This document shows, one piece after another, positions 1 through 32,133 of a stretch of 32,133 bases of DNA. The position numbers and the translations under genes are program-made. Numbering within the stretch: the stretch's first letter is position 1; each line of letters starts with the position of its first letter. The notes below the pieces were generated by a model. The model was not told the DNA's origin and made no database searches. It was given only the letters and a program-made list of their open reading frames with translations. This DNA is from Chloroflexota bacterium. GTDB lineage: Bacteria; Chloroflexota; UBA5177. The stretch covers positions 1 to 32,133 of the forward strand of contig JAICWV010000025.1 of NCBI GenBank assembly GCA_025966365.1. Reading direction: 5' to 3'.

Positions 1-38
1 GCACTCAGACCAACCAATAAGAGGAGCAGTTTCAGCAT
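1..38 (-). CDS. Start of an unknown gene, cut by the window edge
   Basis: An ATG at 38-36 on the minus strand is preceded by a strong Shine-Dalgarno sequence (GGAGGT, complement of 45-50) at a normal distance. The twelve visible codons read MLKLLLLLVGLS, a hydrophobic start that suits a signal peptide or membrane anchor. It begins 14 nt after the rpe stop, so it is probably the next gene of the pentose phosphate operon. Too little is visible to name a family. Confidence 0.55.
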   Translation of the reverse strand, partial: MLKLLLLLVGLS

Positions 39-52
39 CGTCCTACCTCCAG

Positions 53-739
53 TTATTCTCTCACGCTTGCCGCTATCCCTTGCTCAGCGGCGTTCTTGAG
101 GCCGTGAATGGCCCGCGTCACTCCCTCGGGCGCGCCGTACACCGACGTGCCTGCAACCAGCACCCTGGCGCCCGCCGCCGCGGCGACCGACGCGGTCTGC
201 AGATTGATACCCCCGTCCACCTCGAGAAGAGCCGCCAAGCCGCGCCGGTCGAGTTCCTGGCGCAGCTCCCGCAGCTTGGGCAGGGTGGACTCGATAAACG
301 TCTGGCCTCCGAAGCCGGGGCTGACAGTCATGACCAGGATGAGGTCTGCCAGGTGCAGTACCTCGCTCAACGTCCCGGCCGGCGTTCCCGGGTTGATGGC
401 GACACCCGCCGACTTTCCCAGGTCATGTATCTGTTCAAGCGTTCGATAGATGTGGGGCGAGACTTCCTGATGGACGATGATGAGATCCGCCCCGGCATCG
501 GCGAAGACCGGGACGAATTTCTCCGGCTCCACGATCATCAGATGGACTTCGATGAGCATGTCGGTGACACCCCGCACCGCGGCGACGGTCTCCGGCCCCA
601 TGGTGATGTTGGGCACAAACCGGCCGTCCATCACGTCGATCTGGACACGGCGCGCTCCGCCGGCCTGGACCGCGCGGACGGCGTCGCCAAGCTGAAGCGG
701 ATCGGCCGCGAGGACCGACGGCGCGATTTCGACGGTCAT
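53..739 (-). CDS. rpe: Ribulose-phosphate 3-epimerase
   Basis: The product interconverts ribulose-5-P and xylulose-5-P in the cytoplasm, linking the oxidative and non-oxidative pentose phosphate branches. The 228-aa protein has the family's usual length and TIM-barrel motifs: Ser8 in APSVLAAD, the IDVMDGRFVPN block (residues 34-44), His66 in VHLMI, the phosphate-gripping loop SPGFGGQ (140-146) and VDGGI with Asp175. One oddity is that the His two residues before Asp35, a metal ligand in human and E. coli enzymes, is Gln33 here. The ATG at 739 overlaps the pgl stop codon in an ATGA junction, so translation is probably coupled. Identity is certain; only the metal site is in question. Confidence 0.96.
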   Translation of the reverse strand: MTVEIAPSVLAADPLQLGDAVRAVQAGGARRVQIDVMDGRFVPNITMGPETVAAVRGVTDMLIEVHLMIVEPEKFVPVFADAGADLIIVHQEVSPHIYRTLEQIHDLGKSAGVAINPGTPAGTLSEVLHLADLILVMTVSPGFGGQTFIESTLPKLRELRQELDRRGLAALLEVDGGINLQTASVAAAAGARVLVAGTSVYGAPEGVTRAIHGLKNAAEQGIAASVRE

Positions 740-1488
740 GCGGAGGTGGTGCCTCGCTCCGGGAGACGCGAGGCGGCCTCCGGGTCCAGGACCCAGAGGA
801 GCTCGCCGTCGCTGGGCCGTACCCTGGAAGCGGGATACTCTCCACCCGCCATCACCTCTGCCACCACCGCCGCCTTGCTGTTGCCCGCCACCAGAAACAT
901 CACGCGCCTGGCGGCATTGATCAGAGGATAGGTGAAGGTGATGCGCCAGGCATCCAACCGGGGGACATAGTTCGGGACGACCAGATCATCGGTCTCGTTC
1001 AATGCCTGGGTGTCGGGAAAGAGTGAAGCTGTGTGTCCATCGTCACCGATCCCGAGCAGGATCAGATCGAGACGGGGAATCTGACTCGGCGCCGCCTCCA
1101 ACACGCGGCGAAGACCTTCCTCGTAGATACTTGCCGACTCCTCAGGCGTGATGTCCACCGTGGCAAGGCGGTGAACGAAACGGTCGGGGATAGGCACCCG
1201 TGAGAGCAGCGCCTCCTCGGCGCTGTGATAGTTGCTGTCCGGGGAAGTGGGAGGCACGAAGCGCTCGTCGGAGAAAAACACCTGGGTCCGATCCCAGGGC
1301 ATCTGATCCCGAAAGGGCGAGGATGCCAGAGCGTTGAACAGGACCCGGGGCGTATTCCCGCCGGATAGCGCCATGGTGAACATGTCGTCAGGCGAGGCAG
1401 CGCGCTGCGCGCTCTCCAATACCGCCTGCGCGGCTCGTCTGCCCAGATCGTCGCTGGAATCGGCGACGATGATCATCGCGGCGCTCAT
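736..1488 (-). CDS. pgl: 6-phosphogluconolactonase
   Basis: The product hydrolyses 6-phosphogluconolactone to 6-phosphogluconate, the step between Zwf and Gnd. The 250-aa length is typical of the DevB/SOL family. Visible motifs are SGGNTP (42-47), FFSDERFVPP (71-80), SNYHSAEEALL near 85-95 and GIGDDGHTASLFP (146-158), which contains the catalytic His152. The ATG at 1488 overlaps the opcA stop by 4 nt (ATGA), and its own TGA overlaps the rpe start in the same way. Both junctions point to translational coupling. Nothing in the protein looks unusual. Confidence 0.96.
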   Translation of the reverse strand: MSAAMIIVADSSDDLGRRAAQAVLESAQRAASPDDMFTMALSGGNTPRVLFNALASSPFRDQMPWDRTQVFFSDERFVPPTSPDSNYHSAEEALLSRVPIPDRFVHRLATVDITPEESASIYEEGLRRVLEAAPSQIPRLDLILLGIGDDGHTASLFPDTQALNETDDLVVPNYVPRLDAWRITFTYPLINAARRVMFLVAGNSKAAVVAEVMAGGEYPASRVRPSDGELLWVLDPEAASRLPERGTTSA

Positions 1489-2636
1489 GCCGGTATGAAC
1501 AGCTCGCGCCCCGCCAGGCGGCTGGCGGTGTCGAGAATGCGCTCGTACAGATGATCGTGACCGGCCATCTCCAGCTCGTGTGTCAACAATTCGGCATCTG
1601 TCTCCAGCTCCAGCGGCACGGCTCGACGGATGTCCGTCCCCTCATGAATTGTCGCCGAGACGTCGGCGCGGCGAAGGTCATCCGACCGCACCACCTTGAA
1701 CCGGGCGGGAGGCAAGCCTTTGGGGTCGGCTACCATCTCCAGTGCCATGAGGTGCCCGGCAGCATCAGAGCCGTGATCCGCGAAATGCAGGTCGATGTCG
1801 ATGACGCGCTCTCCCTGCAAGACCGACATGGAGAAGTCTCGGGCGAGCGGTGTGTCGAGGGTTGATTCGGGCTCCCAGCCAAGCTCTTCGGCCAGCCATC
1901 CAAGTGTCAACAGCGTTCCGACGGCCGCCCGGCGGTAGTCACTCGCCCCGGAGCCGTACTCTGTCCTGATAGACCGTATGCCATGGGCGTACGGCGCCCA
2001 GTGGGGCCCGTCGAAGAACTGCGCAATAATTTCGCGCCAGGGACGGAGCCGGGCCCAGTTGAAGTCGTTGATTCCCTGTCTCGCTCTGGAAAGCAAAGCC
2101 AGATTGGCGATCCCGTCGGCCGGAGTGTTGAACTGCGCCGAATCCACGATCAGCTGGTCGGCTACCGAAAACAGCTGATGGAAAATGCGGTGACCAAAGG
2201 CGGGCTGTCCCGGCCACCACAGGTACCTGGGCAGGCCAGGAATTACAAACGGGATGACCATGCTCGATAGATGGTCCGCGGCGCGTCCCCGCCCGATGAA
2301 CGTCAGCTCTTCGTAACACAGCCCGGAGTGCGTCTTGCTGGGGACACAGTACGTCGTCACCCTGGCGTCGACCGATGTTTGGGCCACATGCCGGTCGCCG
2401 ACGAGGATGATGGTGCGCGAGGGATGCCGGTCCGTGCACTGTCGCAGCTCGTCCGAGATCCGCTGCGCGTCCTCCTCGCTACCGGCGTAGACGATGAGGT
2501 TGAGGATGCTGGTCCGTACCCCGGCCGCCCCTTCGGTTTCCGAGGTCACGCGTCTCCACAGGTCGGCGAGATGCCGTTCAAGCGTACCGACGTCGACGTC
2601 CGTTCCAGACCAGGAGGCCGATGCTACGTCTGTCAC
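1485..2636 (-). CDS. opcA: Glucose-6-phosphate dehydrogenase assembly protein OpcA
   Basis: OpcA proteins bind and activate glucose-6-phosphate dehydrogenase in cyanobacteria and actinobacteria. The central part carries sequence typical of the family, for example LPRYLWWPGQPAF near residues 130-145 and a VDSAQF segment after it. I place the start at the GTG at 2636, which gives 383 aa and lies 1 nt after the zwf stop (TGA-C-GTG). The frame stays open to 2714 inside zwf, but that extension is a Pro/Gly-rich shadow without family sequence. The position directly after zwf supports the role. The family has no known catalytic residues to check. Confidence 0.9.
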   Translation of the reverse strand: MTDVASASWSGTDVDVGTLERHLADLWRRVTSETEGAAGVRTSILNLIVYAGSEEDAQRISDELRQCTDRHPSRTIILVGDRHVAQTSVDARVTTYCVPSKTHSGLCYEELTFIGRGRAADHLSSMVIPFVIPGLPRYLWWPGQPAFGHRIFHQLFSVADQLIVDSAQFNTPADGIANLALLSRARQGINDFNWARLRPWREIIAQFFDGPHWAPYAHGIRSIRTEYGSGASDYRRAAVGTLLTLGWLAEELGWEPESTLDTPLARDFSMSVLQGERVIDIDLHFADHGSDAAGHLMALEMVADPKGLPPARFKVVRSDDLRRADVSATIHEGTDIRRAVPLELETDAELLTHELEMAGHDHLYERILDTASRLAGRELFIPA

Positions 2637-2637
2637 G

Positions 2638-4182
2638 TCACTGGTCCCGCCAGGTGCGACCGTCTCTCTGGATGAGCTCGGTCCCGGCCTTGGGCCCCCA
2701 GGTCCCGGCCGCATAGTTGGGGAAGTTGGGCGGAGACATGTGCTGCCACGCCTCTAGGATAGGGGTGATGATCGCCCACGATGCCTCTACCTCGTCGGCA
2801 CGCGTGAAGAGGGTCGAGTCACCTAGAAGGACGTCCAGCAGCAAGCGCTCATAGGCGTCGGGTGACTGCGTGCCAAAGGACGAGCCGTAGAGAAAATCCA
2901 TGTACACGGGCTGCAGATCGTAGCCCTGTCCGGGTACCTTGGCCACGATTTTTAGCGACATCCCTTCGTTGGGCTGGATGCGCATGGCCAGCACGTTGGG
3001 CGTCATGGCGTCCGGATCCAGATGCTGGAAGAGCGCGAGCGGCGCGCGCTTGAACGTGACCGAGATTTCGGTCTCCCGCTTGGGGAGGCGCTTCCCGGTG
3101 CGAAGGTAGAAGGGCGTTCCCGCCCACCGCCAGTTGTCAACTTCCAGTTTCAGCGCCACGAAGGTTTCCGTCGTGGAATCCGGTGCCACGTTCGCCTCTT
3201 GCCGGTAGCCCTCGACCTGCTTGCCTCCAACCCAGCCGGGCCCGTACTGCCCCCGGACGACCCTCTCGCCGAATTGCTCCCCGGTCAGTGGCTTCACCGC
3301 GCGCAGCACCTTCACCTTCTCGTCGCGGACGGCGTGGGCATCCAGAGCGACTGGAGGGTCCATGGCAGTCAAGGTGAGAAGCTGCATCATGTGGCTCTGG
3401 ACCATATCGCGCAGCGCTCCCGCGGTCTCATAGTAGCCGCCGCGCCGGTCGATGCCGAGCTCTTCCGCGGCCGTGATCTGCACGTTATCCACATAATTCC
3501 GATTCCAGATCGGCTCGAACAGCCCATTGGCGAAGCGGAAAACCAGGATGTTCTGGACGGTCTCTTTGCCCAGGTAGTGGTCGATGCGGTAGACCTGGTC
3601 CTCCTTGAAGACCGACAGAAGCTCCTTGTTGAGCTGCTCCGCGCTCTGCAGATCGCGCCCGAAAGGCTTTTCGATGACGATGCGCGTCCAGTGCTCGCCG
3701 GAGGCATTGGGCGTGACCAGCCCGGCTTTCCCCAGCATGTCCGCGATCTGTCCGAAGACAGTGGGAGGAGTGGCCAGGTAGAAGACCCTGTTGCCGTGCG
3801 TTCCCCGCTCCTCGTCGATCTTCTGCAGGAGCTTTCCCAGTTGCTGGTAGCTACTGAGATCGGCGAAGTCGGCTTGCTCGAAGAACAGGCCTTCGGCAAA
3901 GCTGTCCCATACTTTGGGATCGACGGGCGCCAGCCGCGAGTATTGATCCACCGCCTGCCGCATGTCGGCGCGAAAATCCTCGTGCGCCTTTTCGCTCCGC
4001 GAAAAACCGACCACGGTGAAGCCATGAGGCAGCAGATGGTTGACGGCCAGGTTGTACAGCGACGGCATGAGCTTTCGGTGCGTCAGATCGCCGGTCGCGC
4101 CCATGATGACCATCGTGGCCGGCTCCGGGGTGCGCTGCTGGCGCATCCCCTTCCGCAGCGGGTTCTCAGTCGTCACAACCAT
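2638..4182 (-). CDS. zwf: Glucose-6-phosphate 1-dehydrogenase
   Basis: The product oxidises glucose-6-P to 6-phosphogluconolactone, normally with NADP+. The 514-aa protein shows the N-terminal dinucleotide motif [10 protein letters not shown] (28-37), an Arg-containing GFSRSE segment after the second strand (59-64) compatible with NADP+, EKPFGRDL (171-178) and the active-site signature RIDHYLGKE (199-207) with His202. The ATG at 4182 is 6 nt after the gnd stop, and AGGAGAG, whose last G-A-G is the final gnd codon, serves as ribosome binding site. It is followed at once by opcA, its assembly partner. Length and motifs are all normal. Confidence 0.97.
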
Positions 4183-4188
4183 ACGTTG

Positions 4189-5118
4189 TTACTCTCCTTG
4201 CGCGTGCGAGGCTGCTGGCTCGTGCTGAACGGCGTGCCCGCCAAACTCGTTTCTGAGTGCCGCCAGCACCTTGGCGGAGAAAGACTCCGGCTGCCGGGAT
4301 GCAAAGCGTCGGAAGAGCGAGAGTGCAATGACGGGGGCCGGAACGCTGGTGTTGATCGCAGCCTCCACCGTCCAGCGTCCTTCGCCCGAGTCCTCGACAT
4401 ACCCGCGGATGGACTCCAGTCCCGGATCCTTGCGCAGAGCGTCCTCGGCGAGCTCGAGCAGCCAGGACCGCACCACGCTCCCGTGGTTCCAGATCCCGGC
4501 GATCTGGGTGAGATCGAGGCTCGGATATTCGGCGGCGCACTTCATGATCTCGAAGCCCTCGCCGTAGGACTCCATCATCCCGTACTCGATGCCGTTGTGA
4601 ACCATCTTGACGAAATGACCGGAACCCGCGGGACCGACCAGTCCGTAACCGCCCTCGGGCGCCAGCGCCTGGAAGATCGGCTCCCAGTGCTTGAAGGTAT
4701 CGGGCTCGCCGCCGATCATCATGGAGTAGCCTTCCTTCAGGCCCCAGACGCCGCCACTGGTGCCCACATCCAGCCATTTCAGGCCGTGCGCCTCCACCTC
4801 TTTGGAGCGGCGGATAGAATCGATCCAGCGCGAATTCCCGCCGTCGAGAATGGTGTCGCCGGGCGACATGTGTGGTATCAGCGCGTTGATGGTGTCGTCC
4901 ACCGGTTGTCCGGCCGGGACCATGATCCAGACCGCTCGGGGCGGCTGTAGCTTCGAAACCAGGTCCTCCAGCGAGCTTGCCGGGGTGGCGCCTTCTCTGG
5001 CGGACTCCTGAACCGCCTCGGGGCTGCGGTCGTACGCAACCACGCTGTGACCGTGCTGGATGAGCCGGATGGTCATGTTTCCGCCCATGCGGCCCAGTCC
5101 TACCATGCCAATCTGCAT
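4189..5118 (-). CDS. gnd: 6-phosphogluconate dehydrogenase, short NAD-type
   Basis: The product decarboxylates 6-phosphogluconate to ribulose-5-P. With 309 aa it belongs to the short class (near 300 aa), not the roughly 470-aa NADP enzyme of E. coli. Motifs are GLGRMGGNM (7-15), LDGGNS (91-96), GTSGGVWGLKEG (119-130) and HFVKMVHNGIEY (168-179) with catalytic Lys171 and Asn175. Strand two ends in AYDRS with Asp30, which usually indicates NAD+ preference. I chose the ATG at 5118 because AGGAG lies 6 nt upstream; an in-frame TTG at 5136 lacks this. The tal-pgi TAA stop overlaps that ribosome binding site, leaving a 10-nt gap. NAD+ use is inferred, not shown. Confidence 0.95.
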   Translation of the reverse strand: MQIGMVGLGRMGGNMTIRLIQHGHSVVAYDRSPEAVQESAREGATPASSLEDLVSKLQPPRAVWIMVPAGQPVDDTINALIPHMSPGDTILDGGNSRWIDSIRRSKEVEAHGLKWLDVGTSGGVWGLKEGYSMMIGGEPDTFKHWEPIFQALAPEGGYGLVGPAGSGHFVKMVHNGIEYGMMESYGEGFEIMKCAAEYPSLDLTQIAGIWNHGSVVRSWLLELAEDALRKDPGLESIRGYVEDSGEGRWTVEAAINTSVPAPVIALSLFRRFASRQPESFSAKVLAALRNEFGGHAVQHEPAASHAQGE

Positions 5119-5128
5119 CGCTCGCTCC

Positions 5129-8011
5129 TTACCCAACCTGAGCTGCCTGGGGACGGGCAGCGCCTTCCAGCAGCGTTGTGAGCTTCTTCATGGACGTCTG
5201 CGACTCGTCCGGGAGATGCAGACGGATGGCGGGCCGACCGTGCTGCTGCAGTGCCTGAAAATCGCCCAGCGCCTGCGCGGCTACCAGCGTTCCGAAACTG
5301 TACTTCTCTCCCGGCACCGGAACGTCCTGTTTGTACCCGGCCGTGATCTGAATGAACACCCCCTCCGGAGGTCCCCCTTTATGAAGTTGGCCGGTGGAAT
5401 GCAGGAAGCGCGGTCCGTAGCCCAGCGTCACCGCCACTTTCAGCCCGTCGCGAAGTGCCACCCGCAGCGGTTCCAGCTCTCGATCGTGTTCCGGCGACGG
5501 CTCGATGTACGCCATCAGTGCCACGTACTCCGGCGCCCGTACCTGTCCCAAAAACTCCGACAGGGTGCGGGTGGCGTCTCCCAGGCTGTCCGATGGAACA
5601 CATGAGCGCGCGGCGTCGTTGAGGTAGATGCGTATGCCGCTCACCTCGGCCAGCGGCCTGGGCTCGGGAAGCGATCCCGACTGCTGGAACTGCTGGAGAA
5701 GACGCTTGGTGTTGTCTTTGCTTTCCTGCACATTGGGCTGGTTGAAGGCGTTGATCCCCATCAGCGAGCCGGCCACTGCCGTCGCGAACTCCCAGCGGAA
5801 GAATTCGGCGCCGAGTTCGTAGGCGTTCGACACGGTGAGACGAACCACGGGCTCGCCCGCCTGTACCAGCGCCTGGACCCCGGATTCGATTTCCTCCCCC
5901 TCGTTTGCCAGAGTGATGGAGACAAATAGGTGGTCCTGCCCGTAATCATCGGGCGAGCCGGGAGGATTGTCCGGGACCGGAACCAAACCCTTGCCCTCCT
6001 TGCCCGTGCTCTCGGCCAGCAGCTGCTCCAGCCACAGGCCAAAGGTGGAGATGTCCGGGGAGAGAAAGAAGGTGACCTTGTTCCGGCCCGCCTTGCTCAA
6101 CTCTCCCATCACCGCACCCAGCCAGGCGCCCGGGTTCTCACGCGCGCCCACCGACGGACTGCAGGCCTGCTCCATCCGCACCGCCCCATCCAGCAGCCGC
6201 TGCACATTCAATCCCATGGCGGCGGCGGGGACCAGGCCGAAGTACGACAGAGCCGAGTACCTTCCGCCGATGTCGGCCGGGTTCAGGAACGTCCAGCGGA
6301 AGTTTCGTTCCTGGGCCGTATCCTCCAGGCTGGTACCCGGATCGGTGATGGCGACGAACTGGCTACCCGGATCGGACATCCCTGTGTCTTTGACCTTCTG
6401 CCAGAACGTCTCCATGAAGGCGTTGGGCTCGGTTGTGGTTCCCGATTTGCTGGCGACGATAAACAACGTCTTCCCGATCTCGATCTCGCTCTCCAGAGCG
6501 GCAACGGCATCGGGGTCGGTACTGTCGAGAATGCGTAGCTCCGGGAATCCGGTCTGACGGCCAAACGTCTGGGAGAGCACGTAGGGAGCCAGGCTGCTTC
6601 CACCCATTCCCAGCACCACGACATGGGTGTACCCGACGTCCTTCACCGTCTGAGCCACCTCGGTGAAGCGATCCAGGTGCCGCAGCATCTCGTCAGCGAC
6701 GTCCAGCCAGCCCAACCGATCGGCGATCTCGCTCTGGTCCTGCCCCGTCGGCTTCCAGACGGTGGGATCTTTCTCCCAGATCCGCTGGATTACCGAATCG
6801 CCTTCCAGATGCTGGAGCGCCGATTCGACAGCGCCTTGCTGGCCGTCGAGACTCGCCTTCGCGCTCGACTCGGTCTGCGCCTGGATATTCGCTGTCTTCT
6901 CGGCAATGACGGAGTAGAGCCCGTGGAGCGAGTTCGAGAACGAGTCCACACCCTCCACCGTCAGCTGGTCGGTCACAGTCTTGATGTCGATGCCGACTTT
7001 CCGCAGCCGCTCGACGACCTGGTGCGCCTCCTCCACGTTCTGCGAGACAGTTCCGCACTCGATTTTGCCGTGATCGCGCACCGCGTCGATGGTGTTGATG
7101 GGCATGGTATTGACAATTTCCTGCCCGACGAGCTGATCCACGTACATGGTGTCGGGGTAGTTCGGGTTCTTGGTGCTGGTGCTTGCCCACAGGGGCCGCT
7201 GCACCTGGGCGCCCCTGGCTTCCAGCTTCTTGAAGCGGTCGGAGCTGAACACCCGCTGGAATCGCTCGTAGGCGATCCGGGCGTTCGCGATCGCCGCTTT
7301 GCCTTCCAGGCTCTTGATCTCGGACGTATCGGCACTGGAGCCGCTCAGCTTCTCTTCGAGGAGTTTGTCGGTCAGGGTGTCGACCCGGCTGACAAAGAAC
7401 GATGCGACGGACGCGATGTGATCGATGGGCTGGCCCGCCTCCACCCGCCGCTCCAGCCCTTTGAGGAAGGCTTCCATCACGTCTTCGTACACATCCACCG
7501 AGAAGATGAGGGTGATGTTGACGTTGATGCCTTCCGAGATCAGCTGCTCGACGGCCGGGATTCCTTCCCTGGTGGCCGGGACCTTGATCATGATGTTGGG
7601 ACGATCGATACGAGACCAGAAGAAATGGGCATCGTCAAGCGTCTTCTGGTAGTCGTGCGCTGCCTCCGGTGACACCTCGACGCTCACGAATCCGTCGTGC
7701 GTCGAGGTCCTGTCGTAAACGGGCCGCAGGACCTCCGCCGCCATGCAAATGTCGGTAGAGGCGACCTCCCTGAAGATGTCCTCCGGTGTGGTGACGCCCG
7801 ATGTCACCAGCTCACGCAGCTGGTCGTCATAGTCGGAGCTTCCGCCAATCGCCTTCTCGAAGATGGTGGGATTGGAGGTCACGCCCGAAATCCCGTCATC
7901 TTCGACCAGCTTCTTGAGATTCCCGTCGTCGATGAAATCACGGCGGATGAAGTCACTCCAGACAGCGACACCGCAGGCTTCAAGGTCTCGCAGTGGGTTC
8001 TCTGCCATCAT
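5129..8011 (-). CDS. tal-pgi: Bifunctional transaldolase / glucose-6-phosphate isomerase
   Basis: This 960-aa fusion carries transaldolase in residues 1 to about 370 and phosphoglucose isomerase in about 375-960. Transaldolase marks are VTSNPTIFEKAI (44-55), IMIKVPAT (140-147) with Schiff-base Lys143, NVNITLIFS (163-171) and PLWASTSTKNP (273-283). Isomerase marks are GMGGSSLAP (468-476), SKSGTTTE (521-528), GGRYSALS (582-589), LAESTGKEGKG with Glu667 and FNQPNVQESKDNTK further on. Known fusions of this kind occur in actinobacteria, Chloroflexota and others. Two ATG codons, at 8011 and 8008, follow GAGGAGAGGA; the first overlaps the tkt stop. The enzyme links fructose-6-P from Tkt and Tal directly to glucose-6-P for Zwf. 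Confidence 0.96.
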   Translation of the reverse strand: MMAENPLRDLEACGVAVWSDFIRRDFIDDGNLKKLVEDDGISGVTSNPTIFEKAIGGSSDYDDQLRELVTSGVTTPEDIFREVASTDICMAAEVLRPVYDRTSTHDGFVSVEVSPEAAHDYQKTLDDAHFFWSRIDRPNIMIKVPATREGIPAVEQLISEGINVNITLIFSVDVYEDVMEAFLKGLERRVEAGQPIDHIASVASFFVSRVDTLTDKLLEEKLSGSSADTSEIKSLEGKAAIANARIAYERFQRVFSSDRFKKLEARGAQVQRPLWASTSTKNPNYPDTMYVDQLVGQEIVNTMPINTIDAVRDHGKIECGTVSQNVEEAHQVVERLRKVGIDIKTVTDQLTVEGVDSFSNSLHGLYSVIAEKTANIQAQTESSAKASLDGQQGAVESALQHLEGDSVIQRIWEKDPTVWKPTGQDQSEIADRLGWLDVADEMLRHLDRFTEVAQTVKDVGYTHVVVLGMGGSSLAPYVLSQTFGRQTGFPELRILDSTDPDAVAALESEIEIGKTLFIVASKSGTTTEPNAFMETFWQKVKDTGMSDPGSQFVAITDPGTSLEDTAQERNFRWTFLNPADIGGRYSALSYFGLVPAAAMGLNVQRLLDGAVRMEQACSPSVGARENPGAWLGAVMGELSKAGRNKVTFFLSPDISTFGLWLEQLLAESTGKEGKGLVPVPDNPPGSPDDYGQDHLFVSITLANEGEEIESGVQALVQAGEPVVRLTVSNAYELGAEFFRWEFATAVAGSLMGINAFNQPNVQESKDNTKRLLQQFQQSGSLPEPRPLAEVSGIRIYLNDAARSCVPSDSLGDATRTLSEFLGQVRAPEYVALMAYIEPSPEHDRELEPLRVALRDGLKVAVTLGYGPRFLHSTGQLHKGGPPEGVFIQITAGYKQDVPVPGEKYSFGTLVAAQALGDFQALQQHGRPAIRLHLPDESQTSMKKLTTLLEGAARPQAAQVG

Positions 8012-10044
8012 TCCTCTCCTCGTCCCATGGCCCGGTTTGCGGCCTTAACAACGTTCTCAACCGTCAGTCCCATGTGCCTGGCAATCTCGGCGGCGGGAGC
8101 GGAGGCCCCAAAGTGGTCGATCCCCACCGAGACGCCGCTCGATCCGACCCAGCGGCACCATCCCAGGGTCGCGCCGGCTTCCACCGAAACCCGCGCCGTC
8201 ACATCCGGAGGCAACACCTGGTTGCGGTAACTCTCCGGCTGTTGCTCGAAAATCTCCCAGCAGGGGAAGCTCACCACCTGTGCAGCCACGCCGGACTTCT
8301 GCAGCTCGTCGGCGGCACCGACACAGAGCGCCACTTCCGACCCGGTTCCCATCAGGATGACATCCGGTTTCCCGCCCGGCGCTTCTTTCAAGATGTACGC
8401 GCCCTTCGAGAGGTCACCCCTGGCGCCGGAACGATCGAGCACCGGCACTTTCTGCCGCGTGAAGACAAGCGCCATGGGGTTGCGCCGGTTCTGCATGGCC
8501 CAGGCCCAGGCGTCCACGCTCTCGTTGGCGTCCGCCGGACGGATCACATAGAGCTTGGGCATGGCCCGAAGGGACATCAGCTGTTCGATCGGCTGGTGCG
8601 TTGGCCCGTCCTCGCCCAACAGCACACTGTCGTGCGTATAGACAAAGATGGTCGGGATTCCCATGATCGACGCCAGGCGCACCGACGGCCGCTGGTAGTC
8701 GGAGAAGGCGAAGAACGTTGCGCCGTAGGCCCAGGTCATCCCGTTCAGGATGATCCCGTTGACGATGCTGCCCATGGCGTGCTCACGCACCCCGAAGTGG
8801 ATATTGCGCCCGTCGTAGTGTCCCGGCTCAAAGTCCCCATACTGCTTCAACTGCGTCTTGGTGGAGGGCGCAAGATCCGCGTCCCCGCCGATGAAGGTGG
8901 GGACGTGGGCGGCGATCGCGTTCATGGCGGCGCCGGAGGCCTCACGGGTGGCCACGCCGCCCTGCTCCGGCTTGAAGGTGGGCAGATTGCTGTTCCATCC
9001 CTCGCCGAGCTTTCCGGCGTTGGCTCGATCCCAGTCACCCGCCAGATCGGGAAACGCTTGCTTCCACCGCTGCAGCATGTCCTTCCACTGGCCTTCCGCC
9101 TGCTCGCCACGCGGAACCGCCTTTCGGTACTCGTCCAGCACCTCGTGAGGCACGTAGAAATCCTTGTCTTCCGGCCAACCGAGCGCCTTCTTCGTCTCAC
9201 GTACGCCTTCCGGTCCCAGTGGCTCGCCGTGGGCTTTAAACGTGTTGGCCTCGGGGCTGGCGTAGCCGATGATGGAGCTGACGGCGATCAGCGAGGGCTT
9301 GTCCGTCACCTTCTGGGCATTCTCAATGGCGCGCGCAACGGCTTCTATGTCGTTGGCGTCCTTGACCTCGTCCGTGTGCCAGGCATAGGCGTCGAAGCGC
9401 TCCAGGACGTTCTCGGTAAAGGACGTCGAGGTCGGTCCGGACAGTTGAACGTGGTTGCGGTCGTAAAGATAGATCAGCTTGCCCAGCTGAAGATGACCGG
9501 CCAGCGACGCCGCCTCGCTGGAGATACCCTCTTGCAGGTCTCCGTCGCTGACGATGGCATAGATGTAGTGGTCGATGAGGTCGTAGCCGGGCCGGTTGAA
9601 GTACGACCGCAGGTAGGCCTCGGCGATGGCCATACCGACGCCGTTGGCGAATCCCTGTCCCAGCGGGCCGGTGGTCGCCTCCACCCCGGGTGTCATCTCG
9701 TACTCGGGGTGGCCTGGCGTCTTGGAGTGCCATTGCCGGAAATTCTTGATGTCATCAAGTGAGATGTCGTAGCCGGTCAGATAGAGCAGGGAATACAGGA
9801 GCATGGACGCGTGCCCGGCCGAGAGGACGAAGCGGTCCCGGTTGATCCAGTCCGGATCTTTGGGATTGAAGCGCATGAACTTCGTGAACAGCGTGTAGCC
9901 GACCGGGGCCATGCCCAGGGGCGCGCCCGGATGGCCGGAATTCGCTTTCTGAACCGCGTCAATGGAAAGGGTCCGGACCGTGTTGATCATGAGCTGCTGC
10001 AGATCCTGACCGACAGCAGGATTATTTTCCGTGGTTGTCGTCAT
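8008..10044 (-). CDS. tkt: Transketolase
   Basis: The thiamine-diphosphate enzyme moves two-carbon units between ketose and aldose phosphates. The 678-aa protein has the family's normal size. Visible are SGHPGAPLGMAP (36-47), LSAGHASMLLYS (74-85), GPLGQGFANGVGMA (126-139), the ThDP/Mg motif region SDGDLQEGISSEA (166-178) continuing to YDRN, and FGVREHAMG in the pyrimidine-binding domain. The start is the ATG at 10044, with AGAGGT about 6 nt upstream. It follows the kinase gene by 17 nt and overlaps tal-pgi by 4 nt. Confidence 0.97.
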   Translation of the reverse strand: MTTTTENNPAVGQDLQQLMINTVRTLSIDAVQKANSGHPGAPLGMAPVGYTLFTKFMRFNPKDPDWINRDRFVLSAGHASMLLYSLLYLTGYDISLDDIKNFRQWHSKTPGHPEYEMTPGVEATTGPLGQGFANGVGMAIAEAYLRSYFNRPGYDLIDHYIYAIVSDGDLQEGISSEAASLAGHLQLGKLIYLYDRNHVQLSGPTSTSFTENVLERFDAYAWHTDEVKDANDIEAVARAIENAQKVTDKPSLIAVSSIIGYASPEANTFKAHGEPLGPEGVRETKKALGWPEDKDFYVPHEVLDEYRKAVPRGEQAEGQWKDMLQRWKQAFPDLAGDWDRANAGKLGEGWNSNLPTFKPEQGGVATREASGAAMNAIAAHVPTFIGGDADLAPSTKTQLKQYGDFEPGHYDGRNIHFGVREHAMGSIVNGIILNGMTWAYGATFFAFSDYQRPSVRLASIMGIPTIFVYTHDSVLLGEDGPTHQPIEQLMSLRAMPKLYVIRPADANESVDAWAWAMQNRRNPMALVFTRQKVPVLDRSGARGDLSKGAYILKEAPGGKPDVILMGTGSEVALCVGAADELQKSGVAAQVVSFPCWEIFEQQPESYRNQVLPPDVTARVSVEAGATLGWCRWVGSSGVSVGIDHFGASAPAAEIARHMGLTVENVVKAANRAMGRGEE

Positions 10045-10061
10045 ACCAATACCTCTCCGTC

Positions 10062-11591
10062 CTACGAAACCCGCTCAGCCGGTGCCGGAATGAGCGCCGC
10101 ATAGAGCCTCTGCTGACGCTCCATTGCGCCCGCATAGACGCGCGAATGAGCGGGATCAGGCGTGTATGTCTGCCCCAGAGGGGCAGGAAGTGCGCCAGGG
10201 CCCGCGATGACACCCATCGCTTCAAGCACCATGAGCGCAACGCCGCGACTTGATGCTTCCGGAACGGCAGACACTGCCATTGGTTCCCCCAAGACATCGG
10301 TCATGATCTGCAGCCACACCGGCGAATGCAGGAGACCCGCCCCACTTCCGATCATAGCGCGCGGCGGCGCAATCACTTTTTTCAGCTCGGTGTAGACATC
10401 CGCGAATCGGTACGCGACCGCTTCCAGGCTGGCCCGGATCAGGTCGGCCGGCCGCGTATTCAGCGTCATTCCGACGAAGGCCGACTGCGCGTTGGGATTC
10501 CAGTCCGGGCTGCGCTCCCCGGCCAAGAAGGGCAACACGGTCAGGCCATGCGCATCCGGCTCCATGGATGCGAGCCGGGTCTCGAGGTCGCCGTCCTGAG
10601 TGCGAAGCGTCTGCGTGAGCCAGGCGAAGACGTTGCCACCGTCAGACAACGCCCCCCCCTGGACGATCCGTGCTCGGTCGAGCCGGTAGGTCCAGAGGCC
10701 CCTGGCCGTCGCAGTGTCATCGGCCGCACGCACGATCCGGATGGCTCCCGACGTTCCGATCATGATCACGACGGTTCGCGGGTCAGTCCCGCCACTGCCG
10801 ATGTTGTTGCACGCGCCATCACCGAGGGCGATATACCACGGAACCGAGGCCAGCGACGGCCAGCGACGGGCGTACTCGGGGATCGGGTTCTGCATGACGG
10901 CCGTGTACTCCGTTAAGGGGGAGAGCTGCTCCTCGCGGACGGACAGGGCCGTGAGAAGCTCGCGGTCCCATTCGCAGGTGCGCTGATCCAGGATGCCGGT
11001 GCCGGAGGCCATGGAGATGGAGACCGCCAGACGCCCGAACAGGCGCAGATAGAGATATTCGGCAAACGACAACCAGTGCACCACTTTGCTGGTGATCTCC
11101 GGGCGCGTTTCCTTTAGCCAGAGAAGCTTGGCGGGCCAGTAGCTCGAGTGCAGGACGCAGCCGGTCCGCTGATGGACAGACTCTGCGTCGAGCCGCTCCC
11201 GCAGGCGCTGCACGGCGCCGCTGCTGCGAGTGTCTGCCCAGGTAAAGATCGGGGTCAGCGGCTCCCCGGACGTGTCCAGCCCGATCAGGCTGTGCCAGAA
11301 CGTGTCGCAGGCCACCGCAGCGATGGGAGGTCCCCCGTCGCACAGACCACAGATCTCGTCCAGCACGGACTGCACCACACCCAGTAGCATTTCGGGTTCG
11401 ATGACGACACCGCCGTCCGCGGTCGTCTGCACAGCGTACACTCGGTGAACCTCGAGCCCCCGAATAGAGCGTCCCGCGGCGTCGTAGACCAGGGCTCGCG
11501 CCGAGGAGGTTCCGACGTCGAGTGCCAGGACTGCCGGACCCTTCGCCTCCTGCGGCTGGACCGACGTCGGCTCAACGGTTTCGGCGCTCAC
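10062..11591 (-). CDS. gntK: FGGY-family sugar kinase, probably gluconokinase
   Basis: FGGY kinases phosphorylate sugars and sugar acids with ATP. This 509-aa protein has the phosphate-1 motif ALDVGTSSARAL (23-34), TWADTRSSG (117-125), a GDGACNNIG segment with likely catalytic Asp258, and IGTSGAIR (278-285). The last two resemble Bacillus GntK more than xylulokinase, so gluconate is the favoured substrate; 6-phosphogluconate would feed Gnd, encoded in the same operon. Xylulokinase remains possible, since its product would feed Tkt. The GTG start at 11591 has no ribosome binding site; a TACAGT box ends 6 nt before it, as expected of a leaderless transcript. This is the first gene of the operon. 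Confidence 0.8.
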   Translation of the reverse strand: MSAETVEPTSVQPQEAKGPAVLALDVGTSSARALVYDAAGRSIRGLEVHRVYAVQTTADGGVVIEPEMLLGVVQSVLDEICGLCDGGPPIAAVACDTFWHSLIGLDTSGEPLTPIFTWADTRSSGAVQRLRERLDAESVHQRTGCVLHSSYWPAKLLWLKETRPEITSKVVHWLSFAEYLYLRLFGRLAVSISMASGTGILDQRTCEWDRELLTALSVREEQLSPLTEYTAVMQNPIPEYARRWPSLASVPWYIALGDGACNNIGSGGTDPRTVVIMIGTSGAIRIVRAADDTATARGLWTYRLDRARIVQGGALSDGGNVFAWLTQTLRTQDGDLETRLASMEPDAHGLTVLPFLAGERSPDWNPNAQSAFVGMTLNTRPADLIRASLEAVAYRFADVYTELKKVIAPPRAMIGSGAGLLHSPVWLQIMTDVLGEPMAVSAVPEASSRGVALMVLEAMGVIAGPGALPAPLGQTYTPDPAHSRVYAGAMERQQRLYAALIPAPAERVS

Positions 11592-11594
11592 ACT

Positions 11595-11600
11595 TATACT
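11595..11600 (+). promoter_or_regulatory. Candidate -10 box for rpiA
   Basis: TATACT matches the sigma70 -10 consensus at five of six positions and lies about 48 nt before the rpiA ATG. No good -35 is seen at 16-18 nt upstream. It overlaps the candidate -10 box of the opposite gene. Confidence 0.45.
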
Positions 11601-11603
11601 GTA
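11598..11603 (-). promoter_or_regulatory. Candidate -10 box for the pentose phosphate operon
   Basis: On the minus strand TACAGT (TANNNT pattern) ends exactly 6 nt before the GTG at 11591. That is the geometry of a leaderless mRNA starting at the kinase start codon. No convincing -35 is seen. It shares three bases with the TATACT box on the plus strand. Confidence 0.4.
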
Positions 11604-11647
11604 CGCACTTGCAGCCTGGGATCCTGAGCGGGAGTCGAGGCGGAGCG

Positions 11648-12343
11648 ATGAACGTCGAGCAGCAGAAGCAGGAAGCCGCGATCCACGCCGCAGGACTTGT
11701 GGAGGACGGCATGGCGGTGGGCCTGGGGTCGGGATCCACCGCTCACATCGTGGTTGTCGAGATCGGACGGAGGGTACAGTCGGGCCTCCGAATCGTGGGC
11801 GTCCCCACCTCTGATGAGACCGCGCGTCTGGCCCGGTCGTTCAACATTCCCCTGGCAACGCTGGAAGCGCAGAACAGGCTCGATCTGGTCCTCGACGGCG
11901 CCGACGAGGTCGATCCTCGGCTCAATCTGATCAAAGGGCGGGGCGGAGCTCTCCTCCGAGAGAAGATCGTGGCGCTTGCGGGCGACCAATTCGTGGTGGT
12001 CGTGGATGCAAGCAAACGCGTCGAGCACCTGAGCGCTCACGCTCCGCTTCCCGTCGAGGTCGTTCCCTTTGGCTGGGTGACGACGCGCCGCCGATTGGAG
12101 CACATTGGATTCAGATGCGACCTCCGGGGAGGCGCGACGCCCTATCTCACCGACGGAGGCAATTTTATTCTCGACTGCCGGCCGTCCTCAACGCTCAACC
12201 TTGCCGACCCGTCAGTTGCGGGAGAACTGAAAGCGCAGACCGGCGTGGTCGAGCACGGCCTCTTTCTGCACATCGCGACATCCGTTGTCGTGGGAACCGC
12301 AAGCGGCGTCGAGGTGCTGAGTCGCCCGGGGAGGGGAGACTGA
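11648..12343 (+). CDS. rpiA: Ribose-5-phosphate isomerase A
   Basis: The product interconverts ribose-5-P and ribulose-5-P, completing the pentose phosphate gene set of the divergent operon. The 231-aa protein has GLGSGSTA (25-32), DGADEVD (83-89), KGRGGALLREK (96-106) with catalytic Glu105, and a TDGGN motif (near 168-172). The frame is open from 11522, but that extension lies inside the kinase gene; the ATG at 11648 has AGGCGGAG just upstream and gives the normal family length. Its stop lies 3 nt from the end of the convergent tat gene, leaving no room for a separate terminator. Confidence 0.96.
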   Translation: MNVEQQKQEAAIHAAGLVEDGMAVGLGSGSTAHIVVVEIGRRVQSGLRIVGVPTSDETARLARSFNIPLATLEAQNRLDLVLDGADEVDPRLNLIKGRGGALLREKIVALAGDQFVVVVDASKRVEHLSAHAPLPVEVVPFGWVTTRRRLEHIGFRCDLRGGATPYLTDGGNFILDCRPSSTLNLADPSVAGELKAQTGVVEHGLFLHIATSVVVGTASGVEVLSRPGRGD

Positions 12344-12346
12344 CCG

Positions 12347-12709
12347 CTATACCGGCGGGCGCGAGCGAGGCTGCACGACGCGCGTCACCATGCGCCTGGA
12401 ACCGGCAGCGTTGCCACTGGAGGATGCCCCCTCCACCTGGTCATCGAGCTCATAGAAGTTGTGGTACGGCTGACTGACCTCATCGGCGTCAGGCACTTCT
12501 TCCCCCGCCCGGGCGAGCGATTCGTAGTAGTAGGACGAGAAATCGTCGGGAATCTCTTGCTCAATCGGATTCATGGCGGTGTCCACGACCGAGCGAAACT
12601 CGCGAACCATCTTCCCCACATTGGCTGCTGTTTCCGGCAGCTTTTCCGGTCCGAAGACGATCAGGGCGATCACGATGACGATGACGAGCTCTGGAAAGTG
12701 ACCAAACAC
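12347..12709 (-). CDS. tatA: Sec-independent translocase subunit, TatA/TatB family
   Basis: TatA/B proteins form or gate the twin-arginine export pore. From the GTG at 12709 the 120-aa protein starts MFGHFPELVIVIVIALIVFG, the usual short N-terminus plus one membrane helix, followed by FGPEKLPETAANVGK and an amphipathic helix. The tail is acidic in the middle and basic at the end. I prefer this GTG to an in-frame TTG at 12733 because the homologous region starts there; a GGAG lies 13 nt upstream, which is rather far. It follows citrate synthase by 4 nt. TatA and TatB cannot be separated firmly by eye, and no tatC is in the window. Confidence 0.85.
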   Translation of the reverse strand: MFGHFPELVIVIVIALIVFGPEKLPETAANVGKMVREFRSVVDTAMNPIEQEIPDDFSSYYYESLARAGEEVPDADEVSQPYHNFYELDDQVEGASSSGNAAGSRRMVTRVVQPRSRPPV

Positions 12710-12713
12710 AGTG

Positions 12714-13835
12714 TTAGCGGTTCTCCATACCAATATAGGTCCTATATGTATGACCTACGTACTCCGCACGCGGGCGGATCAAGCGATTGTCGGCGTACTG
12801 TTCCATGATGTGGGCGATCCACCCGGCGACACGGCTCATCGCGAAGATGGGCGTGAATAACTGGGGAGGGATGTCCAAGTAGGTGTACACCGAAGCCGAA
12901 TAGAAGTCAACATTCGGCAAGAGGCTCAGGGTCCTCGCGACCTCACCTTCCAGGCGGACCGACACATCGTACCACCGCTGGTCATCGGACATTGAAGCCA
13001 GACGCTCCGACAGTCGCTTGAGCCGTCGCGCTCGTGGATCGCCGTTCTTGTAAACGCGATGGCCGAAGCCCATGACTCGCTCCCGCCGCTCCAGTGCTCC
13101 CTGGAGCCACGGCGTCACGCCCCCCACCCCGTCAATCGCGGTCAGCATCCGGTGTACTCCCTCCGCTGCCCCGCCATGGAGCGGTCCGGTCAACGTGCAC
13201 AGCGCTGCCACCACCGCTGAATACAGGTCGGCCAGGGTTGAGGCAGCGACGCGTGCGGCAAAGGTAGACGCGTTCAGTTCGTGGTCCGCGTGCAGGATCA
13301 ACACTTCATCCAGGATGCGAGACGACACTTTGGGTGGACGCTCGCCGCGCAGCATGTACAGAAAGTTGGCGGCCAGCGAGAGTTCGGGATCGGGAGAGAT
13401 CGCCTCCTGACCATTGCGAAGGCGGTGAATCGCAGCGACCAGTGTCGGAAATCGGGCCAGAATTCCGATCGCCTCCCGGCGCCCGGCATCAGGATCGGCC
13501 CCTCCCGCGCCGCGATCCCGGATGCTGAGAGCTGATATCCCGGTCCGAAGCCATTCCATCGGCGTGCCTGAGTTCGGAAACCCTTGCAGGAGCCGGATCA
13601 CCTCCGGATCCAGGCTCTCGGCCGCTGCAATCTCGGTGCGGAATGTGTGGAGCGCCGACGCGGTGGGAAGCTCTCCGGTCCACAGCAGGTAGGCGGTCTC
13701 CTCGAAGGTCGAGTGTTGCGCCAGGTCGTCGATGCCGTAGCCGCGGTACGTCAGCGTTCCGTCGATAATCGAGCTGACGGCGCTGGTGGTGGCGACCACG
13801 CCTTCCAGCCCGCGCCGTCCGTCTCCGGCCTTCAC
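12714..13835 (-). CDS. gltA: Citrate synthase
   Basis: The product condenses acetyl-CoA and oxaloacetate to citrate. From the GTG at 13835 it has 373 aa, the size of the short (archaeal/Gram-positive type) enzyme. Motifs are LEGVVATTSAVSSIIDG near residues 10-26, TYRGYGIDDLA (29-39), ILHADHELNASTF with the first active-site His, GPLHGGAAEG, MGFGHRVYKNGDPRA with the second His, and NVDFYSASVY with the catalytic Asp. The frame stays open to 14243, but the first 136 codons resemble no citrate synthase and run through the promoter region and the opposite gene. AGAGGAG lies 8 nt before the chosen GTG. The 2-methylcitrate synthase activity found in some relatives cannot be excluded. Confidence 0.93.
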   Translation of the reverse strand: MKAGDGRRGLEGVVATTSAVSSIIDGTLTYRGYGIDDLAQHSTFEETAYLLWTGELPTASALHTFRTEIAAAESLDPEVIRLLQGFPNSGTPMEWLRTGISALSIRDRGAGGADPDAGRREAIGILARFPTLVAAIHRLRNGQEAISPDPELSLAANFLYMLRGERPPKVSSRILDEVLILHADHELNASTFAARVAASTLADLYSAVVAALCTLTGPLHGGAAEGVHRMLTAIDGVGGVTPWLQGALERRERVMGFGHRVYKNGDPRARRLKRLSERLASMSDDQRWYDVSVRLEGEVARTLSLLPNVDFYSASVYTYLDIPPQLFTPIFAMSRVAGWIAHIMEQYADNRLIRPRAEYVGHTYRTYIGMENR

Positions 13836-13970
13836 CCGCTGCACTCCTCTGTTCGTTATGTCCACTCGTTCATGGTACGTGGGTGGGATGCGCCTGCCCA
13901 ACCCGCGGCAAGAGGCGCGTATTGTTCCCCCGCTCGATCCGTTGATACCATGGCGCGATTTGGAGTACTC

Positions 13971-14894
13971 GTGGCGCATCACCAACTGACACAGCCCGCG
14001 GTCCCGGCGCGGCGGGAGCCGTCCCTTCCTCTTGACCTGCTTCGCGCCATGCGTCCCAAACAGTGGATCAAAAATACCTTTGTGTTCGCTGCGCTCATCT
14101 TTGCCGCCAAGTGGACGCACCCCGATCTGGTCCTGAAGGTGGGTGCCGCGTTCTTGCTGTTTAGCGCTCTCACATCGGGGATCTATCTGCTGAACGACGC
14201 CGCCGACGTCCAGGCCGACCGCCTGCACCCAACCAAGAGACACCGGCCGATCGCGGCGGGGCGGATCGGGGTTCGGGTAGCGATCGCCATCGCTGCCGTC
14301 CTCTTGCTGGTATCCCTCGGTCTGGGACTCCTGCTCAGTTCGAACTTTGCGCTGGTGGCGGCCGGCTACGCCGTTTTACAGGTGGCGTACACCCTGTATC
14401 TCAAGCACCTGGTCCTCATCGACGTCTTCGCCATTGCCGGAGGATTCGTCCTCCGCGCCGCCGCCGGGGCAGCGGTCATCGGGGTGCAGATTTCGCCCTG
14501 GCTCTATCTCTGCACCATCCTGCTCTCCCTCTTTCTCGGCTTCGGCAAGCGCCGCCACGAGCTTCTGCTTCTTGAAGAAGGCGCCGGTAGTCACCGCCGC
14601 AATCTAGAAGAGTACACCGGTCCCTTCCTCGACGATCTGATCAACATCGTCGCCGGCGCCACCATCATCTGCTATGCCCTCTACACCTTCTTTGCCAGCA
14701 CTGTCCCACACAATCACGCCATGATGGTGACGATTCCCTTCGTTCTGTACGGGATCTTTCGCTATCTCCTCCTCATCCACCGGAGAGACATCGCCGGCGC
14801 CCCGGAAGAGGCGCTATGGAAGGACATTCCGCTCCTGGCCGATCTGGTGCTCTGGGCGCTGGCAGCGGCCATCGTGCGGCACATCTACGGATGA
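13971..14894 (+). CDS. UbiA-family prenyl-phosphate phosphoribosyltransferase-like protein
   Basis: This integral membrane protein has about eight to nine hydrophobic helices in 307 aa. It resembles decaprenyl-phosphate phosphoribosyltransferase (Rv3806c type), which joins PRPP to a polyprenyl phosphate. The first motif is complete: NDAADVQADRLHPTKRHRP (75-93), preceded by RAMRPKQWIKN (25-35), both typical of that subfamily. The second region reads GKRRHELLLL and then YTGPFLDDLIN. I chose the GTG at 13971 because GGAG lies 5 nt upstream; the ATG at 13950 has no such site. The stop overlaps the next ATG (ATGA). The exact acceptor lipid and the end product cannot be read from the sequence. Confidence 0.85.
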   Translation: MAHHQLTQPAVPARREPSLPLDLLRAMRPKQWIKNTFVFAALIFAAKWTHPDLVLKVGAAFLLFSALTSGIYLLNDAADVQADRLHPTKRHRPIAAGRIGVRVAIAIAAVLLLVSLGLGLLLSSNFALVAAGYAVLQVAYTLYLKHLVLIDVFAIAGGFVLRAAAGAAVIGVQISPWLYLCTILLSLFLGFGKRRHELLLLEEGAGSHRRNLEEYTGPFLDDLINIVAGATIICYALYTFFASTVPHNHAMMVTIPFVLYGIFRYLLLIHRRDIAGAPEEALWKDIPLLADLVLWALAAAIVRHIYG

Positions 14895-15544
14895 AGCTCG
14901 ATCTCCACACGCACACCTACTGCTCCAAAGACTCCCTGATGCAGTACCCCCGCATCATCAAGGCAGTCGAGCTCTCCGGTCTGGACGGCATCGCCGTGAC
15001 CGACCACAACGAGCTCCGCGGCGCGCTTGAGCTGGCGCGCCTGGCTCAGTTCCTGGTTATTCCGGCCGAGGAGATCAAGACATCGCACGGAGAAATCATC
15101 GGCCTCTTCCTCCACGAGTGGATCCCGCCGGGATTGGCACCGGTGGAGACAGTCGAGCGCATCCACGAGCAAGGTGGCCTGGCATATGTCCCGCACCCCT
15201 TCGATGAAGTGAGAGGCAGCCGGATTCGCCGCGATGCCCTGGAAGAGGTTACGCCGCTTGTCGACGTGCTGGAAGTCTTCAATGCGCGGAACGCGGTGCC
15301 GGCGTTTAACGTCCGCGCCCTGGAATACGCCCGCAGGCATAACCTGTTAGCGGGAGCCGGCAGCGATGCACACACCTACGCCGAGTACGGCCGGGCCTAC
15401 GTCGATATTCCCCCCTTCGAAGGCCCCCGGGAATTTCTGGAGAGCATGAGACAGGGGCACTGGCGCGGCCGCCTGAGCAGCCCGTTGGTCCATCTCCGGA
15501 CGCGCCTCGATCGAACCCGGAAGGTCCTGGGCCTGGGAGCATAG
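14891..15544 (+). CDS. PHP-domain metal-dependent phosphoesterase
   Basis: The 217-aa protein is a stand-alone PHP domain. Metal-ligand motifs are in order: HTHTYCSKDS with His6 and His8, VTDHN (36-40), PAEEIKTSHGE with Glu60/61 and His66, YVPHPFDE with His102, and GSDAHT (157-162). Stand-alone PHP proteins hydrolyse phosphoesters such as histidinol phosphate or short nucleotides, but the substrate here is unknown. The start ATG overlaps the stop of the UbiA gene by 4 nt, so the two are probably co-translated. A frame opening at 14816 lies inside the preceding gene and is not used. Confidence 0.88.
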   Translation: MKLDLHTHTYCSKDSLMQYPRIIKAVELSGLDGIAVTDHNELRGALELARLAQFLVIPAEEIKTSHGEIIGLFLHEWIPPGLAPVETVERIHEQGGLAYVPHPFDEVRGSRIRRDALEEVTPLVDVLEVFNARNAVPAFNVRALEYARRHNLLAGAGSDAHTYAEYGRAYVDIPPFEGPREFLESMRQGHWRGRLSSPLVHLRTRLDRTRKVLGLGA

Positions 15545-15545
15545 G

Positions 15546-16223
15546 GTGGAGCGCGCGCATGCCGTCGTCGTTCACTACGAGCCCCGGGTGCGGGAAGAGC
15601 TGTCCAACGCGCTCCGCGAGACCTGCGAGGTGGTCGCGGAAGCTGGTTCCGGTGAGGACGCGATCGCCTGGATCCGCGAGACTGAGGCCGAGCTCGCCAT
15701 CGTCAGCGCCGATCTGGAGCGCGGTGGCGGCATGAGCCTGACGCGGGCTGTCCGTCAACTTATGCCCATGACGCACATCATCCTTCTCACCGCCGAAAAG
15801 AACGACAGCCAGCTCTTTGAGGCCATCCGCTACGGTGCCTCCGCCTATCTCGCCGAGGACACGCCTAGAGAAGAGCTGATCGACATTGTCAGCCGCGTGG
15901 CCGCCGGGGAGTATGTCATTGACGACAACATCCTGGGAAATCCGCGCCTGGCCTCGCAGGTCCTGGACGCGTTCCGGGAACTCTCCCGAGCCGAGCAGGG
16001 TGAGGGAGCGCTTTTCGCACCACTCTCGCCGCGGGAGATTGAGGTCCTGGAGCACGCGGCGCACGGCAGCAGCAACAAGGTCATTGCCAGGAAAATGGGC
16101 ATCAGCGACCAGACGGTCAAGAACCACCTCACCTCGATCATGCGGAAGCTGGCCGTCAACGACCGGACGCAGGCGGTCGTCTATGCCCTCAAGCACGGCT
16201 GGATTCGCATGCGCGATGTCTAG
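15546..16223 (+). CDS. NarL/LuxR-type response regulator with a degenerate receiver
   Basis: The 225-aa protein has a receiver-like domain (about 1-120), a linker and a GerE/LuxR helix-turn-helix (about 157-217: LSPREIEVLEHAA, then MGISDQTVKNHL and MRKLAVNDRTQAV). The DNA-binding half is canonical. The receiver keeps Asp56 and Thr82. The two acidic Mg-binding residues after strand one are replaced (VVVHYEP where VDDHP is usual), and the conserved Lys of the LLKD loop is Glu104 (YLAEDT). Normal phosphorylation is therefore doubtful. No histidine kinase gene is nearby. The GTG at 15546 has GGGAG at a good distance and follows the PHP stop by 1 nt. Confidence 0.9.
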   Translation: MERAHAVVVHYEPRVREELSNALRETCEVVAEAGSGEDAIAWIRETEAELAIVSADLERGGGMSLTRAVRQLMPMTHIILLTAEKNDSQLFEAIRYGASAYLAEDTPREELIDIVSRVAAGEYVIDDNILGNPRLASQVLDAFRELSRAEQGEGALFAPLSPREIEVLEHAAHGSSNKVIARKMGISDQTVKNHLTSIMRKLAVNDRTQAVVYALKHGWIRMRDV

Positions 16224-16884
16224 CGCCCTCGATCCGGTCCTCCGCGTCTATCCCGTCCGGACGCTGACCGAGCGCATCCTCGACGAGATCTTTCCGCCGC
16301 TCTGCGTGGGCTGCCGTCGCATCGGCCGCTGGATTTGTGACCGGTGCTGGATGCAAGTGGCGTGGCTGGGTCAGGGAGAGCCGATCCCGGCACCGGCCGG
16401 TCTGGATGGAGTTGTGGCCGTGGCCGGGTTCGACGGCGTGGCACGCGAGGCGGTACACGCCCTCAAGTTCGGGGAGCGACACGCCATCTCGGGCATGATG
16501 GGCCATCTGATGGCCGGAGCCGTGCCGCCCCACGTAATCCAGGTTGTCGCTCCGGTGCCGCTGCACTCCTCTCGCCGCCGAGATCGCGGCTACGATCAGG
16601 CAGCAATGCTTGCGACACGGGTCGGCCGTTCGCTGGACGTTCCCTGCCGCCGGAATCTGCTGCGCCGTGTCCGCAAGACCAGGCAGCAAACCACTCTGGA
16701 CGGCATTCACCGGCGCGAAAACGTGCGCGGCGCCTTCGCTCCCCGCGAGAGGCTGCAGGGCGAAGCCGTCCTCCTGGTCGACGATGTCCTCACTACCGGC
16801 GCCACCATGGCCGCGGCGGCCGAGGCGGCCCGCGAGGCGGGCGCCGGCCGGGTCATCGCCTGCGTCTTCGCCTGGGCACGATAG
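16216..16884 (+). CDS. comF: ComF family protein (phosphoribosyltransferase-like)
   Basis: ComF proteins are needed for late steps of DNA uptake in naturally competent bacteria; many bacteria keep the gene without proven competence. The 222-aa protein shows an N-terminal zinc ribbon (Cys30, 33, 41, 44), a VVAPVPLHSSRRRDRGYDQA region (110-129) and the PRPP-binding signature LLVDDVLTTGATM (186-198). The ATG at 16216 overlaps the end of the response regulator gene by 8 nt. No other competence gene is in the window. Family assignment is firm; a role in DNA uptake is not shown. Confidence 0.93.
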   Translation: MSSALDPVLRVYPVRTLTERILDEIFPPLCVGCRRIGRWICDRCWMQVAWLGQGEPIPAPAGLDGVVAVAGFDGVAREAVHALKFGERHAISGMMGHLMAGAVPPHVIQVVAPVPLHSSRRRDRGYDQAAMLATRVGRSLDVPCRRNLLRRVRKTRQQTTLDGIHRRENVRGAFAPRERLQGEAVLLVDDVLTTGATMAAAAEAAREAGAGRVIACVFAWAR

Positions 16885-16901
16885 TTATCGTCGCTAAACG
16901 G

Positions 16902-16926
16902 GACATAAATCCTTCGTGATTATGTC
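16902..16926. terminator. Weak hairpin between convergent comF and oxidoreductase genes
   Basis: GACATAA (16902-16908) and TTATGTC (16920-16926) form a 7-bp stem with an 11-nt loop in the 56-nt gap between two convergent genes. On the plus strand it is followed, 10 nt later, by GATTTT. The stem is AT-rich, so it would be a weak terminator at best. Confidence 0.3.
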
Positions 16927-16940
16927 AGCGGATTGATTTT

Positions 16941-17930
16941 CTACGAGGGACCAGGGTACAGAGCGCGCAGTGTGCCGATTCCGAGGACCGGGATCTGGAC
17001 GCCCGCGTCTCGGTACTGGATAATCCGCTCCCGCACCTGATCGGCAGATCCAATCAGCGCCAGAGACTCGGCCACTTCATCCGGGATGAAGCTTGCAGCT
17101 GCGGTTTTGTCGCCCCGGTGGGGGTAGGCACTGTTATGCTGCCGGATGCCTTCGAGAATTGAGGTATCGAAGCCGGCACGCTCCAGGAGCAGCTCTCCCT
17201 GGCGGGGTACGGAGAGCATCCCCGCCAGCCACTCTTTCGCTTTGCGCAACCCCTCGGCGTAGTCCTGGACGATGTATGCCGTCAGCCAGGCGGCAATCGT
17301 GATCTCATTGGGGTCGCGACTCCTCGACTTCGCCCCTCGCTCAATCTCGCCTACAGCCCAACGCACGTAATCGGTTGATGCGCCCACGTTCAGAAGAACG
17401 CCATCCGCCACATGTCCCGCAAGCCCCAGCATCTTCGGTCCCATGGCGGCGTAGACAATGGGGACGCTCTCCTGCACCGGCAGGACTTCCAGCCGGGCGT
17501 CGCTGTAGCTGAACCGGCGCCCGGCATAGGTCACCGTGTCACCGGCCAGCAGCGCCCGAATGATCTCCGTGGCTTCCCGCATTACCGATAGAGATCCCGC
17601 CGCGGGAATACCCATTTGTGTCTCTATCAGGGACGGCGAGCTGGTCCCGAGACCGAGCGATGCCCGTCCGTTGCTTATCTCGTCGAGAGTGGCCACAGCC
17701 ATGGCCAGCGAGGTGGGGTTGCGCGTGTAGGGGTTGACCACACCGGTTGAGATCCGGATGAGCTGCGTCTCCCGCGCCGAGAGCGCCGCCAGCTCAAAGG
17801 CGTCCCGGCAGTTGATGTCCTCGGCGATAAAGGCGATCTCGGCTCCAAGCGCCTCGGCTTCACGCACCGCCTCGACCACGCTGTCCGCACTCCGGCAGTT
17901 GGTCACGCCCAGCCCGAACCGCTCGGTCAT
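16941..17930 (-). CDS. Luciferase-like (F420-dependent type) oxidoreductase
   Basis: The 329-aa protein is a bacterial-luciferase-like TIM barrel close to the F420-dependent methylene-H4MPT-reductase-like group. Supporting segments are FIAEDINCRDAFEL (34-47), ISTGVVNPYTRNPTSLAM (60-77), LDEISNGRASLGLGTSSP (82-99) and PIVYAAMGPKMLGLAGHVADG, which are typical of LLM enzymes that use F420. No F420 biosynthesis gene is in the window, so the cofactor is inferred from the family; FMN use is the alternative. The substrate is unknown. Its ATG overlaps the glycosyltransferase stop by 4 nt, so the two genes form one unit. Confidence 0.85.
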   Translation of the reverse strand: MTERFGLGVTNCRSADSVVEAVREAEALGAEIAFIAEDINCRDAFELAALSARETQLIRISTGVVNPYTRNPTSLAMAVATLDEISNGRASLGLGTSSPSLIETQMGIPAAGSLSVMREATEIIRALLAGDTVTYAGRRFSYSDARLEVLPVQESVPIVYAAMGPKMLGLAGHVADGVLLNVGASTDYVRWAVGEIERGAKSRSRDPNEITIAAWLTAYIVQDYAEGLRKAKEWLAGMLSVPRQGELLLERAGFDTSILEGIRQHNSAYPHRGDKTAAASFIPDEVAESLALIGSADQVRERIIQYRDAGVQIPVLGIGTLRALYPGPS

Positions 17931-19063
17931 GCCGGTGCTCCGGCCGCCATCGCGGCGCGGTACTCAGCGTAGCGGCGAGCGAGCACATCGAACATGCGGC
18001 TCCTGAAGACGGACACATCGAACTCCCTGGCATGCGCACGTATAGCAGCCGGATCGAATCCATCTCCGAGACTCCGGAGCGTGCCGGCAAGCGACTCCGG
18101 ATCCGGGCGATCGAAGAACGCCCCCGTTACGCCATCCCTGACCGTCTCCAGCGCCCCTCCCGCCCGGTAGGCAACCACCGGCCGGCCCGAGGCCATGGCT
18201 TCCAGCGGCGTCAGTCCGTAGTCCTCCTCCCCGGGGAAGATAAATGCCCGGCACCGCGCCATCAGGTCGCGCCGCTCCTCGTCGGAGACACGCCCCAGGA
18301 ACTCAACCGACGGTCCCGCCATTCCGCGTAGCCGCGAGATGTCCGGCCCCACCCCCGCGATCTTGAGCGGCGCTCCAATCCGGTTGCAGGCCTCCACCGC
18401 AAGATCGATCCGCTTGTAAGGCTGAAGCCTTGAGATCACCAGGAAGAAGCCCTCGGAATGGTCGGCGGGGGAGAAGTCGGAGACATTGATCGGCGAGTGA
18501 ACCACGTCACTCTCGCGTCGATAGAACTTGGCGATGCGGCGTGACGCATTGCGCGACCCGGCGACGAAATAGTCCACGCGTTGCGCTGCCACGAAGTCCC
18601 AGGTCCGCAGGGGCGTGATGAGCCAGGGCAAAAGCGCCCGGGCCGGGCGCGGCAGCCGGTCGTACGCCAGGTAATCGTGGTACATCCAGACGAACCTGGT
18701 GGGTGTATTGCAGTAACAGACATGGCAGGTGGATGGTGGGGTGATCACCGCCTTGGCGAAGGAGGTCGTGCTGCTCAACACCAGGTCGTAGTCATTCAAG
18801 TTGAAGGACTCGAAGGCGGTGGGATAGAGCGGGATGAGCGCCCTGGCGACGGCAAGACTGGGAGAGATGTGTTGCATGAAGCTGGTACGAATATCCCGCC
18901 GCTTCCACGATTCCGGCATGCGCTCGCTGTCGTAGACGGAGGTGTAGATGGGCGCATCCGGGAACATGTCGGCAAACACCTCGACCACATTTTCCGCCCC
19001 GCCGTGCTGATTCAGATAGTCATGCACGATGGCCACACGGAGTCCGCGCAGGACTTCCGGCAT
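17927..19063 (-). CDS. GT4-family glycosyltransferase
   Basis: The 378-aa protein is a GT-B fold transferase. It starts with RVAIVHDYLNQHGGAE, an acceptor-side glycine-rich loop, and ends with the family-4 donor region: ISRLQPYKRIDLAVEA, EFLGRVSDEE and the EX7E motif in PGEEDYGLTPLEAMASG. FVWMYHDYL in the middle is frequent in mannosyltransferase-like members. The sugar and acceptor cannot be told. Of several in-frame starts I chose the ATG at 19063, which has GAGGGG 6 nt upstream; ATG codons at 19084 and 19081 have no such site. It probably acts at the inner face of the membrane on a cell-surface glycan. Confidence 0.9.
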   Translation of the reverse strand: MPEVLRGLRVAIVHDYLNQHGGAENVVEVFADMFPDAPIYTSVYDSERMPESWKRRDIRTSFMQHISPSLAVARALIPLYPTAFESFNLNDYDLVLSSTTSFAKAVITPPSTCHVCYCNTPTRFVWMYHDYLAYDRLPRPARALLPWLITPLRTWDFVAAQRVDYFVAGSRNASRRIAKFYRRESDVVHSPINVSDFSPADHSEGFFLVISRLQPYKRIDLAVEACNRIGAPLKIAGVGPDISRLRGMAGPSVEFLGRVSDEERRDLMARCRAFIFPGEEDYGLTPLEAMASGRPVVAYRAGGALETVRDGVTGAFFDRPDPESLAGTLRSLGDGFDPAAIRAHAREFDVSVFRSRMFDVLARRYAEYRAAMAAGAPA

Positions 19064-19231
19064 TGCCACCCCCTCAGCCATCATGCTTCGCCGCCGGAGC
19101 GCACCCGTGCCGCAGAAACCGGTAGCCGAGGGCTGTAGCCCGCAGTCTTTCCTGCCGCGTCCCGTGTCCCTGTTTGACGCTCATCGTTACCCGATGCCTC
19201 CGCAGGTAGCCTACACGACACGAGGTCCGAA

Positions 19232-19262
19232 CATGGAAAGGGGCCGGACAATGCCCGGCCCC
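19232..19262 (-). terminator. Terminator of the secD-secF operon
   Basis: GGGGCCGG and CCGGCCCC (19255-19262 and 19240-19247) form a perfect 8-bp GC stem with a 7-nt loop, 16 nt after the secF stop on the minus strand. A short TTT run (TTTCC) follows. The stem is strong and the T-tract is weak. It lies in the gene-free stretch 19064-19278, which otherwise shows nothing I can name. Confidence 0.7.
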
Positions 19263-19278
19263 ACAACCCGTCTCTTGC

Positions 19279-20220
19279 TCAGGCTGCTCGGGCCGGCTCG
19301 GTGCGGCCGCGTCGGAAGAATCGGGCCAGCTCGTTGTTGTGCCACACGACCAGGATCTGGCTGGCATTGAAGATGGAGCTGTAGGTACCGCTGATGATGC
19401 CAATCAGCATCGCCAGGACAAAGAACCGGATCGACTGGCCGGTGAATAGGAAAACCGCCAGCAGCGTCAGCACCACCGTGAAGGAGGTGTTAATCGATCG
19501 CACGAAGGACTGCAGGATACTGTGGTTCACGATCACGTCAAAGGGGTCTCCGGTGCGCCGCGCCAGGTTCTCGCGAATCCGGTCGAAGATGACGATGGTG
19601 TCGTGGACGGAGAAACCGATGATGGTGAGCATGGCCGTCATAAACGGAGCATCCACCTCGACGTTCAGGAGCCAGCCCAGGATCGAGAAGATCCCGAGAA
19701 CGATCAGGACATCGTGCAACATGGCGATGATGGCGGCCGTTCCGAACCGGAAGGGGTGAGGCGCATTGCGAAAAGCAAAGCTGATGTAGAGAAGAATGGC
19801 GACCGCCGCTGCGATCACCGCGATGATCGCGTGCTCGGTCAGGGTCGAGGCAATGGTGCCGCTCACCGAGTTCACGGTGATAACCCCTTCCGATCCCGGC
19901 CATTGCTTCTTGACGTCGCTCTTCAGCACATTCAGCTGCTTATTTGTCAGCTCTTTGGTGCGGACAATGTACTGACACTTGCTGGGACAGGTGGTGCCCA
20001 GTACCGGCTGGATGAAGTCAACGCTCTTACCGAGCTTGCTGTAGACGCCGATGATGGAGCTGTTGGCGTTCTTTTGCGGAATCTGGAGCGTGATCTCGGT
20101 TCCGCCGGTGAAGTCCGTTCCCAGCTTGAGCTGATTGACGATCAGCGAGATCGTCCCCGGAATGATGATGATCAGCGAAAGAAGGAAGTAGTAGTACCGC
20201 TTCCCAACGACGTTAAGCAA
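19279..20220 (-). CDS. secF: Protein translocase subunit SecF
   Basis: SecF works with SecD to pull exported proteins through SecYEG using the ion gradient. The 313-aa protein has one N-terminal helix (about 9-30), the TDFTGG motif (35-40), an exported domain, and five more helices with the FSVHDTIVIFDRIRE motif after TM4. I start it at the TTG at 20220: AGGAGG lies 5 nt upstream and the secD stop overlaps by 8 nt. The open frame to 20313 is a shadow of secD. The exported domain contains Cys78 and Cys82 (TTCPSKCQ). Confidence 0.93.
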   Translation of the reverse strand: MLNVVGKRYYYFLLSLIIIIPGTISLIVNQLKLGTDFTGGTEITLQIPQKNANSSIIGVYSKLGKSVDFIQPVLGTTCPSKCQYIVRTKELTNKQLNVLKSDVKKQWPGSEGVITVNSVSGTIASTLTEHAIIAVIAAAVAILLYISFAFRNAPHPFRFGTAAIIAMLHDVLIVLGIFSILGWLLNVEVDAPFMTAMLTIIGFSVHDTIVIFDRIRENLARRTGDPFDVIVNHSILQSFVRSINTSFTVVLTLLAVFLFTGQSIRFFVLAMLIGIISGTYSSIFNASQILVVWHNNELARFFRRGRTEPARAA

Positions 20221-21589
20221 CGCGACCTCCTGCCAACTGCTCGACGCCATAGAGCGTCCGATTGCGTGTGAATCCCGATTGAACCACGATCCGCAGCAGT
20301 GTCTTGGAGACAAAGTAGGCCGTGATGAAGCTCAGCGCCACGCCGATACCGAGCGTCGTCGCGAAACCAGTGATGACGGTGGCGGCGAAGGTGTGACCGA
20401 ACCAGAACAGAATGATGGTGGTGATGATGGTCGAAACGTTCGAATCGCGAATGGCGGGGAAGGCGCGCGAGAACCCGGCCTCGACCGCCGCGCCGAGCGT
20501 TTTGCCCGCTCGCAATTCTTCTTTCATCCGCTCGAAGATCAGGACGTTGGCGTCAACGGCCATGCCGATGGAGATGATGAACCCGGCGATGCCTGGCAGC
20601 GTCATGGTGACACCGAGCAGCTTGAAGATCGCCAGCACCGCCACCGTGTACATCAAGAGGGCAATATCGGCCAGCAGACCCGGCAGCCGGTAGTAGAGAA
20701 GCATGAACAGCGCGACGATGATCACGCTGATGACCGCCGCTTTGACCGCGGCAGTGACATAGATGGGGCCGAGGCTGGCAGCCACCGAGCTCAACGAGTC
20801 CACATGCATCGAGATGGGCAGGGCGCCGTAGTTCAGATAGGTCGCGATCTGCTGCGCCTCAGTGGAGCTCGTGAGCCCGTTGATCACGGTCTGACCCTGA
20901 CAGATAGCGCCCTGGATGGTGGGATCGCTGACGACTTTCCCATCCAGGACGATCGCCGAGTTCTTGCCGACGTTATTGGTGGTGTACTTGCACCAGCGGT
21001 CGGAGCCCGACCCGTTCATGCTGTAGGTAACAGTCGGACCAGTGGTGTCGAAGCCAACCTGGGCGCTGCCCTGGCTGATATCCGAACCGGGCACGACGAC
21101 CTGAAGGACAGGAATCTTGGCGTTGGGGTTCCCTGCCCCCACCTTGGCGCCCTTGGCTCCGCACTTGGGCAGATCGGGCGGACACACCAGCTTCACCGTT
21201 GCCCCGGTTCCCAGTTGGGCGCTTCCGCTGTCGGCTAGAGCCAGGTATCCGGTCTTTCCGATGGCGGCGACCGCTTGCTGCTGGTCCTTGACGCCCGGCA
21301 TCTCGACGGCGATCGAGTCCTTGCCCACCACACTGACCTGTGGCGCTACCACACCCAATCCCTGCGAGACGCGGTTTTCGATCACGTTCCGGGCTGTACT
21401 CATGCCTTCCGCGGTGACATTCTGCCCGTGATCCGCCTTGAGGAGCACGCGGACTCCTCCGGCGAGGTCGATTCCCTTATTGATCTGCGCGGTGTGTCCG
21501 AAGACGTCCGTGGTGGACGGCAGCACGACGTACACGGCACAGAGAAAGACAACGATGATGGCGGCGAATGTCCACCCTACATGACGCAT
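20213..21589 (-). CDS. secD: Protein translocase subunit SecD
   Basis: SecD pairs with SecF in late-stage protein export. The 458-aa protein has an N-terminal helix (5-23), the GIDLAGGVRV motif (39-48), a large exported domain and five C-terminal helices with GIAGFIISIGMAVDANVLIF (333-352), which contains the conserved Asp346. The exported domain holds four cysteines (136, 143, 200, 230). The ATG at 21589 has GGAGAT 4-6 nt upstream. A promoter and a hairpin-forming leader precede it. Overlap with secF suggests translational coupling. Confidence 0.95.
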   Translation of the reverse strand: MRHVGWTFAAIIVVFLCAVYVVLPSTTDVFGHTAQINKGIDLAGGVRVLLKADHGQNVTAEGMSTARNVIENRVSQGLGVVAPQVSVVGKDSIAVEMPGVKDQQQAVAAIGKTGYLALADSGSAQLGTGATVKLVCPPDLPKCGAKGAKVGAGNPNAKIPVLQVVVPGSDISQGSAQVGFDTTGPTVTYSMNGSGSDRWCKYTTNNVGKNSAIVLDGKVVSDPTIQGAICQGQTVINGLTSSTEAQQIATYLNYGALPISMHVDSLSSVAASLGPIYVTAAVKAAVISVIIVALFMLLYYRLPGLLADIALLMYTVAVLAIFKLLGVTMTLPGIAGFIISIGMAVDANVLIFERMKEELRAGKTLGAAVEAGFSRAFPAIRDSNVSTIITTIILFWFGHTFAATVITGFATTLGIGVALSFITAYFVSKTLLRIVVQSGFTRNRTLYGVEQLAGGRVA

Positions 21590-21617
21590 TCAGATCTCCG
21601 GTCCCAATAAAGTGAAA

Positions 21618-21639
21618 GGCCCCTTCCGGGGTGCCGGAA
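21618..21639 (-). promoter_or_regulatory. Two mutually exclusive hairpins in the secD leader
   Basis: Read on the minus strand, TTCCGG-CACC-CCGGAA (21639-21624) can fold into one hairpin. CCCC-GGAA-GGGG (21631-21620), flanked by GG and CC, can fold into another, and the two share the CCGGAA segment. The second is followed by CCTTTCACTTTATT, a terminator-like tail. Both lie downstream of the secD promoter. It may be an attenuator, or simply the terminator of the dnaB operon upstream. Confidence 0.45.
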
Positions 21640-21651
21640 TTTGGGCAATGC

Positions 21652-21681
21652 ATTGTAGTGCCGCTTACGGAGGGCAGTCAA
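21652..21681 (-). promoter_or_regulatory. secD promoter, sigma70-like
   Basis: TTGACT (21681-21676) and TACAAT (21657-21652) each match consensus at five of six positions with an 18-nt spacer. The -35 box includes the TGA stop of the metallophosphoesterase gene. The predicted start near 21645 leaves a leader of about 55 nt. Confidence 0.7.
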
Positions 21682-22484
21682 CGCGACAGCGTGAGAAAAG
21701 TGACCTCCGGGTTGGCGCGGAAGCGCATGGGCAATCCGACGCACCCAAGACCCCGGTTCACATACACCGCCGAGCCGTTGACGTGATACATGCCATCCAC
21801 GAACTTGCTGCCGCACATCGACTGAACTGTCTGCTTCTCCAGGCCGGGGAAGGCGATCTGGCCGCCGTGCGTGTGGCCCGTCAGAATGAGGTCAGCAATC
21901 CCGGCCGGAAGGCGCTCTGCGCAATCGGGGACATGCATCAGTACGACGCGCGGCCGCCCCGATTCGCCCAGCTTGGCCACGGCCGCACCCCATCCCGGCG
22001 CTTCGGTCTCGAGTCCCGCCAGCGTCACGCAAATTTCACCTGCGTGGACGCAAACTAATTCGTTTTCCAGAACCCGGATACCGGCCTCCTGGAGCTCGCG
22101 TTTCAGCCGCGTCACGATTTCCTCGCCCGCGCTATAGTCGTGATTGCCCAGCACCGCGAAGTTGCGATTCTCGCCGGAAATCGTGAGGAGGCTCGTGATG
22201 GAGCGGACCCGGCCGAGCGGTGGCTCGCGATCCAGAAAGTCGCCGGTGTTTACGACGATGTCGGGGTTCTGGTGGCGGATGACATCGGAGGCTTCTTGCA
22301 GATGCTGTGGGCCCCAGTCGCCATCACCCACGTGAATGTCGGATACCTGTGCCATGGTGAAGCCGTCCAGGGCCTCGGGGAGATCGCGAACGGGCACAGT
22401 CACATGATTGACTTCGAGGCTGGGCACGGGAAAACGCTGGGCGACCCCGGCGAAGATAGGGCGGACGGCGTCAAAGACGGGCAC
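21678..22484 (-). CDS. Membrane-associated-type metallophosphoesterase (YkuE-like)
   Basis: The 268-aa protein is a calcineurin-like phosphoesterase. All five metal motifs are present: SDIHVGD (48-54), NTGDFLD (79-85), LGNHDYS (112-118), LMHVPD (182-187) and TGHTHGGQI (202-210). Family members near YkuE and UDP-2,3-diacylglucosamine hydrolase act on lipid or nucleotide phosphoesters; the substrate here is unknown. The GTG at 22484 is the only usable start after the preceding gene, 30 nt downstream of its stop, with only a poor ribosome binding site. No signal peptide or membrane helix is obvious. It is the last gene of the helicase operon. Confidence 0.88.
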   Translation of the reverse strand: MPVFDAVRPIFAGVAQRFPVPSLEVNHVTVPVRDLPEALDGFTMAQVSDIHVGDGDWGPQHLQEASDVIRHQNPDIVVNTGDFLDREPPLGRVRSITSLLTISGENRNFAVLGNHDYSAGEEIVTRLKRELQEAGIRVLENELVCVHAGEICVTLAGLETEAPGWGAAVAKLGESGRPRVVLMHVPDCAERLPAGIADLILTGHTHGGQIAFPGLEKQTVQSMCGSKFVDGMYHVNGSAVYVNRGLGCVGLPMRFRANPEVTFLTLSR

Positions 22485-22514
22485 GCGGGTTCCGATGCAC
22501 GAAGCGGGCCGCCA

Positions 22515-23348
22515 CTACAGCCGATCGTCCTCGCGCAGGCGCCTCGACGGCTTGCGTGGCGCGGGCGCGTTCTGACGGGGCTGGTGCGAGATGCCGAGTC
22601 GCGTGTCCACTCCCCGGATCTCGCAGAGAGTTGAGAGATGGCCGTCGCCGATTCGGGAGCGAAGGCGGGGCTCGATCTCATCGGGGCTGAGGTTGGTGGT
22701 GATGACAGTCGACAGCGCCGAGTTGTAGCGATGGTTCAGGATCTGATAGAGCTTTTCCTGCGCCCAGGCGGTGGACGTCTGCGTGCCCAGGTCGTCCAGG
22801 ATAAGCAGCGGCGTATTGCGCACCGTCTCGAACAGCTCGTCGTAGGTCACGTCGCTGGTGGGGCTGAACGTCGACCTCAGATGGTCCAGGAGATCCGGAA
22901 CCACGATGAACACGGCGGGCTCGCCTGAGGAGACCCGATAGTTGGCCACCGCCGCCGCCAGATGCGTCTTGCCGGTCCCGAAAGTTCCCCACAGAATCAG
23001 CCATCCCTGGGGGTTTTCGGCGTAGGTGCGCGCAACTTTCCAGGCCGCGTCGGGGCTCCGCGCTGGCGGCGTCCCCTCTTTGACCTTGCGGATGAAGCTC
23101 TCAAAGGTGAGCCGCTGGAGCGGCCCCAGATTGCTTTTCTCCATCAGACGCTCGATCCGCTTCCGCTCCAGATCGCGCCGCGTGCACTCGCAGGCGATGA
23201 TCTGACCGAAGCGTGGGTCATCGGGCGTCACGTCGTAGCGCAGGTAGCCGGCCCCACCACATATTCCGCAGGTCTCGCCATCCGGCTCAGGCAGATCCTC
23301 GCGCCGGACCACCTGTGCCCGGCGAAGCACATCATTCAGAGATTCCAT
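22515..23348 (-). CDS. DnaI/DnaC-like AAA+ helicase loader
   Basis: The 277-aa protein has an N-terminal zinc-binding set of cysteines (27, 30, 53, 55) and an AAA+ ATPase domain with Walker A GTFGTGKT (121-128), Walker B LLILDD (181-186), sensor ITTN (216-219) and an arginine-rich RLRSRIGDG (228-236). Proteins of this design load the replicative helicase DnaB onto DNA; the nearby dnaB supports this strongly. The related IstB transposition proteins are excluded by context, since no IstA gene is present. The ATG at 23348 has GGGAGGT 4 nt upstream; the frame open to 23474 belongs to the dnaD-like gene, which it overlaps by 17 nt. Confidence 0.9.
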   Translation of the reverse strand: MESLNDVLRRAQVVRREDLPEPDGETCGICGGAGYLRYDVTPDDPRFGQIIACECTRRDLERKRIERLMEKSNLGPLQRLTFESFIRKVKEGTPPARSPDAAWKVARTYAENPQGWLILWGTFGTGKTHLAAAVANYRVSSGEPAVFIVVPDLLDHLRSTFSPTSDVTYDELFETVRNTPLLILDDLGTQTSTAWAQEKLYQILNHRYNSALSTVITTNLSPDEIEPRLRSRIGDGHLSTLCEIRGVDTRLGISHQPRQNAPAPRKPSRRLREDDRL

Positions 23349-23958
23349 CCGGACCTCCCGTTTCTTCCCAGCGCGCCAGGATGGCCTCGATATAGCGCCA
23401 ATTGCGCCTATTGTAGTGAACAGCCTCATCGAGCGCCCGCGCGATCCACAGACGAGGGTACGATCGCTCCGCATCGCGCAGCCGCTCGGCCATGAGCGGG
23501 GTCAATGGGCCGATGGCGTGTTCGTACAGCCCGAAGATGTTGGGCCGGAATACCGTCACCTCCGACTCATCCTCGACATCCAGAGAGGCGGCTGCGGCAT
23601 CGTCTCCCCGCATCAGCAGCTTGACCGACGTCTCGTTTTCTTCCGTTCCCAACATGAAAACCACGTCGGCCCGGCCGGCTTTGCGTCGAACCAAGCGCAG
23701 GAGCGTGCCGTCGGCTACTGCCCGATCCAGTCCGGCTTTAAGGCGCTCCTCGGCAGGTTCGGGGCTACCGGGACCGGCAATGTCCCGCAGGATATCGGGA
23801 GCCAGCAGCGCGGTCATGGGCACCGCCGGAGCACTATCCCGTGCAGCGACGTACGCCACGTATAACACCGCTTTGAGCTGCGCCAGGTCGCGAATCCGCG
23901 GCAGAAGCGCGCGGAAAAGCTCCTCGTCGATGAGCACGGCCTCACGAGCGGTCGTCAT
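23332..23958 (-). CDS. dnaD: DnaD-like primosome protein
   Basis: The 208-aa protein has an N-terminal region that could be a winged helix (about 10-105) and a C-terminal DnaD/DnaB2 domain (about 140-200): LYEHAIGPLTPLM, a helix with YPRLWIARALDEAV and the signature YIEAILARW (189-197). In Bacillus such proteins bring the helicase loader to DNA at the origin and at restart sites. The ATG at 23958 has TGGAGA 4-5 nt upstream and lies inside the end of dnaB, overlapping by 17 nt. The loader gene follows with another 17-nt overlap. The family is well supported by the signature and the neighbourhood. Confidence 0.86.
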   Translation of the reverse strand: MTTAREAVLIDEELFRALLPRIRDLAQLKAVLYVAYVAARDSAPAVPMTALLAPDILRDIAGPGSPEPAEERLKAGLDRAVADGTLLRLVRRKAGRADVVFMLGTEENETSVKLLMRGDDAAAASLDVEDESEVTVFRPNIFGLYEHAIGPLTPLMAERLRDAERSYPRLWIARALDEAVHYNRRNWRYIEAILARWEETGGPDGISE

Positions 23959-25294
23959 ACTTCTCCAGATTGGAGAAACGCATCAGCGCCTCCTGGAAAA
24001 ACAGCGAGACCTTTCCCGTGGGGCCGTTACGGTGCTTGGCCACCAGGATGTCAGCCACATGCGGCCGCTCCGTATCCCGGTTATATACAACATCTCTATA
24101 AATAAACATTACGATGTCAGCGTCCTGCTCAATGCTTCCGCTTTCGCGAAGGTCGGAAAGCATGGGCTCGTGATTGGGACGCTGCTCGGGGGCGCGGGAG
24201 AGCTGGGACAGTGCCAGAACCGGGATGTCGAGGTCGCGGGCCAGCGCTTTGAGTGATCGGGAGATCGCCGAGATCTCCTGGACCCGGCTCTCACGTGACG
24301 AGCTCTCCATCAGCTGCAGGTAATCCACGATGAGCAAGCCAAGGCCCTGTTCGGCGTCCAGCCGGCGCGCCTTGCTGCGCATCTCAACGATCGAGAGCCC
24401 CGGGGTGTCGTCGATGAAAATCGGCGCCTCCGAGAGAATGCCGACCGCGGTCACCAGCCGCTCCCAGTCCGACTCGGACATGCGGCCGCTGCGAAGCCGT
24501 TGCATCTCCACGTGGGCCTGCATGGTAATGAGGCGTTGCGCGATCTGCTCCGACGACATCTCCAGGCTGAAAATTCCCACCGGCAGCTTCGACTTGAGTG
24601 CCACGGAGTGGGCGATGTTCAGGCATAAGCTCGTCTTACCCATGCTCGGTCTGGCGGCAAGGATGATGAGGTCCGACTGCTGCAATCCGCTGGTCAGCCG
24701 GTCGAGGTCGATCAGGCCCGTCGAGATGCCGGTCAGCTCGCTCTCACGCGAATGGATCTGATCGATCTTCTCGTACACCTCGGCCAGGATCTGGCCGATA
24801 GGCTGGAAGTCGCGGGTGACGCGCTCGCGGGAGATTTCGAAGAGGACGCGCTCCGCCTCTTCCAGCGCCACATCTGCCTCGTTGGTCTGGTCGCGGCCGA
24901 TAGCCGAGATCCTTCCACCGGCGTCAATCAGGCGGCGAAGGACCGCAAGGCGCTCCACCACTCGGGCGTAGTACTCGACGTTGATGGAGCTGGGAACGAT
25001 AGCGGCGAGGGACGCCAGATAGGCGACTCCGCCGATGTCGTCCAGACGATCCAGCGACTGGAGATGGTTCGCCAGCAAGACCGTGTCCGTGGGCCGGTCC
25101 AGGCTATACAGGGACAGCATGCTGCGATAGATCTCGGCGTTGACCGGCAGGTAGAAATCCTCCGGCTTGAGGAAGGAGGCGATTCGCTCGATCGCGCCCG
25201 GATCGATCAGCAGGCTACCGAGAACGGCCTGCTCCGCCTCGATATCCTGCGGAAGGGATCCTTCATCAGGGCCGTAGATGGGCTGATTGACCAT
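23942..25294 (-). CDS. dnaB: Replicative DNA helicase DnaB
   Basis: DnaB is the hexameric helicase of the replication fork. The 450-aa protein has the N-terminal domain starting with LPQDIEAEQAVLGSLL (14-29), a linker and the RecA-like domain with Walker A ARPSMGKTSL (214-223), GIFSLEMSSEQ (240-250), Walker B LLIVDYLQLM (320-329) and the SQLSR segment near the C-terminus. No intein is present. The ATG at 25294 has its AGGAG 13 nt upstream, which is rather far. It opens the operon dnaB-dnaD-loader-phosphoesterase and has its own candidate promoter. Confidence 0.97.
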   Translation of the reverse strand: MVNQPIYGPDEGSLPQDIEAEQAVLGSLLIDPGAIERIASFLKPEDFYLPVNAEIYRSMLSLYSLDRPTDTVLLANHLQSLDRLDDIGGVAYLASLAAIVPSSINVEYYARVVERLAVLRRLIDAGGRISAIGRDQTNEADVALEEAERVLFEISRERVTRDFQPIGQILAEVYEKIDQIHSRESELTGISTGLIDLDRLTSGLQQSDLIILAARPSMGKTSLCLNIAHSVALKSKLPVGIFSLEMSSEQIAQRLITMQAHVEMQRLRSGRMSESDWERLVTAVGILSEAPIFIDDTPGLSIVEMRSKARRLDAEQGLGLLIVDYLQLMESSSRESRVQEISAISRSLKALARDLDIPVLALSQLSRAPEQRPNHEPMLSDLRESGSIEQDADIVMFIYRDVVYNRDTERPHVADILVAKHRNGPTGKVSLFFQEALMRFSNLEKYDDRS

Positions 25295-25330
25295 GAACCG
25301 GGACAGACTCCTCCAGCAGCGGCTATCCGT

Positions 25331-25359
25331 ACCATAAACCAGCGGAGCGCGCCGGGCAA
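25331..25359 (-). promoter_or_regulatory. Candidate dnaB promoter
   Basis: TTGCCC (25359-25354) and TATGGT (25336-25331) have a 17-nt spacer, each matching consensus at four of six positions. The predicted start near 25324 gives a leader of about 30 nt. It lies just downstream of the repeat cluster at 25382-25434. Confidence 0.5.
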
Positions 25360-25381
25360 TTCAGGATTTGGCGGCGCGGAG

Positions 25382-25434
25382 CCAAACTGCTGGAGCCGGG
25401 CCAAAGTTGTGGAAGCGAGGCCGGAACTTGTGCA
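25382..25434 (+). repeat. Three degenerate direct repeats upstream of dnaB
   Basis: CCAAACTGCTGGA (25382-25394), CCAAAGTTGTGGA (25401-25413) and CGGAACTTGTGCA (25422-25434) share a CCAAA-x-T-x-x-TGGA pattern. They start 19 and 21 nt apart, about two helix turns. They lie between rplI and the dnaB promoter, so a regulator or initiator binding site is plausible. Confidence 0.45.
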
Positions 25435-25436
25435 CA
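25428..25436 (+). promoter_or_regulatory. DnaA-box-like sequence
   Basis: TTGTGCACA matches the DnaA box consensus TTWTNCACA at eight of nine positions. A weaker seven-of-nine match on the other strand lies at 25408-25416. Both fall within the repeat cluster upstream of dnaB. The number of boxes is too small for an origin. Confidence 0.35.
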
Positions 25437-25450
25437 GCTCGTGGATGCGG

Positions 25451-25460
25451 CTGTCGACAG
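25451..25460. repeat. Perfect 10-bp palindrome after rplI
   Basis: CTGTCGACAG is its own reverse complement and lies 6 nt after the rplI stop. It has no loop and no T-tract, so it is not a terminator. It could be a binding site for a dimeric protein or chance. Confidence 0.3.
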
Positions 25461-25466
25461 ACGGGG

Positions 25467-25937
25467 CTACGGCGTCGCCGGTTCTCCCTCAGGCACAAGC
25501 TCCACGCGCACGGTGCCATCGATGCCGTGCTCCAACTTCACCGGTACCGTGTGGACGCCGATGGTCTTGAGCGGCTCCTTCAACTCGATGCGGTGCCGGT
25601 CGATGGGGACCGCCGCTTGCTTCTGCAGCGCCTCGGCGATGTCCTTGTTGGTCACCGAACCATAGATGCGGCCCTGCTCGCCCAGTTTGACCGGAATATG
25701 CAGGGTAATGTCCTGAAGGTGACGCGCCATGGCGTCGGCACTCTCTTTGGCACGTGCCACCTGCGACTCGCGAACCTGCTTGTTCGAGTTCAGCGCCGAT
25801 ACATTGGCGTTTGACGCTTCGACTGCCAGACCACGCGGCTGCAAGAAGTTACGAAAGTATCCGGGCGTAACCTGCTTGACGTCTCCGGCATGCCCCAGGT
25901 TGGGCACGTCCTGTTTCAAAATCACCTTGACTGACAT
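25467..25937 (-). CDS. rplI: Large ribosomal subunit protein bL9
   Basis: The product is a two-domain 50S protein that reaches along the ribosome surface and helps keep reading frame. The 156-aa protein has the normal length, with VKVILKQDVPNLGHAGDV (3-20) and GYFRNFLQPRGLA (26-38) at the N-terminus, the long connecting helix, and GRIYGSVTNKDIAEAL in the C-terminal domain. The ATG at 25937 has GGAGGGA upstream. It lies 18 nt after rho. In many bacteria rplI sits next to dnaB, as here. Confidence 0.97.
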   Translation of the reverse strand: MSVKVILKQDVPNLGHAGDVKQVTPGYFRNFLQPRGLAVEASNANVSALNSNKQVRESQVARAKESADAMARHLQDITLHIPVKLGEQGRIYGSVTNKDIAEALQKQAAVPIDRHRIELKEPLKTIGVHTVPVKLEHGIDGTVRVELVPEGEPATP

Positions 25938-25955
25938 AGTGGTCCCTCCGCGTCA

Positions 25956-27227
25956 CTATGCCACGTACCTATTGAGCGACTCCAAAAAGGTGCGATTGTC
26001 GGGCTGCTTGCCCAGCTGGTTCAGCAGTAGCTCCGGCCCCTCGATCGGTCCCACGGCACCCAGCATCCGCCGCATCGTCCAGACCTTCTGGAGCACCCAT
26101 GACTCCAGCAGGAGCTCTTCCCGGCGAGTACCTGATCGCTGAATGTCGATGGCAGGGAAGATGCGCCGCTCCTGCAGCTTCCGGTCGAGCGTCAGTTCCA
26201 TATTTCCGGTGCCCTTGAATTCCTCGTAGATAACGTCGTCCATCCGGCTGCCCGTGTCGACCAGCGTGGTCCCCACGATGGTCAGGCTCCCGCCCCCTTC
26301 TATGTTCCTGGCCGCACCGAAGAAGCGTTTGGGCGGGTAGAGCGCAACTGGATCGATCCCACCCGATAGGGTCCTGCCGCTGGGCGCCACCGCCAAATTG
26401 TAAGCCCGTGCCAGGCGGGTAATGCTGTCCAGGAGGACCACCACATCGCGTCCTGCTTCTACCAGCCGCTTGGCTCGCTCCAGCGCCATCTCTGCCACGT
26501 GGACGTGGCTCTCGGTGGGTTCATCGAAGGTCGAGCTGAGCACTTCACCGTTGACATGCCGCTCCATGTCCGTCACTTCTTCCGGGCGCTCGCCCACCAG
26601 CAGGATCATGAGGTGTGCGTCGGGGTGATTGGCCGAGATGCCGTTGGCGATGTGCTGGAGAAGGGTCGTCTTACCCGCCTTCGGCGGCGCCACGATGAGC
26701 CCTCGCTGCCCCTTCCCGATCGGCGCGACCAGATCGATCAGCCGGCCGGACAGGTTGTCGGCGCCGGTTTCCAGGCGAAACCGCTCCTCGGGATAAATGG
26801 GAACCAGCTCGTCGAAGTGCGGGCGCAGTTTGGCGGTGTCCGGATCAACCCCATTGACCGCCTCTACTCGCAGAAGGCCAAAGTATTTCTCGCTCTCTTT
26901 CGGCGGCCGAATATGCCCGGACACGCGATCGCCGGTGCGCAAGCCGAAGCGGCGGATCTGAGAGAGGGACACATAGATGTCGTTGGGACCGGGCAGAAAT
27001 CGCTGCTGGCGAAGGAATCCATAGCCCTCCTCGACGATTTCCAGCACGCCCTGGGCGATGATCGTTCCCTGGTGCTCCGCCTGCCCCTGCAGGATCCGAA
27101 AGATCAGATCCTGCTTCTTGAGGTTGGAGATATTTGTCTGTCCCAGATCGTGCGCCATGCTCCGTAGCTCGGCCAGATCGAGATCTTCGAGGTCGGTAAG
27201 GCTGAGGCTTTGGGCCGTGTCAGTCAT
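25956..27227 (-). CDS. rho: Transcription termination factor Rho
   Basis: Rho is the ring-shaped RNA helicase that ends transcription. The 423-aa protein has the N-terminal helical domain (about 10-48), the cold-shock-like RNA-binding domain (about 58-126, [20 protein letters not shown]), Walker [12 protein letters not shown] (180-190), [10 protein letters not shown], Walker [17 protein letters not shown] and the C-terminal [18 protein letters not shown] with [10 protein letters not shown]. There is no long N-terminal insertion like that of actinobacterial Rho. I start it at the ATG at 27227, 4 nt after the glpX stop; an in-frame GTG at 27254 lies inside glpX. No clear ribosome binding site precedes it, so translation probably depends on glpX. 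Confidence 0.96.
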
Positions 27228-27231
27228 GACG

Positions 27232-28239
27232 TCAGTCCGGAACGTAGGCGGCACCCGCCGGGAGGTCGCGCTTCAGGCCGATGTGGTGATGCGTCTCGAA
27301 GCGGCGCATGGTGCCGGAGCGCGAGCGCATCATGATGCTGTAGGTTTCTGCGAAGTCCCTGCGATAGTGAACGCTGCGCAGCAGCTCTCCCCCGGTGACA
27401 CCGGTGGCGGCGAAGAAGACATCGTCGCTGGCGACCAGGTCGTCCAGGCAGAGAACGCGATCGAGATCGCGATTACCTGCCTCCACCGCCCGCTCCCGTT
27501 CCGCCTGGGAGCGCGGCCACAGCTTGCACTGCATCTCGCCGCCCAGGCACTTCAGTGCCGAGGCGGCCAGTACAGCCTCGGGCGTTCCGCCGATACCCAT
27601 CAGGACGTCCACCCCGGAGTCTCCGGGAAGAGCAGCCATGATGGCCCCGGCCACATCGCCGTCACTGATCAGCTTGATGCGCGCACCGGCCTCGCGCACC
27701 TCGGAGATCAGCCCCTCGTGGCGTGGCCGGTCAAGGACGCACACGGTCAGGTCCTCCACGTTCCGCTCCATGAAGCGCGCCACCCGAAAGAGGTTGTCGC
27801 GCACGGGCGCATTGATGTCGATAGCACCCTTGGCCTCCGGGCCGACCACGATCTTGTTCATGTAGACGATATGTGGCGCGTAATACATCGCGCCGCGCTC
27901 GGCTACCGCGACAACCGTGATTGCGTTGGGAAGACCTTTGGCCGTCAGATTGGTGCCGTCGATGGGGTCGACGGCTACATCCACTTTGGGTGGGCGGCCG
28001 GTGCCCACACGCTCCCCGATGTACAGCATGGGGGCTTCGTCTTTCTCGCCTTCTCCGATAACCACGATGCCGTCCATGTCCACGTAGCGCAGCGCGGTGC
28101 GCATGGCATCGACCGCGGCCTGGTCCGCTGCCTCTTTGTCGCCGCGGCCCATCCATCGGGCCGCGTGAAGGGCCGCAGCTTCCGTCACCCGTACCAGCTC
28201 CAGAGCAAGATTTCGCTCTAAGGGGTGCTCGCTTGCCAT
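27232..28239 (-). CDS. glpX: Fructose-1,6-bisphosphatase class II
   Basis: The product makes fructose-6-P from fructose-1,6-bisphosphate in gluconeogenesis and in pentose phosphate recycling. The 335-aa protein has IGEGEKDEAPM (61-71), VDPIDGTN (90-97), SDGDVAGAIMAALPG and MGIGGTPEAVLAASALKCLGG, all diagnostic of the GlpX family. In some lineages the enzyme also cleaves sedoheptulose-1,7-bisphosphate. The ATG at 28239 has GGTGAT 6 nt upstream. The stop lies 4 nt before the rho start, so glpX-rho-rplI form one unit. Confidence 0.96.
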   Translation of the reverse strand: MASEHPLERNLALELVRVTEAAALHAARWMGRGDKEAADQAAVDAMRTALRYVDMDGIVVIGEGEKDEAPMLYIGERVGTGRPPKVDVAVDPIDGTNLTAKGLPNAITVVAVAERGAMYYAPHIVYMNKIVVGPEAKGAIDINAPVRDNLFRVARFMERNVEDLTVCVLDRPRHEGLISEVREAGARIKLISDGDVAGAIMAALPGDSGVDVLMGIGGTPEAVLAASALKCLGGEMQCKLWPRSQAERERAVEAGNRDLDRVLCLDDLVASDDVFFAATGVTGGELLRSVHYRRDFAETYSIMMRSRSGTMRRFETHHHIGLKRDLPAGAAYVPD

Positions 28240-28365
28240 GGCCCGATCACCGTGTCCTGTTGAGTGCGAGTACGCGGGAAAGAAGGTGACTCCGCACCCC
28301 CGGCGGTGCCGGTTCTACGATCACGCCGGGGTGGGACTCGTCCGAGGAAGTGAGCCGGGACGCTC
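28240..28365 (-). promoter_or_regulatory. Leader of the glpX-rho-rplI operon
   Basis: About 126 nt separate the predicted transcription start from the glpX ATG. The stretch 28289-28256 (minus) is rich in C and U and poor in G, as in Rho loading sites. Just upstream, GCACC and GGTGC (28309-28305 and 28298-28294) can form a hairpin. As rho is in this operon, feedback by Rho is possible but unproven. Confidence 0.35.
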
Positions 28366-28371
28366 AAGCCG

Positions 28372-28400
28372 AGTATAGGACCGGTCCCCTGAAGCGTCAA
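28372..28400 (-). promoter_or_regulatory. glpX-rho-rplI promoter, sigma70-like
   Basis: TTGACG (28400-28395) and TATACT (28377-28372) each match consensus at five of six positions with an ideal 17-nt spacer. The -35 box includes the TGA stop of gmk. This is the best promoter in the window. Confidence 0.75.
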
Positions 28401-29026
28401 CCATTGGACAGGCTGATGGGCTGGCGATGGGTGCGCAGACGCTCGGCGTCGATGATACAGGCAATGCTCTCGGCCGCTTTCTCCGCACCCGCGGAGCCGT
28501 TGACCACGGCGTAGTCGTAGCGTGGAAGCTGCTCCATCTCGAACGATGCATCGCGGATCCGCCGCTGCAGATCCTGCGGCGACTCCGTATGTCGGTCCTC
28601 GAGCCGCCTGATCAGTTCGGGAAGAGACGGAGGCGCGAGAAAGACGAAGATGGCCTGCGGGATGCGGCGGCGAACGTCCATGGCTCCCTGGACGTCGATC
28701 TTCACGATCACATCCTCGCCAGCTTCCAACGGCCGAAGTATTTCATCCAGGGGCACGCCGTACCAATGACCGTGAACCTCGGCCGGAGCCAGCAGCCGGC
28801 CGGCGTCGAGCATGCAGTTGTAATCCGCACGTGTGAGGAAGTGATAGCTCGTGCCGTCTTTCTCACCCACCCGCGGCTCCCTGGTGGTGGCGGTTACGGC
28901 GACGCGGATATCCGGGACCAGCCCCCGGAGATACTGAAGTACCGAGTCCTTGCCCGCGCCGGAGGGACCACTGAAGACCACCAGCATGGGCGGAAGCGCG
29001 ACCGCGGCGTCAGCGCTGCCGGACAT
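28397..29026 (-). CDS. gmk: Guanylate kinase
   Basis: The product phosphorylates GMP to GDP. The 209-aa protein has the P-loop GPSGAGKDS (20-28), TTREPRVGEKDGTSYHF in the GMP-binding region, YGVPLDEI and VIVKIDVQGAMDVRRR. The P-loop has Asp where E. coli has Gly-Thr, a variation that also occurs elsewhere. I start at the ATG at 29026, which gives the usual length; the frame is open to a TTG at 29068 without a ribosome binding site. It is divergent from the NFACT gene with 68 nt between them, where I see no convincing promoter on either strand. Confidence 0.95.
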   Translation of the reverse strand: MSGSADAAVALPPMLVVFSGPSGAGKDSVLQYLRGLVPDIRVAVTATTREPRVGEKDGTSYHFLTRADYNCMLDAGRLLAPAEVHGHWYGVPLDEILRPLEAGEDVIVKIDVQGAMDVRRRIPQAIFVFLAPPSLPELIRRLEDRHTESPQDLQRRIRDASFEMEQLPRYDYAVVNGSAGAEKAAESIACIIDAERLRTHRQPISLSNG

Positions 29027-29094
29027 GCGCCTTCGCACCGCTCCGGAAGAAAACAACGCCGTGTGCAAGACTGATCTCTGATTGGAAAATCACC

Positions 29095-30792
29095 ATGCCC
29101 TTTGACGCTCTGGCGATGGCAGCGATGACCGATGAGGTCGGGGTGAGTGCCGGAGGCCGCATACAAAAAATAGTACAGCCTTCCCGCTTCAGTATCGGCC
29201 TGGCGATCTACGCGGGCGGGAAGCAGCACTGGCTGCTGCTGTCGGCGGACCCGCGCTTCGCCCGCATACAGCTGACAAGCAAGCTTGCCAAGGCCTTTCC
29301 CACCCCCAGCCCGTTCGTCATGCTCCTTCGCAAGTATCTCGATGGCGCCCGGGTCGCTGCGGTCGAGCAGCGCTGGCGCGAGCGCGTGATGACGATCCAC
29401 TGCGAGGGCAGTGAAGGGACCGTAGACGTGGTCTGCGAGGTCATGGGCAAGCACAGCAACGTGATGCTGGTGGCCGCCGACAGCCGAATCCTGGGAGCGG
29501 TGAAGCACGTCCGCGTCACCGAGAGCCGCGTCAGGCCGATCCTGCCCGGCCGCACCTATGTCCCGCCGCCCACCCAGGACCGGGATCAGCGTATCTTTCC
29601 TTCCGGGCCGCGCGTTGATCCCTGTGATCGTCCGGACGAGGCCCTCATGCTCCTGTCTCGCGCCTCGTCTGCCTCGGTGCGGCAGGCCCTGCTGGGCCTG
29701 CTGCCCGGATGCGGCCCGTTTCTGGCCGATCAGATCTCCTGCAGGGCAGACGTGACCCCGGAAATGCCCGTCGGGCGAGCCGGGGCGGAGAACCTGCTCC
29801 GCGCGGCTCAATCGCTATTTGATCTCTATCGAACCCGGGACTGGCAGCCGAGCACCTTTCTCAATGCTCGCGGGCAGCCGGACTTTAGCCCGTACGTTCC
29901 CCTCCTCGTCTCGGACGTGAGCCCAACTCCGTTGCTCAGCGACGCCATCTCCCGCGTGGTCGAGGATGCCGAGTCCCGAGATGGGCTGGGTTCCGCGCGG
30001 AGGGAGGCGCTGCAGGTTATCGAACGGGCCTTGCACGCTGCCCAGCGGCGGGCGTCATCCCTGGAGTACGGCCTTGAAGCGACCGCGGAGGCAGAGATGT
30101 ACATGACCTACGGTCAGCTCGTCCTGTCGTACGCCCATGCTATTCGGCCCAAGCAGACCGAGCTGGTCTTGCCGGAGATGGAAACGGTGATACCGCTCGA
30201 TCCTTTGCTGACGCCGCCCCAGAATGCAGAGAAACTGTTCCGGCGCTACCACAAGCTCCGCGACGCCCGGCTGCGCATTCCTGGGCTGTTACAAGGGGCA
30301 GAGGTCGAGGCAGCACGCCTGCAGGATCTGGCCGCCTTTGCCCGCATGGCCGGCTCGGAAGGGGAGTTGCGGGCGCTGCTGGCAGACACCCGCAGCGAGC
30401 CGCCCGAGCCCAAGAAAGTCCGGCGGCGAGGCCCGCCGCACTTTACGTTGAACGGTTTTACCGCGATCGCGGGTCGCAACGCGCGTGAGAACGAGGAGGT
30501 CACCTTTCGGCTGTCGGGCCGCGGGGACCTGTGGCTCCACGCCCGGGAGCGCACCGGAGCCCATGTGATTCTGCACGGATCGTCGAGTCCCGACGGCGAC
30601 ACGATCGAGGCCGCCGCCGCGCTGGCCGCCTATTTCAGTGAGGCGCGCGGTGACACGGCGGTGGACGTGATCGTTGCCCCGGTTCGAGATGTGCGCAAGG
30701 TCCCGGGCGGGCCGCCGGGTCGGGTGACCTATCGCAATTCGCACACCGTACGCGCCCGTCCCGGACTCGGGAACTGGACCCGCGCTCAATAG
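29095..30792 (+). CDS. rqcH: NFACT-family protein, RqcH-like
   Basis: RqcH (bacterial NEMF) binds stalled 50S subunits and adds C-terminal alanine tails to unfinished proteins. The 565-aa protein shows the NFACT-N start MPFDALAMAAMTDEV and GRIQKIVQPSRF (21-32), a middle region with helix-hairpin-helix and coiled coil, and the C-terminal NFACT-R domain from about 447 on: FTAIAGRNARENEEV, GDLWLHARERTGAHVIL and VRKVPGGPPGRVTY. The Asp-Arg pair needed for tRNA binding in Bacillus (residues 97-98) reads Glu96-Arg97 here, a conservative change. A fibronectin-binding name from old annotations is misleading. The ATG at 29095 is preceded by a weak GGAAAA. Confidence 0.88.
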   Translation: MPFDALAMAAMTDEVGVSAGGRIQKIVQPSRFSIGLAIYAGGKQHWLLLSADPRFARIQLTSKLAKAFPTPSPFVMLLRKYLDGARVAAVEQRWRERVMTIHCEGSEGTVDVVCEVMGKHSNVMLVAADSRILGAVKHVRVTESRVRPILPGRTYVPPPTQDRDQRIFPSGPRVDPCDRPDEALMLLSRASSASVRQALLGLLPGCGPFLADQISCRADVTPEMPVGRAGAENLLRAAQSLFDLYRTRDWQPSTFLNARGQPDFSPYVPLLVSDVSPTPLLSDAISRVVEDAESRDGLGSARREALQVIERALHAAQRRASSLEYGLEATAEAEMYMTYGQLVLSYAHAIRPKQTELVLPEMETVIPLDPLLTPPQNAEKLFRRYHKLRDARLRIPGLLQGAEVEAARLQDLAAFARMAGSEGELRALLADTRSEPPEPKKVRRRGPPHFTLNGFTAIAGRNARENEEVTFRLSGRGDLWLHARERTGAHVILHGSSSPDGDTIEAAAALAAYFSEARGDTAVDVIVAPVRDVRKVPGGPPGRVTYRNSHTVRARPGLGNWTRAQ

Positions 30793-30798
30793 CGCACG

Positions 30799-32133
30799 TT
30801 AGCGTCCGCGCTGGGCCGCTTCAAGTAGCTCTTCGGCATTGCGCCGCGCCGCGTCGCTGCCGGTTCCGCTCATCATCTCAGCAATTTCTTCCACCCTCTC
30901 ACCGGGCTCCAGCGCACGCACGTCGACGGTCGTACGGCCCCCTCGCACCGCCTTCAGCACTGTGAGGTGTTGGTCGGCCAGCGCGGCAATTTGGGGCATG
31001 TGCGTAATCGTGAGCACCTGGTGACTCTCCGCCAGCGTCCGCATGCGCTGCCCCACGTTCATGGCACGGCGGCCTCCCACGCCCACGTCCACTTCATCGA
31101 AAACAAGCGTCGGAATCCTGTCGGCGCGCGCCAGGACGCTCTTGAGCGCCAGCAGAAATCGAGAGGTCTCGCCGCCGGATGCAACCCGTTCCAGCGGTTT
31201 AAGCGGCTCACCTGGATTGAAGGACACCAAAAACGCGACTCGATCGATGCCGGAGGGCGTGTATGCATACCGCCCTTCACCATCCACCATCAGCCCCTCA
31301 GGCGATTCCTGGCGGCCAATCTGTACCTCGAAGCTGGTTCCCTTCAAACCCAGGCCCTGCAGCGCATCCGCCATGGCCGAGGTGAGTGTCGCAGCCGCCT
31401 CGTTCCGCCGGCGAGAAAGGTCACCGGCCAGACGCCCTGCCCCCGCTTCCGCCACCCGGACATCGTGCTCCAGGGCAGCAATGCGCTCGTCCAGGTTCTC
31501 TACACCCTCAAGCTCGGCGCGAACGCGTTCGCCAAAGGCGATCACGTCATCGATCGTCGGGCCGTACTTGCGCTGCAAGCGGGCCAGTAAGTCGAGCCGC
31601 TCCTCGATCGTCTCCAGGCGGCGAGGATCATACTCAAGCGTGTCGCGGTAGCGGCGAAGCTCCCCGGCGATATCCTCGATCTCGACCTGGACCGACTGCA
31701 GCCGCTCGGCCAGGGCGGCCAGCCCCGGATCAATTTCCGCAATCTCGCGGGTCGCCGATACGGCGGCTCCCACCGAATCGACTGCTGGAGTGCCTCCCCC
31801 ATGGAGCGCGTCGTACGCCACGGAGGCGAGTGAGGCGAGTTTTTCGGCGTTGGCCAGCAGGTTCCGCTCGGCACGCAGATCCTCCTCCTCCCCGGCCCGA
31901 AGCTGAGCTCCTTCGATCTCACCGCTCTGAAAACGCAGGAGATCCAGCCGCTGCTCTGCTTCCCGGTGCCCGTCGACGATCGCTCCGAGATCCTGTCGCA
32001 GGGTGCGGAGGCTGCGCACCGCGTCGGCAGTTGAAGTGCGAAGCGGCATCAAACCCGCGTATCGGTCGAGGATGTCAAGCTGGCGGTCGGTCTTCAGCAC
32101 CGACAGGTGCTCTGACTGGCCGTGAATATCGAC
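30799..32133 (-). CDS. recN: DNA repair protein RecN, N-terminal part outside window
   Basis: RecN is an SMC-like ATPase that acts early in double-strand break repair. The frame runs to the window edge; the first visible residues are VDIHGQSEHLS, a known RecN motif, so the gene continues beyond 32133 and its Walker A part is missing. About 444 residues are visible: a coiled-coil arm, the ABC signature VASGGETSRFLLALK, Walker B PTLVFDEVDVGVGG and the ITHMPQIAALADQH segment. The usual signature is LSGGE, here ASGGE. It is convergent with the NFACT gene, with only 6 nt between the stops, so no separate terminator fits. Confidence 0.95.
   Translation of the reverse strand, partial: VDIHGQSEHLSVLKTDRQLDILDRYAGLMPLRTSTADAVRSLRTLRQDLGAIVDGHREAEQRLDLLRFQSGEIEGAQLRAGEEEDLRAERNLLANAEKLASLASVAYDALHGGGTPAVDSVGAAVSATREIAEIDPGLAALAERLQSVQVEIEDIAGELRRYRDTLEYDPRRLETIEERLDLLARLQRKYGPTIDDVIAFGERVRAELEGVENLDERIAALEHDVRVAEAGAGRLAGDLSRRRNEAAATLTSAMADALQGLGLKGTSFEVQIGRQESPEGLMVDGEGRYAYTPSGIDRVAFLVSFNPGEPLKPLERVASGGETSRFLLALKSVLARADRIPTLVFDEVDVGVGGRRAMNVGQRMRTLAESHQVLTITHMPQIAALADQHLTVLKAVRGGRTTVDVRALEPGERVEEIAEMMSGTGSDAARRNAEELLEAAQRGR

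Follow-up and report, generated by a model that had tools for sequence, protein, structure and literature searches.

A three-box array upstream of dnaB and of a second dnaA gene in Chloroflexota: a probable DnaA-family operator

The gap between rplI and dnaB in a Chloroflexota genome raises the question of whether the supply of the replicative helicase and its loader is tied to the initiator at this site. An earlier note on this DNA had proposed such a link, in the form of a control region in front of dnaB. The window analyzed is a whole contig of 32,133 nt (G000:C246) from a 3.59 Mb assembly of 253 contigs. Its minus strand carries, in this order, rho, rplI (25467..25937), dnaB for the replicative helicase (23942..25294; Pfam DnaB_C, 5.1e-110), a gene for a DnaD-domain protein that overlaps the 3' end of dnaB (23332..23958; TIGR01446, 8.4e-9) and a gene for a DnaC/DnaI-like helicase loader ATPase (22515..23474) whose scores do not reach the curated cut-offs set for the named loader families. 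The last three form an operon. rplI and dnaB, both on the minus strand, are separated by 172 nt (25295-25466) with a G+C content of 64%. The class sample comprised seven genomes, among them the family of five (G000 to G004, with G000 the host) and G005 of the same order.

The array in the rplI-dnaB gap

The gap contains three TNCAC cores on the minus strand at 0, +11 and +32 (offsets 1, 12 and 33), spaced by about one and two helical turns. These cores and their exact 11/21 spacing had been missed in the earlier note. The whole element is 39 nt long (25408..25446, minus strand) and matches RTCCAC-N5-DYRCACR-N14-DTCCACR without a mismatch, a pattern that was derived from the arrays it then matched, G004 excepted. 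We spotted the 0/11/32 spacing by eye on comparing the dnaB gap with the dnaA flanks, so that the later tests are partly post hoc. Box 1 (GCATCCACG, 25440..25448) has the core TCCAC, and a core at the same offset is found before dnaB in G001 and before the second dnaA gene, dnaA2, in G000 to G004. Box 2 (CTGTGCACA, 25429..25437) has the core TGCAC and reads TTGTGCACA on the opposite strand, one base on. Box 3 (GCTTCCACA, 25408..25416) again has TCCAC. Two of the cores end as TNCACA and one as TNCACG. The array has no exact match to the canonical 9-mer TTWTNCACA: the best on the array strand has two mismatches, TTGTGCACA on the opposite strand has one, and the 5' TT with which canonical boxes begin is missing from boxes 1 and 2. 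A motif scan found no exact TTWTNCACA in the whole gap. The 0/11/32 TNCAC triple is rare, since it appeared in only 13 of 2,000,000 simulated 172-nt gaps.

Attention had been drawn to this gap by other features. An eight-of-nine DnaA box was claimed and holds up: TTGTGCACA at 25428 (plus strand) is the sole match to TTWTNCACA with at most one mismatch between 25250 and 25500, in a window with nine such sites. The window's sole exact TTWTNCACA, TTATCCACA, lies at 3485-3493. Three repeated 13-mers are also present as described, at 25382, 25401 and 25422 on the plus strand, with spacings of 19 and 21 nt and pairwise identities of 10, 9 and 8 of 13. However, their rarity is only moderate, as their score is equalled by one of 119 fragments of 172 nt drawn at random from the window. 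We rejected the 13-mer family as the functional unit, because its first member (25382..25394, plus strand) is degenerate and contains no TNCAC core and the array is on the minus strand; the TNCAC cores take its place. The core of box 1 (25441-25445) falls outside the 13-mers. The perfect palindrome CTGTCGACAG is indeed found at 25451-25460, but with 46 perfect 10-bp palindromes in the window, or 0.11 per 80 nt, its frequency is that of chance and it was discarded as a site.

The dnaB promoter named in the earlier note is a weak candidate. A sigma-70-like TTGCCC-17-TATGGT can be read by eye at 25331..25359 (minus strand), but it was not picked up by a promoter scan that required 9 of 12 positions. 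A terminator in the gap was rejected, since the sole terminator-like match overlaps the promoter-like element. With elements chosen by eye, the distance from box 3 to the -10-like hexamer of dnaB is 71 nt in the host and 60 nt in G001, and the distance from box 3 to TTATSGTCAA before dnaA2 is 85, 65, 84, 74 and 74 nt in G000, G001, G002, G003 and G004. Because the array lies upstream of the polymerase site and the promoters are weak, activation would be weakly favored.

Recurrence of the array

The same array stands before dnaB in G001, the closest relative of the host, so that two of the five family genomes carry it there. A comparison of the rplI-dnaB gap among relatives, suggested in the earlier note, thus speaks for conservation in the nearest genome but not in G002, G003 and G004, where the gap is about 36, 32 and 26 nt and holds no array (lengths are approximate where the DnaB match starts after residue 1). 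Among G001 to G004 only the gap of G001 is comparable. Upstream of dnaA2, each of the five family genomes has the array, either in exact form or slightly varied. The arrangement is kept in G000, G002 and G004 and varies in G001 (cores at 1/10/33) and G003 (1/12/34). G005 has no array of this geometry; by eye, three TCCAC cores with other spacings lie upstream of its dnaA2. Pattern and bare-core searches of the class genomes gave no array match upstream of dnaA1, the other dnaA gene.

The bare TNCAC cores at 0/11/32 occur three times in the 3.59 Mb host genome, before dnaA2, before dnaB and before a gene for a BTAD/AAA regulator, and the reversed control gave no match. In the seven class genomes there are ten matches (reversed control, one): five before dnaA2 or dnaB, the one before the BTAD/AAA regulator gene of the host, two others in G002, of which one is inside a long open frame, and two in G006. 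With the full pattern, the same genomes hold five exact matches, all before dnaA2 (G000, G001 and G002) or dnaB (G000 and G001), and a single match with one mismatch, before dnaA2 of G004, compared with one match of the reversed control at up to one mismatch. When two mismatches are allowed the number rises to 16, and the ten further matches against five reversed ones indicate that the two-mismatch matches are mostly background. Across 301 Chloroflexota genomes the full pattern has seven exact matches in five genomes, the two outside the family lying inside long open frames; among the matches listed there was none of the reversed control. A version with stricter-ended cores gave 29 matches in 24 of the 301 genomes versus two reversed, and several of the 29 belong to tandem repeats or fall within open frames.

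A PWM was trained only on four of the arrays upstream of dnaA2 (G000, G001, G002 and G004). It places the dnaB array at the top of the window with 21.5 bits, the runner-up scoring 6.4, and in L129 it ranks the dnaB array of G001 second (17.3 bits), behind a training array. In 4 Mb of simulated sequence (one strand) nothing scored as high as either dnaB array. The array before dnaA2 in G003, which is shifted by 1 nt, reaches 13.6 bits and the BTAD array 25.7 bits. The latter, which is the host's third array, is located at L169:4904-4942 (G000:C94). It lies just downstream of a consensus-like promoter, TTGACA-17-TAAGTT, read by eye, and this position would suit repression. A TTCACA triple of the same spacing is present in six f18 genomes (L185 to L190), just downstream of one gene. 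In L186, the sole one of these loci scanned with Pfam, this gene encodes a response regulator; open frames occupy the corresponding places in the others.

Two DnaA proteins and the box clusters

Searching the host with PF08299 identified DnaA1 and a longer DnaA2, both with N-terminal, ATPase and DNA-binding domains. In 81 Chloroflexota genomes, the whole class included, this profile has one match in 64, at least two in 13 and none in four. The dnaA2 gene lies at L128:5673-7358 (G000:C241), after comEC-like, rlmD-like and maf-like genes, and at L129:4366-6027 in G001 (G001:C79). It is found on one contig with rplI in G001, G002, G004 and G005. In G003, with an assembly that is 84% complete, DnaA2 alone was found. 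G004 has two additional DnaA-domain loci on C28 (L125 and L126), which brings its total to four.

DnaA2 is extended at its N-terminus by about 130 residues with eight conserved cysteines in all six genomes G000 to G005. The extension occurs in six of the 121 Chloroflexota genomes sampled, all of them in the order of the window. In the G001 protein it has no Pfam match above the cut-off, and the eight cysteines possibly bind zinc. In the open-licence papers searched, we found no DnaA described as carrying a Cys-rich extension or one that binds zinc. The recognition helix of DnaA2 reads RNH in all five family genomes, where 27 of 29 other DnaA-domain loci have RDH. Of the remaining two, a G006 frame of 182 residues has LNH, and L126 of G004 showed no such motif. 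The extended DnaA of G005 has RDH. DnaA1 retains the canonical GGRDHTTV helix. According to the excerpted text of PMC5742627, the recognition helix reads the TnCACA of the box and Arg399 reads the TTA. The DnaA2 of the host keeps an arginine aligned to Arg399, as counted on alignments.

Directly downstream of dnaA1 lies an origin-like cluster (L127:4142-4290, G000:C22) that is conserved in G001, G002 and G004 and consists of a 21-nt tandem pair, an opposing TATCCAC and then a TTATG motif. In all four family genomes that yielded a dnaA1, TTTTCCACA is joined here by a second box exactly 21 nt off; G005 has one core downstream of dnaA1. Box 3 before dnaA2 is TTTTCCACA as well, in G000 and G002. 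The tandem spacing of 21 nt is thus common to the dnaB array and the cluster downstream of dnaA1, and like the array, its rarity and its recurrence before dnaA2 and dnaB it is established by computation. The use of dnaN as an origin landmark was dropped, because the host dnaN is on contig C166 and adjoins neither dnaA. Upstream of dnaG in G026, exact TTATCCACA boxes are found at L182 positions 1498, 1509, 1530 and 1541, with spacings of 11, 21 and 11, in a very dense box region. The 3,038-base dnaG loci hold 36 exact TTWTNCACA in L182 (G026:C2) and 29 in L183 (G278:C1), nearly all upstream of dnaG, and the dense region is possibly the origin in that family.

Candidate binders and relation to known systems

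Could the gap belong to a replication origin instead of serving as a promoter element? Several DnaA-type boxes do adjoin the helicase gene, but the G+C-rich gap has no A+T-rich unwinding region and no exact canonical box, and the cluster with opposing boxes downstream of dnaA1 is the better candidate; we regard an origin in the gap as extremely unlikely. Chance, in the sense of functionless degenerate repeats in a G+C-rich gap, fits the weakness of the 13-mers and the palindrome by themselves and the missing of a comparable gap in three of four family relatives. However, a triple so seldom produced in simulated gaps recurs before dnaB of G001 and before the dnaA2 genes, and this makes chance very improbable. 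An unrelated regulator, whose operator would be a repeat that contains TNCAC by coincidence, might be suspected because boxes 1 and 2 differ from TTA in their 5' flanks and because a further match lies before the BTAD/AAA regulator gene. Its remaining targets would be a dnaA paralog and dnaB, though, TTTTCCACA serves as box 3 before dnaA2 in two genomes, and the same geometry lies inside dense canonical DnaA-box clusters of other Chloroflexota; such a regulator therefore seems improbable.

A rather doubtful but serious possibility is that canonical DnaA1 reads the array as part of an ordinary DnaA regulon, with dnaA2 merely one of its targets. The cluster downstream of dnaA1 has the same core and the 21-nt tandem pair, DnaA1 has kept its canonical helix, and predicted boxes upstream of dnaB are reported for Caulobacter in the excerpted text of PMC8203912. 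On the other hand, dnaA1 itself is without an upstream array match, and boxes 1 and 2 make poor canonical boxes. Within the class sample, moreover, the array accompanies the RNH form of DnaA2.

Judged from sequence, the array is probably a DnaA-family operator, for DnaA2 or DnaA1, that couples initiator and helicase-loading supply. The idea of a control region linking helicase and loader supply to the initiator fits, because the same array is found upstream of the dnaA paralog, although the 13-mers are not its unit. Three DnaA-type sites on one helix face (0/+11/+32), about 70 nt before the -10 region of dnaB, would be bound cooperatively by a DnaA-family protein, more likely DnaA2 than DnaA1. 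The bound protein would set dnaB transcription and, given their place in the operon, also that of the genes for the DnaD-like and the DnaC/DnaI-like loader proteins. With the same operator before dnaA2 the factor would be autoregulated, and the supplies of initiator paralog and helicase loading would then vary together. From the array we infer binding and its cooperative nature, as well as which protein binds and that transcription is controlled. More tentatively, DnaA2, with its eight-cysteine extension and changed recognition helix, may be a dedicated regulator that arose from a duplicated initiator and controls itself and the helicase-loading operon via its own operator, with DnaA1 firing the origin. 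The same set of boxes before dnaB and the second dnaA suggests a single switch for both supplies. This would provide a cis-element of defined geometry with two candidate binders, by which helicase-loading capacity could be matched to initiator level beyond the usual model organisms, and it may be a case of a duplicated initiator with one copy perhaps turned regulator.

More than one DnaA per genome is also found in Chlamydiae, where the paralogs DnaA1 and DnaA3 are treated as transcription factors and the ChIP targets of both were not predicted (PMC4989314); in contrast to DnaA2 here, a Cys-rich extension and a shared dnaB operator are not mentioned for them in the excerpted text of that paper. 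Autoregulatory DnaA boxes are described for the dnaA promoters of E. coli, B. subtilis, Streptomyces and others (PMC8203912, as excerpted). As in these promoters, initiator-type boxes precede a dnaA gene, but in this family the array stands before the paralog dnaA2 and was not found before dnaA1. The closest parallel in kind concerns dnaB itself: in the DnaA regulon of Caulobacter crescentus, dnaB is preceded by predicted DnaA boxes (Hottes et al. 2005, cited in the excerpted text of PMC8203912). Both there and here, DnaA-type boxes lie before the replicative helicase gene and the initiator is proposed as a transcriptional controller. Unlike what that text gives for C. crescentus, the boxes described here form a fixed three-box array that is common to the upstream region of a Cys-rich DnaA paralog and precedes a dnaB-dnaD-loader operon. 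Predicted DnaA boxes before dnaB are thus already known as a kind; what is new here is that the array is paired with a Cys-rich DnaA paralog.
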